Source: Brevibacterium sp. (lineage in GTDB: Bacteria > Actinomycetota > Actinomycetes > Actinomycetales > Brevibacteriaceae). Taken from it: a stretch of 64,000 bases of DNA. The DNA lies in the NCBI GenBank assembly GCA_031179165.1, contig JAPSIC010000001.1, positions 1 to 64,000 on the forward strand, written 5' to 3'. Each line of letters starts with the position of its first letter. The stretch's first letter is position 1. Shown here one piece after another: positions 1 to 64,000 of this stretch. Below the pieces are notes generated by a model that saw nothing but the letters and a program-made list of their open reading frames with translations, was not told the DNA's origin and searched no databases. A program made the position numbers and the translations under genes.

Positions 1-418
1 GCGTCTCCACCGATCGCATCGCTCGCGCGGCCATGCGGTGGGCAGGAATCGAGGCGCGATTGCGGGATGCAGGGGTTCCAGTGGCGAGAGACGATTCGGA
101 TCGCATCTTCGAGGTGTATCCCGCTGCAGCCCTGAAATGCTGGTCGATGGTCAACCGCGGGTACAAGGGATCGGCGAATCTCATCCGCAGGTCGGAGCTG
201 TGGGCGCACTGTCGGAGGAGTTCGCGTGGTTGGACTGGAACGGGCACCGCGACCGGTGCATCGCCGATGACAACGCACTCGATGCCATTCTGGCCGCATT
301 GGTCGTCCGCGCGGCTGCACCCGGCGGATGTGAGCCTCCGCCCGAACACCTGCGCGATGTCACTCGCCGAGAAGGATGGATCTGGCTTCCTCGCCCGGGT
401 GACACCGGGCGGGCATGA
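1..418 (+). pseudogene. DUF429-family protein (predicted RNase H-like fold), 3' part, frameshifted
   Basis: Frame 3 reads STDRIARAAMRWAGIEARLRDAGV...IFEVYPAAALKCWSMVNRGYKGSANLIRRSELW, then homology moves to frame 2: ALSEEFAWLDWNGHRDRCIADDNALDAILAALVVRAAA...EGWIWLP. One base missing near 203-206. 5' end lies outside the window. Confidence 0.65.
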
Positions 419-420
419 TG

Positions 421-888
421 CTACTTGTCGACGACGACGCCGTCGGCGTCGGCGAAGACCATCGGCCCGGGCCGGATCTCGGCCCCGCCGATAGTGACGG
501 TGACGTCGACCTCTCCCTGGCCGGTCTTCCCGCTCTTTCGGGGGTTGCTGGCAAGCGCCTTGATGCCGAAGTCCAGGGTGGCGAGTTCCACCCGGTCACG
601 GACCGCGCCGTTGATGACGACGCCGGACCAGCCGTTCTCCATGGCCGTCCTCGCCACCATGTCGCCCATGAGAGCCGTGCCGATCGAGCCCTGGCCGTCG
701 ATGACGAGGACAGCACCGTCGCCTTCCTGGGCGACCAGTGATTTCACCAGGGCGTTGTCCTCGAAGCAGCGAACGGTCCGCGCGGGTCCGGAGAAGGCGA
801 TCTTGCCCCCGAAGTCCGTGAAGTCCAATGCGATGGAATCGAGCTCGGGACCTCGTTCGTCCCAGAGGTCGGCCGTTGACACTGTCAT
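421..888 (-). CDS. rraA: RraA family protein (RNase E regulator-like / HMG-CHA aldolase-like)
   Basis: MTVSTADLWDERGPELDSIALDF..., conserved GVVINGAVRD; ORF extends to 948 but ATG at 888 fits the family start. Confidence 0.85.
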   Translation of the reverse strand: MTVSTADLWDERGPELDSIALDFTDFGGKIAFSGPARTVRCFEDNALVKSLVAQEGDGAVLVIDGQGSIGTALMGDMVARTAMENGWSGVVINGAVRDRVELATLDFGIKALASNPRKSGKTGQGEVDVTVTIGGAEIRPGPMVFADADGVVVDK

Positions 889-984
889 GGGTCTCTCCTT
901 CCGCGTGCGGTCATCACCACCGATGTTCGCACATCGTCGCCGCGCCAACGCGGTGGTGGAGCGACTGCTCTACGCGGCGAGGGG

Positions 985-2013
985 CTACCGCTGCACCGGA
1001 TCGGCGTCTGTGTCGAGGAATGCGTCGACTTCCGCAGGGGTGGGGGAGGCCTCCCAGTCACCGGGGATCGTGCACATGAGAGCGCCGCAGGCATTCGCCC
1101 GGGCAAGCTTCTGCTCGATCGTCCACCCCTGCACGTCCCCGCTGAGGTACCCGGCGACGAAGGCGTCGCCGGCACCGACGGTGTCGATGACCTCGACCCT
1201 GTGACCGGGAGCGGTGAATGACCCTCCGTTGAGGAATGTGGTGGCACCGCAGGAGCCGCGTTTGACCACCACCTCCCGTCGTCCCTCGGGGTCGAAGGCG
1301 CCCACCAGACCGGCGATCGCCGCGTCGTCGTCCTCCAGATTGCTGGCTCGGGCGAGCACGGACTCGAGAGACTCCTCTGCCGCGTCGGCAATGCTCGGGG
1401 AGACGAGCGCGATCTCCTCCGGTGACCCGAACACCAGGTCCGCAGCGGCGGCCAGCTCACCGATGGTCTCGGCCGCTATGTCCGCCGGCGCCAGCGACGC
1501 CCGGTAGTTGATGTCGAGGCTGATCCGGACCCCGGCGGTGCGGGCGCGTCGGACGACGTCGAGGCAGGCGGCCCGGGCGGAGTCCGACAGCAGCGGGGTG
1601 ATGCCGGTCAGGTGCACGAGCGAGGCGCTCTCGACGACCCCGGGTCCGACATCGGCCGGATTGAGCCGGGACCCGGCGGAGTTCGCGCGGTAGTAGGTGA
1701 CACGGGAGGTCCCGCGGCCGCGGAACTCCTTGAGCATGAGCCCGGTGGGCGCATCCGGATCGAGGGTGGCCCGGACGTCGACGCCCTCGCCGCGGATCTC
1801 GCGCACGACACGGTTGCCCAGAGAGTCGTCGCCGACGCGACCGACCCACGACACGGGCACGCCGAGGCGGACGAGTCCGACGGCGACATTCGATTCGGCG
1901 CCGCCGATGCCCACCTGCGCGTGGGCCACGTGCGCGAAGGACCCCACATGTGAACCGGTGATGAGTCCCATCGTCTCACCGAGGGTGAGGACGGAACCGT
2001 CGCTCGTCAGCAT
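985..2013 (-). CDS. kdgK: PfkB-family sugar kinase, likely 2-keto-3-deoxygluconate kinase
   Basis: LTLGETMGLITG...GGAESNVAVGLVRLG...DTVGAGDAFVAGYLSG PfkB signature; next to KDPG aldolase. Confidence 0.85.
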   Translation of the reverse strand: MLTSDGSVLTLGETMGLITGSHVGSFAHVAHAQVGIGGAESNVAVGLVRLGVPVSWVGRVGDDSLGNRVVREIRGEGVDVRATLDPDAPTGLMLKEFRGRGTSRVTYYRANSAGSRLNPADVGPGVVESASLVHLTGITPLLSDSARAACLDVVRRARTAGVRISLDINYRASLAPADIAAETIGELAAAADLVFGSPEEIALVSPSIADAAEESLESVLARASNLEDDDAAIAGLVGAFDPEGRREVVVKRGSCGATTFLNGGSFTAPGHRVEVIDTVGAGDAFVAGYLSGDVQGWTIEQKLARANACGALMCTIPGDWEASPTPAEVDAFLDTDADPVQR

Positions 2014-2675
2014 CGGGAACGACTCCCCGTGCACACCTCGACGAACGCGCGCGTCCGCTCGGCCAGTTCACCGAGGTCGCCGCCCTTGAGGGCGTCTCCG
2101 AGCAGGGGACCGCCGACGCTCACCGCGGCCGCGCCTGCGGCCAGCCATTCGCGCGCCGAGTCGAGGTCCACCCCGCCCGAGGGCACGACGATCATGTCCG
2201 GGAACGGCCCGCGCAGGTCCTTGACGTAGCCGGCGCCGAGGCGGCCGGCCGGGAACACCTTGACCGCGGCGACCCCGCGGCTCCACGAGGAGAACAGCTC
2301 GCTGGGAGTGAACCCGCCGGGGATCAGCGGTATGGACCTGTCCAGGGCGCGGTCGATGACGGCGGGGTCGGTGACCGGAGTGACCAGGTACTTCGCACCG
2401 GCGGCGACCGCCTCGTCGACCTGCTCGGGCGTCGTGATCGTCCCGATCCCGAAGTCGACAGTCGGGCCGTGCTCGGCGATCAGCGTCGGAAGGAGAGCGA
2501 AGACGTCGGGGGTGGTCAGGGTCAGTTCGAAGCTCCTGACCCCGGCCTCGGCCATGGTGGCGATGACCGGGGGAAGGTCCTCGGCGCGCTGTCCGCGGAG
2601 GACGACGACGAGGCGGGATTCGGCGGTGTTGGCGGGAAGTGTCTGTCGGCTGGTCATCTTCGGTCCTTTGCTCAC
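2007..2675 (-). CDS. eda: bifunctional KDPG/KHG aldolase-like protein
   Basis: [34 protein letters not shown]...[26 protein letters not shown]...[10 protein letters not shown]. Confidence 0.85.
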
Positions 2676-3916
2676 CAGTCGTGCAGGGAACCGTCGAGGA
2701 GACGGTTGACCGGCAGATACGCGGCGGTGTAGGGGTACTGGGCAGCGAGTTCCTCGTCGAGTTCGACCCCGAGGCCGGGAGTCTCACCGGGATGGAGGAA
2801 CCCGCGGTCGAAGGTGTACGAGGTCCTGAACACCTCGAGGGTCGTGTCGCTGTGGGGCATGTACTCCTGGATCCCGAAGTTGTGGATGGCCAGGCCCAGG
2901 TGCAGGGCCGCGGCCATGCCGATCGGGGAGATGTCGGTGGGACCGTGCATGCCCGAGCGGATCCCGTAGATGCCGGCGAAGTCGAGCAGCTTCTTCATCG
3001 CCGTGATCCCGCCGGTGTGCGTCACCGCCGAACGGACGTAGTCGATGAGACGGTCGGTGATGAGGGTCTGGTAGTCGAAGACCGAGTTGAAGACCTCGCC
3101 GGTGGCCAGGGGAGTCGTCGAGTGCTGACGGATGAGGCGCACGGCCTCCTGGTCCTCGGCGGGGGTGGAGTCCTCGAGCCAGAACAGGTCATAGGGTTCC
3201 AGTGACTTCGCCAGCCGTGCCGCCTCGATGGGCGAGAGTCTGTGGTGTCCGTCGTGGAGGAGGCGCAGCCCGGGCCCGAACTCCTCCCGCACCTGGGCGA
3301 AGACCTGGGGGATGTGGTTGAGGTAGGCGTGGGTGTCCCAGTCCTCTTCCTGCGGCCGGGTCGCGGCTGCTCCGTCGACGCCGCGGTGAGCCGGTTCGTA
3401 ATCGTACTTCTGGCCGGGCTTCGCGGTGGCCGAGACCCCGTAGACGGAGTTGAGGCCGGGCACCCCGGTCTGGATCCGCACGGCGGTGTAGCCCTGGTCG
3501 ACGTACCCGCGGATCGCGGCCGACAGGCCCGCGTAGTCGGATCCCGAGGCATGGGCGTAGACCCGGAGCCCGTCGCGGCTGGCTCCGCCGAGGAGCTGGT
3601 AGAGGGGCACGCCTGCGCGTTTGGCCTTGATGTCCCACAGAGCCATGTCGATCGCGGCGATCGCGGCCATGGTCACCGGGCCACGGCGCCAGTACGCCCC
3701 CCGGTAGAAGTACTGCCAGGTGTCCTCGATGCGGTTCTCGTCGCGCCCGATGAGCGCGCTGACGAGGTGGTCGCCGAGGTAGGAGGCGACGGAGAGCTCA
3801 CGACCGTTGAGCGTCGCATCGCCCCAGCCGACGAATCCGTCGTCCGTGGTGATCTTGAGGGTGACGAAGTTGCGTCCGGGACTGGTGACGATGACCTCGG
3901 CGTTCGAGATGCTCAC
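2672..3916 (-). CDS. D-mannonate dehydratase / RspA-like enolase superfamily protein
   Basis: [27 protein letters not shown]...[31 protein letters not shown]...[31 protein letters not shown]...[30 protein letters not shown]. Confidence 0.85.
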
Positions 3917-3990
3917 AGTGGTCGCTTCCTTTCACGGGCCGCGGTGCGGCGGGAACTTTTGGGGTGGACGGGTGACGGTGGGGTCTCTGC

Positions 3991-5388
3991 TCAGACCGCG
4001 TTGCGAGGATCGCGCAGATCGCGGCCGGCCACCTCGGGCATGAGGAATGTGCCGACGAGCGGGCAGACGGTGAAGAAGGCGAGCATCACGGCGACCGGGA
4101 TCCACGATCCGGTGGTCGCGCCCACCCAGGCGGCGGCGAGGACGGGGCCGATGCCGGTGGCGATCATCGCCGCGATCTCCCGGATGATGCCGGTCGAGGT
4201 GTAGCGGTGACGGGATCCGAAGATCTCGGGCAGGGTGAGGTTCTCCAGCGATGCCAGGGCCATCACGGAGACGTTGTGCATGACGACGTAGCCGATGAGC
4301 ACGGCGGGCATCTCGGCACCGGCGATCGCCATCATCGTCGGCACGATGAGGATGAGGGAGATGATGCTCATCACCTGGTACATCCGACGGCGGCCGAACC
4401 GGTCGCCGAGGGCGCCGATGATCGGCACGGTGGCGAAGGCGACGAGCGAGGACACGATGACCACGCTCGTGCCCACGGAGGCGGACATGGCGAGGGTGAC
4501 GGTGATGAACGAGACCATGTAGGTCTGCAGGATGCCCGAGTTGCCGGCCTGGCCGAAGCGCAGGAGGAACGCGGGGACCATCGCCCGCCACTTGATCTGG
4601 GACAGTGCTTCGAGCATCGCGGTGTCGTTCTCGGCCTGTGCCTTGGACCGGACCTCGTCCTTGGTCAGGGCGATGCCGTGCTCGACGTGGGTGCTGTCCT
4701 CGAACACCGGGCTCTCCTTGAGGCGCAGCCGGATCCACACGGCGAACAGGAGGATGAGGGCGCTGGCGAGGAACGGGATGCGCCAGCCCCAGCTGAGCAG
4801 CTGCTCCTCGGTGAGGACGGCGACGAGGATGCCCCAGATCGCCGAGGCGCCCAGGGTCCCGCAGTTGGTGCCGAGGGCGACGAGGGAGGCGATGATTCCG
4901 CGGCGGTTCTTCGGCGCGTACTCGGCGAGCATGACCCCGGCGCCCGAGATCTCTGCTCCGGCGCCGAATCCCTGTGCCAGGCGGAGGACGACGAGGAGGA
5001 TGGGGGCGAGGATGCCGACCTGGTGAGCGGTGGGCAGGGCGCCGATGAGGGTGGTGGCGCCGCCCATCAGGGCGATCGTGATGAAGAGGACCTTGGTCCG
5101 TCCCACCTTGTCGCCGAGGCGGCCGAAGTACCAGGCGCCCAGCGGCCGAGCGAGGTAGCCCACGGCGTAGGTGGCCATGGCGGAGACGACGGCCAGGGCC
5201 GGGCTCTCGCCGACGAAGAAGAGCTGCCCGAACACGAGCGCAGCGGCCAGCGAGTAGAGCTGGAAGTCCATGAACTCCAGGGCGGTGCCCAGCCAACCGG
5301 ACATCGCGGCCCGCACGAGGTCCTTGGTGCTGCGCTTCGCGACGGCCGGATCGTCCATCGCGGGCTGATTGGTGGAAGCAGACATCAT
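3991..5388 (-). CDS. MFS transporter, MHS (metabolite:H+ symporter) type
   Basis: MMSASTNQPAMDDPAV...MSGWLGTALEFMDFQLYSLAAALVFGQLFF...YLARPLGAWYFGRLGDKVGRTKVL; start trimmed from the track ORF. Confidence 0.85.
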   Translation of the reverse strand: MMSASTNQPAMDDPAVAKRSTKDLVRAAMSGWLGTALEFMDFQLYSLAAALVFGQLFFVGESPALAVVSAMATYAVGYLARPLGAWYFGRLGDKVGRTKVLFITIALMGGATTLIGALPTAHQVGILAPILLVVLRLAQGFGAGAEISGAGVMLAEYAPKNRRGIIASLVALGTNCGTLGASAIWGILVAVLTEEQLLSWGWRIPFLASALILLFAVWIRLRLKESPVFEDSTHVEHGIALTKDEVRSKAQAENDTAMLEALSQIKWRAMVPAFLLRFGQAGNSGILQTYMVSFITVTLAMSASVGTSVVIVSSLVAFATVPIIGALGDRFGRRRMYQVMSIISLILIVPTMMAIAGAEMPAVLIGYVVMHNVSVMALASLENLTLPEIFGSRHRYTSTGIIREIAAMIATGIGPVLAAAWVGATTGSWIPVAVMLAFFTVCPLVGTFLMPEVAGRDLRDPRNAV

Positions 5389-5462
5389 TGTTCCTTCAGT
5401 GATCGGTCGGCGCCTTCGTCGGCGCCGGTGAGCGTGGCAGTGCTGAGAACTGGTTCGGCCGG

Positions 5463-6482
5463 TCAGCCGGCGGGTGCCTCGAATTCGATGAGGACCTTTC
5501 CGGAGGCGGCCGAGTCCTTGGCGATACCGAATGCGGAGACCGCCTCGGCGGCGGGGACGACGTGGGTGACGACCTGGCCGATCGCGGGATCGGCGGCGAG
5601 CAGCTCGATCGCGTCGTCGATCTCGGTGGAGAAGCGGAAGCTGCCGCGCAGTTGGACCTCCTTCGACACGAGGGCGGCGAGATTGACGCTGATCGGGGCG
5701 TCGGCGAGCATCCCCACCTGGACGACCACGCCGGCTCTCGTCACCGAGGTCACCGCCTGAGACAGCGAGGCCGGCGCGGCCGAGCATTCGAAGACGAGCG
5801 GGAACGAGGAGGTGGGAACCTCGTCGGTGCCGATGAGGAAGGTCTCATGGGCACCGAGGCCGCGGGCGCGGTCGAGCGCCGGCGTCTGGATGTCGCCGAC
5901 GGCGACGTGCTCCACCCCGCGGGCGACCAGGGCCGCGACGACGAGGAGTCCGACCGGGCCGGCCCCGAGGACGAGCGCTCGGCCGCCCAGTTGCTCACCG
6001 GCGACGGTGAGCGCGTGGAGGGCGACGCCGAGGGGCTCGGCCAGAGCCGCGTCGCGCAGGGACACTCCCGCGGGCAGGGCGCGCAGCATGTGCTTGTCGA
6101 CGATGAGGTACTCGGCGGCACCGCCCTGCCGGTGCGGGACGGTCGCGGCGCTGCCGAGGTAGTCCCCGCCCGGCCACAGATGCGGGTGCGCGGGGATCTC
6201 CTCGACGAATTGCCCGTAGCGGGCGGGGTGGACGGTCACCGGGGTGCCGGCCGTCCACTCGCCGGACGGGTCGGACACGACCGTGGCGGAGAGCTCATGA
6301 CCGGGCGTGAAGGGCTCACGAATGAGGTTCTCGCCGTTCCTGCCGTGGAAGTAGTAGTGGAGGTCGGAGCCGCAGATGCCGACGTAGCGCACGCTCAGCA
6401 GAACCTCACCGTCGCCGGGCTCGGGAATGTCGCGGTCCTCGAGGCGCATGTCCTCGGCACCGTGGATGAGTAGGGTCTTCAT
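5463..6482 (-). CDS. zinc-binding alcohol dehydrogenase family, L-idonate/L-gulonate 5-dehydrogenase-like
   Basis: MKTLLIHGAEDMRLEDRDIPEPGDGEVLLSVRYVGICGSDLHYYFHGRNG...FTPGHELSATV; Rossmann ALVLGAGPVGLLVVAAL; start at 6482. Confidence 0.85.
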   Translation of the reverse strand: MKTLLIHGAEDMRLEDRDIPEPGDGEVLLSVRYVGICGSDLHYYFHGRNGENLIREPFTPGHELSATVVSDPSGEWTAGTPVTVHPARYGQFVEEIPAHPHLWPGGDYLGSAATVPHRQGGAAEYLIVDKHMLRALPAGVSLRDAALAEPLGVALHALTVAGEQLGGRALVLGAGPVGLLVVAALVARGVEHVAVGDIQTPALDRARGLGAHETFLIGTDEVPTSSFPLVFECSAAPASLSQAVTSVTRAGVVVQVGMLADAPISVNLAALVSKEVQLRGSFRFSTEIDDAIELLAADPAIGQVVTHVVPAAEAVSAFGIAKDSAASGKVLIEFEAPAG

Positions 6483-6508
6483 GGTCAGCTCCTGCGATCG
6501 TCTGCGGG

Positions 6509-7978
6509 TCAGTGGGCGGCGTCTGCGGCTGCTGCCGGCACACCGTCGCGGGTGAGGAGGGCGAGCAGCTCGGCCACCCGCTGTGTGAACGAGTCCTCGG
6601 CGGCGAGTTCGGCGGGGAAGAAGCCTCCGCCGAGGATCCGGCGGACATGGTCGTCGATCGTGACCGCACCGCTGACCGCTTCCGCCAGGGCCTCCCTGGC
6701 GGGTTCGCGGATGTCGGCGGCGAGCGGGCCGGGGGTGAAGCCGAGGGGCGGTGCCACGCAGGCGATCCAAGCCGCCGTGCACAGCGCCAGGTGGTGGGGC
6801 ATCCGTCCCTGTCCGAGGTGGAAGAGGGCCGCCTCGGGAATGCGCTGGAGGAGTTTGAGCGAACCATCGGAGCCGACCTGGGTGGTGGCATGGCCGATGA
6901 GCGGATTGCGCCAGCGGGCATCGAGCTGGGCGACGTAGTCCGCGGCGTCGAAACCGGTCGGCAGCGTGAAGGTGGGAAGGTAGTCGTGTTCGATGCCGCC
7001 GAGCACGGCCGAGCGGACGCTGTCGAGGCTCCAGGAGGCGTCGATCGTCGCGGCGCCGGAGAGCACGCCGAGGTAGGCGATGAGGGAATGGGAGCCGTTG
7101 AGGAGGCGCAGCTTGACCATCTCGTAGGCCTCGACCTCGTCGGTGAAGAGGGCCCCGACCTGGTCCCAGGCGGGGCGCCCGGCGGCGAAGTCGTCCTCGA
7201 GCACCCACATCGTGAAGTCCTCGGCGGGGACGGGGGCTTGGTCCTCGACGCCGAGGAGCTCGGCGACGGCGGCGGTGTGCGAGGCGGTGGTCTTCGGCAC
7301 GATCCGGTCGACCATCGCGTTGGGGAAGGACACCGACTTCTGCACGAAATCGAGGACATCCTGGGAGGCTCCCGCCGCGTCGAGGTAATCGGTGACAGCG
7401 GTGCGGGTGACCTCACCGGCGGACTGGAGATTGTCGCAGCTGAGAACCGTCATGGGTTCGCCGGATTCAACGCGGCGGCTGAGCCCGCGGGCGATCATCC
7501 CGATGGTCGAGCGCGGAGTCCCGGCGGACTTGAGTTCGGCGATGAGGGCGGGGGAGTCGACGGCGAGCCGACCGGTGACGGCGTCTCGGGTGTAGCCGGC
7601 CTCGGAGACGGTGAGGGTGACGATGCGGTGAGCGGGATCCGCGATGGCCGAGACCACGGCGTCGGGATCCGCCGAGGCGATCCCCAGGTTGCGGTGGACA
7701 TCGATGAGTCCCGCCTGAGTCCCGGATTCGGTCAGCTGGAGGATCGAGTAGAGATTGTCCTGGGCGCGCAGCGGGGCGACGACCCGGTCCGAGGAGTTCG
7801 CGAAGCCGCGGATGCCCCAGTCGCCTCCGGCGGCCGCCATCGCCTGGGCGGTGTAGACCGCGGCGTGGGCGCGATGGAAGTTGCCCAGCCCGAGGTGGAC
7901 GATCCCGGTGCGATCGGGGGCCGAAGCGCCGACGAGGGCGTCGAATGGTGCATTGGAGCGATTGAGCGCTGCTGTCAT
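6509..7978 (-). CDS. uxuB: mannitol dehydrogenase family, fructuronate reductase-like
   Basis: GIVHLGLGNFHRAHAAVYTAQAMAA...GDWGIRGF...LSCDNLQSAGEVTRTAV...PNAMVDRIVP...KLRLLNGSHSLIAYLG. Confidence 0.85.
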   Translation of the reverse strand: MTAALNRSNAPFDALVGASAPDRTGIVHLGLGNFHRAHAAVYTAQAMAAAGGDWGIRGFANSSDRVVAPLRAQDNLYSILQLTESGTQAGLIDVHRNLGIASADPDAVVSAIADPAHRIVTLTVSEAGYTRDAVTGRLAVDSPALIAELKSAGTPRSTIGMIARGLSRRVESGEPMTVLSCDNLQSAGEVTRTAVTDYLDAAGASQDVLDFVQKSVSFPNAMVDRIVPKTTASHTAAVAELLGVEDQAPVPAEDFTMWVLEDDFAAGRPAWDQVGALFTDEVEAYEMVKLRLLNGSHSLIAYLGVLSGAATIDASWSLDSVRSAVLGGIEHDYLPTFTLPTGFDAADYVAQLDARWRNPLIGHATTQVGSDGSLKLLQRIPEAALFHLGQGRMPHHLALCTAAWIACVAPPLGFTPGPLAADIREPAREALAEAVSGAVTIDDHVRRILGGGFFPAELAAEDSFTQRVAELLALLTRDGVPAAAADAAH

Positions 7979-8024
7979 GACGTCGTTGGCTTCTCCCCGG
8001 AACGGTCCGATCGATCTGCTATAG

Positions 8025-8056
8025 TTTCGATATACGAAACGCACGTTTCAACGTGC
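8025..8056. promoter_or_regulatory. overlapping inverted repeats, candidate IclR-family operator
   Basis: TTTCG-ATATA-CGAAA (8025-8039), GAAACG-CA-CGTTTC (8036-8049) and GCACGT-TTCA-ACGTGC (8041-8056), all perfect, in the divergent region between the fructuronate reductase and IclR genes. Confidence 0.65.
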
Positions 8057-8131
8057 AAAATGGACTGTACTCGCGTGGAGGCGGAGACGCAAGGTCCTCC
8101 GGCCGCTCGGGCAGCGAAGGGAAGCGCAACG

Positions 8132-8938
8132 ATGACGACGACAGGGAACAATGGCCGCATGACTTCAGATCCCTCTTCTCCGCCGCCGGTGACGAGCCTC
8201 GACCGTGCTCTCGATGTTCTCGAGGCCGTGGCGACCGCTGGTCCCGAGGGGATGGCACTGGGCACGGTGGCCGCGCGGACCGGCATCAACAAGGGGTCGG
8301 TCCACCGCCTGATCAGCGGGCTGGTGCGGCGGGGGTACGTGATTCAGAACGACGAGGATCGGACCTATGTCCTCGGTGAGGCTCCGCACCGGCTCGTCCG
8401 GTCCTTCAGCGCCGAGGCGAACCTTCCCGTGCTGTTCCGGCCTCTGCTCCTCGAACTCTCTCGGCAGACGGAGGAGCTCGTGCATCTGGGCATGCTCGAC
8501 GGCCGGCGAGTCGTCTACCTCGACAAGATCGAACCGGAGCGCTCCGTGCGCGTGTGGTCGCGGGTGGGCCGCCGGGTCCACATCGCCACCACGGCGCTGG
8601 GGCGAGCACTCACCGCCGCCGGACCGCACAGCGACTCGCTCATCGACAGTCTCGTCGCCGAGGCGGACCCCGATGGGCGGCAGTCCGATCTGGGGTCGCG
8701 ATTCAAGGCTGCTGTGGATCATGCGAGGCGACGAGGCTGGGCGATCGAGAACCAGGAGAACGAGGCGGGCATCGCCTGCGTGGGCATCGCGCTGGTGTCC
8801 TCGACCTCAAGCGACGTCGCCATCAGCGTCACCGGGCCGTCGGAGAGGATGACCGCCGAGCGCCTCGACGAGGTCGGTCGTCTGCTGCGTGAACTGGGCG
8901 AGCGCTTGGCACCGGAGGGCTACCGGGTGGCCGGATGA
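8132..8938 (+). CDS. IclR family transcriptional regulator
   Basis: SLDRALDVLEAVATAGPEGMALGTVAARTGINKGSVHRLISGLVRRGYV...LGMLDGRRVVYLDKIE; start chosen from GAAGGG upstream of ATG 8132 (8159 is an alternative). Confidence 0.9.
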   Translation: MTTTGNNGRMTSDPSSPPPVTSLDRALDVLEAVATAGPEGMALGTVAARTGINKGSVHRLISGLVRRGYVIQNDEDRTYVLGEAPHRLVRSFSAEANLPVLFRPLLLELSRQTEELVHLGMLDGRRVVYLDKIEPERSVRVWSRVGRRVHIATTALGRALTAAGPHSDSLIDSLVAEADPDGRQSDLGSRFKAAVDHARRRGWAIENQENEAGIACVGIALVSSTSSDVAISVTGPSERMTAERLDEVGRLLRELGERLAPEGYRVAG

Positions 8939-9005
8939 GACCCATCCTGCCCGTCGTCGCCGCGACCGAGTGGCCGATCACGACAGGAGGTCTCCGGCCA
9001 GAGAC

Positions 9006-9686
9006 TCAGCCCCTGACGATCTGCAGGCCCGACCTTTCGACGATCACCGCGATCCGCACGCGGTTGGTGGCATCGAGCTTCGCTCCGACCCGAGCGAGAT
9101 GGGTCTTCACCGTGGCCTCGCTGGAGTAGGTCGCCTCGGCGATCTCCCGGTTCGAGAGGCCCTGAGCCACGAGGGCGGCGATCTCTCGTTCCCTGGCGGT
9201 GAGGGTCGCCACGAGCTCGACCGCCTCACGGTGGGCACGGCGGTCCTGTTTGGCGACGAATGATCTGATGATCCTCTGCGTCGCGCGAGGAGCGAGGATG
9301 TTCTCTCCGCGATGAACGATCCTGATCGCCTCGGCGAGGTTCGTCGGTCCGACGTCCTTGAGCAGGAATCCCGACGCTCCCGCCTCCAGGGCCTGGAACA
9401 GGCAGTCATCGGAGTCGAAGCTCGTCAGCGAGATGACCTTCGGCGCGCGCACGCCGTTGACGATCCGCGCGGTGGCCTCGATCCCGCCGATGCCTGGCAT
9501 GCGGACGTCCATGAGCACGACATCGGGGAAGTGGAGCGCGGTCTGCTCCAGCGCACCCTCACCGTCGTGAGCACAGCCCACGATCTCGATGTCCTCGAAC
9601 CCGGCCAGAATGGCCTGGATCCCGGTGAGGACCATGGAGTCGTCATCGACGAGGAGCACGCGGATCGAGGCGTCTGAGTCAGGCAT
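9006..9686 (-). CDS. NarL/LuxR-type response regulator
   Basis: IRVLLVDDDSMVLTGIQAIL...VVLMDVRMPGIGGIEATARI...LTAREREIAALVAQGLSNREIAEATYSSEATVKTHL. Confidence 0.95.
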   Translation of the reverse strand: MPDSDASIRVLLVDDDSMVLTGIQAILAGFEDIEIVGCAHDGEGALEQTALHFPDVVLMDVRMPGIGGIEATARIVNGVRAPKVISLTSFDSDDCLFQALEAGASGFLLKDVGPTNLAEAIRIVHRGENILAPRATQRIIRSFVAKQDRRAHREAVELVATLTAREREIAALVAQGLSNREIAEATYSSEATVKTHLARVGAKLDATNRVRIAVIVERSGLQIVRG

Positions 9687-9807
9687 GGAAGCAGACTACA
9701 GGAGGGCTATGACATGGGTTCGTGCCTCCTGTTCACTTCTCCCTTCCGCCGCTGACCTGCAGGCCGTGCGGTTGTCCATCGGTCCGATCATCTGCCTGTC
9801 GGGCGGA

Positions 9808-11286
9808 TCAGGTGTCCGTCCGACGGGGAAAGGGCGGGAAATGGACATCGACGACGAACTCGTGTCCCTGCGGACCGATCTCCGCGCTGCCGTCGAGCAT
9901 GCGGGCCCTTTCCCTCATGCCCTCCAGTCCCGCACCCATGCCCGTGCTCTCGAGACCGCCGTCCTCGTCGACGCGCGGGTGAGCATCGATGGGGTTGGTC
10001 ACGAGGACGCGAGCGCCATGATCGGCGGACACCGCGACGTCGAGTGCGACGGGTGCGCCGTGCGCGTGCTTCATCGCGTTGGTCAGGGCTTCCTGGACGA
10101 TGCGGTAGACAGCCTGATCGAGGACGGACGGGGCGCTCTCCACATCCTGCATGATCACCGTCGGGTGCACCGGGGTGCCGGTCGCCTGGACGGACGCGAT
10201 GAGCTGGGGGATCGACTTCATCGACGGGTGGATCGGGGGATTGGGTCTCCTGTGCTCGGTCTCGAGGTTCCCCTCCCGCACGCCGCCGACGATGTGCCGG
10301 AGGTCCTCGAGGCTCGCGTGCGCTTCCTGACGCATCGCCGAGGCGGTCGCCGCAACCTCTTCTGCCGATCTCCCGCCGAGCTCGAGCGCCCCACTGTGCA
10401 GGGAGATGACGGAGAGCCGATGGGACAGGGTGTCATGGAGTTCGCGGGCGAGGAGTTCACGTTCGGCCCGGCGTGCCAGTTCCGCCGTCAGAGATTCGTT
10501 CTTCTTCGTCTCCCGCTCGGCCACGGTTTCGATGGCCTTCATCCGTCGGGTTCGCCGGATCAGGAAGCCGGCCCCGACGCTCACGACCAGTCCGATGACC
10601 CCGGCCATCACGGTGACCACGACCATGCCGAACAGTGAGTCCTCCGATGGAATCGAGGCTTCGACAGCCGGAATCTGATTCGGGTCGGAGAGGAAGAGAA
10701 GCCCGAAAGGGTTGAGCGCAGCACTCTGGAGGCAGATTCGCAGCACGCCGGCGGTGACGAGCGCGGAACCGATCACCGCACACGTCACGGCTTGCCGGCG
10801 CGGTGCCCGGACGATGAGATGGAACATGCCGATGAGCAGGAGGAGGCTGTCGCACCAGGCAGCGGAGAGAACGGCGCCGATGACGAACGGCACAAGCGGC
10901 CAGCGGCGGCGGACGAATACCGAGAGCCAGAGAATACCGACGAGCAGGGCGAAGACGACTCCCAGCACCGTCAGTTCGCCAGCGTCGTCGAACGCCACGG
11001 GGTTGGCGGTCAACGCCATCCACGAGGTGAGCGCGCCGATGGCGTAGATGACCGAACCGACGAGGAGGTCCACGATGACCTGCAGCACTCGCCGCATTCG
11101 ACGAGGGCGCCCGGTCGATCGGAGGGCCGAGGACATGGATACGTCGGCCGGCCGGGGACCGGACGCCTTGGGGGCGACCGTCGGTCGAGGCGGGATCGGC
11201 GTCGGGGCCGATCGCTGCGTCGCCTCGTGCGGAGGATGAAAGGGATGACTTGGCACATGTCGAATCGTAGCCGGGAGCTCTGACAC
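9808..11286 (-). CDS. sensor histidine kinase (HisKA_3 type)
   Basis: Multiple TM segments then ERELLARELHDTLSHRLSVISLHSGALE and C-terminal GMGAGLEGMRERARMLDGSAEIGPQG; partner of the adjacent regulator. Confidence 0.9.
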   Translation of the reverse strand: MSELPATIRHVPSHPFHPPHEATQRSAPTPIPPRPTVAPKASGPRPADVSMSSALRSTGRPRRMRRVLQVIVDLLVGSVIYAIGALTSWMALTANPVAFDDAGELTVLGVVFALLVGILWLSVFVRRRWPLVPFVIGAVLSAAWCDSLLLLIGMFHLIVRAPRRQAVTCAVIGSALVTAGVLRICLQSAALNPFGLLFLSDPNQIPAVEASIPSEDSLFGMVVVTVMAGVIGLVVSVGAGFLIRRTRRMKAIETVAERETKKNESLTAELARRAERELLARELHDTLSHRLSVISLHSGALELGGRSAEEVAATASAMRQEAHASLEDLRHIVGGVREGNLETEHRRPNPPIHPSMKSIPQLIASVQATGTPVHPTVIMQDVESAPSVLDQAVYRIVQEALTNAMKHAHGAPVALDVAVSADHGARVLVTNPIDAHPRVDEDGGLESTGMGAGLEGMRERARMLDGSAEIGPQGHEFVVDVHFPPFPRRTDT

Positions 11287-11472
11287 GCGTAGTCACCCGA
11301 TCGGCCAGTGCCACCCAGCCGGTCGGTTGCCGAAGTCCGACCGTTCGGTCGATGCCGGGCGACCGCGATCGCGGAATGCTGAAGAGGCCAGTCAATGACT
11401 CGCCGCCGGCAGCAGATTCGGCCGGCAGATCACAGCACCCGTGCCACCGGCACCCAACTTCGGAGGAAGACC

Positions 11473-12255
11473 ATGTCCACACCGCACAACCCGCAGCAAC
11501 CCGGTCCGCAGCAGGGACACCCGTACCAGCAGCCCCAATGGCAGCCGCAGCAGCCTCAGGGACAGATGCCCGGCGGTCAGTATCCGCCTGCGAACGGCCA
11601 GTTCCCGGGCGGATACCCGGGCGGGAGACCGCCGAAGCAGAAGAAGCCGCTGCTCAAGCGGTGGTGGTTCTGGGCGTTGGTCATCGTGTTCCTCATCATC
11701 GGCTTCGCCAACCTCGGCGGGGGAGGCGATGACACCACGGAAACCGCGTCGACCTCGACAACCGAAGAGAAGCCCGCTGCCGAAGAGTCAGCCGCCGAGG
11801 AGCCGACGGCTGAGGAGCAGGCCGTTGAAGAACCGGCGGCTGAGGAGAAAGCCGCCACCTATGCGATCGGCGACGCGGTAGCTGCCGATGGATGGGAGAT
11901 CACCGTCAATGAGGTCAAGGACGGGGTGTCAGAAGTCGGAAACGAGTTCCTCAGTGAGAAGGCTCAGGGCCAATTCGTCACGGTTGACATCTCCGTGAAG
12001 AACATGGAATCGAGTCCTGAGTATTTCTTCGAGGACAACATCAAGCTCGCGGACAAGGACGGCAACACCTATTCCTCGGACTCCGAAGCGGCCATGTACG
12101 CGGATGAGGAGTCCATTCTCTTCTTGGAAGAGATCAACCCGGGTAACACGGCCAAAGGCGTCCTCGTATTCGATGTGCCGAAAGACGTCTCCCCGGACCG
12201 GCTCGTCTTCGAGGGCGGCATTTTCTCAGACCCGATCGAGATCGCACTCGACTGA
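11473..12255 (+). CDS. DUF4352-like membrane-anchored protein with Pro/Gln-rich N-terminus
   Basis: MSTPHNPQQPGPQQGHPYQQPQWQPQ... TM WWFWALVIVFLIIGFANLG, Glu/Ala-rich linker, then WEITVNEVKDG...KAQGQFVTVDISVKNMESSPEYF...DGNTYSSDSEAAMY. Confidence 0.75.
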   Translation: MSTPHNPQQPGPQQGHPYQQPQWQPQQPQGQMPGGQYPPANGQFPGGYPGGRPPKQKKPLLKRWWFWALVIVFLIIGFANLGGGGDDTTETASTSTTEEKPAAEESAAEEPTAEEQAVEEPAAEEKAATYAIGDAVAADGWEITVNEVKDGVSEVGNEFLSEKAQGQFVTVDISVKNMESSPEYFFEDNIKLADKDGNTYSSDSEAAMYADEESILFLEEINPGNTAKGVLVFDVPKDVSPDRLVFEGGIFSDPIEIALD

Positions 12256-12270
12256 GAGGATCCCGTTGCA

Positions 12271-12307
12271 CGGTGGCCCAGAGCTCGTATGGAGGTCGGG
12301 GCCACCG
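12271..12307 (+). terminator. hairpin downstream of the DUF4352-like gene
   Basis: CGGTGGCCC (12271-12279) pairs with GGGCCACCG (12299-12307); long 19-nt loop, no clear U-tract. Confidence 0.35.
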
Positions 12308-12446
12308 GGGTCGTCTCTAAGTCGGGATTCAACCCGGCTGCTCACATCGGCCCCAACCTGGTCGAAGAATCAGTCACCATGCGATGGGTCAGGTGAGCTT
12401 GGCGAATCGGGAGCTGCCGAAACCTGTCTGATCAGGAGTTCAAAAA

Positions 12447-13172
12447 TTAGTTGGTGAAGATACCCGAGATCTGCTTGAGGCTCCCAATAAGGTGGTACTC
12501 GAGCCGGCGTAGCGCTTCTTCCCGGTCGAAGTCCGCCAGAGCCTCGGCGATCCTGGCGTGTTCGTTCACGGCATCACATGGCCGCCTCGAGACCGCACCG
12601 AACATCGCGATGCCGATCCTCACCTGCCGGTCATGAAGTGAGTTATAGAGTTGAGCGAACTCAGTGTTACCCATCGCCTTGACCAGGGTCCAGTGGAACT
12701 CTTTGTCGATAAGGACCATCTCGACAATCTTGTCCGGATCAGATTCGAGTACCCCCGTCTGTTCGTTCACCAAACGCGTCAATTCGTCAGCGACGGGAAT
12801 CTTGTTCTCGCAGATCTGTTCGATCCCGTAGCCTTCCAGCACCAGTCGAGTCTGGGCCTGTTCCTGAATATTCCTCAAACTGATCGCCGGTACGGAGGCA
12901 CCTCGGCGGGGGAGCAGGTCGAGGAGTTTCTCGGCCTGCAGCCGGAAGAATGCCTCGCGGACGGGAGTCCGCGACACACCTGTGGCCGCTGCCACTTCAG
13001 TTTCAGTGATGATCGTCTGCGGCGCGATTTGAAGCGTGACGATGAGCTCTTTGAGATATTGGTACGCGTAGTCGGCTGCTTTTACCGACGGATCACGAAC
13101 GCCCGGTGGCAGCTTAGCCGAAGTCGACCAGCCACCGAACCGGGCTTTCGCGGTGTCATGAAATTGACTCAT
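12447..13172 (-). CDS. GntR family (FCD-type) transcriptional regulator
   Basis: YAYQYLKELIVTLQIAPQTIITETEVAAATGVSRTPVREAFFRLQAEKLLDLLPRRGASV; FCD-like C-terminus. Confidence 0.9.
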   Translation of the reverse strand: MSQFHDTAKARFGGWSTSAKLPPGVRDPSVKAADYAYQYLKELIVTLQIAPQTIITETEVAAATGVSRTPVREAFFRLQAEKLLDLLPRRGASVPAISLRNIQEQAQTRLVLEGYGIEQICENKIPVADELTRLVNEQTGVLESDPDKIVEMVLIDKEFHWTLVKAMGNTEFAQLYNSLHDRQVRIGIAMFGAVSRRPCDAVNEHARIAEALADFDREEALRRLEYHLIGSLKQISGIFTN

Positions 13173-13176
13173 CTAC

Positions 13177-13992
13177 TCATTGTCGGTCAAGTGGAGTTAC
13201 TCCGAACCGTCGTCCTTTAAGACTCGGGTTCGTCGCGCGGACGGATTCGATTCTGTCTGATGAAACGATACCCGAAGCGACTGCGCCGGCGGCCTCTCCT
13301 GCCGAGGCGATCGTGACACCCATCGGATCGACGATCATGCTGTGCCCTGCGCACGATGGACCGGTCTGTCCACTGCCCACCATATAGATCGTGTTCTCAA
13401 TCGCACGAGCGCGCAGTAAGGTCTCCCAATGAAACTCCTTAGCTGGCCCTGAGGCCCACGCTGCGGGCAAGGCGATGAGATCGGCACCTTCGTCGGCGAT
13501 CCAACGGAATATCTCCGGGAACCTCAGGTCGTAACATGTCGCCGCGCCGACCTTTATTCCAGCGATTTCGAACATGAGCGGCCTGTCGATCCGTGCCGCA
13601 GTGACCTTGTCCGACTCCTTGTAACCGAAGGCGTCGTAGAGATGTATCTTCCGATAGACATCAACGAGTTGACCTTGTGAATTGATGTACACGAGAGTGT
13701 TAAACGGACGACGGGGATCGTCTGCGTTAGTTTCGGTCATTCCACACACAATATGGACCCCGCTGTTTGCAGCAGATTTCATGAGTGCAGCTACGAACTG
13801 TCCATCGACCGTCTCGGAGTAGCAAACGTCGGGCTGAGTCTTTCCGGGGTCTGAGTACATCGCGTTTTCGGGGAGCACCACCAGATCTCCGGTGGGCGCG
13901 GCGGTAGCGATGAGTTCGGTGACAGCCAATCGATTGGCTTCAACATCGGTGCCGGCCTCGAACTGGGCAGCGGCGACTCGCAGCGTACTCAT
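13177..13992 (-). CDS. carbon-nitrogen hydrolase (nitrilase superfamily)
   Basis: E/K/C catalytic contexts intact: VVLPENAMY, YRKIHLYDAFGYKESD, GAATCYDLRFPEIFR. Confidence 0.9.
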   Translation of the reverse strand: MSTLRVAAAQFEAGTDVEANRLAVTELIATAAPTGDLVVLPENAMYSDPGKTQPDVCYSETVDGQFVAALMKSAANSGVHIVCGMTETNADDPRRPFNTLVYINSQGQLVDVYRKIHLYDAFGYKESDKVTAARIDRPLMFEIAGIKVGAATCYDLRFPEIFRWIADEGADLIALPAAWASGPAKEFHWETLLRARAIENTIYMVGSGQTGPSCAGHSMIVDPMGVTIASAGEAAGAVASGIVSSDRIESVRATNPSLKGRRFGVTPLDRQ

Positions 13993-14651
13993 GCGACTGG
14001 TTGTCCTTTCATGAATTGTTCGGCGGCACCCGACCATTCCGCAAGGGAGTGCCCAGCGCTGATCCTCGATTTCAAGTCCGGTTCAGCTCCCTCCTTTTGT
14101 TTGAGTATTTCGACCACCTCATCGATCTCATCCTCGTTGAGCACCGCAATCCCATCAGAATCAGCTACCACAGCGTCGCCGGGTTCGACAATGCATCCAC
14201 CCACTGTGACGGGGACGTTGATGCTTCCTTCGACCCCGAGGATCCTCGTTGTTCGAGCGGAAACTCCGTTCGAGTACACGGGCAGGCCGAGCTCGAGGAC
14301 TTCATCGAAGTCATTCATCGCCCCGGCTAAGATCACGCCCTCTGCCCCTCTTGTTTTCGCGGTGAATGCGACCATGCCTCCAAAACACGAGCGTGGGTCG
14401 CCGGATTGTTCCACGACGAGGACGTCACCTGGTCGAAGCTTGTCCGCAGCGACATGAAGGGCGGTTGAATCGAGATGTGGGAGACGCACGGTCACTGCCG
14501 TTCCGGCAAACGCGATCGGTCGATAGTTTGGGGTCAGGCCAAGCACGAAACCGTGATCGCGCAGGTGCCCGAGGGTGGAAGTCTGAACTTCGAGCAGGGA
14601 TTTTCGTCGGCCATCGTCAATTTGTTCGGGCATAGGGTTGTCGATGAACAT
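13989..14651 (-). CDS. RraA-like family protein
   Basis: HVAADKLRPGDVLVVEQSGDPRSCFGGMVAFTAKTRGAEGVILAGAMNDFDEVLELGLPVYSNG; 4-bp overlap with the nitrilase gene. Catalytic R-D reads N-D. Confidence 0.85.
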   Translation of the reverse strand: MFIDNPMPEQIDDGRRKSLLEVQTSTLGHLRDHGFVLGLTPNYRPIAFAGTAVTVRLPHLDSTALHVAADKLRPGDVLVVEQSGDPRSCFGGMVAFTAKTRGAEGVILAGAMNDFDEVLELGLPVYSNGVSARTTRILGVEGSINVPVTVGGCIVEPGDAVVADSDGIAVLNEDEIDEVVEILKQKEGAEPDLKSRISAGHSLAEWSGAAEQFMKGQPVA

Positions 14652-14789
14652 CAGTGTCCTTTCGCTGTGACCACCCGCGAAAAGCCCGAACGACTGTAGC
14701 GTCAGAATGGGGGCGGGCGGAGATGTGAGCACCATCGAATCGTGATATGTATCAGCCGGGATCAATGCACGAGACGGTGTGTGTACCCA

Positions 14790-14799
14790 ATGTATACAT
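14790..14799. promoter_or_regulatory. perfect palindrome ATGTATACAT, candidate GntR/FCD operator
   Basis: 10-bp perfect palindrome in the divergent region between the RraA-like gene and the ABC SBP gene. Confidence 0.45.
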
Positions 14800-14983
14800 A
14801 GGATGTACGTAGAGGCAATAGTTCGATCTGAAGTTTTCTGTTTCGTGTTGAAAAGTGAGAATTTCTTCATTGAACCCTTGATCGGGCAGGGCGTTCGTGG
14901 CACTATCGACTCAGCCGGGGTCGATGACCGAGATGGAACCGATTGCGCAAGTGAAGATGCTTGCGGGACGAAGGAGTTCCATC

Positions 14984-16039
14984 ATGTCAAAGAAATCCCT
15001 CCTCTCTGCCGCAGTTCTGGTCGCGGCCATCAGCGCAGTTTCCGCGTGCGGTGGATCGGGCTCGGACGCCGGTGCAAACACGGAAGTCAATATCCTTGGC
15101 TACGCTGCGCTCTTCGAGGACAAGTACACCGAGGCAGTCATCAGCAAGTTCGAGGAAGAGCATTCCGAGATCGACGTCAATTTCGTGCCGGCTCAGAACA
15201 GTGCCGAAATGCTGGGCAAGCTGCGAAGTGAGAAGGCCAATCCCACAGTCGACGTGGCGATAATCGATACCTCCGTCGCCAATACGGGGAACAAGGAAGG
15301 TGTCTTCTCGAAGATCACAGAGGACGATGTGCCGAATCTCGCCAATGTTGTCGACATGGGGAAGAGCGCGGATGGATTCGGGCCGGCCGTAACGTTCGAC
15401 AACCTCGTTGTCCTGCACAACACCGAGAAGGTTCCGCAGGCGCCGAATGAAGTCGGCGATCTCTGGAATGCCCCCGACAAGTCGGTTGCGATTCCGGCTC
15501 CACCCGACATCCAGGGCATCGCTCTCACCGTGCTCACTGCGAACAACCTCGGCGACGACTACAAGCAATCTATCGATCCGGCCATAGCGAAGCTCGGGGA
15601 ACTGGCGCCAAAGGTCACGACCTGGGATCCGCAGCCGGACGTCTACCAGACTGTGATTTCGGGTCAGGCCCAGTACGCCATCGGGTGGAACGCCAGAGCA
15701 CAGGTATTCAGTGATGAATCGGGAGGGACACTTGGGGTCGTCCAGCCCGAAGACGGTGTAGCTTTCCAGATCAACACAATCAACGCAGTGGAGGGAGCGA
15801 AGAACGCAGAGGCTGCGAAAACCTTCATTGACTTCGCCCTGTCGAAAGAGGCGCAGGAGTCCTTTGCCGACACGATGTTCTATACCCCGACTGTCTCCAA
15901 TGCCGAACTCTCGGAGGACACGAAGAAGCGGGTCGCGTCGCCGGAGGATCCGAACATCGTCGACATCGACTGGAACTGGATGTCGGACGAGCGTGACGCT
16001 TGGACCGAGCAATGGCGCCGCGGCGTCATCGGGGGCTAA
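14984..16039 (+). CDS. ABC transporter substrate-binding lipoprotein (spermidine/putrescine-type)
   Basis: Signal MSKKSLLSAAVLVAAISAVSACGG; extracellular SBP fold, followed by ATPase and two permeases. Confidence 0.9.
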   Translation: MSKKSLLSAAVLVAAISAVSACGGSGSDAGANTEVNILGYAALFEDKYTEAVISKFEEEHSEIDVNFVPAQNSAEMLGKLRSEKANPTVDVAIIDTSVANTGNKEGVFSKITEDDVPNLANVVDMGKSADGFGPAVTFDNLVVLHNTEKVPQAPNEVGDLWNAPDKSVAIPAPPDIQGIALTVLTANNLGDDYKQSIDPAIAKLGELAPKVTTWDPQPDVYQTVISGQAQYAIGWNARAQVFSDESGGTLGVVQPEDGVAFQINTINAVEGAKNAEAAKTFIDFALSKEAQESFADTMFYTPTVSNAELSEDTKKRVASPEDPNIVDIDWNWMSDERDAWTEQWRRGVIGG

Positions 16040-16042
16040 GGG

Positions 16043-17143
16043 ATGAGCATCCACACAGCGCACCTGAGTATCAGGAATCTGCAGAAGACTTATCCGAAGA
16101 CCACGGCGCCGGCTGTTGACGACGTCTGCCTCGACGTAGCTGAAGGGGAGCTAGTGGCTCTGCTCGGTCCATCAGGCTGCGGAAAGACGACCACCTTGCG
16201 CATGGTCGCGGGACTGCTCGACCCGAGCGCCGGTGAGATCGTCGTCAATGGAAAGGACGTCGTCTCGACACCTGTCCATAAGCGCAGAATGGGCATGGTG
16301 TTCCAGTCATACGCCCTCTTTCCGCATATGAATATCGCAGAGAACGTAAGCTTCGGGCTGCAGATGCGCAGACTGTCTCGAGCAGAGGCGGCGAAGAAGG
16401 CTGACGAGGCGCTCGACATGGTTCAGCTGGGACATCTCAGGGACCGCCGTCCGGCCGAACTCTCCGGTGGTCAGCAACAGCGAGTCGCACTGGCACGCGC
16501 ACTCGTCATCGAACCAACCCTTCTGCTTCTCGACGAACCTCTATCGAATCTCGATGCGAAGCTCCGTGAGGCGATGCGACACGAGATTCGATCGATTCAG
16601 CAGCGGCTCGGTACGACCACACTGTTCGTGACCCACGATCAGGACGAGGCGCTTGACATGGCCGATCGAATCGCGATCCTCAACAACGGTCGAATCGAGC
16701 AGTATGCCCCACCGAGTGAAGTTTACGACCGACCAGCCACAAGGTTCGTCGCAAATTTCGTCGGAAAAGCCAATTTTCTTGATGTCGAGAACGTCGAGAA
16801 GCTCGGAAATGACACCTACCGAGTAAAGACTAATGAATTCGGGGTACTCGAGGTGCGCGGTGTCGACGGACTTGATCCCACTCGCGCGAGCCTCGTGGTC
16901 AGGCCGCATCGGCTCACGACCACCAGGGTCGATGAAAGTGTGAAGAGTTCTCGTCCCGCATCGATCGGCGAGGTCATTGCAACGAGTTACACGGGCAATG
17001 TTCAGAGCTACGAGGTTCGGCTCAACGAATCCGCGGTTCTCCGCGTGGACCAGCTCACTGACACCCTGAGAGATCTGCGGATGGGGGACCGGGTGCAGCT
17101 CACCTTCGATCCGGCAGAAGCCTATCTCGTCTCGGACGAGTGA
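16043..17143 (+). CDS. ABC transporter ATP-binding protein (PotA-like)
   Basis: LLGPSGCGKTTTLRMVAGL (Walker A), LSGGQQQRVALARAL, LLLLDEPLSNLD, TOBE-like C-terminus. Confidence 0.95.
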   Translation: MSIHTAHLSIRNLQKTYPKTTAPAVDDVCLDVAEGELVALLGPSGCGKTTTLRMVAGLLDPSAGEIVVNGKDVVSTPVHKRRMGMVFQSYALFPHMNIAENVSFGLQMRRLSRAEAAKKADEALDMVQLGHLRDRRPAELSGGQQQRVALARALVIEPTLLLLDEPLSNLDAKLREAMRHEIRSIQQRLGTTTLFVTHDQDEALDMADRIAILNNGRIEQYAPPSEVYDRPATRFVANFVGKANFLDVENVEKLGNDTYRVKTNEFGVLEVRGVDGLDPTRASLVVRPHRLTTTRVDESVKSSRPASIGEVIATSYTGNVQSYEVRLNESAVLRVDQLTDTLRDLRMGDRVQLTFDPAEAYLVSDE

Positions 17144-17153
17144 GGAGAGCGCC

Positions 17154-18044
17154 ATGACTTTGACGCAGATGGGAAGCCGGAAGCGAACGACCGGATTCCG
17201 CAGTAGGAGGCGTTGGGAACTGTTCGGACTGCTGTTCCCTGGACTCCTCGGCATATTCGTCGGTTTCGTCCTTCCCGTTTTCGTGATGTTCAGGATGTCC
17301 CTGAATACTCATGGAACAGGCGGCCAGCTGGTCGAATCTGTCAGCCTCGGTGCCTATCGGGATGCCCTGACCGATCCGTTCTACTGGGAGGTCATCGGAA
17401 ACACTCTTGTGCTCGGACTCGGATGTGGTGCTGCCGCCACAGTCCTGTCCTATCCGTTGGCCCTCTTTCTGGTGAGGACTACCTCGAAATGGAAGGGCGT
17501 GCTTATCGCGCTCGCCATAGCCCCACTTCTCACTTCGGCAGTCGCTCGCACCTACGGTTGGATCGCGATCCTCGGTGACCAGGGAGTTATCAATGACTCC
17601 CTCATGAGGATCGGCGTCCTCGATGCGCCGATTCAGCTGAGCAACAATCTGCTCGGGACGACGATTGCGCTCGTCGAGATTCTCATGCCGTACGCGATCC
17701 TCGCGATGATCTCCGGATTCGGACGGATCAGCCCCTCGCTCGAGGAAGCTGCTGGTTCCCTTGGAGCGTCGAAGCTCAAGACCTTTGTGCGGATCACCTT
17801 GCCGTTGTCACTTCCCGGAGTATTCACGGGATTCCTCCTGGTCTTCGTTCTGGCGATCAGTTCGTTCGTCACACCGAGACTGTTGGGTGGCGGGCGAGTA
17901 TTCATCCTCGCGACCGAGGTCTACAACGAAGCCACCCAGACTCTTAACTGGCCATTGGCATCGGCGCTGTCCGTGATTCTTCTCGTGGTCTTCGGCCTCA
18001 TGATTGCCGTGTATCAGCGCCTTATCGCCAAGTTCGAAGGATAG
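17154..18044 (+). CDS. ABC transporter permease (PotB-like)
   Basis: LFPGLLGIFVGFVLPVFVMF...EEAAGSLGASKLKTFVRITLPLSLPGVFTGFLLVFVLAISSFVTPRLLGG. Confidence 0.95.
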   Translation: MTLTQMGSRKRTTGFRSRRRWELFGLLFPGLLGIFVGFVLPVFVMFRMSLNTHGTGGQLVESVSLGAYRDALTDPFYWEVIGNTLVLGLGCGAAATVLSYPLALFLVRTTSKWKGVLIALAIAPLLTSAVARTYGWIAILGDQGVINDSLMRIGVLDAPIQLSNNLLGTTIALVEILMPYAILAMISGFGRISPSLEEAAGSLGASKLKTFVRITLPLSLPGVFTGFLLVFVLAISSFVTPRLLGGGRVFILATEVYNEATQTLNWPLASALSVILLVVFGLMIAVYQRLIAKFEG

Positions 18045-18053
18045 GGAACTGCC

Positions 18054-18836
18054 ATGTGGAAATTCTTCAACCAGGTCCTCGTTACTGTCGTCTACCTGTT
18101 CCTCCTGGCCCCGATCATCGCCGTCGTCCTCATTTCATTCAACGGATCGGCGAAGCTGTCAATCGATCTGGGTTCTCCGTCGTTGCAGTGGTATGCAAGC
18201 ATGCTCATGAACGAAGGTTTCATCGAGGGAGCGAAAGTCAGCTTCATCACGGCGAGCATCGTCGCCCTCGTCGTCCTGTGCTTTGGAGTACCGGTCGCTC
18301 TAGCCATTGCTCGTTATGACTTCAGGGGCAGGAGCTTCGTTTCCGGACTATTCCTGTCACCGCTGCTCGTTCCCACGGTGGTCCTTGGGCTCGGACTACT
18401 GTTGGTCTTCCAACCGATCGCCTTGACGGGAACATACGCGGGCATCATCATCGCTCACTTCGGAATCACGGTGCCCTATGTTATCCGAACGACTCTAATG
18501 AGCTTGACCACGAGCGACGTCTCCTGCGAGGAAGCGGCCAAGGTCCATGGGGCGAACAGCTGGGAGACCTTCCGACGAGTCACTTTGCCGATCATCTCCC
18601 CGGGCCTGATCGCCGGAGCAGTTATGGCTTTCATCATCTCCTTCGATGAAGCGGTCATCTCCCTGTTCGTCGCAGGGGCGGGTCGAACGACGCTGCCCGT
18701 CGAGATGTTCAGGTACCTGCAGTACAGGTCAGACCCCGGGGTGGCAGCACTGTCCGTGATACTTATTGCGATCTCTGTGGTCATAGTCATCGTTGTCGAA
18801 CGAGCTGTCGGACTGAGGAAAGTAATGAACAGTTGA
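18054..18836 (+). CDS. ABC transporter permease (PotC-like)
   Basis: EEAAKVHGANSWETFRRVTLPIISPGLIAGAVMAFIISFDEAVISLFVAG. Confidence 0.95.
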   Translation: MWKFFNQVLVTVVYLFLLAPIIAVVLISFNGSAKLSIDLGSPSLQWYASMLMNEGFIEGAKVSFITASIVALVVLCFGVPVALAIARYDFRGRSFVSGLFLSPLLVPTVVLGLGLLLVFQPIALTGTYAGIIIAHFGITVPYVIRTTLMSLTTSDVSCEEAAKVHGANSWETFRRVTLPIISPGLIAGAVMAFIISFDEAVISLFVAGAGRTTLPVEMFRYLQYRSDPGVAALSVILIAISVVIVIVVERAVGLRKVMNS

Positions 18837-18940
18837 TCATTCCCTGTTCTTGGATTCTGCGGGAATCAGACGGATATTTCCGTTAGAAGACTTTCACCTC
18901 AATGAATGAGGCAGAACCAGCCCGACGCGACACGCCGATC

Positions 18941-18971
18941 CTCGGCAGGACCAGCACCTGGTCCTGCCGAG
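18941..18971. terminator. strong hairpin between convergent genes
   Basis: Perfect 14-bp stem CTCGGCAGGACCAG-CAC-CTGGTCCTGCCGAG between the ABC operon and a convergent VOC gene. Confidence 0.75.
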
Positions 18972-19051
18972 CCCCGGCGTCGTCGATCAGTCCCCGCTCA
19001 CCAATGAGAGCCGCTCACCGAAGGGAACGGGGTATCAGTGGTCGGGCTGGA

Positions 19052-19474
19052 TCATTCACCCTCGCAGGAGAACGACCACATCACTCCGAACTTGTCGAAG
19101 ACCTGGCCGTACCAGCCGCCCCACGGAGCGATCTCGAACGGCATTCCCTCGCTGCCCCCGGCCGCGATGAGCTTCTCGATGAAACCGCGTGCCTCGTCGG
19201 GGGTGTCGGTGGTGTAGAGCAGCGAATATGCGGTGCCCCGCACCGCATATTCGTTGCCGTCTTCCATGGCATCTCCGCCGGCGATGATGCCCGACGGCAT
19301 CTCCAGGGTCGCGTGGGCCACCGCCTGCGGATCGGGCTCGAAAGGCATCTCTGGCATCGACATGTCACCGTAGCGGAGGATGTTCAGCTCACCCCCGAAC
19401 ACCTCATGCCAGTGTTCCATCGCCTCGCCGGTGGTGCCGGGAAGAGAAATGTACGTTGCGAGTGAATGCGCCAC
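19052..19474 (-). CDS. VOC family / PhnB-like glyoxalase-fold protein
   Basis: TYISLPGTTGEAMEHWHEVFGGEL...PWGGWYGQVFDKFGVMWSFS. Confidence 0.9.
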   Translation of the reverse strand: MAHSLATYISLPGTTGEAMEHWHEVFGGELNILRYGDMSMPEMPFEPDPQAVAHATLEMPSGIIAGGDAMEDGNEYAVRGTAYSLLYTTDTPDEARGFIEKLIAAGGSEGMPFEIAPWGGWYGQVFDKFGVMWSFSCEGE

Positions 19475-19542
19475 AGTGGTCTCCTTCGTCGCTCTGAGCT
19501 GGTCTTCTCAGTATGCGCCAGTTTGGGGATCGAGGAAACACC

Positions 19543-20985
19543 TCATCGAGGCGAGCCCACCGGCGTGCCCGAGATCAACGTCGGTCGACGATCCGCCGCC
19601 CCGAACGCCTCTTCCAGGGTGAGAGCGAACTCGAGGAGCCGCTGTTCGCTGCGGGGCGGACCGATGACCTGAAGCCCGACCGGCAGCCCCTCGGAGGTGA
19701 ATCCGGCGGGCAGGGACAGGGCCGGGCACCCTGTCATGGTCACCGCCGACGGCAGGGTCATCCATTCCAGGTAGTCATGCATCTCCACCCCGGCGACCGA
19801 ATGGGGATAGTCGAGGTCGCCGTCGAAGGGCACGACCTGAGCGACCGGACAGACGAGGAAATCGTGTTGGGTGAAGAACTCCCGGATCCGGTCGCTGATG
19901 ATGGCGGATTCGAGTTCGGCCCGTGACACTTCGGGTCCGGACAGCCTGCGACCGACTTCGACATTCCAGTGAATCGATTCTCCCAATTGGTCACCGTGGG
20001 TCTCGACCAGAGACCCGAGGGTGGCCTCGAACTGCCAGGCACGAAGGACTCCGAACGCATGAGCGGCGCCGGTGAGGTCGGGATGGGTGTCTTCGACGAC
20101 GGCTCCCAGATCGGCGATGGAGCCGACCACCGGTGTCAGGGCCGCGGTGACCGCGTCTTCGACCGGAATTCCCAAACCGAGGTCGTGACTCCAGGCCACC
20201 CTGATCCCATTCGGGTCGAGACCATGGTCGAGGCCCGGGAAATGCGCACCATAGCCGACGGGTGATCGGGGATCGTCTCCGGCCTGGACCGAGAGCAGAA
20301 GGTAGAGATCGCGGACCGTCCTGGCCAACGGTCCCTTGACCGACAGCCGCGTCCACGGCTGCTTCTCCGGCCAGCTCGGGACGGTGCCCAGGCTCGGGCG
20401 CAGCCCCACCACGTTGCAGAAGGACGCCGGTGTCCGCAGCGAACCTCCGGTGTCGGAGCCGTCGGCGATCGGCAGCATCCGGGCCGCGAGGGCGGCGGCG
20501 GCACCTCCGCTGCTGCCGCCGGCACTGCGGCCGAGGTCCCAGGGGTTGTTCGTTCTGCCGTAGACGGGGTTGAAGGTGTGCGACCCCAGCCCCAGCTCCG
20601 GGACATTCGTCTTGCCCAGGGTGACGACGCCCGCGGCCTTCTCCCTCTCCACGACAATATGATCGACCTCGGGGACGGTGTCGGCGAAGACCGTGGACCC
20701 GGACGTCGACAGCCAGCCTCGGACCGGCAGCGTGTCCTTGTGCGCGATCGGCAGCCCGTAGAGCGGCGGCAGGTCCTGCCGGTTCCGGGTGAAGTGCGCG
20801 TCAAGGTCATCGGCCGCGGCGCGAGCCCGCTCGCCGTCGAGGGCGACGATGGCGTTGACCCCGGGGTTCACCTCGTCGATGCGGGCGAGGTGGGCATCGA
20901 GGACCTCGCGCACGGATGCGTCTCCTGAACGCATGAGCTCGACGAGTTCGACGGCGGTGAGGTCAGTGAGATCGGTTGGTGCCAC
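19543..20985 (-). CDS. amidase (amidase signature family)
   Basis: LYGLPIAHKDTLPVRGWLSTSGS...GRSAGGSSGGAAAALAARMLPIADGSDTGGSLRTPASFCNVVGLRPS. Confidence 0.95.
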   Translation of the reverse strand: MAPTDLTDLTAVELVELMRSGDASVREVLDAHLARIDEVNPGVNAIVALDGERARAAADDLDAHFTRNRQDLPPLYGLPIAHKDTLPVRGWLSTSGSTVFADTVPEVDHIVVEREKAAGVVTLGKTNVPELGLGSHTFNPVYGRTNNPWDLGRSAGGSSGGAAAALAARMLPIADGSDTGGSLRTPASFCNVVGLRPSLGTVPSWPEKQPWTRLSVKGPLARTVRDLYLLLSVQAGDDPRSPVGYGAHFPGLDHGLDPNGIRVAWSHDLGLGIPVEDAVTAALTPVVGSIADLGAVVEDTHPDLTGAAHAFGVLRAWQFEATLGSLVETHGDQLGESIHWNVEVGRRLSGPEVSRAELESAIISDRIREFFTQHDFLVCPVAQVVPFDGDLDYPHSVAGVEMHDYLEWMTLPSAVTMTGCPALSLPAGFTSEGLPVGLQVIGPPRSEQRLLEFALTLEEAFGAADRRPTLISGTPVGSPR

Positions 20986-21027
20986 TGAGGGGTCCTTTCG
21001 TGAAGCAGGGCTGAAATGTCCCAGCGG

Positions 21028-22341
21028 TCAGCCGGAGTAGAGCCCGAACGACTCCAGGACCTGGACGACGGCGAGGAATCCGAAGAGCAGGAGACAGGCG
21101 ACGAGGGAGACATTCGACAGCCACCCGTTGCGCAGCCGTTGGGGCAGCGACTTCCGGTTGAGCAGACGCAGGAGAGCGAACGAGAGGATCGGGAGCACGA
21201 ATGCGCTGACCGTCGCATAGACGATGACCAAGGTCACCGGTTTGCCCAGGGTGGAGACTGCGAAGGTGCAGATCAGCGCGTAGACAAGGGCGCCGCGGAA
21301 GGGAATGGACGCCGGCGACATCTCCCGATCGGCGTGTTCGTCGTCGATTCCGCGCAGAACTCGGATGCTGTCGGCGGTCAGGTAGCCGATGGCCGAGAAC
21401 CCGCCGATGATCGACGTGTAGACGATGGCGACGAGGCTGACGAGGAACATGACCCGTCCCACGTCTCCGGTCAACGGCTGGAGGGAGTCGGCGATCGGGA
21501 TGATCGCCTCGCCTCCCGTGATCGAGGTCTGGGTGGTGAAGAGCAGGTGGGTGCCGACCACGGACATCGCAATCGCGAAGATGCCGATGATGACGTAACT
21601 CGTCCCGGCGTCGAGGCGCACGATCGGCTTCCACTCCTGCCCCCGCCAACCCGATTCCCGGATCCAGTACGAGTACGCCAGGATCCCGATCGCGCCGCCG
21701 ACGCCGCCGATGAGGGAGAGCACCGTGACGAACGACCCTTCGGGAAGGGTGGGAAGGATGGTGTCCGACGCAGCGGCTGTCGCTCCTTCGCCGCCGGCGG
21801 AGGCGAAGGCGATCCAGACCATGCCGACGAACATGATGACACCGAAGCCGTACATCGCCTTCTCCACGATGCTGTACCTTCCGATCCCCACGAGAACGAC
21901 CGCGGAGACGACGACCACGGCGAAGGCCGGCCAGTAGGGCAGGCCCGGGAAGATCGCCTGCAGGGCCAGCGTCGTGATCGCGGTGAGGCCCGAGCCGTAG
22001 AAGAAGCCGACGAGCAGCACGATGACCAGGAAGAGGGCCGGGAAGAACCTGCCCCCGAGGTCGGTCAGGTGGGACAGGAAGGTGCGGTTCCCGGAGAGCT
22101 GGAGACGGGCGATCGCCTCCGACAGGGCGAACTTGAGTATGAGCCCGACGACGAACACCCAGACCAGGCCGAGGCCGAACTGGGAGGCCGAGTTGAGACT
22201 GGTGACCATGTCGCCGGCGCCGACGCTGGCCATCGCCAGGACGATGCCGGGGCCGATGAGTCGGAGGCGGCTCGCCCATGAGCGTGGGGGAGCGGCCGCT
22301 GACTTGGGATTGGTCTGAGGCTGAGTTTCTGCGTTGGCCAT
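21028..22341 (-). CDS. Nramp-like membrane transporter, non-canonical
   Basis: RLIGPGIVLAMASVGAGDMVTSLNSASQFGLGLVW resembles Nramp TM1 but DPGN reads GAGD; the MPH region reads AIGILAYSYWIRESGW. Confidence 0.8.
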   Translation of the reverse strand: MANAETQPQTNPKSAAAPPRSWASRLRLIGPGIVLAMASVGAGDMVTSLNSASQFGLGLVWVFVVGLILKFALSEAIARLQLSGNRTFLSHLTDLGGRFFPALFLVIVLLVGFFYGSGLTAITTLALQAIFPGLPYWPAFAVVVVSAVVLVGIGRYSIVEKAMYGFGVIMFVGMVWIAFASAGGEGATAAASDTILPTLPEGSFVTVLSLIGGVGGAIGILAYSYWIRESGWRGQEWKPIVRLDAGTSYVIIGIFAIAMSVVGTHLLFTTQTSITGGEAIIPIADSLQPLTGDVGRVMFLVSLVAIVYTSIIGGFSAIGYLTADSIRVLRGIDDEHADREMSPASIPFRGALVYALICTFAVSTLGKPVTLVIVYATVSAFVLPILSFALLRLLNRKSLPQRLRNGWLSNVSLVACLLLFGFLAVVQVLESFGLYSG

Positions 22342-22401
22342 GTGTCCTCTTTGACGGTGTGGTCCGATGCGAACGTGCAACAGTGAGATGTGCTGACATG
22401 T

Positions 22402-22436
22402 TTGACGTCAACGATGAGTTACGTCGATTTCATCGT
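22402..22436. promoter_or_regulatory. palindromic region between the Nramp-like and Lrp genes
   Basis: TTGACGTCAA (22402-22411) and ACGATGA-N12-TCATCGT (22411-22436), both perfect. Confidence 0.45.
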
Positions 22437-22502
22437 AGGACTCTGCCCAGATTCTGACACCGGTCTGTCGAAGAACGGCGGAATCTGACAGAATTGCGGC
22501 TT

Positions 22503-23543
22503 ATGTCCTCCAGTTCGTTCGACCCGCTGTCCGAAGACCGGCGGATCCGGGATCCCTCCGCGGCCCTCGGCAGGCGCGGTGCGGTCGCGCGCCCAGACAG
22601 GGACGCAGCAAGGATTCTTGCGGCACTGCAGGTGCATCCGCGAGCTTCCTGGCCGCAGATCGCCCAGGCTCTCGGGATGCACGAGCGCACCGTGGCCCGC
22701 AAGGGCCAGGACCTTCTGAACGGGGGAGTCGTGAGAGTCTCGGTGGTGTCCGTGGGCGCTTGCGGCTCTCTCATCGAAGTGGTGGCCGAACGAGGCGCGA
22801 TGCGGATGGCGGCGAAGTACCTGGCGGCCCGCCCGGAGGTCCTCTGGCTGCACATGACGACAGGGCCGCAGGACCTCCTCGGTGAAGTCAATGTGCCCGA
22901 CTGGGAGCTGGCCGATGTCGTCATCGACGAACTGCAGGCAGTGCCCGGAACCCAGACGGTGCGGACCTATCCCATCCTCGACTATCTTCGACTGGCCAAG
23001 GACTGGGACCCGGGGCTGCTGTCCGCGGAGGAGAGAACCGCGCTCGACGAGCAGAACGAGTTCCGCACCCCCTTCTACGAGATGGGGTTCGACGCGCCCG
23101 CTCTCGATCCGATGGACAGGCGGATCGGAGAGGAGCTGGCCCGCAACGGTCGGGCGACGTTCGTCGACCTCGGCCGTGCTGCCGGAGCGTCCGAATCGAC
23201 CGTGCGCAGACGGGTCGCGCGGCTGGTCTCGACGGGGCGGATCGCCTTCCGGGCCGTGTTCGACCCGAAGCACCTCGGACTGCCGCTGACGGCAGTGCTG
23301 AAGCTGTCGGTGGCGCCGGTCCACCTGAGCTCGGTGTGCACAGCGGTCGCGGCGGATTCCCGGATCCGCAACGCCCTGGTGCTCACCGGTTCCGCCGCGG
23401 TCCTCGTCCAGATCGATGTCACCACTCGCCGGGATCTCCTCGAGTTCCTCGCGACTCATCCCATGATGGAGCACGTCGGCTCGGTCGAGACGTCGGTGGT
23501 CCTGCAGTCGGCGAAGAGGTCGAGAACGCAGTTCGACGTGTGA
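22503..23543 (+). CDS. Lrp/AsnC family regulator, two HTH units
   Basis: AALQVHPRASWPQIAQALGMHERTVARKGQDLLNGGVV and LARNGRATFVDLGRAAGASESTVRRRVARLVSTGRIAFR. Confidence 0.85.
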   Translation: MSSSSFDPLSEDRRIRDPSAALGRRGAVARPDRDAARILAALQVHPRASWPQIAQALGMHERTVARKGQDLLNGGVVRVSVVSVGACGSLIEVVAERGAMRMAAKYLAARPEVLWLHMTTGPQDLLGEVNVPDWELADVVIDELQAVPGTQTVRTYPILDYLRLAKDWDPGLLSAEERTALDEQNEFRTPFYEMGFDAPALDPMDRRIGEELARNGRATFVDLGRAAGASESTVRRRVARLVSTGRIAFRAVFDPKHLGLPLTAVLKLSVAPVHLSSVCTAVAADSRIRNALVLTGSAAVLVQIDVTTRRDLLEFLATHPMMEHVGSVETSVVLQSAKRSRTQFDV

Positions 23544-23570
23544 GCCCCAGACGTCTCACCCGAGGCCATT

Positions 23571-23588
23571 ACTGAATCGCAGTTCAGT
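23571..23588. promoter_or_regulatory. inverted repeat upstream of the CocE-type hydrolase gene
   Basis: ACTGAA-TCGCAG-TTCAGT, perfect 6-6-6. Confidence 0.35.
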
Positions 23589-23611
23589 GATTTATGTTAC
23601 TGTCTGTGATC

Positions 23612-25813
23612 ATGGCGACAACTTCAACCGCTCACCTCCCCGTCGACTCCCCACTCGCGCACCGCGATCCCGGAGAGCGGGAATCACCCACGCTTCCCTC
23701 GGCCCGTCGGTACCGCACCGACCCGCGCCCGGTTCACGTCGTCGAACACACGAGGATCCCCCTGGCCGACGGCGTCGAGCTCGCCGCCCGCGTCTGGCTG
23801 CCGGCCGATCTCGGCACGGAGAGCGTTCCCGCGATCCTCGAGTACATCCCCTATCGCAAGAACGATATGACCGCGGGACGCGATCAGACGATCCACGCCG
23901 AATTCGCCCGCGCGGGCTACGCCAGCGTCCGCGTCGACCTGCGCGGCGCAGGAGATTCCACCGGGATCATGACCGACGAATACTCCGCCGCCGAACTCGC
24001 CGACGGGCTCCAGGTTCTCACCTGGATCGCTGCGCAGGAGTGGTGCAACGGCAAGGTCGGCATCATCGGCAAGTCCTGGGGCGGTTTCAACGGCCTCCAG
24101 CTCGCCGCCCTGCAGCCGCCCGAGCTCACCGCCGTCATCACCGTCTGCTCCACCGACGACCGCTATGCCGACGACGTCCACTACAACGGCGGAGCCATCG
24201 TCGGGGACCAGATGCTCTCCTGGGCATCGACCATGTGGGCCTACAACGCCCGCCCGCAGGACCCGGCCGTGATGGGAGAGGGATGGGCCGAGGACTGGAA
24301 GCACCGGATCGACGAGGCGCCGATCAACATCGAGGACTGGCTCGGCCACCAGCGGCGCGACGACTACTGGAAGCATGGCTCGGTGTGCGAAACCCCCGAC
24401 GCCATCCAGGTGCCGGTCCTCGCCGTGGGAGGGCTCCTCGACGAATACCGCACGACGCTGTTCCGTCTCATGGACAACGCGCATGAACAGCGGCGCATCG
24501 ACCCCGATCACCCGCCGGTCCACGCCCTGCTGGGCCCCTGGGCCCACAACTACCCGCACCAGGCCGCGCCCGGACCCGGCGTCGACTTCATCACCGAGGC
24601 GGTGGCCTGGTGGGATCAGTGGATGTCCGGAATCGACAACGGGGTCAGGGAGCAGCCGCAGCTGCGAGCCTTCGTCCCCGACAGCGCTCCGGTCCATTCC
24701 GACCGAGAGGTTCGGGAAGGCCGGTGGATCGCCGAAGACCGCTGGCCCTCGCCGCACGTGACCGAGACGACCCTCGATGCGAAGGCCGCGACCCTGGCCG
24801 GCCCGGCCGCGCTGAGCAGCACCGAGCTCATCGGGTTCAACGGCGGCAGCTGGCTCCAGTTCGGAGAGGCCGCAGGCATGGCCGGGGACCAGGCGGCCGA
24901 CGATGCCCGGTCGTACACGGTGACGTGGAGCCTCGATGAGAGCCTCGAGATCGTCGGCACCCCGCACCTCAGGGTGCGACTGAGCTCGAGCACCGGCAGG
25001 GGAGTCGTCGCCGCCAGGCTCTGCGACGTCGCCCCTGACGGCAGCTCGCGGCTGCTGACGATCGGCCTGTTCAACCTGACCCACCATTCAACCCACGAGC
25101 GCCCTGCGGCACTGACCCCGGGCGAACCCGTCGAGATCGAGTTCCCGCTGCTCGCGCTCACCCACCGCTTCTCACCCGGGCACCGGTTGCGGCTGAGCCT
25201 GTCGGCGAGCTTCTGGCCGAACCTGTGGCCCTCACCCGAAGCCACGACGATCAGCGTTCTCGCGGCCCCGGAACTGACGCTGCCCATCCGGAGGGTCGCC
25301 TCGGCGGCCGAAGACGCGGAACGCACGCGCGAACTCACAGCGGCCCTGGGCACCCCGCCTCAGCCTCCGGCCTCGACGATCGACGCAGGCGGGGCACCGA
25401 TGACCCGGGAACTGACCGTCGATCTCGTCACCAGAACCGCCACGGTCACGACCGTCGTCGAGGACTGGCAGACGAACTCCAGCGACGGGCTCTTCTACTC
25501 CACACTCGAACGCGACTCCTATGAGCGCAGTGAAACCGATCCGCTCTCACCGCGGGCCGTGTGCGAACGAGTCGTCCGCTACCGCAGACCCGCACTCCCC
25601 GCCCCGCTCGGCGACGCCGGCCGGGCCCAGCGGGCAGCCGCGGACGCCGCATCGGCAGACGACCCCGGCTGGGACGTGGAGCTGCGCACCCGCAGCTCCA
25701 TGACCGGGGATGCCGAGAACTTCCTCGTCACCAATGAGCTCGTCGCCTACAAGGATGGGAAGCGGTTCCACTCGCGGACCACTTCGGCGAGCATTCCCAG
25801 AGACCTGAACTGA
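23612..25813 (+). CDS. CocE/NonD family hydrolase (X-Pro dipeptidyl-peptidase S15-like)
   Basis: VNLRGAGDSTG-like VDLRGAGDSTGIMTDEYSAAELADGLQVLTWIAAQEWCNGKVGIIGKSWGGFNGLQLAAL; C-terminal jelly-roll region. Confidence 0.9.
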   Translation: MATTSTAHLPVDSPLAHRDPGERESPTLPSARRYRTDPRPVHVVEHTRIPLADGVELAARVWLPADLGTESVPAILEYIPYRKNDMTAGRDQTIHAEFARAGYASVRVDLRGAGDSTGIMTDEYSAAELADGLQVLTWIAAQEWCNGKVGIIGKSWGGFNGLQLAALQPPELTAVITVCSTDDRYADDVHYNGGAIVGDQMLSWASTMWAYNARPQDPAVMGEGWAEDWKHRIDEAPINIEDWLGHQRRDDYWKHGSVCETPDAIQVPVLAVGGLLDEYRTTLFRLMDNAHEQRRIDPDHPPVHALLGPWAHNYPHQAAPGPGVDFITEAVAWWDQWMSGIDNGVREQPQLRAFVPDSAPVHSDREVREGRWIAEDRWPSPHVTETTLDAKAATLAGPAALSSTELIGFNGGSWLQFGEAAGMAGDQAADDARSYTVTWSLDESLEIVGTPHLRVRLSSSTGRGVVAARLCDVAPDGSSRLLTIGLFNLTHHSTHERPAALTPGEPVEIEFPLLALTHRFSPGHRLRLSLSASFWPNLWPSPEATTISVLAAPELTLPIRRVASAAEDAERTRELTAALGTPPQPPASTIDAGGAPMTRELTVDLVTRTATVTTVVEDWQTNSSDGLFYSTLERDSYERSETDPLSPRAVCERVVRYRRPALPAPLGDAGRAQRAAADAASADDPGWDVELRTRSSMTGDAENFLVTNELVAYKDGKRFHSRTTSASIPRDLN

Positions 25814-25819
25814 GGGCCC

Positions 25820-26755
25820 ATGCGCACAATGAACAGACGTACCGCCCTGTCCGCACTCGCCACGGTCGGCGCCGGAGCCGCCGCGGTCGCCCTGACCGGC
25901 TGCACTCCGCCCTCGGCCGCGACGGTCGGCGAACGGAAGAAGGACGTGAGGACGATCACCGTCGGCTCGAAGGGGTTCGCGGAGAGCTGGATCATGGGTG
26001 AGCTCTACGCCCAGGGACTGAGGGCGCTCGGCTACCAGGTCGACCTGAAGACGAACGTCGGCTCCAGCGACATCATCAGCGCCGCCCTCACCTCGGGCCA
26101 GATCGACATCTACCCCGAGTACACCGGAGTCATCCTCGTCAGCTTCATGGGGGAGGAGGGGCTCATGGGCTCCGCCGAGGCGACCTATGACCTGGCGGGG
26201 AAATGGGCGAGGGAGAACTCGATCCGGATGCTCAACGCGACTCCGTTCGAGAACAAGAATGCGATCGCCGTGCGCAAGGAGTTCGCCGACGAGCACAGTC
26301 TGGCGAGGATCTCCGACCTCCAGGGCATCGGCGAGTTCCTCTACTCCACCTACCCGGACAACGTCACCGGAGCCCAGGGGTACGAAGGGATCGTCGACAC
26401 CTACGGACTCGACAACATGGAACTGAAGACCCTGAGCATCGGACTCAACTACCAGGCCATCGAACGCGGGGAGATCCAGGCAGCGGACGTCTTCACCACC
26501 GACCCGCAGCTGCTGCGCTCAGACCTGGTGGTGCTCGAGGACGACAAGAAGCTCTTCGGGTTCCAGAACGTCGTGCCGCTGATCAGAGACGACGCGTATG
26601 CAGCCATGGACGGTGACGCCCCGGAGTTCCTCGACACGCTCCACTCCCTGCTCACCCTCGAAGCCATCCAGGCCCTCAACGAAGCCTCGGCCATCAACAG
26701 GATCGACGCCGCACAAGTGGCCAAGGTCTTCCTCAAAGACAACGGATTGATGTGA
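25820..26755 (+). CDS. glycine betaine/choline-type ABC substrate-binding lipoprotein (OsmF/ProX-like)
   Basis: ALTGCTPPSA lipobox; ITVGSKGFAESWIMGELYAQGLRALGYQVDLKTNVGSSDIISAALTSGQIDIYPEYTGV. Confidence 0.92.
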   Translation: MRTMNRRTALSALATVGAGAAAVALTGCTPPSAATVGERKKDVRTITVGSKGFAESWIMGELYAQGLRALGYQVDLKTNVGSSDIISAALTSGQIDIYPEYTGVILVSFMGEEGLMGSAEATYDLAGKWARENSIRMLNATPFENKNAIAVRKEFADEHSLARISDLQGIGEFLYSTYPDNVTGAQGYEGIVDTYGLDNMELKTLSIGLNYQAIERGEIQAADVFTTDPQLLRSDLVVLEDDKKLFGFQNVVPLIRDDAYAAMDGDAPEFLDTLHSLLTLEAIQALNEASAINRIDAAQVAKVFLKDNGLM

Positions 26756-26762
26756 GAACACC

Positions 26763-27869
26763 ATGACAGACACAGCGACCGCCACTTCGGCGACCTCGGC
26801 ACGCACCTCATCGACGTCGGCGGAGACGAACTCATCCATCGTCTTCGACAACGTCACGAAGACCTACCCCGGGCAGTCCGCGAAGGCGCTCGACAGCTTG
26901 AGCATCGAAGTCAAGTCCGGCGAACTCGTCTGCCTCGTCGGACCCTCCGGCGGCGGGAAGACCACGGCGCTGCAACTGGTCAACCGCCTCGTCGATCTCA
27001 GCAGAGGAGAGATCCGGATCGGGGACACGAACATCATGGACCTCTCGCCGATCGAGCTTCGCCGCACGATCGGCTACGCGATCCAGCAGTCCGGGCTGTT
27101 CCCGCACTGCACGGTGGCCGAGAACATCGCCACCGTCCCGAGCATCCTCAAGTGGGACAGGAAGCGGATCGAGGAGCGCACGAAGCAGCTGCTCGAACTC
27201 GTCGGCCTCACGCCCGTCGATGCCTGGCTGAAGCGCTACCCGGGACAGCTGTCCGGCGGGCAGCAGCAGCGCGTGGGCATCGCCCGGGCGCTCGCCGCCG
27301 ATCCTCCGGTCATGCTCATGGACGAACCCTTCGGCGCCCTTGACCCGATCACCCGGATGGCGGTGCAGGACGAGTTCCTCGAGATCCATCGCGCCGTGGG
27401 CAAGACGACGCTGTTCGTCACCCACGACATCGACGAGGCGATCAAGATGGCCGATCGCATCGCGATCCTCAAGCCCGGTGGCCTCCTCGCCCAGTACGAC
27501 ACCCCCGCCGAGGTGCTCGCCAACCCCGCCGACGACTTCGTCGCCGAGTTCCTCGGTGCCGAACGCGGCCTCAAGCGCCTGGCGCTGACGACCGTTGCCG
27601 AGGTGCTCGGCCGGAGTCGTGCACGCGCCGACGACGCCGAGAGTCGGCGAGCACCAATGTCCTCGCCTCCGGAGGATCGCGTCGACTGGCCCGTAGTCGC
27701 CGGCACGATGACCCTGCGTGAAGCCCTGTCCCTGGTCTCGGCGGCCCATTCCCACGGTGCGCGGGTGATGGACGGCGACAGGCATCTCGGCGATGTCACC
27801 CTGCACGAACTCGTCTGCCCGCCCGCCACTGCGGTCGATGCGCGAGGGACGGCAGGTGTGCGGTCGTGA
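26763..27869 (+). CDS. quaternary-amine ABC transporter ATP-binding protein
   Basis: LVGPSGGGKTTALQLVNRLV, LSGGQQQRVGIARALAADPPVMLMDEPFGALDPI. Confidence 0.95.
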   Translation: MTDTATATSATSARTSSTSAETNSSIVFDNVTKTYPGQSAKALDSLSIEVKSGELVCLVGPSGGGKTTALQLVNRLVDLSRGEIRIGDTNIMDLSPIELRRTIGYAIQQSGLFPHCTVAENIATVPSILKWDRKRIEERTKQLLELVGLTPVDAWLKRYPGQLSGGQQQRVGIARALAADPPVMLMDEPFGALDPITRMAVQDEFLEIHRAVGKTTLFVTHDIDEAIKMADRIAILKPGGLLAQYDTPAEVLANPADDFVAEFLGAERGLKRLALTTVAEVLGRSRARADDAESRRAPMSSPPEDRVDWPVVAGTMTLREALSLVSAAHSHGARVMDGDRHLGDVTLHELVCPPATAVDARGTAGVRS

Positions 27870-28585
27870 GCGGATTCGCCCCTGCCGGGGACCCGGTCAT
27901 CCCGGACTACGGTCAGGCCTCGAACTGCGTCATCGACAACGGTGTGTTCTGCACCGACTGGTTCGCCGACCAGTGGTCATCGGTGTTCTGGCCGCCCTTG
28001 GTCGACCACATCTACATGGTGCTCATCGCCGTGACGATCGGCTTCGTCGTCGCCTTCACCGCCGCGCTCATCGCCTATCGGAAGCGATGGCTGGCCGGGC
28101 CGATCGGGATCGCCGCCACGTTTCTCTACACGCTTCCCCCTCTCGCCCTGTTCCAGCTGCTGGTGCCGTTCACGGGGCTGACCCTGCTCACCGTTGAGAT
28201 CGCCCTGGTCTGCTTCACCCTCGTCATCATCTTCCAGGCGGTGCTCGCCGGGTTGGCCGCAGTTCCCGACGATGTGAAGCGAGCGGCGGTCGGCATGGGG
28301 CTCGACACGAACCAGCTCATGCGCAGGGTCGAACTGCCGTTGGCCCTGCCGTCGATCATCTCCGGCCTGCGTATCGCCACGGTGCTCACCGTGAGCGTGG
28401 CGACGATCGCGGCGTTCGTCGTCGACAGCGGACTGGGATCACCGATCCTCAAAGCGGTGTCCTCACCGTTCAACACCCAGTTCATCGCCGCCGGTGCCCT
28501 GGCAGTGCTGCTCGCATTCGTCCTCGACGGACTGCTGGTGCTGCTGGGCCGAATCCTGACCCCGTGGACGAGAGTGAGAGTCTGA
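27866..28585 (+). CDS. quaternary-amine ABC transporter permease
   Basis: KRAAVGMGLDTNQLMRRVELPLALPSIISGLRIATVLTVSVATIAAFV. Confidence 0.92.
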   Translation: MSGFAPAGDPVIPDYGQASNCVIDNGVFCTDWFADQWSSVFWPPLVDHIYMVLIAVTIGFVVAFTAALIAYRKRWLAGPIGIAATFLYTLPPLALFQLLVPFTGLTLLTVEIALVCFTLVIIFQAVLAGLAAVPDDVKRAAVGMGLDTNQLMRRVELPLALPSIISGLRIATVLTVSVATIAAFVVDSGLGSPILKAVSSPFNTQFIAAGALAVLLAFVLDGLLVLLGRILTPWTRVRV

Positions 28586-29253
28586 TGGACGTTGTTGTCG
28601 GGGCCTTCCCATTCATGGTCGCCAACCTGTCGCTCCTGCTGGAGAAGGCCGGCGAGCACCTGCTGATCAGCCTCATCCCGCTGCTGGCCGCGATCCTCAT
28701 CGGTGTGCCGGTCGGAGTGTGGCTGGGGCACATCCACAGAGGCGAGTTCCTGGCCGTGAGCATCACGAACATCGGTCGAGCCCTGCCGAGCCTCGCGCTC
28801 ATCGCCATCCTCATCGGCATGGTGGGAATCGGAATGCTCAATGCGATGATCGCGCTGTTCCTCCTCGCGTTCCCGCCCATCCTCAGCTATGCGTTCCAGG
28901 CGGTGAACTCGGTGGATGCAGATCTCACCCGGGCGGCTCGCGGGATGGGCCTGGGGTCCTTCCAGGTGCTGATGAAGGTCGAGCTGCCGCTCGGTCTGCC
29001 GATGATCATCAGCGGCATCCGCACCGCTGCCGTGCTGACCGTGAGCTCGGCGACGATTGCCACGATCGCCGGCAGCGGCGGGCTGGGCGACGTCATCCTC
29101 AACCAGGTCGCCTACGGCATGGAAGGCGTCGTCGCCGCTGCCCTGTGGGTCGCTGTTCTCGCGATCCTCATCGACCAGTTCTTCGTGCTCCTGCTCACCC
29201 TTGCCTCACCCGCTGGGGTCAAGCATCTGCGGAGGGCGTCTGTGGCTGTGTGA
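28585..29253 (+). CDS. quaternary-amine ABC transporter permease
   Basis: TRAARGMGLGSFQVLMKVELPLGLPMIISGIRTAAVLTVSSATIATIAGSGGLG. Confidence 0.92.
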   Translation: MDVVVGAFPFMVANLSLLLEKAGEHLLISLIPLLAAILIGVPVGVWLGHIHRGEFLAVSITNIGRALPSLALIAILIGMVGIGMLNAMIALFLLAFPPILSYAFQAVNSVDADLTRAARGMGLGSFQVLMKVELPLGLPMIISGIRTAAVLTVSSATIATIAGSGGLGDVILNQVAYGMEGVVAAALWVAVLAILIDQFFVLLLTLASPAGVKHLRRASVAV

Positions 29254-29354
29254 TCATCGGTTCGACCCACCGCGTGACCGCTGCGGTGAGAGGACGCGGA
29301 ACAGCGGTCAGGCAGCCCGGAATTCGATGAAGAGTCCTTGAGAGTGGAGCAGAT

Positions 29355-31160
29355 GTGAAGAAGCGTTCTGCCGTAACCGCAGCAATCGCCTCGACCGCCT
29401 TGGTCGTCGCCGGCTGCGCGCCTCCCGGTGGAGGGGACGATCAGACAGCGGCACAGGGGTCTGTGCTCAACGTCGGGTGGAACGAGGCGTTCCGGTCGAC
29501 GAACGACATGACGACCGATGGAAACGCCGTGGCGAACACGATCGTCGACTACATGATCAATGACAACTTCAAGTTCTACGACGACAGCGCGGAACTTCAG
29601 GACGGGACTCTGGGCACGGTCGAGAAGGTCTCCGAGGATCCGCTGCGAGTCAGATACACCTTCAGCGACACGGCGAACTGGTCCGACGGGACCCCGGTGG
29701 ACGCCGCCGACCTCGCCCTGACCTGGGCCGCACGCTCGACGAACTTCAACACGGTCGACGACAATCGCAATGATGAGGGCACTCTCCAGGAGAATGACCC
29801 GAACACCGTGTACTTCGACTCCACGAGCGTCGGCGCACCCCTGATCAAGGACTTCCCCGAGATCAGCGATGATCGCAGAAGCATCACCTTCACCTATTCC
29901 GAGCCGTTCGCGGACTGGGAGAACGAGTTCGGGCTCGGGGCCTACGGGGTCGGGGTGCCGGCGCACATCGTAGCGAAGAACGCCCTGAAGACGACCGACG
30001 CCGAGGCGGGCAAGAGGGCCGTTCTCGAAGCGATCGAGAACAATGACGCCTCGTCCCTGTCGAAGCTCTCCAACTTCTGGAACACCGGATTCGACTTCAC
30101 CTCCATGCCCGAGAACGAAGACCTCCTCGTCCACAGCGGCCCGTATCGGATCAGTGAATACGAAGAGGGCCAGTACCTCACTCTCACACTCGACGATGCC
30201 TACACCGGGCCGCTCGAACCCACCATCGAGACGGTGACGATCCGCTACAACGGCGACCCGATGGCCATGGTTCAGGCGATCGAGAACGGCGAGGTCGATC
30301 TCACCCAGCCGCAGTCGACCGCCGATGTCCTCGGGGCCGCGGAAGGCATCGACGGGGTGACCCTCCTTCCGGGCGAGGACGCGACCTTCGAGCACGTCGA
30401 CCTGACCTTCGACAACGATGGGCCGTTCGACCCGGCCGCCTACGACGGTGACGAAGCGAAGGCTCGACAGGTGCGCCAGGCATTCCTCAAGACCCTGCCC
30501 CGGCAGGAGATCGTCGATCGCCTGATCACACCCCTCAACCCGGAGGCGGTCGTTCGCAATTCCTTCAACCAGGCGCCTGGATCGCCGCTCTACGACGAGA
30601 TCGTGGACGGTTCGGGAATTCAGGACTACGGCGAGGTCGACATCGAGGGCGCGAAGAAGCTGTTGGAGGAAGCCGGAACGGGCGCACCCGCGGTCCGATT
30701 CCTCTATGACAATTCGAATGCTCGTCGCTCCCAGGAGTTCCAGCTCATCAAGGAGTCGGCGGAGAAGGCAGGGTTCACGGTCGAGGACGCCGGCGACGTG
30801 AATTGGGGGACTCGACTCGGCGACGGCACGTACGACGCAGCGCTGTTCGGGTGGGCGCTGTCAACGACCAACGTGACCGAATCCGACTCGTACTATCGCC
30901 AGGGCGCCCAGAACAACTACAGCGGCTATCACGATCCGGGCATGACGGAGAAGCTCGACGAACTTCTGGTGACGATCGACCCGGCGAAGCAGCGACAGCT
31001 GGCAGCCGAGATCGAGGAGCATCTCGTCGAAGACGCCTTCGGGCTTCCGCTGTTCCAGCATCCGTCATTGACCATCCACACCGATCGAGTCAAGAACGTG
31101 TCGACGACGACCCTCGACCCGGCGATCTTCTGGAACTACTGGGAGTGGGAGACGGAGTAG
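29355..31160 (+). CDS. ABC transporter family substrate-binding protein (peptide/OppA-like), no linked permease
   Basis: GTG start; lipobox VVAGCAPPGG; SBP_bac_5-like YTFSDTANWSDGTPVDAADLALTW. Confidence 0.88.
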   Translation: MKKRSAVTAAIASTALVVAGCAPPGGGDDQTAAQGSVLNVGWNEAFRSTNDMTTDGNAVANTIVDYMINDNFKFYDDSAELQDGTLGTVEKVSEDPLRVRYTFSDTANWSDGTPVDAADLALTWAARSTNFNTVDDNRNDEGTLQENDPNTVYFDSTSVGAPLIKDFPEISDDRRSITFTYSEPFADWENEFGLGAYGVGVPAHIVAKNALKTTDAEAGKRAVLEAIENNDASSLSKLSNFWNTGFDFTSMPENEDLLVHSGPYRISEYEEGQYLTLTLDDAYTGPLEPTIETVTIRYNGDPMAMVQAIENGEVDLTQPQSTADVLGAAEGIDGVTLLPGEDATFEHVDLTFDNDGPFDPAAYDGDEAKARQVRQAFLKTLPRQEIVDRLITPLNPEAVVRNSFNQAPGSPLYDEIVDGSGIQDYGEVDIEGAKKLLEEAGTGAPAVRFLYDNSNARRSQEFQLIKESAEKAGFTVEDAGDVNWGTRLGDGTYDAALFGWALSTTNVTESDSYYRQGAQNNYSGYHDPGMTEKLDELLVTIDPAKQRQLAAEIEEHLVEDAFGLPLFQHPSLTIHTDRVKNVSTTTLDPAIFWNYWEWETE

Positions 31161-31834
31161 GTCCGGGTCGCGAGCACAACGGCGCCCGCGACGACCTCCC
31201 ACACGAGGATCGTGTAGAAGGTGATCCGCTCCCAGACCCCATCGGGGAGCAGGGTCACCGACAGCGCTCGGACATCGACCTGGAGCATGACGAGCCCGAG
31301 GAGACCGGCGACGCCGAGAACGATGCTGCCCCAGCCGAGCAGGCGATGGTCGCCCGCCCTGAGCAGGGCGAGTCCTGCGACGACGGCGGCGAGGTTGCCG
31401 GCGACGAAGGCCACGACAGCTCCGAGCAGATGGAACGTGTCGAGCCCGAGCTCGACATTCTGCCGTCCACCGTGGATCACGGCGATAGTCAACATGCCGA
31501 GCGCATGCACCACGGCAAGGGCGACGAAGGCCCCGCGCAGCGGGAACGCCGAACGTCGGCAGAGGCCGACCGCGCCGATGGCGAACAGCAGACCCTGGAG
31601 GACGAACGCGACGGTGACGAGGATGTGGAGCGGCGAATCGATCGCACGGCCACTGAGCACCTCGACATCGGGAACGGCGAGGTCACTGATGTAATTCGTC
31701 GCATACGAGTAGTTCGGGAACGCCGACGCCGCCACCGCCTCGGCGATGAACCAGATGAGAGCGGCGGCGATCCAGCAGACTGCTGCGAAAGTCGAGTGCC
31801 GCGGATCCGATTGATGCTCGCGCATATCGCCCAT
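31136..31834 (-). CDS. DUF998-like membrane protein
   Basis: Multiple TM helices; ATNYISDLAVPDVEVLSGRAIDSPLHILVTVAFVLQGLLFAIGAV. Confidence 0.75.
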   Translation of the reverse strand: MGDMREHQSDPRHSTFAAVCWIAAALIWFIAEAVAASAFPNYSYATNYISDLAVPDVEVLSGRAIDSPLHILVTVAFVLQGLLFAIGAVGLCRRSAFPLRGAFVALAVVHALGMLTIAVIHGGRQNVELGLDTFHLLGAVVAFVAGNLAAVVAGLALLRAGDHRLLGWGSIVLGVAGLLGLVMLQVDVRALSVTLLPDGVWERITFYTILVWEVVAGAVVLATRTYSVSHSQ

Positions 31835-31858
31835 GCTAGATGCCGTTGAGGGGGATCG

Positions 31859-32842
31859 TCAGCTTCGCCTGGCATCCACTCGGATGCTGAGCGTGGAAGG
31901 TCGGATGCTGATCCGTGCGCTGATGATGTGGCCGAAGCTGTCGCCGTCGAGCTGGACGATGTGAGGGACTTCGAACCGAGCCTCGAACGCTCCGCCCTTG
32001 CCGTAGGGCAGGGCCTGCAGGTCGGAGTTGAACTGGACCAGGCTGCGACCGAATCGGGACAGGTTCGCGATTCCCTGAGTCGTCAGCCGCGTGCCGATCT
32101 TCGTCCAGCCGAACCAGTTCTTGGGACGGAAGACCACGACGTCCAACTGCCCGTCATCGACCTCGGCGCCGGGCAGCAGCAGCATGTTTCCCGTCAGGGT
32201 CCCGCAGTTGCCGACGATGACGGTGTGCGCATGAGTCGACTTCTCCGGACCGGCATCGACCCGGTAGTGCATCGTGAAGAGCCTGTTGGCGAAGATCGAG
32301 CGCGCGATCGGGGAGACATAGGCGAACCAGCCGAGGTGCTTCTTCACCAGCGCATTGGTGTTGGTCGCCATCTCCGCATCGAGGCCGATCCCGGCCATGA
32401 CCAGGAATCGATGCGTCGAGCGAGTGCCCTCCTCGTCCTCGAGCTCGGCGACGGCGGTGTCCACCTGCCGTGTCGTCCCCCCGAACGCGGCGCGCACGGA
32501 GGCGGTGACATTCGCCAGCGGCAGTCCGAGATTCCGGGCCAGAAGATTGCCGGTGCCGAAGGGGAGCAGGGCGATCGGAATCCCGCTGTCGACGATCACT
32601 TCGGACACCGTCCGCACGGTGCCGTCGCCGCCGGCGATGATGACCACGCTCGGGTCGCTCGCGATGGCGTCGTAGGCGGCAGCGCGGCCGGAGTCAGCAC
32701 TGCTCGTCGCATGCCACCGGGACTTGTCCCATCCGTGTTCGCGTTCCTGAGCCTCGACCGCACGGCGGACCCGTTCGATGGGGACTTTCACCGGGTTGTA
32801 GACGATCGCCGCGTGAGCGGGGGAGTCCTCGGAGTAGGGCAT
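31859..32842 (-). CDS. diacylglycerol kinase-catalytic-domain lipid kinase
   Basis: AIVYNPVKV...VVIIAGGDGTVRTVSEVIVDSGIPIALLPFGTGNLLARNLGLPL. Confidence 0.92.
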   Translation of the reverse strand: MPYSEDSPAHAAIVYNPVKVPIERVRRAVEAQEREHGWDKSRWHATSSADSGRAAAYDAIASDPSVVIIAGGDGTVRTVSEVIVDSGIPIALLPFGTGNLLARNLGLPLANVTASVRAAFGGTTRQVDTAVAELEDEEGTRSTHRFLVMAGIGLDAEMATNTNALVKKHLGWFAYVSPIARSIFANRLFTMHYRVDAGPEKSTHAHTVIVGNCGTLTGNMLLLPGAEVDDGQLDVVVFRPKNWFGWTKIGTRLTTQGIANLSRFGRSLVQFNSDLQALPYGKGGAFEARFEVPHIVQLDGDSFGHIISARISIRPSTLSIRVDARRS

Positions 32843-32862
32843 GACTGAAGTCTATTGACAAC

Positions 32863-32901
32863 GACGAACCACCGGCGACCCGTGGTCGCCGGTGGTTCGT
32901 C
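32863..32901 (-). terminator. strong hairpin downstream of the Dps-like gene
   Basis: 18-bp perfect stem GACGAACCACCGGCGACC / GGTCGCCGGTGGTTCGTC with a 3-nt loop. Confidence 0.8.
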
Positions 32902-32960
32902 CGACTGTCGGAGAAGCAGTCAGCGATCGAGGTCAGGCCCAGGTCAGCCGACCGCTGAGG

Positions 32961-33488
32961 TCAGTCGGACGGCGTGCGGGTTTCCGCGCTGAGGAACCAT
33001 GCCTGCTGCTCGAGCTTGGCGATGAACTCGTGGAAGATGTCGGCCGTGGTCGGGTCGGCGGAGTCGACCTCGTCATGGACCTGGCGCATCGTTCCCACCG
33101 TCGATTCCACCGCACGCACCGTCAGATCGATGGCGTCGTGAGTGGTGATCTCACCGGCGGGGAACTCGGGCAGAGCGGTCTGCTCGGCGACGACGGCCGG
33201 TCGCCCGTCGGCGGTGGCATGCAGGGCGCGCATCCGCTCGGCGATCTCGTCCGCTCCGGCACGGGCGATGTCGACGATCTCGTCGAGATTGAGGTGGAGG
33301 TCGCGGAAGTTCGGTCCGACGATGTTCCAGTGGGCCTGCTTCGCGACCAGCTGCAGCGCGATGAAGTCGACGAGGACGGTCTGCAGGTTCTTGGCCAGGG
33401 ATGGCGAGGCGGTGAAGCCGCGTTCGGCGTTCTCCCGTTCGGTGGTCGACGTTCCAGCGGGTTGGGGCACTTTCACGGTATCGGTCAT
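32961..33488 (-). CDS. dps: Dps family DNA-binding / ferritin-like protein
   Basis: LQLVAKQAHWNIVGPNFRDLHLNLDEIVDIARAGADEIAERMRAL. Confidence 0.93.
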   Translation of the reverse strand: MTDTVKVPQPAGTSTTERENAERGFTASPSLAKNLQTVLVDFIALQLVAKQAHWNIVGPNFRDLHLNLDEIVDIARAGADEIAERMRALHATADGRPAVVAEQTALPEFPAGEITTHDAIDLTVRAVESTVGTMRQVHDEVDSADPTTADIFHEFIAKLEQQAWFLSAETRTPSD

Positions 33489-33739
33489 GATTCGTTCCTC
33501 CCTTTGAGAAATGACGTGTCACTGGGGGACACCGACAATCGTCACGTTAATCCGCCTCCTTGAGTATTTGATCAGTACCGCCTGATTGCACCGAGACCGC
33601 AGTGCCGCATGCATCGGCACCGCCGGAACGCGCCTCGGTGTCGTTCACAAAGGGGCTTGTCAGGGGATAACAACCGTGCAACTATGAAACGAATCGCCCT
33701 GATTGCTGACAATCGGATATCGAGCAAGGGAGAGTCTCC

Positions 33740-34399
33740 ATGAATACCTCGACCATCATCTGGATCATCGTGGCGATCGTCGTCGTTCTGATCATCATCG
33801 GAATCATCGTCGCGGTCATGCGCAAGTCCCCGGACAAGAAGCGGCAGGAGGCCGCACGGATCCGTGAGGAGGCCGCTCAGGAGCAGTCCGCGGTCCAAGC
33901 CCGAGAGGCCGAAGCGCAGGAGCAGCGGGCCCAGGCGAAGAGGGCCGAAGCCGACGCTCAGGCTCAGGCCGCCGAGGCGAAGAGGCGAGAGGCCGAGGCC
34001 GAGCAGCGCTCCGTCGAGGCCGACCAGCTGAACAACCATGCGGGCCTTCAAGACCAGGAGGTCGAGGCCAAGCGCCGCGAGCAGGAAGAGCGTCTGAAGC
34101 GGGCCGATGAGCTCGATCCGGACGTCGACACCCGCCGAGGTGAGGGCACCGAGCTGACCAACGACCGGACGGGCGACCGTCGGGACGGTACCGATCGTCG
34201 GGACGCCGGCGTCGACCGCCGAGGTGATTCCGGCTTCGGAGACGGACCCGACCGCCGAGGTGACTCCCGCCTCGGCGACGGACCCGACCGACCAGGCGAG
34301 TCCCGGTTCGATGACGACACCGGCCAGGGTCGTGGCGCCCATCCCGAACGGCGGTCCGACCTTCCCCCTGACCCGGACGCCGACCGCGGTCGGCACTGA
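33740..34399 (+). CDS. single-TM protein with charged coiled coil and Asp/Arg/Gly-rich repeat tail
   Basis: MNTSTIIWIIVAIVVVLIIIGIIVAVMRKSPDKKRQEAARIREEAAQEQ... then RRGDSGFGDGPDRRGDSRLGDGPDRPGESRF. Confidence 0.75.
   Translation: MNTSTIIWIIVAIVVVLIIIGIIVAVMRKSPDKKRQEAARIREEAAQEQSAVQAREAEAQEQRAQAKRAEADAQAQAAEAKRREAEAEQRSVEADQLNNHAGLQDQEVEAKRREQEERLKRADELDPDVDTRRGEGTELTNDRTGDRRDGTDRRDAGVDRRGDSGFGDGPDRRGDSRLGDGPDRPGESRFDDDTGQGRGAHPERRSDLPPDPDADRGRH
34214..34321 (+). repeat. three tandem 36-bp degenerate repeats within the coiled-coil protein gene
   Basis: Units begin GACCGCCGAGG (34214), GACCGCCGAGG (34250) and GACCGACCAGG (34286), period exactly 36 bp. Confidence 0.8.
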
Positions 34400-34465
34400 G
34401 CATCGTCAAGAATCCAAGCCGCTGGGCCGACGTCGGTCGGCACAGCTGAAGAATTGAGGTGAATC

Positions 34466-34609
34466 ATGGCAACAATCCTGTGGATCATTGCGGCACTGCT
34501 GGTGATCTCCGGCATCTTCGCCCTGTTCCGGCGCCAGATGGTATGGGGCATCGTCCTCATCGTCCTCGGCTGCCTGGTGGGGCCGGGAGGGGTGAGCCTG
34601 TTCGCCTGA
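34466..34609 (+). CDS. 47-aa GPGG-motif small membrane protein
   Basis: MATILWIIAALLVISGIFALFRRQMVWGIVLIVLGCLVGPGGVSLFA*; absent from the supplied ORF track because of its length. Two TM segments, GPGGVS near the C-terminus. Confidence 0.8.
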   Translation: MATILWIIAALLVISGIFALFRRQMVWGIVLIVLGCLVGPGGVSLFA

Positions 34610-34649
34610 CCAGGCCGCATTCGCCAACCGGATGCGGCCTGAAGGAGCG

Positions 34650-34990
34650 GGTGACCGATCGGTCAGACTGCCGATGATCCAGGAACCACCTGCTCCGATC
34701 TGTCTGAGGAGATCACCTCCGCTGCTGCCGTTGCAACGGTGGCTCCACGACGGCGACCGAGTCGTCATGAGCGGCTTCACCGGCTCCGGGTACCGACATG
34801 GTGCCCGGAGCCATTGCTGTGCCAGTCACGCCCATGCGCGCGGTGACGAGTTCGCGATCGAGCTGTGGGCGGGTGCCTCGACCGGCCCTGCTCGGCGAGG
34901 CGCTGTCGGGGCATGGCCGCTGCCAGGAGACCGGTTCCATGCGGCTGAGGAGCGCGAGGCCGTCACAGGCCGAACAGGGCCGATGATGGA
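34650..34990 (+). pseudogene. acetyl-CoA hydrolase / succinyl-CoA:acetate CoA-transferase family, truncated N-terminal remnant with several frameshifts
   Basis: Switching frames gives SEEITSAAAVAT / WLHDGDRVVMSGFTGSGY / MVPGAIA / SHAHARGDEFAIELWAGASTGP / LLGEALSGHG, matching the family N-terminus (DG..V..SGFT.aGYPKavP.Aia...G..f.i.l.tGASTgp...g.La). Confidence 0.75.
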
Positions 34991-34998
34991 GTGCGCCC

Positions 34999-36270
34999 CT
35001 ACGACAGAGCCGTCGGCACTGCCGCAACCACCCACGCGAGGCCGGGGCCGATGAGGCACATGAGCCCGGCATAGCCGATCATCTGTCGGTAGTAGCGATC
35101 CCGGATAGTCGCATCCACGTTCGCCAAGAGCATTGCCCCGTTGGTGGAGAACGGACTGATATCGACGATCGTGGCCGCGATGGCGAGAGCCGCCACGAAT
35201 CCTCCGACGTGCACGTCCCCGGATTCCAGGAACGGCACTGCCAAGGCGATGACCACCCCGATGATGGCCAACGATGATGCCAGGGCCGAGACCAGGCCGG
35301 AGAGGTAGAAGAGCAGTGCCGCGGCCAGGAGGGGAATGCCGATCGCGGTAATCCCCGCAGAGACCCACTCGACAGTCCCAGCCGATTGCAGCACCGAGAT
35401 GTAGGTGAGGACACCGGTGATGAGGATGACGACCGACCATGACACCTTCGTCATCGCCGCTCTGCCCGCGGACGGATAGATGATGGCCAAGACGACGGCG
35501 ATCACAATCGTGACCAGACCGACGTCCCAGCTGAACACGAGAACGGACACGGCCATGGCCGCGAGACCGATCAGGGTGAGAACCTGCTGAGTGGTCAAGC
35601 GCGTCCGACTTGTCGTTCTGACCGAGATACCAGTTTCCGGCTCAACCGCATCGTCGTCGGCTGCCCGGAGGCCGATCCTGCGATGGAGAATCAGATGAAC
35701 GGCGACTGCGAAGACGGTGTTGAAGACCAGAGGGGCGAAGAACAGAGACACCGGACTCGGAGTGAAGCCGTTGGCGGTCAGATAGTCGTTGATGAAGATA
35801 CCGTAGACGCTGATCGGTGAGAATGCGCCGGCCAAGGCGCCATGGACGACCATCAGCCCCATCATGAACTGATTGATCTTGTATCGTCGCGCGAACGACA
35901 GAGCGAGCGGGGCGACTATGGCGACGGCGAAGAGCGCGCCGAAGGCGATGAGGATGGCGGTGAGAGCGAAGAAGATCCAGGGCATGGCGCCAGCTCTGCC
36001 GCCGACCAGTCTGACGAACCAGTTGACGAGAACTTCGATGGCCCCATTGTTCTGAGCGAATCCGAACAGGTAGGTGAGCCCGACCAGAGTGAGGAACAGA
36101 TCGACGGGGAATCCGGCAAGATACTCTTCCGGAGTCTGCCCGAGGACAAGCCCGCCGACTCCGGCCGCAGCGATGAACCCGAGGAATCCCATATTGATGT
36201 CACGCCACGTGGCGATGACGAACATCGCCGCCAGAACCACAATCGAGATCAACTCAACCTGCACCGACAC
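34999..36270 (-). CDS. SLC13/MatC-like dicarboxylate transporter
   Basis: MSVQVELISIVVLAAMFVIATWRDINMGFLGFIAAAGVGGLVLGQTPEEYLAGFPVDLFLTLVGLTYLFGFAQNNGAIEVLVNWFV. Confidence 0.85.
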   Translation of the reverse strand: MSVQVELISIVVLAAMFVIATWRDINMGFLGFIAAAGVGGLVLGQTPEEYLAGFPVDLFLTLVGLTYLFGFAQNNGAIEVLVNWFVRLVGGRAGAMPWIFFALTAILIAFGALFAVAIVAPLALSFARRYKINQFMMGLMVVHGALAGAFSPISVYGIFINDYLTANGFTPSPVSLFFAPLVFNTVFAVAVHLILHRRIGLRAADDDAVEPETGISVRTTSRTRLTTQQVLTLIGLAAMAVSVLVFSWDVGLVTIVIAVVLAIIYPSAGRAAMTKVSWSVVILITGVLTYISVLQSAGTVEWVSAGITAIGIPLLAAALLFYLSGLVSALASSLAIIGVVIALAVPFLESGDVHVGGFVAALAIAATIVDISPFSTNGAMLLANVDATIRDRYYRQMIGYAGLMCLIGPGLAWVVAAVPTALS

Positions 36271-36534
36271 AGCTCCCTCCTGCGTGCGTAACCCGCGATC
36301 ACAGATGCCGACCGTGGGTTCTGACCTTCAACAGAACCTAGGCGAACGCCGCTGGGCCTGGGAGGACGTCTCACTATGCAATGCAGGTCACGAGGCAGAA
36401 CCGCTTCGGCGATAGCGCTCCAGACCGGACAGTCGGGGTGAGAATTCGTCCATAGTGGACAGTGCCGACCGTCACACGTTCGTTAGAGTTCGTATCACTC
36501 TGCAGTTCAACCCGGCCGAAAGCAGCTGATCGCC

Positions 36535-36954
36535 ATGCAACCCGCTCCGCTCGAACCCACTGTCGACGAGGTCCGCCGGGCCGCCGGCGACATCGTGGAT
36601 GCGTTCTTTCGCACGGACACCGAAGACTACTTCTCCCACTTCGCCGAGGACGCCTCATTCATCTTCCACCCCGAAGCGCGACGGTTCGGCTCTCGCAAGG
36701 ATTACGAGGACACGTGGTCATCCTGGCTCGACGAGGGGTGGTCGGTGGTCGAATGCCGCTCGCTCGACACCCTCATCCAGACCTTCCCCGGGGGCGCGGT
36801 CTTCTCCCACACGGTCGACACGACGGTGAGCACGCAGGCGGGGGTGGAGTCCTACCGCGAGCGGGAGACCATCGTTTTCCGCCGCAAGGACGACGGACGC
36901 CTCGTCGCCATCCATGAGCACCTGTCGACCGTTCCCGAGGAAGGGACGCCATGA
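36535..36954 (+). CDS. NTF2-like / SnoaL-fold protein
   Basis: VDAFFRTDTEDYFSHFAEDASFIFHPEARRFGSRKDYEDTW...ETIVFRRKDDGRLVAIHEHLS. Confidence 0.8.
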   Translation: MQPAPLEPTVDEVRRAAGDIVDAFFRTDTEDYFSHFAEDASFIFHPEARRFGSRKDYEDTWSSWLDEGWSVVECRSLDTLIQTFPGGAVFSHTVDTTVSTQAGVESYRERETIVFRRKDDGRLVAIHEHLSTVPEEGTP

Positions 36955-38315
36955 ACTGGTACCGCAGCCTTGAGGCCAAGCTCGAAGCGACCGTGGACGA
37001 GGGCGGCGTCATCCGGGGCACCTTGAGCATGCCTCGGATGCTGATGATCTGGCTGGCCGCCAACCTCGTCGTCACCACCCTGCTCACCGGAACCCTGTTC
37101 GTCCCGGGGATCTCGTATCCGACCGCGTTCATCGCAATCGTCGCGGGAACCCTCATCGGCACCGTCGTTCTCACGCTCATCGGGAACATCGGCACCCGCA
37201 CGGGGCTTGCGACCATGGCGATCACTCGCGGAGCGTTCGGACCCAAAGGCAGCTTCCTGCCCGTGGCCGCCAACGTCATCATCCTCATGGGATGGAGCTG
37301 GGTGCAAGCGATGCTCGCCGGTGTCACCGTCAACTACGTGGTGGCGCAGGCGACTGGGTTCTCGAACCCGATCCTGTTCTCCATCCTGTGCCAGACCCTC
37401 GTGGTGTGCCTGGCGATCCTCGGGCACAAGGGAATCGAGAAGGCCGAACCCTGGCTAGCCGTCCTCATCCTCCTCGTCATGGCCTCCGTCTTCATCGTCG
37501 CGTTCTCCGGCCACAGCCCGGCGGCCTATGCCGAGATCGCGGCCGACCCCTCCCTCGGGATCACCCCGGCCATCGCTCTGGACATCGTCATCGCCACCGC
37601 GATCTCCTGGACCGTGCTCTCCGGCGACCTCAACCGCCTGGCGAAGTCGCAGACGGCGGGGATCATCGGCTCGGGAATCGGCTACGTCCTGTCGACGGTG
37701 CTCGCCATGACTCTGGGCCTGACTGCCTTCTGCTACGTCTGGCTCGAGAGTGGGGAGACGGCGCCCTTCGACCCGACCGTCCTCGTCGCCGAGTTCGGGT
37801 GGGCCCTGGCGATCGTCATCTTCCTGTCCGTCATGGCCACCAACACCATGGTCGTCTACGGAATGGTCAACTCGGTCGTCAACGCCCAATCGAAGGTCGC
37901 GCTGCGGTTCCTTCCGACGGCATTGATCCTCGGCGGCATCTCGATCCTCGGAGCGATGTGGCTGGACCTGCTCAATCAGTTCACCGACTTCCTCGTGATG
38001 ATCGGCGCCTTCTTCGTCCCGGTGTTCGCGATCGTCATCGTCGACTACTACATCGTCAAACGGCGCGCGTACTCACGTGACGTCCTCAAGGACTCCGGCG
38101 GGATCTACTCCTACCTCAGAGGGGTCAACTGGTCCGCGGTGGCGGTGTGGGTGGTCGGCGCCGCCTCCTCGTACGTCCTCACCTACGTCTACCCGAGTCC
38201 CATCGGGGCGACGATCCCGTCGTTCGTCATCTCCTTCGTCATCTACCTCGCGCTGTCATGGCCGACGCGGAGGCGGTTCGACGGGCAGACCGGTGGGCAT
38301 CTGGCGAGAGGCTGA
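36951..38315 (+). CDS. purine/cytosine permease-like (NCS1-family) transporter
   Basis: GTRTGLATMAITRGAFGPKGSFLPVAANVIILMGWSWVQAMLAGVTVNYVV; ATGA overlap with the NTF2-like gene. Confidence 0.85.
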   Translation: MNWYRSLEAKLEATVDEGGVIRGTLSMPRMLMIWLAANLVVTTLLTGTLFVPGISYPTAFIAIVAGTLIGTVVLTLIGNIGTRTGLATMAITRGAFGPKGSFLPVAANVIILMGWSWVQAMLAGVTVNYVVAQATGFSNPILFSILCQTLVVCLAILGHKGIEKAEPWLAVLILLVMASVFIVAFSGHSPAAYAEIAADPSLGITPAIALDIVIATAISWTVLSGDLNRLAKSQTAGIIGSGIGYVLSTVLAMTLGLTAFCYVWLESGETAPFDPTVLVAEFGWALAIVIFLSVMATNTMVVYGMVNSVVNAQSKVALRFLPTALILGGISILGAMWLDLLNQFTDFLVMIGAFFVPVFAIVIVDYYIVKRRAYSRDVLKDSGGIYSYLRGVNWSAVAVWVVGAASSYVLTYVYPSPIGATIPSFVISFVIYLALSWPTRRRFDGQTGGHLARG

Positions 38316-38319
38316 AGCC

Positions 38320-39063
38320 TCACATCCGGTCGTCATCTCCGGAGTGGACCTGATCCTCCCGGAGGTTGACCTTCTCCACGCCGTCGATCTCGAGGAGTTC
38401 GGGGATGAGCGACTGCAGCGGGGGTTTGCCGAGGAATTTCACGTCGATCTGGACGAGGCGGGTTCCGCCTTCGCCCTCGATCCGGTTCGTGTCGAGGATC
38501 GAATTCGTGAACCCCATGGTGCTGGCCTCGGCAAGGATCTTGCGCAGAATGCCTTCGCCGTCGACATACGTGATGCGCAGCAGCCGGTGCCGGTCGTGGT
38601 CGGGCAGCTTGGCGATCAGCGGGGCGATGACGAACAGGGTGAGCAGGTGGACGAGGGTGACGATCGTCGCCAGGGACAGCATGCCGGCACCGCACGCCAT
38701 GCCCACGGCCGCGGCCACCCAGATGGTCGCGGCGGTCGTGAGGCCGCGAACGACGTTGCGCCCCTTGAAGATCACCCCCGCGCCCAGGAAGCCGATGCCG
38801 GACACGATCTGCGCGGCGATGCGCGACGGGTCGAGCACGGTCTCACTGTCGAGGACCGCAGCGAACCCGTAGGTCGAGATCAGGGTGAAGGCACAGGAGC
38901 CGATGCCGACGAGCACGTGCGTGCGGTAGCCGGCCGCCTTCTGCCGGAACTGCCGTTCGAAGCCGATGAACGAGCAGAGGACGAAGCTGGCCAGCAGCAG
39001 CTGCGCCTCGACGAGGCTCGTGGATTCGAAGAACCCGACCAGTGACTGCGCGGAGATGTCCAT
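38320..39063 (-). CDS. MgtC/SapB family protein
   Basis: LLLASFVLCSFIGFERQFRQKAAGYRTHVLVGIGSCAFTLISTYGF...RIAAQIVSGIGFLGAGVIFKGRNVVRGLTTAATIWVAAAVGMACGAG. Confidence 0.92.
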   Translation of the reverse strand: MDISAQSLVGFFESTSLVEAQLLLASFVLCSFIGFERQFRQKAAGYRTHVLVGIGSCAFTLISTYGFAAVLDSETVLDPSRIAAQIVSGIGFLGAGVIFKGRNVVRGLTTAATIWVAAAVGMACGAGMLSLATIVTLVHLLTLFVIAPLIAKLPDHDRHRLLRITYVDGEGILRKILAEASTMGFTNSILDTNRIEGEGGTRLVQIDVKFLGKPPLQSLIPELLEIDGVEKVNLREDQVHSGDDDRM

Positions 39064-39104
39064 AGTGGACTACATTATCGTCCAATCGCGCGGGCGGTGA
39101 GGCC

Positions 39105-39824
39105 TCAGTCGCAGCCCTCGGGGCCGCAGACGGCACCGCCGGGTTCGGCCCCGGGACGAGAGGCGCCCCCGGCCAGGACCGTGAGGCTGTGACTCTCCTG
39201 CCACGCCGTCTCGAGTGCTTCGGCGAAGGTCTCCGGAGCCTGGGCACCGGAGATCCCGTACTTGCGGTCGATGACGAAGAACGGGACGCCGGTGACGCCG
39301 AGGGCGCGAGCCTCGGCGATGTCGGCCTCCACCTCGGCGATGAACTCATCGGATTCGAGGACCCTGCGGGTCAGAGCCGGGTCGATGCCGAGGCTCCGGC
39401 CCACCTCGGCGAGGTAGTCGTGATCGGCGATGTCACGGCCGTGTTCGAAATGACCGGACAGGAGAGCCTCCTTGGCCTCGCTCATGACTCCCTGGGTCTT
39501 GGCGAGGTGGAGGAACCGGTGGGCGGTGAAGCTGTTGGCGACGACGACGGAGTCGAAGTCGTAGCGCAGACCCTCTCCCTCCGCCTGCTGGGTGACGTGG
39601 GTGAACATCTGCCTGACCTGCTCCACCGAGATGCCCTTGGACCGGCTGAGGTACTCGGCCTCGGTGCCGTCGAAATGCTCGGGCAGACCCGGGTCGAGCT
39701 GGTAGCTGTGCCATTCGACGTCGACGTCTTCCTTGTGGTCGAAGCGGCCCAGGGCGGTTTCGAACCGGCGTTTGCCGATGAAGCACCAGGGGCAGGCGAT
39801 GTCCGACCAGATCTCAATCCTCAT
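39105..39824 (-). CDS. DsbA family oxidoreductase (FrnE-like)
   Basis: MRIEIWSDIACPWCFIGKRRFETAL...VTGVPFFVIDRKYGISGAQAPETFAEAL. Confidence 0.92.
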   Translation of the reverse strand: MRIEIWSDIACPWCFIGKRRFETALGRFDHKEDVDVEWHSYQLDPGLPEHFDGTEAEYLSRSKGISVEQVRQMFTHVTQQAEGEGLRYDFDSVVVANSFTAHRFLHLAKTQGVMSEAKEALLSGHFEHGRDIADHDYLAEVGRSLGIDPALTRRVLESDEFIAEVEADIAEARALGVTGVPFFVIDRKYGISGAQAPETFAEALETAWQESHSLTVLAGGASRPGAEPGGAVCGPEGCD

Positions 39825-39903
39825 GTCGGTGCCAACCGGGTCCGGGGTGGGGTTTATTCCACGAGGCTGGGGGTGCCGGCCTGGGGCCCGCCCGGGGAGT
39901 CGA

Positions 39904-40410
39904 TCAGTCTGCGGCGATGTTCTTGAAGGAGCTGCGGTGGAAGACGAGCGCGTCCCGATTCGTTGAGGTGGACGCGTCGAGGATCTCCAGCAGGGCCAAG
40001 GTGTGGTCGCCGGCCGACATCTCACTGCGTACACGGGTCCACAGGTGGGCCGGGCTGTCGGTGACCGTCAGCGCTCCATCGAGGTCGACGGCGGTCTCGA
40101 CCCCGGCGAACCGGCGACTGCGGTCGGCGGAGGCGAGCTGGCGCACGAGACCCGACTGGTGGGAGCCGAGGAGTGAGACTCCGATGGACGGGGCCGAGCG
40201 GAGCAGCTCCCAGGTGGAGGAGCCGAGTTGGATGGCGACACTGGCCAGCGGCGGATCGAGAGAGATCCCGACCGTGAAGGTGGAGGCGACCAGTCCCTGG
40301 CGGGTGCCGCCGACCTGTGCCCCGATGAGCACGACGCCCTGCGGGAAATGGGAGAACGTCTCGCGGAGGGCGTCGGGGGTCAGTCCTGTGTGGCCGATGA
40401 TGGTCGTCAC
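39904..40410 (-). CDS. flavin reductase-domain protein
   Basis: LRETFSHFPQGVVLIGAQVGGTRQGLVASTFTVGISLDPPLASVAIQLGSSTW. Confidence 0.9.
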   Translation of the reverse strand: MTTIIGHTGLTPDALRETFSHFPQGVVLIGAQVGGTRQGLVASTFTVGISLDPPLASVAIQLGSSTWELLRSAPSIGVSLLGSHQSGLVRQLASADRSRRFAGVETAVDLDGALTVTDSPAHLWTRVRSEMSAGDHTLALLEILDASTSTNRDALVFHRSSFKNIAAD

Positions 40411-40545
40411 CCAATCGCTCCTGGAAGTGCCTGTGCTGTCGGTTGCTGTGGGGTTAACCGCTCGGCCGTCTCGTTTATTTCATGGTCTGCGTCAGGGGCC
40501 GACTGGGGGTGCGGGGACCGACGGGACGAGTGCGGGGGCCGGTCT

Positions 40546-41622
40546 TCAGAACAGCGCTGCCTGGGCCGGGGGCGTGAGGTCCGGGCCGGAGGCTGCGTGC
40601 GGCCGCATCTGCTCGCGCCGGGCCCGGAACCTCTGCCAGCTGATCGGCCTCCCCGCACCTGGTTCCGCGGTGCTGTCGGAGGCGGGGTCTTCGTCGGTGG
40701 AGCCACGCAGCCCGTACCTGTCGATGAGCGGGTTGATGCGCTCGGCCAACCAGCTCCGATACTCCTTCGAGGCATACGAGGAGTTCGCGTACATCCGACG
40801 GTAGCGGGGGAGGAGCTCGGGGTGTTCCCGCTCGAGCCACTCGAAGAACCATTCCCGCGCACCTGGTCGCAGGTTCAGGGCCCCATAGACCACCCGGGTC
40901 GCCCCTGCGTCCCTGATCGCCCGCAGGGCCTGATCGAGGTGGTCGAGGGAGTCGGTGAGCTTCGGGAGCACGGGCATGAGGAACACCGACACATCGAACC
41001 CGAGGTCCGCCGCGGCCCGCACCGTGGCCAGTCGGGCCGTCGTCGTCGGAGTGCCCGGCTCGATCGCCTGCTGCAGCTCGTCGTCGTGAACGGCGATCGA
41101 CATCCCGAGCTCGACCGGCACATCCTCGGCGACCCGGGCGAGCAGGGGCAGGTCGCGACGCAGGAGGGTTCCCTTGGTCAGGATCGACATCGGTGTGTCG
41201 TGCTCGGCCAGCGCCGTGATGATCCCCGGCATCAGCGCGTACCGGCCCTCGGCGCGCTGGTACGGGTCGGTGTTGGTCCCCAGCGCCACCAGCTCGTGCG
41301 TCCACTTCGGTTTGGACACCTCGGCGGCCAGCACCTCGGGAGTGTTGATCTTGACGATGACCTGCCGGTCGAAATCTGCTCCCGAATCGAGGTCGAGGTA
41401 CCGATGGGTGTTCCGGGCGAAGCAGTAGACGCAGGCGTGTGAGCAGCCGCGATAGGGGTTGATCGTCCACGTGAACGGCATGGAACTGGCCGCGGGCACC
41501 TTGTTGAGGGCGGACTTCGCCAGCACCTCGTGGAAGGTCATGCCCGCGAACTCCGGAGTGGAGACACTGCGGACCAGTCCCTGGACTGCGAAGAGCTCTC
41601 CGTTCTGCCGTTCCCATCTCAT
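40546..41622 (-). CDS. Rv2578c-family radical SAM protein
   Basis: TINPYRGCSHACVYCFARNTHRYLDLDSGADFDRQVIVKIN (CxxxCxxC); LGTNTDPYQRAEGRYALMPGIITAL. Confidence 0.9.
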   Translation of the reverse strand: MRWERQNGELFAVQGLVRSVSTPEFAGMTFHEVLAKSALNKVPAASSMPFTWTINPYRGCSHACVYCFARNTHRYLDLDSGADFDRQVIVKINTPEVLAAEVSKPKWTHELVALGTNTDPYQRAEGRYALMPGIITALAEHDTPMSILTKGTLLRRDLPLLARVAEDVPVELGMSIAVHDDELQQAIEPGTPTTTARLATVRAAADLGFDVSVFLMPVLPKLTDSLDHLDQALRAIRDAGATRVVYGALNLRPGAREWFFEWLEREHPELLPRYRRMYANSSYASKEYRSWLAERINPLIDRYGLRGSTDEDPASDSTAEPGAGRPISWQRFRARREQMRPHAASGPDLTPPAQAALF

Positions 41623-41782
41623 GACTCTATTCGAACATGCGTTCTAGTGCCGGTCAAGGATATGCCATCGATTATCGCGCCCGTCGGCCGGTCATGGATA
41701 ATGGTCTGCGGCCGTTTTCGCCACGGGCCCTGGTGCACCGCCGCGACCGGTGCCCCGCCTGCCGACCTTGACGAGGAACCCG

Positions 41783-43042
41783 ATGACATCCGCCACGCCC
41801 CACACCTCGGGCCGCACGACCGATGATCCCCAGCCGCGATATCGCCTCAAGGCCCTGTTCGCCGCGGCCGTCGGATACGGTCTCGACGGCTTCGACCTGC
41901 TCATCCTCAGCTTCGCGCTCAGCGGCATCATCGTCTCCTTCGGTCTCACCGACGTCGAGGCCGGGTCCCTGTCGACGATCACCCTCCTCGGTGCCGTCCT
42001 CGGCGGAGTCGTCTTCGGCGCGCTCGCCGATCGTCACGGTCGAGTCCGGGTCCTCACCTGGACCGTCCTCATCTTCGCCGTCTTCACCGGGCTGAGCGCT
42101 CTCGCGCAGGGCTACTGGGACATGGCCGCCTACCGGTTCATCGCCGGCATCGGCATCGGCGGGGAGTTCGGGATCGGCATGGCCCTGGCCGCCGAGGCGG
42201 TGCCGGCGAACCAGCGAGCGCGGGCGACGTCATGGGTGGGCGTCGGCTTCCAACTGGGCGTGTTCCTCGCCGCCATCATCTCCGCACCGATCATCGCCCT
42301 GTGGGGGTGGCGAGGGCTGTTCGTCGTCGGACTGTTCCCCGCGATCTACGCATTCGTCGTCCGCCGCGGTGTCGACGAGCCGGAGAAGTTCAAGCAGGCG
42401 CACTCCGAGGAGGGTGGGGGCCGCGTCGACGAGTTGTCGTTCGGCGCCAAGCTCTCGGCACTGGTCAAGGACAGGTCGACGGTGAAGATCACGGTCGCGC
42501 TCATCGTCCTCACCACGGTGCAGAACTTCGGCTACTTCGGCATCATCTCCTGGCTGCCCAACTACCTGTCGGAGCAGATGGACCTCGGCGTGACGAAGGG
42601 GTCCCTGTGGACGGCCGTGACCGTGATCGGAATGCTCTCGGGAATCCTCATCTTCGGCCAGGTCGCCGACCGTGTGGGGCGGCGCCCCGCGTTCTGGATC
42701 TTCCAGGCCGGCGCGATCATCTCGATCCTCGTCTACAGTCAGATGACCGACCCGACCGCCCTGCTCGTCGGCGGCTTCTTCATGGGGGCATTCGCCAACG
42801 GCATGCTCGGCGGCCACGGTGCGCTGCTGGCCGAGATGTACCCCACCGAGGTGCGGGCCACCGCCCAGAACGTCATCTTCAACATTGGTCGGGCATTGGG
42901 CGGCTTGGCCCCGGTCGTCATCGCGCTGCTCGCCGGATCCTTCGGCTTCGGATTCGCGCTCGCCCTCCTGCCGGTCATCTACCTCATCCAGTTCCTCGCG
43001 ATGTTCCTGCTGCCTGAGAAGCGCGGGGTCGAACTCGAATAG
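41783..43042 (+). CDS. MFS transporter (aromatic acid/sugar-type)
   Basis: YGLDGFDLLILSFALSGIIVSFGLTDVEAGSL...GALADRHGRVRVL; 12-TM pattern. Confidence 0.9.
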   Translation: MTSATPHTSGRTTDDPQPRYRLKALFAAAVGYGLDGFDLLILSFALSGIIVSFGLTDVEAGSLSTITLLGAVLGGVVFGALADRHGRVRVLTWTVLIFAVFTGLSALAQGYWDMAAYRFIAGIGIGGEFGIGMALAAEAVPANQRARATSWVGVGFQLGVFLAAIISAPIIALWGWRGLFVVGLFPAIYAFVVRRGVDEPEKFKQAHSEEGGGRVDELSFGAKLSALVKDRSTVKITVALIVLTTVQNFGYFGIISWLPNYLSEQMDLGVTKGSLWTAVTVIGMLSGILIFGQVADRVGRRPAFWIFQAGAIISILVYSQMTDPTALLVGGFFMGAFANGMLGGHGALLAEMYPTEVRATAQNVIFNIGRALGGLAPVVIALLAGSFGFGFALALLPVIYLIQFLAMFLLPEKRGVELE

Positions 43043-43119
43043 CCGTGCCGAAGCCGCGGCCGTGAGGCATTCAGGTGAGGTCGTCGAGCTCCTCGGAGTT
43101 CAGCTCGACCTGCTGGTTC

Positions 43120-43947
43120 TCAGGTGAGGTCGTCGTGCTCGCCCGAGACCCACTCCGCGTAGCGCTGCGCCGACTCCTGCACCGCCCGGTGGGCTCCCTC
43201 TGAGATCTGCTGACCGAAGTTGCCGTACATCCGGTCGAAGTCGAGGGCGGCCACCGAGGCGGCGATGCGCCTGACGACGGCGGCCGACAGCGGCAGGTAG
43301 TTGGGGAAGCTGCGCATGAATGTCACCCACCCCGTGCGCGCCACCGGGCCGATCGAATCGCCGCTGAGCATCACCCCGCGATCGTCCGCGCCGGCCCACA
43401 GCGCGATCGCGCTGCCGGCGAAATGGCCCCCGACCTTCTGCAGTCTCACCCCCGGCAGCACATCGACGGCATCGTCGTAGAAGACGATCGCCTCACCTCG
43501 GCGTTGGAGCCACTCGGAGTCCGCGGAGCAGATGTGGATCGGGGCACCGTCGAAGGCGACGCTCCATTCGAGCTGGACGCCGAACATGTGCGGATGGCTG
43601 GGGGCGATGGCCGCGACCCCGCCGAGCTCGTCGAGGGCGGCGACCGCCTCGGCGTCGATACAGGCCGGGACATCGAAGAGCAGGTTGCCGTGCTCGGTCT
43701 GCGCGAGATAGCACGTCTGGCCGATGCCGAACCGCGGTTCGACGTGAAGGGCGAAGAGGCCGGGTTCGCGCTCCTTCACGACGAGTCGGTGCCCCTCGGA
43801 CTCGAGCCGCTCGCGGCTCGTCCAGATCTGTCCGTCGCCGGGTACGAACTGTCGTTCGTCCGCGCAGATCGGACAGACCGGGGGAGTGGGCTGGGCGAAC
43901 TCGACGCCGCAGGTGCCGCAGATCGTGACATTCGTCAGTGGGGTCAT
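43120..43947 (-). CDS. metallo-beta-lactamase fold hydrolase with N-terminal zinc-ribbon-like segment
   Basis: ICGTCGVEFAQPTPPVCPICADERQFV (CxxC...CxxC); GVAAIAPSHPHMFG and downstream MBL-like motifs. Confidence 0.75.
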   Translation of the reverse strand: MTPLTNVTICGTCGVEFAQPTPPVCPICADERQFVPGDGQIWTSRERLESEGHRLVVKEREPGLFALHVEPRFGIGQTCYLAQTEHGNLLFDVPACIDAEAVAALDELGGVAAIAPSHPHMFGVQLEWSVAFDGAPIHICSADSEWLQRRGEAIVFYDDAVDVLPGVRLQKVGGHFAGSAIALWAGADDRGVMLSGDSIGPVARTGWVTFMRSFPNYLPLSAAVVRRIAASVAALDFDRMYGNFGQQISEGAHRAVQESAQRYAEWVSGEHDDLT

Positions 43948-44162
43948 CGGCCGTCACCTCCTGCCGTCGAGCATAGCGGCGGCTCGTGCGACGGTGGGTG
44001 CCAAGGCGGAATCGGTCGTCCGGCGGCGGGAGTGCAAATGTCGGCGCGGAGGCGGAGTCATCGCCGCTGAGTCGGGCGACTCGGCGCTCGACGGAACCTA
44101 CTGTGACGGAGTATGACGCGGGGTGCCCGGTGCCGAGGCATTCCCCTTCACACTCGACGATT

Positions 44163-45641
44163 GTGACTGAATCAGAACCGACGACCGCCTCCCTGAGCGG
44201 CAGCGCACGAGCCACCGACACCTCCGCCCCCACGACCGCGACGAAACGGATCGTCCGCTCGGCCGCGGACGTCAACTCGCTGCTGGCCGAATTCGGCTCG
44301 CAGGGCACGAAGACGAAGGCCGTGATCATCCTCGCACTCGGCGGCATCTTCATGGACGCCTACGACTTCTCGTCCCTGGCATTCGGGATCACCGCGATCA
44401 AGGAGCAGTTCGGCCTGTCCGGATTCATGACCGGCCTCGTCAACGCCTCGATCATGGTCGGTGCGGTCATCGGCGCGCTCTTCGGCGGCTACCTCGTCGA
44501 CCGGTTCGGGCGCTACAAGCTCTTCATGGCCGACATGGTCTTCTTCGTCGTCGCCGCGATCGGGTGCGCGCTCGCCCCCGAGGAGTGGACGCTGATCGTC
44601 TTCCGCTTCATCATGGGCATCGGGGTGGGTCTCGACCTGCCGGTCGCGATGGCCTTCCTCGCCGAGTTCTCCAAGCTCAAGGGCAAGGGCAACCGGTCCC
44701 AGCGCGTCAACGCCTGGTCGCCGGCCTGGTACATGGCCACCGGCATCGGCTACCTCATCGTGCTCATCTTCTTCATCACCCTGCCCTACGACCAGCACGC
44801 CATCCTCTGGCGCGTGGTCGTCGGCTTCGGCGCCGTCCCCGCCGTCATCGTGCTCCTCGTCCGCCGGCGCTACCTCGCCGAGTCGCCGCAGTGGCTGGCC
44901 GATCAGGGGGATCTCAAGGGCGCCGTCGACGTCATGCGCTCGCATCACGGCCTCGACGTCGAGCTCGCCCCCGAGTCGACCGCCCCGGCCGCAGCTCAGC
45001 GCGCCGACAAGCGGTGGGCCGTGTTCGCCGAGCTGTTCTCGCCCCGCTACCGCATCCGCACGATCGTCGCCCTGTGCGTGTCGGTGTTCTCGACCTTCGG
45101 CTACAACGCCGTCGCCTATGGCACTCCGCTGATCATCTCCACCCTGTTCCAGCAGGGACCCTTCGTCACCATCGTGTCCTCGCTGGTCATCAACCTCGGC
45201 TTCGGTGCGATCGGCGGTCTGCTCGGAATGTCGATCGTCAACCGCTTCGGCAGCCGGAGAATGACCCTGATCGGATTCGCGATCCAGGCGACCGCGCTCA
45301 TCCTGCTCGCGATCGTCGGCATCCCGTCCGGCGCCCTCGTGCTGGTGTCGGTCGCGATGCTCGCCGCCTTCGTCTTCGCCCAGGCCGGCGGACCGGGCGC
45401 GAACCTCATGAACTACGCAACTCTGTCCTACCCGACGAGGCTGCGCGGCGTGGGCATCGGTTTCAACCAGTCCGTGCTGCGCTCGTTCTCGATCGTCTCG
45501 CTCATCATGTTCCCGATCCTCGCCGCGTCCATGGGCACCGGGGTGTTCTGGATCGTCGCCTGCGCACCGCTGGCCGGGGCGATCGCGGTCGGAATCATCA
45601 AGTGGGACCCGACCGCGAAGGACGTCGACGCCGAGATGTGA
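44163..45641 (+). CDS. MFS transporter
   Basis: IILALGGIFMDAYDFSSLAFGITAIKEQFGLSGFMTGLVNASIMVGAVIGALFGGYLVDRFGRYKLFM; GTG start inferred. Confidence 0.88.
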   Translation: MTESEPTTASLSGSARATDTSAPTTATKRIVRSAADVNSLLAEFGSQGTKTKAVIILALGGIFMDAYDFSSLAFGITAIKEQFGLSGFMTGLVNASIMVGAVIGALFGGYLVDRFGRYKLFMADMVFFVVAAIGCALAPEEWTLIVFRFIMGIGVGLDLPVAMAFLAEFSKLKGKGNRSQRVNAWSPAWYMATGIGYLIVLIFFITLPYDQHAILWRVVVGFGAVPAVIVLLVRRRYLAESPQWLADQGDLKGAVDVMRSHHGLDVELAPESTAPAAAQRADKRWAVFAELFSPRYRIRTIVALCVSVFSTFGYNAVAYGTPLIISTLFQQGPFVTIVSSLVINLGFGAIGGLLGMSIVNRFGSRRMTLIGFAIQATALILLAIVGIPSGALVLVSVAMLAAFVFAQAGGPGANLMNYATLSYPTRLRGVGIGFNQSVLRSFSIVSLIMFPILAASMGTGVFWIVACAPLAGAIAVGIIKWDPTAKDVDAEM

Positions 45642-45690
45642 GTGGCCGAACTCCTCTGCTGGGCCGACACGATCGGGGTACTCTCGCCTC

Positions 45691-46200
45691 ATGACAGTTT
45701 CCCTGCGTGAGCTGAGCGAGGTCGATGCCGGCCATCTGCGCCGCTGTGTCGAACTGGCCGCCGCGGCGCTCGAGGACGGCGACGAGCCATTCGGCTCTGT
45801 CCTCGTCGATCCGAACGGCGAAGCCGTGTTCGAGGACCGCAACCGCGTCTCCGGCGGAGACCGCACCCGCCATCCCGAATTCGAGATTGCGCGCTGGGCG
45901 GCGGCGAACATGAGTCCGGAGGACCGGGCGCTCAGCACCGTGTACACATCGGGCGAACACTGCCCGATGTGCTCGGCCGCGCACGCCTGGGTGGGACTCG
46001 GTCCGATCATCTACGCCACCGGCACCGAGCAGACCCGCGAATGGTACGCCGACTGGGGGATCGCGCCCGGTCCGGTCAGCCCGCTGTCGATCCGGCAGGT
46101 GGCCCCCGGCATCGACGTCAGGGGCCCGGTCGAGGAACTCGTCGCCGAGGTGCGGGGACTGCACGCGCGCATGCTCGGGATCACCGACCGAGGTCGATAG
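45691..46200 (+). CDS. nucleoside deaminase-like zinc enzyme
   Basis: ALEDGDEPFGSVLVDPNGEAVFEDRNRV...RHPEFEIARWAAANM...YTSGEHCPMCSAAHAW. Confidence 0.88.
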   Translation: MTVSLRELSEVDAGHLRRCVELAAAALEDGDEPFGSVLVDPNGEAVFEDRNRVSGGDRTRHPEFEIARWAAANMSPEDRALSTVYTSGEHCPMCSAAHAWVGLGPIIYATGTEQTREWYADWGIAPGPVSPLSIRQVAPGIDVRGPVEELVAEVRGLHARMLGITDRGR

Positions 46201-46373
46201 GTCGGTCGCGAGGGGGTCGCGGAACAGCTCGAATCGCCGCGTTCACGTAATCGTCGATCTCAAGTCCGCTGTTCCCCGCCGCAGACTCACGGCCACGATC
46301 TCTCCGGATTCCTGCCGGGTGGGCGGGTCAGATCCGTGTTCCATAAGCTGTCAAGAGGTTGGCCGCGCCGCCA

Positions 46374-46470
46374 AATATGGCATACCAATCGGTGGACATT
46401 CACGCGATCAGATCGGTCAAAACTTGGCCGCTTAACGGAATATTTGGTATTCCATATTGCGTAATACGCG
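46374..46470. promoter_or_regulatory. paired inverted elements upstream of the NCS1 permease gene
   Basis: AATATGGCATACCAA (46374-46388) and its near-exact reverse complement TTGGTATTCCATATT (46444-46458, one mismatch); also GGAATA-TTTGG-TATTCC and GCGTA-A-TACGC nearby. Confidence 0.6.
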
Positions 46471-46566
46471 AAATGTGACCTACGCTACAAGAGTCAACGA
46501 TCGCAGCCACGACGGAGTGGGCAGCTCTGGAGCCCTCCTTCGTCTGATTGGAATCTGGAGGAGCCT

Positions 46567-48105
46567 ATGTCGAATTCCGTTGGGGAGAAGCCTGATGACG
46601 TCACCGAGGTGGTGCCGGGCATCGAGGAGCTGGGCCCGAGCCCCGAGCAGTTGGCCGCTCATGGCATCAGTCCGCGCTTCTACAATGCCGACCTTGCTCC
46701 GAGCAAGAAGGAAGGCCGGAGCTGGACCGCCTACAGCGTCTTCACGTTGTGGGCCAACGATGTCCATTCGCTGGGCAACTACGGTTTCGCCCTTGGCCTG
46801 TTCGCCCTCGGTCTCGGTGGATGGCAGATTCTGCTGGCCCTCATGGTCGGTGCGGGTCTCCTCTTCATCCTGCTGACCCTCTCGGGAATCATGGGCCACA
46901 AGACCGGCGTACCTTATCCGGTGATGAGCCGCATCGCCTTCGGGGTCCACGGTGCCCAGCTTGCGTCGTCGGTGCGCGGAATCGTCGCGATCGCGTGGTT
47001 CGGGATCCAGACCTATTTGGCCGCCAGCGTGCTCAACGTCCTCCTCGTCATGTTCTTCCCCGTGCTCGAGTCCTGGACCGAGACGGACTTCCTCGGACTC
47101 TCGCTTTTGGGCTGGTTCTCGTTCACAATCCTCTGGATCGTGCAGGTCATCATCGTCAGCTACGGAATGGAGATGATCCGCAGATACGAGGCGATCGCCG
47201 GTCCGATCATCCTTGTCACCTTCCTCGGACTGGCCATCTGGATGCTCGTCCGGGTCGACTTCTCCATCGCGTGGTCAACAGACAATGCGCTGACCGGCCT
47301 GCCGATGTGGGTGCAGATATTCGGCGGCGGCGCGCTGTGGGTTTCGATCTACGGGACCTTCGTCCTCAACTTCTCCGACTTCACTCGCGCTGCGAAGAAG
47401 CGCGGGTCGATCATCGTCGGCAACTTCTGGGGCATTCCCGTCAACATGCTCGTCTTCGGACTCGTCGTCATCACCTTCGCCGGAGCTCAGTACAAGATCG
47501 ACGGAACGATCATCAGCTCACCGGCTGAGATCGTCGAAGCGATCGACAGCCCGATTCTGGTTGCACTGGCATCCCTGTCGTTGCTGATTCTCACGGTCGC
47601 GGTCAACCTCATGGCCAATTTCGTGGCTCCGACCTACGCGCTGACCAATCTGTTCCCACGTCACCTCAATTTCCGGAAGTCAGCCATCATCAGCGCGATC
47701 ATCGGGTTCGCGATCCTGCCATGGAACCTCTATGACTCGCCGATCGTCATCGTCTACTTCCTTGGCGGGCTGGGTGCACTGCTCGGACCACTGTTCGGCA
47801 TCATCATGGTCGACTACTGGATCGTCCGGAAGACGAAGGTCAACGTCCCGCAGCTTTACACCGAAGCGAACGACGGTGAGTACTTCTATCACCGTGGTGT
47901 CAACTGGAGGGCGATCGGCGTCTTCATCCCATCCTCTGCCATTGCCCTGGTGCTGGCCCTGGTTCCGACTTTCTCCGCGATCTCCGAATTCTCGTGGTTC
48001 AGCGGTGCGGGCATCGCGGCGATCGCCTACTTCTTCGTCGCCCGCCGCAACTTCACCTTCCGCGAAGTCGATGGCGAGGAGATCGCCGTCCCCACGACCC
48101 ACTGA
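46567..48105 (+). CDS. NCS1 family permease, Mhp1 (hydantoin)-like
   Basis: SWTAYSVFTLWANDVHSLGNYGFALGLFALGLGGWQILLAL; VRGIVAIAWFGIQTYLAASVLNVL keeps the W-x3-Q of the hydantoin transporter site. Confidence 0.88.
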   Translation: MSNSVGEKPDDVTEVVPGIEELGPSPEQLAAHGISPRFYNADLAPSKKEGRSWTAYSVFTLWANDVHSLGNYGFALGLFALGLGGWQILLALMVGAGLLFILLTLSGIMGHKTGVPYPVMSRIAFGVHGAQLASSVRGIVAIAWFGIQTYLAASVLNVLLVMFFPVLESWTETDFLGLSLLGWFSFTILWIVQVIIVSYGMEMIRRYEAIAGPIILVTFLGLAIWMLVRVDFSIAWSTDNALTGLPMWVQIFGGGALWVSIYGTFVLNFSDFTRAAKKRGSIIVGNFWGIPVNMLVFGLVVITFAGAQYKIDGTIISSPAEIVEAIDSPILVALASLSLLILTVAVNLMANFVAPTYALTNLFPRHLNFRKSAIISAIIGFAILPWNLYDSPIVIVYFLGGLGALLGPLFGIIMVDYWIVRKTKVNVPQLYTEANDGEYFYHRGVNWRAIGVFIPSSAIALVLALVPTFSAISEFSWFSGAGIAAIAYFFVARRNFTFREVDGEEIAVPTTH

Positions 48106-48116
48106 AGGACACGACT

Positions 48117-48839
48117 ATGAAGATCTTGGTGGTCAACGTCAATACGACCGCGTCCATGACTGAAGGAATCGCCGACGCAGCCCGTGAAGCAGCGTCGGAG
48201 AATACGGAGATCATTCCCCTCACGCCACGGTTCGGGGCTGAATCCTGTGAGGGCAACGTCGAGAGCTATCTGGCGGCGCTCGGCGTGATGGACGCCGTGA
48301 TGAAATACCCAGGAGAGTTCGATGCCGTGATCCAGGCCGGCTACGGTGAACACGGCCGCGAAGGCCTGCAGGAGCTTCTCGACGTCCCGGTCGTCGATAT
48401 CACTGAGGCAGGGGCGGCGCTGGCCATGTTCCTGGGACACCGGTTCTCCGTGGTGACGACCCTGGACAGGACTGTTCCCCTGATCGAGGATCGCCTGCTC
48501 TTGGCCGGACTGGACGGACACTGCGCGTCCGTGCGCGCCTCGGGATTGGCGGTGCTCGAACTGGAACAGGAGCCGGAGCGAGCCGTCGAGGCGATCGCAG
48601 ATGAGGCCGAGCTGGCGGTCCTGGCCGATCACGCCGAGGTGATCGTGCTCGGATGCGGAGGCATGGCCGATCTCAAGAAGGCGATCGTCTCCCGGTGCGA
48701 TGTCCCGGTCATCGATGGTGTCTCTGCAGCGGTCAAACTGGCCGAAGCGCTGGTCGGACTGGAGATGTCGACGTCCAAGGCTCGCACCTATGCCCCCGCC
48801 CGCAGCAAGGCGATGACGGGCTGGCCATTCGCGAACTGA
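48117..48839 (+). CDS. Asp/Glu/hydantoin racemase-fold protein (second-site Cys only)
   Basis: MKILVVNVNTTASMTEGIADAAREAA...DAVIQAGYGEHG...EVIVLGCGGMADL. Confidence 0.88.
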   Translation: MKILVVNVNTTASMTEGIADAAREAASENTEIIPLTPRFGAESCEGNVESYLAALGVMDAVMKYPGEFDAVIQAGYGEHGREGLQELLDVPVVDITEAGAALAMFLGHRFSVVTTLDRTVPLIEDRLLLAGLDGHCASVRASGLAVLELEQEPERAVEAIADEAELAVLADHAEVIVLGCGGMADLKKAIVSRCDVPVIDGVSAAVKLAEALVGLEMSTSKARTYAPARSKAMTGWPFAN

Positions 48840-48932
48840 ACCGGGTGCAGACCGCAGAACGGCTGCACACGACACTCTAAGAGGCCTGCGGGCAGTGGGT
48901 CTGCGTTTCAGAGACCTGTGGGCAGCGCGGTC

Positions 48933-49592
48933 TCAGTCTGTCTGTGCCGCTTCATGGCTGAGGTGTTCCAAGTGCCGCTGCTGACTCGACTTGAGATGGT
49001 TGAGCACGAGCTCTCTCATCAGGGCGGAGTCACGTCGCGCGATGGCCTCATACAGCTCCGCATGCTCGTCCGCGACACAGCTGAGGTCGTCATGCTGGCC
49101 CAGCAGCCAGCGCAGACGGGAACTGAGCATGCCGCCGATCTCGCCGAGCAGATCATTGCCCGCCAGCTCGATGACGGTCTCGTGGAAGTCGGCGGCGGCC
49201 CGATGCGCGGCGATCGCATCGCCCTTGTCCGAGGACTCCCGCCCGCGCCTGACCACGGCCTCGAGCTTGGCAAGTCCCTCTCGCGTATGCCGCTGGGCGG
49301 CCAGTTCGAACGCCATGACTTCGAAGGCCTCCCGGACCTCATTGAGGTCGGCAATATCACTGGGGCTGAATTCGCGGACCGTCGACCAGGTATTGGGTCG
49401 GGGAGTGACCAAGCCTTCGGTGGCCAGTTGCTTGAGGGCCTCGCGGACGGGCACACGGCTGACCCCGAGTTCATTGGCGAGCTCTCGTTCGACAAGCTTG
49501 CTGCCGGGCTTGCGGATCCCGTCAATGATCTCATTGCGTAGGATTTCGGTGACCCGCTCGGTTTCCGAGAGAGCTGTTTCACTGGTCTTCAC
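48933..49592 (-). CDS. GntR family (FCD-type) transcriptional regulator
   Basis: RVTEILRNEIIDGIRKPGSKLVERELANELGVSRVPVREALKQLATEGLVTPRPNTWSTVREFS. Confidence 0.93.
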   Translation of the reverse strand: MKTSETALSETERVTEILRNEIIDGIRKPGSKLVERELANELGVSRVPVREALKQLATEGLVTPRPNTWSTVREFSPSDIADLNEVREAFEVMAFELAAQRHTREGLAKLEAVVRRGRESSDKGDAIAAHRAAADFHETVIELAGNDLLGEIGGMLSSRLRWLLGQHDDLSCVADEHAELYEAIARRDSALMRELVLNHLKSSQQRHLEHLSHEAAQTD

Positions 49593-49654
49593 GGTGTCAT
49601 TCTCTCACCGGTGGGTGTGTATTCACTTCGTTCGACAGGAAGAGGATCTCGTCG

Positions 49655-50314
49655 ATGTCGTCTGAGCGTGGCACCATTGCCCTGATCAACCCGAACACGA
49701 ATGCCGACACGACCGACATGATGGTCGAGCTGGCACGGGAGACGCTCTCCGAGTGGACGGTCGATGGATACACCGCCCCGTTCGGGCCCCGGATGATCAC
49801 CGAACCCGTGGCTTTGGAGGAATCGGTCGTGCCCGTGGTGCAGCTCGGCCACCAGGTGGCCGAGCAGCACGGGGCCGATGCGATCATCGTCTGCGCCTTC
49901 GGAGCCCCGGGCAGGACGGAACTGGCGGAGGTCCTCAAGATCCCGGTCGTCGGGATCGGGCAGGCGGCGATCCTGCGCGCCGCGGCCGACGGTCCCTTCG
50001 GCATCGCCACGACGACGCGGATGCTGTCCGACTCGCTGCACCGCCTCGTGGTGGCTCACGGTGAGCAGGCGAGATTCACCGGAATCGAACTCACCGCGGC
50101 GGGCCCGCTCGCCCTGGCCGCCGACCCGGACGAGCAGTTCCGGCAGCTGCTCGACGCGGTCCGGCGGGGGCGCGAGCGCGGCGCGGAGTCGATGATCATC
50201 GGCGGGGGACCGCTGAGCGCGACGGCCCGGCGCCTGCGCGGGGAGGTCGACATCAGGATCGTCGAACCGATCCCCGCGGCCTGCGAACTGGTGCGCAGCA
50301 TGCTCCCCGGCTGA
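49655..50314 (+). CDS. Asp/Glu/hydantoin racemase-fold protein (second-site Cys lost)
   Basis: IALINPNTNADTTDMMVELARETL...DAIIVCAFGAPGRTELAEVLKIPVVGIGQAA...SMIIGGGPLSATA. Confidence 0.88.
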   Translation: MSSERGTIALINPNTNADTTDMMVELARETLSEWTVDGYTAPFGPRMITEPVALEESVVPVVQLGHQVAEQHGADAIIVCAFGAPGRTELAEVLKIPVVGIGQAAILRAAADGPFGIATTTRMLSDSLHRLVVAHGEQARFTGIELTAAGPLALAADPDEQFRQLLDAVRRGRERGAESMIIGGGPLSATARRLRGEVDIRIVEPIPAACELVRSMLPG

Positions 50315-50364
50315 AGCCGGGAGACAGGGCCCCGACTCGTCGCAGTGCCGTGGCCCTGTGGGCG

Positions 50365-52035
50365 CTACCGCCGCATCGCCCGGCCGAGGGTGTCGAGGCC
50401 GACCGAACCGAGCCGCAGGGCCTTGGTGTGGAAGGCCTTGAGATCGAAGTCGGTGCCCTGCTGGGTCTTCGCCTCGTCACGGAACTGCTCCCACAGGCGC
50501 TGGCCGATCTTGTAGCTCGGCGCCTGGCCAGGCCACCCGAGGTAGCGGTCGAGCTCGAACGCGAGGAAGCTGCGGTCCATCGCGACATTGTCGGTGAGGA
50601 ACTGCCAGGCCTTCTCCCGGTCCCAGATCCCACCGCCGAGGCTCTTCGGAGCTTCGAGGCCGAGGTGGAACCCGATGTCGAGGACGACGCGGGCGGCTCG
50701 CAGCCGCTGCGAGTCGAGCATGCCGAGACGATCGGCCGGGTCGTCGAGGTAGCCCAGGTCGGCCATGAGCCTCTCCGCGTAGAGGGCCCAGCCCTCACCA
50801 TGACCCGACACCCAGCACATCAGCCGTCGCCACCGGTTGAGCGTGTCGGAGACGTACGTGGCCTGACCGATCTGGAGGTGGTGACCGGGCACGCCCTCGT
50901 GGTAGACGGTCGTCTTCTCCTGCCAGGTGGCGAACTCGGTGACTCCCTCGGGCACCGACCACCACATGCGGCCCGGGCGGGAGAAGTCGTCCGTGGGGCC
51001 GGTGTAGTAGATGCCCCCGGTGGTGGAGGGGGCGATCATGCATTCGATGGTGCGCACCGGCTCGGGAATGTCGAAGTGCGATCTGCCCAGTTCCGTGATC
51101 GCCTCATCGGCCACCTGCTGCATCCATTCACGCAGGGCCTCGGTGCCGTGCAGGGTCCGCCGCGGATCCCTGTTGAGCTGGTCCATGACGTCGAACAGAT
51201 CGGCATCGGGATCGATCATCGCCGCCACCTCGCGCTGCTCGGCGTCGATCCGGGCGAGCTCGTCGAGTCCCCAGGCATAGGTCTCCTCGAAGTCGACCTC
51301 GGCGCCGAGGAAGTCGCGGGAGCACAGGGCGTAGATCTCGCGCCCGCACGCCTCGTTCTCCGGTGCATCGGGGAGGAGCTCGGAGCGGAGGAACTGAGCC
51401 AGACGTCCGAAGGATCCGCGGGCCGCCTCGGCGTGGGACTCGAGCTGGAGACGGAGGGAATCGGGCACCGTGGTGGCACCGGCGACCAGCTTGTCGAAGC
51501 TGCTGCCGGGCTCGGCCAGGTCCTCGGCCTGCGCGATGACCCTCTCGATCTGGATCCGGGCGGCGACCTGCCCGCGGCTCCTGGCCAGGCTCAGCGACTC
51601 CTGATAGCCGGCGACGGAGGTCGGCACGGCGGCCATGGTCGTGCCGACGGTCTCCCAGTTCTCGATCGTCTGAGTCGGCAGCAGGTCGAAGGCGTCGCGG
51701 ATCTCCTGCAGGGGAGAGGCGATGACATTGAGGCTCGAATGCTCAAGGCCGGCCTCGTAATGGTCCCTGTCGACGCTCAGGCGCTCCCGCATCGCGTCGA
51801 GGGTGACGAGATCGACGTCGTCGAGCTCATCGGTCTGCTCCGCCTCGGCGAGCCTCTGCAGCGTCTGCACGGTCAGGTCGTGCTTGGCCGCGAGGCCCGC
51901 GGGGGAGTAGTCATCGAACCCCTCGGCGCCGTCCAGGCCGAGGTACAGGGCGAGGGAGGGCGAGAGGGCCAGGGACTTCTCGACGTGGGCTTCGGCGACG
52001 GCATCGACGGGGGAGGGGATTCTCTTCTCGGTCAT
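50365..52035 (-). CDS. DUF885 domain protein (predicted metal-dependent hydrolase)
   Basis: TTVYHEGVPGHHLQIGQATYVSDTLNRWRRLMCWVSGHGEGWALYAERLMADLGYL (HExxxH-type). Confidence 0.92.
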   Translation of the reverse strand: MTEKRIPSPVDAVAEAHVEKSLALSPSLALYLGLDGAEGFDDYSPAGLAAKHDLTVQTLQRLAEAEQTDELDDVDLVTLDAMRERLSVDRDHYEAGLEHSSLNVIASPLQEIRDAFDLLPTQTIENWETVGTTMAAVPTSVAGYQESLSLARSRGQVAARIQIERVIAQAEDLAEPGSSFDKLVAGATTVPDSLRLQLESHAEAARGSFGRLAQFLRSELLPDAPENEACGREIYALCSRDFLGAEVDFEETYAWGLDELARIDAEQREVAAMIDPDADLFDVMDQLNRDPRRTLHGTEALREWMQQVADEAITELGRSHFDIPEPVRTIECMIAPSTTGGIYYTGPTDDFSRPGRMWWSVPEGVTEFATWQEKTTVYHEGVPGHHLQIGQATYVSDTLNRWRRLMCWVSGHGEGWALYAERLMADLGYLDDPADRLGMLDSQRLRAARVVLDIGFHLGLEAPKSLGGGIWDREKAWQFLTDNVAMDRSFLAFELDRYLGWPGQAPSYKIGQRLWEQFRDEAKTQQGTDFDLKAFHTKALRLGSVGLDTLGRAMRR

Positions 52036-52249
52036 GCCGCCACTCTATATGACCTGAGACACAGTCCTCGCAGGTCACCGCCCCGAACCGACGATGAGCG
52101 GCGGGGCTGCGAAGAGGGCCGGCGGCGAAGTAGAGCAAGATCACCAGTCCGGAGGGAGGATCGGGCGGTGGAGGTGCCGATAACATGGATAGGTTCTCCA
52201 AGGCACACAGCAGTGCGACAACACCGACGGGAAGCGAGAAGACGACTCA

Positions 52250-53446
52250 GTGACGGACTCACGACTGTGGACCAAGGACTTCATCGTCGGCATCTGCCTC
52301 AACCTGGCGATGTCGATGGTGTTCTACCTGCTCATGACCTCGATGGCCGGGTACGCCGTCGCGCGGTTCTCCGCGGGCGACGCCGCCGCCGGGTTCGCCT
52401 CCTCCGGGTTCATCGTCGGCGCCGTCATCTCCCGCATCCTGACCGGGAAGTACCTCGACTTCATCGGTCGGAGGAAGCTGCTGGTCATCTCGATGGCCGT
52501 GTTCGTCCTGGCCTCTGTCGCCTATCTCGCGGCCGACACCCTCGTCCTCCTCATCGTCGTCCGTCTCATCCACGGCATCGCCTTCGGGGCCGGCAACACC
52601 GCGATCATGACCGCGATCCAGAGCATCATCCCGTCGGCCCGCCGAGGCGAGGGCACCGGCTACTTCGGCACCGCGACGACCCTGTCCACCGCCCTGGGAC
52701 CGTATCTGGGCGTCGTCCTCCCGCGCGAGTTCGACTACCCGATGCTCTTCATCGCCTCCGCGCTCGTGTCCGTCGTCGCCCTCGTCCTGTGCTTCGTCAT
52801 CAGGCTGCCCGAACAGGAGCTCAGCGCCGCCCAGCGCGAGAGCAAGTGGCGTCTGCAGCTGAACACCCTCGTCGACCCGGTGGGCCTGCGGATCGGACTG
52901 ATCATGCTCATCGCCGGCACCGCATACGCCGCGGCGCTGGTGTTCCTGGCCGGCTATGCCGAGGACAATGGGGTCGCCGGCGCGGCCTCGCTGTTCTTCG
53001 TCGCCTACGCGATCGCCTCACTGGCGGCTCGCCTCTTCGTCGGCCGGATCCAGGACGTGCTCGGTGACAATGTCGTCATCTTCCCGGTGCTCGTCCTCAA
53101 CATCGCCGGGAACGTGCTCCTGGCGATGGTTCCGACGATGACCGGGATCATCCTCGCCGGCGTTCTCATCGGCCTCGGCTTCGGGTCCCTCATGCCGTGC
53201 GCGCAGGCGATCACCGTGAAATCGGTCGACCGGACCCGGGTGCCGGTGGCGACCTCGTCGTTCTTCCTGCTCCTCGACGCCGGGTCCGGAATCGGCCCGA
53301 TCATCCTCGGGGCACTGATGCCCCTGACGGGCGGAAGCGGCATGTTCATGCTGTGCGCCGGCCTCGTCGTCCTCGCGACCATCGTCTACTACTGGGTGCA
53401 CGGCCGCTACCGAGGCGGTCGCCCGGGCCGCGAGTTCCTCCGCTGA
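52250..53446 (+). CDS. MFS transporter
   Basis: GTG start; ILTGKYLDFIGRRKLLVISMAVFVLASVAYLAADTLVLLIVVRLIHGIAFGAGNTAIMTAIQSIIPSARRGEGTGYFG. Confidence 0.92.
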   Translation: MTDSRLWTKDFIVGICLNLAMSMVFYLLMTSMAGYAVARFSAGDAAAGFASSGFIVGAVISRILTGKYLDFIGRRKLLVISMAVFVLASVAYLAADTLVLLIVVRLIHGIAFGAGNTAIMTAIQSIIPSARRGEGTGYFGTATTLSTALGPYLGVVLPREFDYPMLFIASALVSVVALVLCFVIRLPEQELSAAQRESKWRLQLNTLVDPVGLRIGLIMLIAGTAYAAALVFLAGYAEDNGVAGAASLFFVAYAIASLAARLFVGRIQDVLGDNVVIFPVLVLNIAGNVLLAMVPTMTGIILAGVLIGLGFGSLMPCAQAITVKSVDRTRVPVATSSFFLLLDAGSGIGPIILGALMPLTGGSGMFMLCAGLVVLATIVYYWVHGRYRGGRPGREFLR

Positions 53447-53586
53447 GGGCGATCGCGGCGCGGGTGCGGGTTCCGCGGCGAGGGCAGGGGCGATAGCCTG
53501 AACGGGAAAGGCCGAGTCAGACCACCGCCTCGGCGATTCCAGCGCTGTGCAGCATCGACTGCACCCGAGAGTTCAGAGGACGGTCC

Positions 53587-54384
53587 ATGAGAATCGCACT
53601 CGCGCAGATCAACTCCACCACGGATGTCGCGGCCAACCTGTCCAAGGTCGAGGAATACACCCGCCGGGCCGCCGAGGCGGGAGCGGAGCTCGTGGTCTTC
53701 CCCGAGGCGACGATGTCCGCATTCGGCCGAGGGCTGCGGGTGCTCGCCGAGGAGCATCTGCAGTCATGGCAGGCGTCCCTGACCAGGCTCGCCGCCGAGT
53801 CGGGCATCATCGTCGTCGTCGGCGAGTTCGCCGCGACCGAGGACAAGGTCATCAACCTGCTCGCCGCCTACCTCCCGGACGGATCCCGGAGCGAATACGC
53901 GAAGATCCACCTCTACGACGCCTTCGGCTTCAAGGAATCCGACACCGTGATCCCGGGGGAGGAGCCGCTGCTCATCGACGTCGCCGATGAGCCTATGGGC
54001 CTGACGATCTGCTACGACATCCGGTTCCCCAAGCTCTACGCCGAGGTCAGCCGCCGCGGTGCGAGGATCGCCATCGTCTCCGCCTCGTGGGGAGCCGGGC
54101 CGGGCAAGGTCGAGCAGTGGCAGATCCTCGCCCGCGCCCGGGCGCTCGACTCCAATATGTTCATCGTCGCCCTGGGGCAGGCCGACCCGCAGGTGACCGG
54201 GGTCGACGTCCCGAAGACGGGGCCGACCGGAGTCGGGCACAGCGTCGTCGTCGACCCGTTCGGCCGCATCGTCGCCGAACTCGGGGGCGCGGAGACGCTG
54301 GAGATCGTCGACGTCGACCTGTCGGTCGCCGATGAGGCCGCCGAGGCGATCCCCGTCCTCGTCAACGCCAAGCTCGGGTACTGA
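53587..54384 (+). CDS. carbon-nitrogen hydrolase (nitrilase superfamily)
   Basis: VVFPEATMSAFG, YAKIHLYDAFGFKESD, LTICYDIRFPKLYAEV (E/K/C triad). Confidence 0.93.
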   Translation: MRIALAQINSTTDVAANLSKVEEYTRRAAEAGAELVVFPEATMSAFGRGLRVLAEEHLQSWQASLTRLAAESGIIVVVGEFAATEDKVINLLAAYLPDGSRSEYAKIHLYDAFGFKESDTVIPGEEPLLIDVADEPMGLTICYDIRFPKLYAEVSRRGARIAIVSASWGAGPGKVEQWQILARARALDSNMFIVALGQADPQVTGVDVPKTGPTGVGHSVVVDPFGRIVAELGGAETLEIVDVDLSVADEAAEAIPVLVNAKLGY

Positions 54385-54391
54385 GCCGGCC

Positions 54392-54685
54392 CTACCGCGC
54401 CGTCCAGGTCAGGGGAAGCCGCCTGCGGACATTGCGCCTGGGGGCGTTGAACCCGGCCCGGTTGTGCTTCCTCGTCTGCGACTGCGCGTGCACGGCCGCC
54501 TGCTGCGCGGCATAGGCGGCGGCGACCTGACGGATCGCGACCACCGCGGCCACGGCCGCGGCGCTGGCCATCTCCTCGGTCACCGGTTCGCCGTCATGGG
54601 CGCGCACGACCGGTCGGGCGGCACCGGAGGATGCGGTCCCCGGATCGGGTGCCGCGTCCGGGTGCGTCTGCGCGTCCTCACTCAC
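54392..54685 (-). CDS. acyl-CoA carboxylase epsilon subunit-like small protein
   Basis: Small ORF overlapping the carboxylase beta gene by 4 bp; [29 protein letters not shown] resembles the epsilon-subunit core. Confidence 0.5.
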
Positions 54686-56262
54686 AGGGGGATGTTCCCG
54701 TGCTTGCGGGCGGGAGCGTCGACGTGCTTGTTCTTCAGCGCGCGCAGGGCCCGGACGATCCGGTTGCGGGTCTCGCTCGGCCTGATGACGGCGTCGATGT
54801 AGCCCTCCTCGGCGGCCAGGTACGGGTTGAGGAGGGCATCCTCGTAGTCCTGGATCAGCTCGTCCCGCAGCGCCTCGACGTCCTCACCGGCCTCCTCGGC
54901 GGCCTTGAGCCTGCGCCGGTAGACGATGTTCGCCGCGCCCTGGGCGCCCATCACCGCGATCTGCGCGCTCGGCCAGGCGAGGTTGATGTCGGCGCCGAGC
55001 TGCTTCGAGCCCATCACGCAGTACGCGCCGCCGTAGGCCTTGCGGGTGATGAGGGTGATCAGCGGCACGGTCGCCTCGCCGTAGGCGTAGATGAGCTTCG
55101 CGCCGCGGCGGATGATGCCGCCGTACTCCTGGTCGGTGCCGGGCAGGAAGCCGGGGACGTCGACGAAGGTGAGGATGGGGATGTTGAAGGCATCGCACAT
55201 CCGCACGAATCGGGCCGCCTTCTCCGAGGCGTCGATGTCGAGGGTGCCGGCCAGCTGCATCGGCTGGTTGGCGATGACGCCGACGCTGACGCCTTCGACC
55301 CGGCCGAAGCCGGTCACGACATTGGGGGCGAAGAGTTCGGAGACCTGGAGGAACTCCCCGTCGTCGACGACGGTGGTGACGACGTCGAGGATGTCATAGG
55401 GCTGCGAGGGCGAATCCGGCATCAGGGTGTCGAGTGCCTCGTCCTCCGGGGTGAGACCGAGATCCGATTCGAACTCGTCGGCATCGGCGGGGTCGAGGTT
55501 GTTCTGCGGCAGGAACGAGAGCAGGTCGCGGACATAGTTGAGCGCGTCCTCCTCGTCGGAGGCGAGGTAGTGGGCGTTGCCGGAGACGCTGTTGTTCGTG
55601 CGGCCGCCGCCGAGCTCCTCGTGACCGACCTCCTCACCGGTGACGGTCTTGATGACGTCGGGCCCGGTGATGTACATGTGGCTGGTCTTGTCGACCATGA
55701 TCGTGACGTCGGTCAGCGCCGGCGAGTACACGGCGCCACCGGCGGAGGGGCCCATGATCAGTGAGATCTGCGGGATCACGCCCGACGAGGCGACGTTGAG
55801 TCGGAAGATCTCCGCGAACAGGGCGATCGAGCCGACGCCCTCCTGGATCCGGGCGCCTCCGGAGTCGTTGATGCCGATGATCGGGCAGCCCAGCTTGAGC
55901 GCGAGCTCCTGGACCTTGACGATCTTGCGCCCGTTGGCCTCGGCCAGGGAGCCGCCCAGGACCGTGAAGTCGTGGGCGAACACGGCCACGGTGCGTCCGT
56001 CGATCGTGCCGAGGCCGCAGACGACGCCGTCGCCGTCGGGGCGGTTGTCCTGCATCCCGAACTGGTGGTTGTGATGACGGGCGAACTCGTCGATCTCCTG
56101 GAACGAATCGTCATCGAGCAGCGCCGTGATGCGCTCCCGAGCGGTCTGCTTTCCGCGCTTGTGCTGGTTCTCCACCGCCTTCTCATTGCCGCGGTGGGCC
56201 GCATCGCGGCGCTGGAGGAAGGCGTCGATGCGCTCAGCTGTGGTCCGAGGGGTTTCCGTCAT
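54682..56262 (-). CDS. acyl-CoA carboxylase beta (carboxyltransferase) subunit
   Basis: [103 protein letters not shown]. Confidence 0.96.
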
Positions 56263-56330
56263 ACTCCCCACCATAACGAGGCGCGGCGAGTTCATTGTGC
56301 ACTCCCGCCAAAAGAATCTAAAGTGGACTG

Positions 56331-57230
56331 GTGAACAGCCAACACACCTCCTTCCTCGTCGATGTGGACTCGCTTCGCCGCAAAGCCGCCGCTCAGGGCC
56401 TCGATCTCCCCACCGCCGTGTGGGACGAGGCCTGCCCCTCGACCAATGACGAGCTGGCTGCCCTCGTCACCGGCACCACCACCCTCGCCGAGGAGCCCGC
56501 GACCTTCACCCGCACCGTGAGCGTCGCCGCCGGCGTCGACCTCGCCGAGGCGCCCGCCGAGTTCACCGTCCACGGCACCGATCATCAGAACGCCGGTCAC
56601 GGGAGACTGGGGCGGACCTGGACGGTGCCGGCCCGACGCTCGCTGACGTTCTCGCTCCTGCTCACCCCCGGCGCCGTCTTCGACGCCTGGGGGTGGATCC
56701 CGCTCCTGGCGGGAGAGGCGGTGCGCACCGCGATCGCCGAGGCGGGTGTCCCCGCCGTGCTCAAGTGGCCCAATGATGTGCTGACCGCGGAGGGGAGGAA
56801 GCTCTGTGGCATCCTCGCCCGGATCGAAACGCGACCGACGGGACCGGCGATCATCCTCGGGATCGGGATCAACACGCGGCTCGAGCCCGCCGACCTGCCG
56901 CGCGAGACGGCGAGCTCGCTGGCGATCGAGAAGGGCACCGATGGCACAGAGATCGATCATGAGGACTTGTTAGTGTCGGTCCTGAGCACATTGATTCCTG
57001 CCTATCAGGAGCTGATCGAGCATGGTGACGGAGACTTCGGCGGCAGCGCCACGGCCGACCGGGTGCGCGCGAACATGGTCACCCTCGGTGCGCAGGTCAG
57101 GCTCGAGCGCCCCGACGGGACGAACGTCATCGGCCTCGCCACCGGCCTCGACGCCGGGGGAGACCTCATCCTCGACGGGGACGCGTCGTTCAGCGCCGGC
57201 GACGTCCACCACCTGAGGATGGCTGAATGA
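56331..57230 (+). CDS. birA: biotin-[acetyl-CoA-carboxylase] ligase
   Basis: [16 protein letters not shown]...[21 protein letters not shown]...[20 protein letters not shown]...ILGIGINT. Confidence 0.95.
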
Positions 57231-58705
57231 CCGAGTTCCCGACCCACTTCGACACGAACAGGGAGCCGACGCCCGGGGCGTACGAGCGGTCGACCCCCGA
57301 CACCCGCACCGACTCCGAACCGCAGGTGAACCGGGGACCCCACGAGAGCCGGGACTCCCACGCCGGGCCGGGGAACGCGGCCGAGACCGCAGCGGCCGAG
57401 ACTCCAATCGAGACTGCGGGAAACGAGTCCGCGGCCGACCTCAGAGCCGGGGCCCCCGGAGCCGTCGAGCCCGGCGCGGACGAGTCCGGCTCGACCCCGG
57501 TCGAGCCTCCCGTCCGGACGACGGCCGTGCCGATCGTCGAGGAGACACCGCAGGCGGTGGACCCGGCCGACGATGCGGACGACTTCCCACGTGGGCTCCA
57601 CACGGATCCGCGCACCGCGGCTCTCGAAGCGGTCGAGGAGGCCCTGACCGAGACCGTCTACGAAACTCGCAGCGCCGCCGAGAGACTCGAGGAGATCCTG
57701 CTCGACGGCAAGCGGGTCCTCGACCGCCGGGAGGCGGCGAAGCTCGGCGGCATCTCGACGGTCTCGGCCCGGAAGATGTGGCGGGCGCTCGGCATGCCGC
57801 AGGCCGGAGAGGACGAGAAGGCCTACACCGTCTCCGACGCCCACGCCCTGCGCATCTGGGCGAAGCCCGTGGCCGAGGGGCTCATCGACCAGGACACCGC
57901 CCTGTCCCTGGCCCGCGCGATCGGTCAGACCACCGACCGCCTCGTCGTGTGGCAGATGGAGACCCTCGTCGAGTTCCTCACCGAGGAGAAGGGACTGACC
58001 GATCCCGAGGCCCGGCGCGACGCGCTGCAGGTGCTCGAGGAGATGATCGACCCGCTCCAGCGGATGCTCACGTATTCATGGCGACGCAACCTCGCCGAGG
58101 CGATGGGCCGACTCAACGTCAACGTCTCACACGGGCTGGCGATGGACAACCGGCAGGGCTGGTACGACTCGTCGATGCCCCTGGCCCGTGCCGTCGGGTT
58201 CATCGACCTCGTCTCCTACACCCGTCTGTCGCAGAAGATGGAGCCACGGCAGCTGGCGAACATGGTGCAGAAGTTCCAGGGCATGGCCTACAACATCGTC
58301 GCCACCGGCGGGGGCCGAGTGATCAAGACCGTCGGTGACGAGGTGTTCTTCGCCGCCGAGACTCCCGCCGCCGGGGCAGAGATCGCGATGACGCTGATGG
58401 AGCGGGTGACAGCGGAGGAGGAGCTGCCGCAGGCCCGCGTCGGCTTCGCCTGGGGACGGGTGCTCTCCCGCCTCGGCGACATCTTTGGCTCGAGCGTCAA
58501 TCTCGCCGCGCGCCTGACCGCGGTGGCGGAGCCGGGAACGATCTACACCGACGAGGAGACCGCCCGGGTGCTCTCGACCTCGGACGCCTACGTGTTCGAA
58601 CCGCGCGAGTCGCTGACCCTGCAGGGGCTGGGGGAGACCGGCGTGCGGAAGATGACCCGCGGCACCGCCGCCCGGATGCAGCTCGACATCGAAGACGAGG
58701 GCTGA
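57227..58705 (+). CDS. class III adenylate/guanylate cyclase with N-terminal regulatory region
   Basis: VGFIDLVSYTRLSQKMEPRQLANMVQKFQGMAYNIVATGGGRVIKTVGDEVFFAAETP...GDIFGSSVNLAARLTAVAEPGTIYT. Confidence 0.92.
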   Translation: MTEFPTHFDTNREPTPGAYERSTPDTRTDSEPQVNRGPHESRDSHAGPGNAAETAAAETPIETAGNESAADLRAGAPGAVEPGADESGSTPVEPPVRTTAVPIVEETPQAVDPADDADDFPRGLHTDPRTAALEAVEEALTETVYETRSAAERLEEILLDGKRVLDRREAAKLGGISTVSARKMWRALGMPQAGEDEKAYTVSDAHALRIWAKPVAEGLIDQDTALSLARAIGQTTDRLVVWQMETLVEFLTEEKGLTDPEARRDALQVLEEMIDPLQRMLTYSWRRNLAEAMGRLNVNVSHGLAMDNRQGWYDSSMPLARAVGFIDLVSYTRLSQKMEPRQLANMVQKFQGMAYNIVATGGGRVIKTVGDEVFFAAETPAAGAEIAMTLMERVTAEEELPQARVGFAWGRVLSRLGDIFGSSVNLAARLTAVAEPGTIYTDEETARVLSTSDAYVFEPRESLTLQGLGETGVRKMTRGTAARMQLDIEDEG

Positions 58706-58749
58706 GCGCGAAGTCGCTCGCCGCAATCTGCACCGATAGCGGCAGATGC

Positions 58750-58769
58750 ACCCCCTGCAACGGGGGTTT
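58750..58769 (+). terminator. short hairpin with T-run downstream of the cyclase gene
   Basis: ACCCCC-TGCAAC-GGGGGTTTC. Confidence 0.45.
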
Positions 58770-58882
58770 CTGCTCCTCACGGAGCAAGTCGGGAAGCTGC
58801 GGGGGTGATCAATGCGGAGCGCGAGGAACTGCCGCTGACGGTGCGAACTGTGAAGTGACCGAGGCGATACGCGCCGACCGCC

Positions 58883-61651
58883 TCAGAACAGCGCCGAGTC
58901 GTCGTCCTCGTCATCGTCGCGGGAGACGATGACGACACCGTCGGTGTCCATCTTCGACCGGGCGATCTCCTCCTTCGCCTCGTCGAGGTCGAGCTGGAGG
59001 TCCTCGAAGCTCGTCGCCAGACCCTGAGTGCCGCTGGTCCGGCGGTTCGAGCCGTTCGCGGAGGTGGAATCGGAGCCGTCGACGAGGCGGATGCCCGCGA
59101 CCTCATCGAGCGCGATCTGGTCGCTGTCAGCTCCGTCGCCGCCACCGGCCCCGTCTCCGGCTGCGGCGCTTCCGCCGCCGTCGCCGGGACCTCCGGGTCG
59201 GGCGAGCGTGCCGATGACGTCGATCTTCGACTCCAGGGGCGAACCCGTGGAGTCGCGACGCGAGCATTCGGCGGGCAGAGCCCGGGCTCCTCCGGCCTGT
59301 GCCGCGGCCTGCGGGCTGTCGCCCACCCAGGCCAGGGACAGCTCGGTCTCACCCTTGAGGAAGCGGTGCGCGCGCACACCCGAGGTGGCGCGTCCCTTGG
59401 TCGGGAACTCGGAGAACTCGGTGACCTTGATCGATGACGAAGGAGCACCGTAGAAGTTCTCTCCGCTGGCGACGGTCACCACCTTGTACGAGCCGACCGT
59501 GCCGTCGGAGCCGTCGGACTCGGATCTGTCCGCGGCGTCCTTGGGCACCATGGCGAAGCAGATGGCCTGCGCCTCGGCGGCGAGCTTGATCCCGGCCACA
59601 CCCGAGGCGCTCCATCCCTGCGCCCGCAGTCCCGCGGCGTCGAAGGCGAGCAGCTGCGCGTTCGAGGTGACGAACACGGCCAGGGAGTCGTCGATGGCGT
59701 CGGGCTGGGCGGCGCCGATGACGAAGTCCCTGCCCTTGAGCCCGATCACGTCCCATTCGTCCTTGTTCGGCTTGGATGCCACCGACACGCGTTTGACGAT
59801 TCCGCCGGCGGTGCCGATGACGAACTCACGGTCGAGGTCGATGAGCCCGATGACCCTCTCCGGCTTCGGCAGGCCCATGTACTCGGCGATCTTGACACCG
59901 CCGGCCACGGTCGGACGCACGGCGGCGGGCGGCAGCGCCGGCAGGTCGACGACGTCGATGAGCTGGAGACGACCGGTCGAGGTCAGGGCCCCGACCTTGC
60001 CGCGGGTGGTGGTCATCACCTCGGCGGCGAGGGCGTCGTGGCTGGCCCGCTTGCCGGTCCGCGGCAGCGGTGCGGCGTCGTTCGTCCGGGCGATCCGGCC
60101 GGAGGTCGACAGCAGCACCCGGCAGGGGGAGTCGGCGATCGTGAGGTCGGCGGGGGCCTTCTTCCCCTTGGCGGACAGCTCTTTCATCGACCCCTCGATG
60201 AGGACGGTCCTGCGGGGGGATCCGATCACCTCGGCCGTCGCCTCGAGCTCCGTGGCGACGAGCTCGCGCAGCTGCGCCTCATCGGCGAGCAGACCCTCGA
60301 GGTGCTCGATGCGCTTCTTCAGCTCATCGCGCTCGGTCTCGAGCTCGAGGCGGGAGAACTTCGTCAGCCGTCGCAGCTGCAGGTCGAGGATGTAGGTGGC
60401 CTGGAGCTCGGAGAGCTCGAAGACCTCCATCAGGCGGCCGCGCGCGGTGGCGGCATCGTCGGAGGCCCGGATCAGCTGGATGACCTCATCGATGTCGAGG
60501 ATCGCGATGAGCAGACCCTCGACGAGGTGGAGCCGGTCCTTGGCCTTGCCGAGTTGGAACACGGTGCGCCTGCGCACGACGTCGATGCGGTGGGCGAGAT
60601 AGACGGTGAGGAGCTCGCGCAGACCGAGGGTGCGCGGCTGGCCCTCGACGAGGCAGACGTTGTTGATGCCGAATGACTCCTCGAGCGGGGTCTGCCGGTA
60701 GAGCTCGGCGAGCACCGCCTCCGGGTTGAAGCCGTTCTTGACCCCGATGACCAGCCGCAGACCGTTCTTCCGGTCGGAATAGTCGTCGATGGAGGCGATG
60801 CCCATCAGCTTCTTCGCCCCGACGGCGTCCTTGACCTTGGCCACGACCTTCTCGGGGCCGACGAGGTAGGGCAGTTCGGTGACGACGATGCCCTTGCGGC
60901 GGGCGTTGATGTTCTCGATCGAGGCGGTGGCGCGGGTGCGGAACGTGCCGCGACCGGTCTCATAGGCCTCGCGGACGCCGTCGAGGCCGATGATCCTCCC
61001 CCCGCTGGGCAGGTCGGGGCCGGGAATGAAGCGCATCAGCTCCGCCAGCGTCGCCTCGGGATGGCGGATGAGGTGGCAGCAGGCGGCGATGACCTCGCCC
61101 GGATTGTGCGGGGCCATGTTCGTCGCCATGCCCACGGCGATGCCCGAGGCCCCGTTGATGAGCAGGTTCGGGAAGGCGCTGGGCAGGACCTCGGGCTGGG
61201 TCAGGGTGTTGTCGTAGTTGCCGACGAAGTCGACGACATCCTCGTCGAGTCCCGCGATCATCTGCATGGACGCATTCGTCAGGCGCGCCTCGGTGTACCG
61301 CGGGGCGGCCGGCCCGTCGTCGAGGGAGCCGAAGTTGCCGTGCCCGTCGACCAGCGGCACCCGCATGATGAAGTCCTGGCTCATCCGCACCAGCGCGTCG
61401 TAGATCGCGGTGTCGCCGTGCGGGTGGAGCTTGCCCATGACGTCACCGACGATGCGGGAGGACTTCACGTGGCCGCGGTCGGGGCGCAGCCCCATGTCCC
61501 CCATCTGGTAGACGATGCGCCGCTGGACGGGCTTGAGGCCGTCCCGGGCATCGGGCAGCGCCCGGGAGTAGATGACCGAGTAGGCGTATTCGAGGAACGA
61601 ACTCTCCATCTCCGCCGAGACGTCGACGTCGATGACTCTGCCTTCGGTCAT
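58883..61651 (-). CDS. parC: DNA topoisomerase IV / gyrase subunit A
   Basis: [73 protein letters not shown]...PRYTEARLT. Confidence 0.95.
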
Positions 61652-61801
61652 GGAACTCCTTCACGCACACGTTTGGGACCGGCGGCCGCCCGGCCCTGAA
61701 CACGCAGGGATGTGCGGCACCCGTCGATTCTAGCGTTCTATTTGAGTTCTACCGGCCACCGGCGCCGAAGGCGGAGCCGTGTCGCGGGCACGGGGCAGCG
61801 A

Positions 61802-62356
61802 TCAGGCGGCCGAGGAGTGCTCCTGCATCCACTGGAGAACATCGGCGATGTAGCCCTCGAGGTTCGACCGGTCGGCGGTGCCGGCCATGAGCTCGCGGAC
61901 CATGACGCCCATGATCGCGGAGTTGACCCGGTGCGCGACCTCCTCGCTGACCCCGCCGACGCGGACGACGAACTCCTCGAAGTGGCGCAGGTTCTTCTCC
62001 TTGGCGGCCTGCGCCTCGCTCGGCAGGGCCGGGTCGAGGCTGAGCATGACCATGGCGTAGAACCGGCTGCGATCGGTGGTCAGCCAGTTCATGCAGAAGT
62101 CGACGGCCAGCTCGGCGGGCGGCTTCTCGGAGGTGTGCTGAGCGTGGGGGAGCCGTTCGAGCTGGAGCGCGTTGAGTTCGCCGATCCGTTCCATGATCCC
62201 GGTGATCAGGGCGTCGCGAGTGCGGTAGACGTTGGACGTGGAGCCGACGGGAAGCTCGGCCAGTGCGTCGACAGCGCGGTGGGTGAGTCCACGGACTCCC
62301 TGCTCTGCAACGACGGCAATGGCGGAATCCGTGACGACGTCCCTTCGGGAGATCAT
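61802..62356 (-). CDS. TetR family transcriptional regulator
   Basis: DVVTDSAIAVVAEQGVRGLTHRAVDALAELPVGSTSNVYRTRDALITGIMERI. Confidence 0.9.
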   Translation of the reverse strand: MISRRDVVTDSAIAVVAEQGVRGLTHRAVDALAELPVGSTSNVYRTRDALITGIMERIGELNALQLERLPHAQHTSEKPPAELAVDFCMNWLTTDRSRFYAMVMLSLDPALPSEAQAAKEKNLRHFEEFVVRVGGVSEEVAHRVNSAIMGVMVRELMAGTADRSNLEGYIADVLQWMQEHSSAA

Positions 62357-62591
62357 TTTCAGAGGCCTCGCTCTCTTTCGGCACCTCGAAGTCAGGTGCC
62401 CTGTCAGGTGAGTGACCAGACGGTCGTGTCAAGCTTTCAGCACAACTTAATAACGTTTCGTGCATGAACGGATACTGACATTACCCTTTGAACGTAGTCA
62501 TTGGTATAAGACGCGCCAATTTTCTGAGATCTGCCAGCCGGTTCCCAACAAAGGGGACAAACTTCGCCTGAGATACCCCTTGTCGCCCCGC

Positions 62592-64000
62592 TCAGCCGAG
62601 CAGGCGTCGCGTCGAATCGATCCGGGTCGCGGCCGGCAGCACCTCGATCCGGACGCTGAGCAGATGCGCGTCGGTGACGGTGGCGACGATCGGGTTGATC
62701 TCGAGCTCGGCGATCTGCGGGTGGCGTTCGACGAGGACGGACAGCCTCTCGAGCACGTTCTTGAGCGGATCGACGTTGACCGGCGGAAGGCCGCGGTAGC
62801 CGAACAGCCGTGGGGAGGCCTTGACCGAACGGATCATGTCGACCGCGTCCCTGTCCGTCAGCGGCGCCACCCGGTGCTGGACGTCACCGAGCAGCTCGGT
62901 GGTGTCACCGGCCAGGGAGAAGGAGAGCAGGGGTCCCAGCAGGGGGTCCTCGCCGGCGCGGATGACGCAGGGCACACCCGGTGGGGCCATCGCCTGGATG
63001 TCGACGAGCGGCTCCTCCTCACCGACCATGGTGCGGATGACGTCCTGGATGGCGAGGAAGTCCTCGCGCAGCTCGTCCGGGTCGTCGATGTTCAGCCGCA
63101 CCCCGCCGAGCTCCATCCGGTGCCGCAGGGTCGTCGACACGGCCTTGAGGGCGACCGGGTAGCCGATCGTCTCCGCGGCCCTGAGCGCCTCGTCCACCGA
63201 GGCGGCCGTGAGGTAGGGCAGCACCTCGATCCCGTAGCAGGACAGGAGCGCCCGGGCCCGGTCCCTGTCCAGGGTCACCGGTCGGCCGGGCGTGGCCTCG
63301 GCGAGCGTGGAGTCGATGATCGTGCGCACGCCCTTGTCGTCGAGGTCCTCGATGTCGAGGAAGTTCCCGTGGTCGGCGGCACGCCAGCGGGAGTACTCGG
63401 TGGCGCGGGCCAGGGCCCACACCGCGTCCTCGAGGCCGATGTAGCTGGGCACCGTGTGGGGCCTGCGGTTTCCCTCCTCATCGGGAAGGTAGGTGGTCAG
63501 CTCGTCCTGGACACCGTGGATGCCGAGGAAGCACGCCACCGTCGTCTTCTGCGACCGGGCGGCCGCCTCGGCGAGGTGGGCGGCGATCTCGCGCTCGTCG
63601 GCTCCGGTGGAGGGGGTGAAGGTGACGATGACGGAGTCGACGTCGGCATGGGCGTACATCGCTTCGAGCTCGGTCCGGAACGTCTCGGCCTCGACCTCGG
63701 GATGGAGGGAGACCGGCTCGACCTCGATGTGCAGTCCCTGCGCGCGGGCGCGCTGGACGAGGAGCGTCGACATCGCCGCCGAGTTGCCGATCACCCCCAC
63801 GCGCCGCCCGGCCGGCAGCTTCTGCGTCGAGAACACCTGCGCCAGGTCGAAGAGCTGGTGGATCGTGTCTGCCCTGATGACTCCCGCCTGCCCGAGCACC
63901 TGATCGAGGGCGTGGGGAGCGAGCGAGGACGTGCGCACCATGTGCCCGGGCGGCAGCTCCCGCCCGGTGAGGTCGGATTTGATGACGATGACGGGTTTGA
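62592..64000 (-). CDS. acyl-CoA synthetase (NDP-forming type), partial
   Basis: RVGVIGNSAAMSTLLVQRARAQGL...RARALLSCYGIEVLPYLTAASVDEALRAAETIGYPVALKAVSTTLRHRMELGGVRLNI (ATP-grasp). Frame stays open to the window edge (KPVIVIKSDLTGRELPPGH), so the 5' end is outside. Confidence 0.9.
   Translation of the reverse strand, partial: KPVIVIKSDLTGRELPPGHMVRTSSLAPHALDQVLGQAGVIRADTIHQLFDLAQVFSTQKLPAGRRVGVIGNSAAMSTLLVQRARAQGLHIEVEPVSLHPEVEAETFRTELEAMYAHADVDSVIVTFTPSTGADEREIAAHLAEAAARSQKTTVACFLGIHGVQDELTTYLPDEEGNRRPHTVPSYIGLEDAVWALARATEYSRWRAADHGNFLDIEDLDDKGVRTIIDSTLAEATPGRPVTLDRDRARALLSCYGIEVLPYLTAASVDEALRAAETIGYPVALKAVSTTLRHRMELGGVRLNIDDPDELREDFLAIQDVIRTMVGEEEPLVDIQAMAPPGVPCVIRAGEDPLLGPLLSFSLAGDTTELLGDVQHRVAPLTDRDAVDMIRSVKASPRLFGYRGLPPVNVDPLKNVLERLSVLVERHPQIAELEINPIVATVTDAHLLSVRIEVLPAATRIDSTRRLLG

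Follow-up and report, generated by a model that had tools for sequence, protein, structure and literature searches.

Brevibacterium encodes a predicted P. fluorescens-type allantoin racemase beside a probably impaired member of a cysteine-less, transporter-linked racemase-fold clade

In the window analysed here, a 64-kb stretch of a Brevibacterium draft MAG (3.46 Mb, 88% complete) with Brevibacterium records as its close homologues, two racemase-fold genes lie on either side of one GntR-type regulator gene. We propose that the first, which encodes protein A, most probably specifies an ordinary allantoin racemase of the already known P. fluorescens type (AllR), and that the second, which encodes protein B, specifies what is probably an orphan with impaired function from a clade of cysteine-less, transporter-linked proteins. 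We put the probability of this overall explanation at roughly 0.78; the tools used showed homology, active-site residues, clades, synteny, a deletion and predicted operator sites as its basis, and only the cysteine-less, transporter-linked clade is new. A sequence-only reading of the same DNA had described complementary loss of the catalytic cysteine pair in A and B and had suggested two non-racemase enzymes, with A resembling arylmalonate decarboxylase (AMDase), or a specialised pair. Its observations of the sequence are correct and its inference is half right.

Both open reading frames and all four motifs quoted from them were found exactly as described, as was the arrangement of a single GntR gene between A and B, and both proteins match profile PF01177 (E 2.3e-46 for A, 3.7e-35 for B); neither matches any model in an NCBIfam profile search. 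The features of the locus are collected in Table 1. The NCS1 permease gene ends 11 bp before A and is in the same operon; its top NCBIfam model is allantoin permease, at 289 bits and thus under the cut-off of 620, and gene clustering recovered an ortholog of the GntR/FCD regulator in every Brevibacterium locus examined. Between the MFS and NCS1 genes of the window lies a small gene for a deaminase (PF00383; 45691-46200), which has no cluster partner in the other Brevibacterium loci examined. Third-position GC of the NCS1, AllR and GntR genes (46567-49592) is 0.83, 0.74 and 0.77, respectively, compared to about 0.90 for most surrounding genes, which could mean a separate history of this segment.

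Table 1. Coordinates, in the 64-kb window, of the features discussed, with the basis of each assignment
Feature	Position	Strand	Basis
Predicted GntR operator TGGNATNCCA, copy 1, upstream of NCS1-AllR	46378..46387	+	Window holds just this site and copy 2
Predicted GntR operator TGGNATNCCA, copy 2	46445..46454	+	Same 10-mer before MFS-B in L005 and L006
NCS1 (Mhp1-like) permease, probable allantoin/ureide importer	46567..48105	+	PF02133, E 1.2e-79
Protein A, predicted allantoin racemase (AllR), 240 aa, Gly75/Glu78/Cys180	48117..48839	+	PF01177; phmmer to 5lfd; AllR clade
GntR/FCD regulator, between A and B	48933..49592	-	PF00392 and PF07729
3' remnant of apparently deleted MFS transporter gene (EEDLVDVV*), overlaps B start	49637..49664	+	Homology to B. 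celere L006
Protein B, Cys-less racemase-fold protein, 219 aa, Ala81/Ala84/Gly184	49655..50314	+	PF01177; Cys-less clade 100/100

A residue alignment anchored on the sequences of solved structures, with PfAllR numbering for A, confirmed that neither protein holds a Cys/Cys pair; at the sites that correspond to the first cysteine, Glu78 and the second cysteine, B carries Ala81, Ala84 and Gly184, respectively. For A, the top PDB match by phmmer is the P. fluorescens allantoin racemase 5lfd (E 7.2e-100), and A shares 71.3% identity over 237 residues with this protein (5LFD/5LG5), which reads QAGYGEHG and LGCGGM and has Gly75, Glu78 and Cys180 at residue numbers identical to those of A. Glu78, three residues after Gly75, had been overlooked in the sequence-only reading. 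In the tree, A groups with PfAllR and eight further Gly/Cys proteins in a 10-member clade (support 100/98), apart from the Cys/Cys racemases and with B outside. The source genome encodes a urate oxidase (341 bits) and an allantoinase (563 bits), both over cut-off, with uraD-like and uraH-like genes, recognised by inspection, directly upstream of the urate oxidase gene, and NCS1-AllR-GntR synteny was found in seven other Brevibacterium loci.

The view that A and B are both non-racemases of the fold (an AMDase, maleate isomerase or lyase) was weighed against these data. The Gly/Cys configuration of A does formally equal Gly74/Cys188 of AMDase (PMC4996985), and AMDases occur among the fold matches of an AF2 model of B; this model, built from three sequences (mean pLDDT 61), is of low confidence and serves for fold assignment only, and hydantoin and allantoin racemases rank first among its PDB matches, with AMDase lower down. 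However, neither A nor B matches the NCBIfam arylmalonate decarboxylase model NF052327 at E 1e-3, while a EutA/AMDase-like control protein from locus L060 does so at 6.9e-26, and the AMDase hallmarks T75-S76 (in G74-T75-S76) and LMGTSLSF (PMC4996985) are absent, with A reading QAGYGEHG and B reading VCAFGAPG at the first site. Given also that A is 71% identical to an allantoin racemase that has been characterised and has the same three residues, we rejected an AMDase-like A, and we regard the joint non-racemase view as very improbable; what stands of it is that B is not an ordinary cysteine-based racemase. Identity to 5lfd and the residues shared with it, clade membership, failure of the AMDase criteria, the NCS1 neighbour and the urate oxidase and allantoinase genes thus argue, with high probability, for A as an ordinary allantoin racemase. 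Since A shares Gly75/Glu78/Cys180 with PfAllR, Gly-first/Cys-second characterises a genuine racemase clade and is no mark of a decarboxylase; replacement of the first cysteine by glycine, when a glutamate follows three residues on, should not be taken as a decarboxylase sign.

In the 2016 work of Cendron et al., AllR is reportedly a real racemase in which a nearby glutamate compensates for the Cys-to-Gly change, and we take Glu78 of A to have the same catalytic role. Cys180 and the Glu78 carboxylate, the latter in place of the first cysteine (now Gly75), would then be the two acid/base groups that shift the C5 proton between the faces of allantoin. By this chemistry, which we infer for the Brevibacterium host, A would interconvert the enantiomers of NCS1-imported or urate-derived allantoin, making all of it usable by allantoinase.

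Protein B falls into a widespread clade with the signature [S/A]AF[G/S]DPG...GGGPL, monophyletic at a support of 100/100 for 25 sequences, in which B and the 24 other members all have Ala at the first and Gly at the second cysteine position. Clade members occur in Actinomycetota and Proteobacteria; a tblastn search of plasmids gave 73 records, mostly from Proteobacteria, of which 15 loci were read (14 proteobacterial and one from Tsukamurella), and further members came from Streptomyces-like genomes. A scan of viral contigs for the clade found no members. Two orthologs of B at about 85% identity, one in B. celere and one in a Brevibacterium MAG, have the motifs VSAFGDPG and IGGGPL, and in the clade the column of B Cys80 holds Ser, Ala, Cys and Gly in 15, 6, 2 and 2 sequences, respectively. 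The suggestion that Cys80 is a catalytic cysteine shifted by one residue was therefore rejected, as the column is variable and both orthologs have Ser; Cys80 is a change private to the window copy, and at Ala84 this copy has likewise lost an otherwise near-invariant residue, the F[G/S]DPG Asp being kept in 24 of the 25 sequences with the window copy of B as the sole exception. The GDP-loop Asp is kept in 22 of 25 and is replaced by G150 in the window copy. A second Cys-less type, AAFGDPG/AGAPL, is separate from the GGGPL clade and was seen in L060 (7951-8739) and L061 (8007-8777); the L060 gene lies beside genes for a GntR regulator, a hydantoinase-like amidohydrolase and the EutA/arylmalonate-decarboxylase-like protein.

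With regard to what remains of the racemase active site, the B clade keeps the N-P-N-T and TT loops that contact the substrate in KpAllR (PMC12661438), without the acid/base cysteines. Cysteine mutants of NozR showed no detectable activity and those of OpaE retained at most 5% (PMC10156859, PMC12661438), and cysteine-type racemisation is therefore not expected of the B clade; the residues support B as something other than an ordinary cysteine-based racemase. B could also be merely a recently inactivated racemase, and D84A, D150G, the loss of an MFS gene and a relaxed replacement rate are indeed confined to the window copy. However, the cysteines are absent in all 25 clade members and their loss is ancient, so that recent decay was rejected as the cause of the cysteine loss, is contradicted for the clade and is possible only for the extra losses of the window copy; as a general account of B it is unlikely.

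Comparison of Brevibacterium loci suggests how the window copy came to stand alone. Other Brevibacterium species have the order MFS - NCS1 - AllR - GntR - DUF885 with no B at the site, as in the seven other NCS1-AllR loci examined, and two genomes carry B without A. In these two, B. celere (G010) and G005, GntR - MFS - B stands in place of NCS1-AllR, with the MFS and B genes translationally overlapping, and a genome-wide search for NCS1 and AllR found neither in these 99%-complete genomes. Two copies of the palindrome TGGNATNCCA are present in the window, each of them upstream of NCS1, a count that alone is not significant (mean 0.61 by chance; 12 of 100 shuffles reach two). Other Brevibacterium also have it upstream of NCS1, and in B. 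celere and L005 it precedes MFS-B; this position before both gene pairs suggests one predicted GntR regulon. In the window, homology to the B. celere locus L006 restarts at 49637 (L006 7983), within the last MFS codons, so that the MFS gene and its predicted operator appear to have been deleted, in a draft MAG in which an assembly artefact or base error is possible. The reading frame of B is open and its overall dN/dS (0.16-0.18) is like that of neighbour genes, which argues for conservation of B through most of its history. Private changes in the window copy comprise 15 replacement and 14 silent substitutions, whereas the two sister copies have 20 and 54, respectively (Fisher p 0.02), a modest excess, and D84A and D150G are found only in this copy among the three orthologs. 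Loss of the MFS gene and its predicted operator, together with that of two near-invariant Asp residues, indicates that the B of the window is probably orphaned and functionally impaired.

Nor do these data support the idea of a pair matched by complementary loss. The Gly/Cys and Cys-less patterns mark two old clades, each monophyletic in its own right, and A without B is the state of most of the Brevibacterium loci examined; a complementary A/B hetero-pair is weakened by the seven NCS1-AllR loci without B at the site and the two genomes with B and no A. That B-type and A-type proteins are functionally linked is plausible, given the shared GntR locus, the shared predicted operator, the replacement in sister genomes and a Paracoccus cluster (L084) with the same kinds of gene as the window, in the order GntR - Cys/Cys racemase - NCS1 - Cys-less member.

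Transporter genes recur beside clade members outside Brevibacterium as well. A transporter gene is the immediate neighbour in 13 of the 15 plasmid loci, of MFS type in L076, L077, L080 and L083, of dipeptide ABC type in L072-L075, L081, L082, L085 and L086, and of NCS1 type in L084, and since these partners vary between loci, the substrate may vary with them. In six of seven Streptomyces-like loci the Cys-less gene follows an NCS2 xanthine permease gene, in a cluster that also holds genes for OHCU decarboxylase, urate oxidase and 8-oxoguanine deaminase and in which the Cys-less gene forms the end of the urate operon. In Chelatococcus, a gene annotated as ureidoglycolate lyase lies at the far end of the ABC transporter operon that adjoins the Cys-less gene. 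Three Cys-less members, in L078 (6354-7130), L025 and L084 (4905-5666), have Sec- or lipoprotein-like N-termini by inspection and are apparently exported, in a normally cytoplasmic family.

For the function of B-type proteins, which we infer from these patterns, our best guess is that the clade acts alongside a transporter rather than as a two-cysteine racemase, and would bind or transform an imported compound of hydantoin, ureide or nucleobase type, handled by the conserved N-P-N-T, TTT and FGDPG/GGGPL loops. One possibility, to which we give somewhat less than an even chance, is an enzyme of the same pathway with other chemistry (ring-opening, lyase or isomerase action on an allantoin or hydantoin intermediate), in which backbone oxyanion holes and the FGDPG Asp replace the cysteines. 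Strong conservation of N-P-N, AF[G/S]DPG, T119/T121 and GGGPL across phyla, purine-catabolism neighbours in Streptomyces-like genomes, the lyase annotated near the Chelatococcus member and the presence of MFS-B in place of NCS1-AllR in Brevibacterium are consistent with such an enzyme, although none of Cys, His, Lys or Tyr is conserved at an obvious catalytic position among the 25 sequences, and the FGDPG Asp also occurs in Cys/Cys racemases and hence need not be catalytic. Non-catalytic ligand-binding pseudo-enzymes that serve a transporter or regulator, to which we would give about one chance in three, would fit the clade-wide loss of both cysteines in view of the near-dead NozR and OpaE mutants, the frequent transporter adjacency and the subclade with export-type N-termini; however, most members are cytoplasmic and many are paired with MFS carriers, for which a binding protein is unnecessary. 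For the clade as a whole, catalysis and binding only thus stand about even.

Within the Asp/Glu racemase fold, we tentatively propose a new functional class formed by the Cys-less GGGPL clade, a cysteine-free enzyme or ligand binder coupled to a transporter for both import and processing of purine-derived ureides or hydantoins; in Brevibacterium, the MFS-B pair would substitute for NCS1 and allantoin racemase under the control of a single GntR protein. A literature search found nothing relevant on Cys-less hydantoin racemase homologues or RpiR-MFS-racemase operons, and the literature searched holds neither a description of the clade nor an experimental function for any member. Members are annotated as "aspartate/glutamate racemase family protein" or "hydantoin racemase" despite being unable to use the defining cysteine chemistry; recognition of the clade guards against such wrong assignment, and the transporter partners and the urate operon provide concrete substrate candidates.

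Among known systems, P. fluorescens AllR (5LFD, 5LG5) resembles A in Gly75/Glu78/Cys180, in sequence (71% identity) and in the allantoin pathway of the genome, with no essential difference seen; B is 26% identical to it and lacks Glu78 and Cys180. The Klebsiella pneumoniae allantoin racemase (3QVJ, Cys79/Cys184) has the fold and the hydantoin/allantoin racemase subfamily in common with both proteins, and the N-P-N-T and FGDPG loops in common with the B clade; in place of its two catalytic cysteines A has Gly/Glu and Cys, and the B clade Ala and Gly, with no cysteine. Arylmalonate decarboxylase (Gly74/Cys188) is like A in first-position Gly, second-position Cys and general fold; however, A and B lack its G-T-S dioxyanion motif and give no match to its model, and A has the AllR-type Glu78. 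Finally, RefSeq/GenBank genes such as S. meliloti pSymB LZK74_27370 and R. johnstonii RL_RS35055 belong to the same Cys-less GGGPL clade as B and lie beside MFS or dipeptide-type ABC transporter genes, the S. meliloti order being RpiR-MFS-B, where the MFS gene overlaps that of B just as it does in B. celere; unlike these genes, the B of the window has neither the MFS partner nor the conserved Asp residues.
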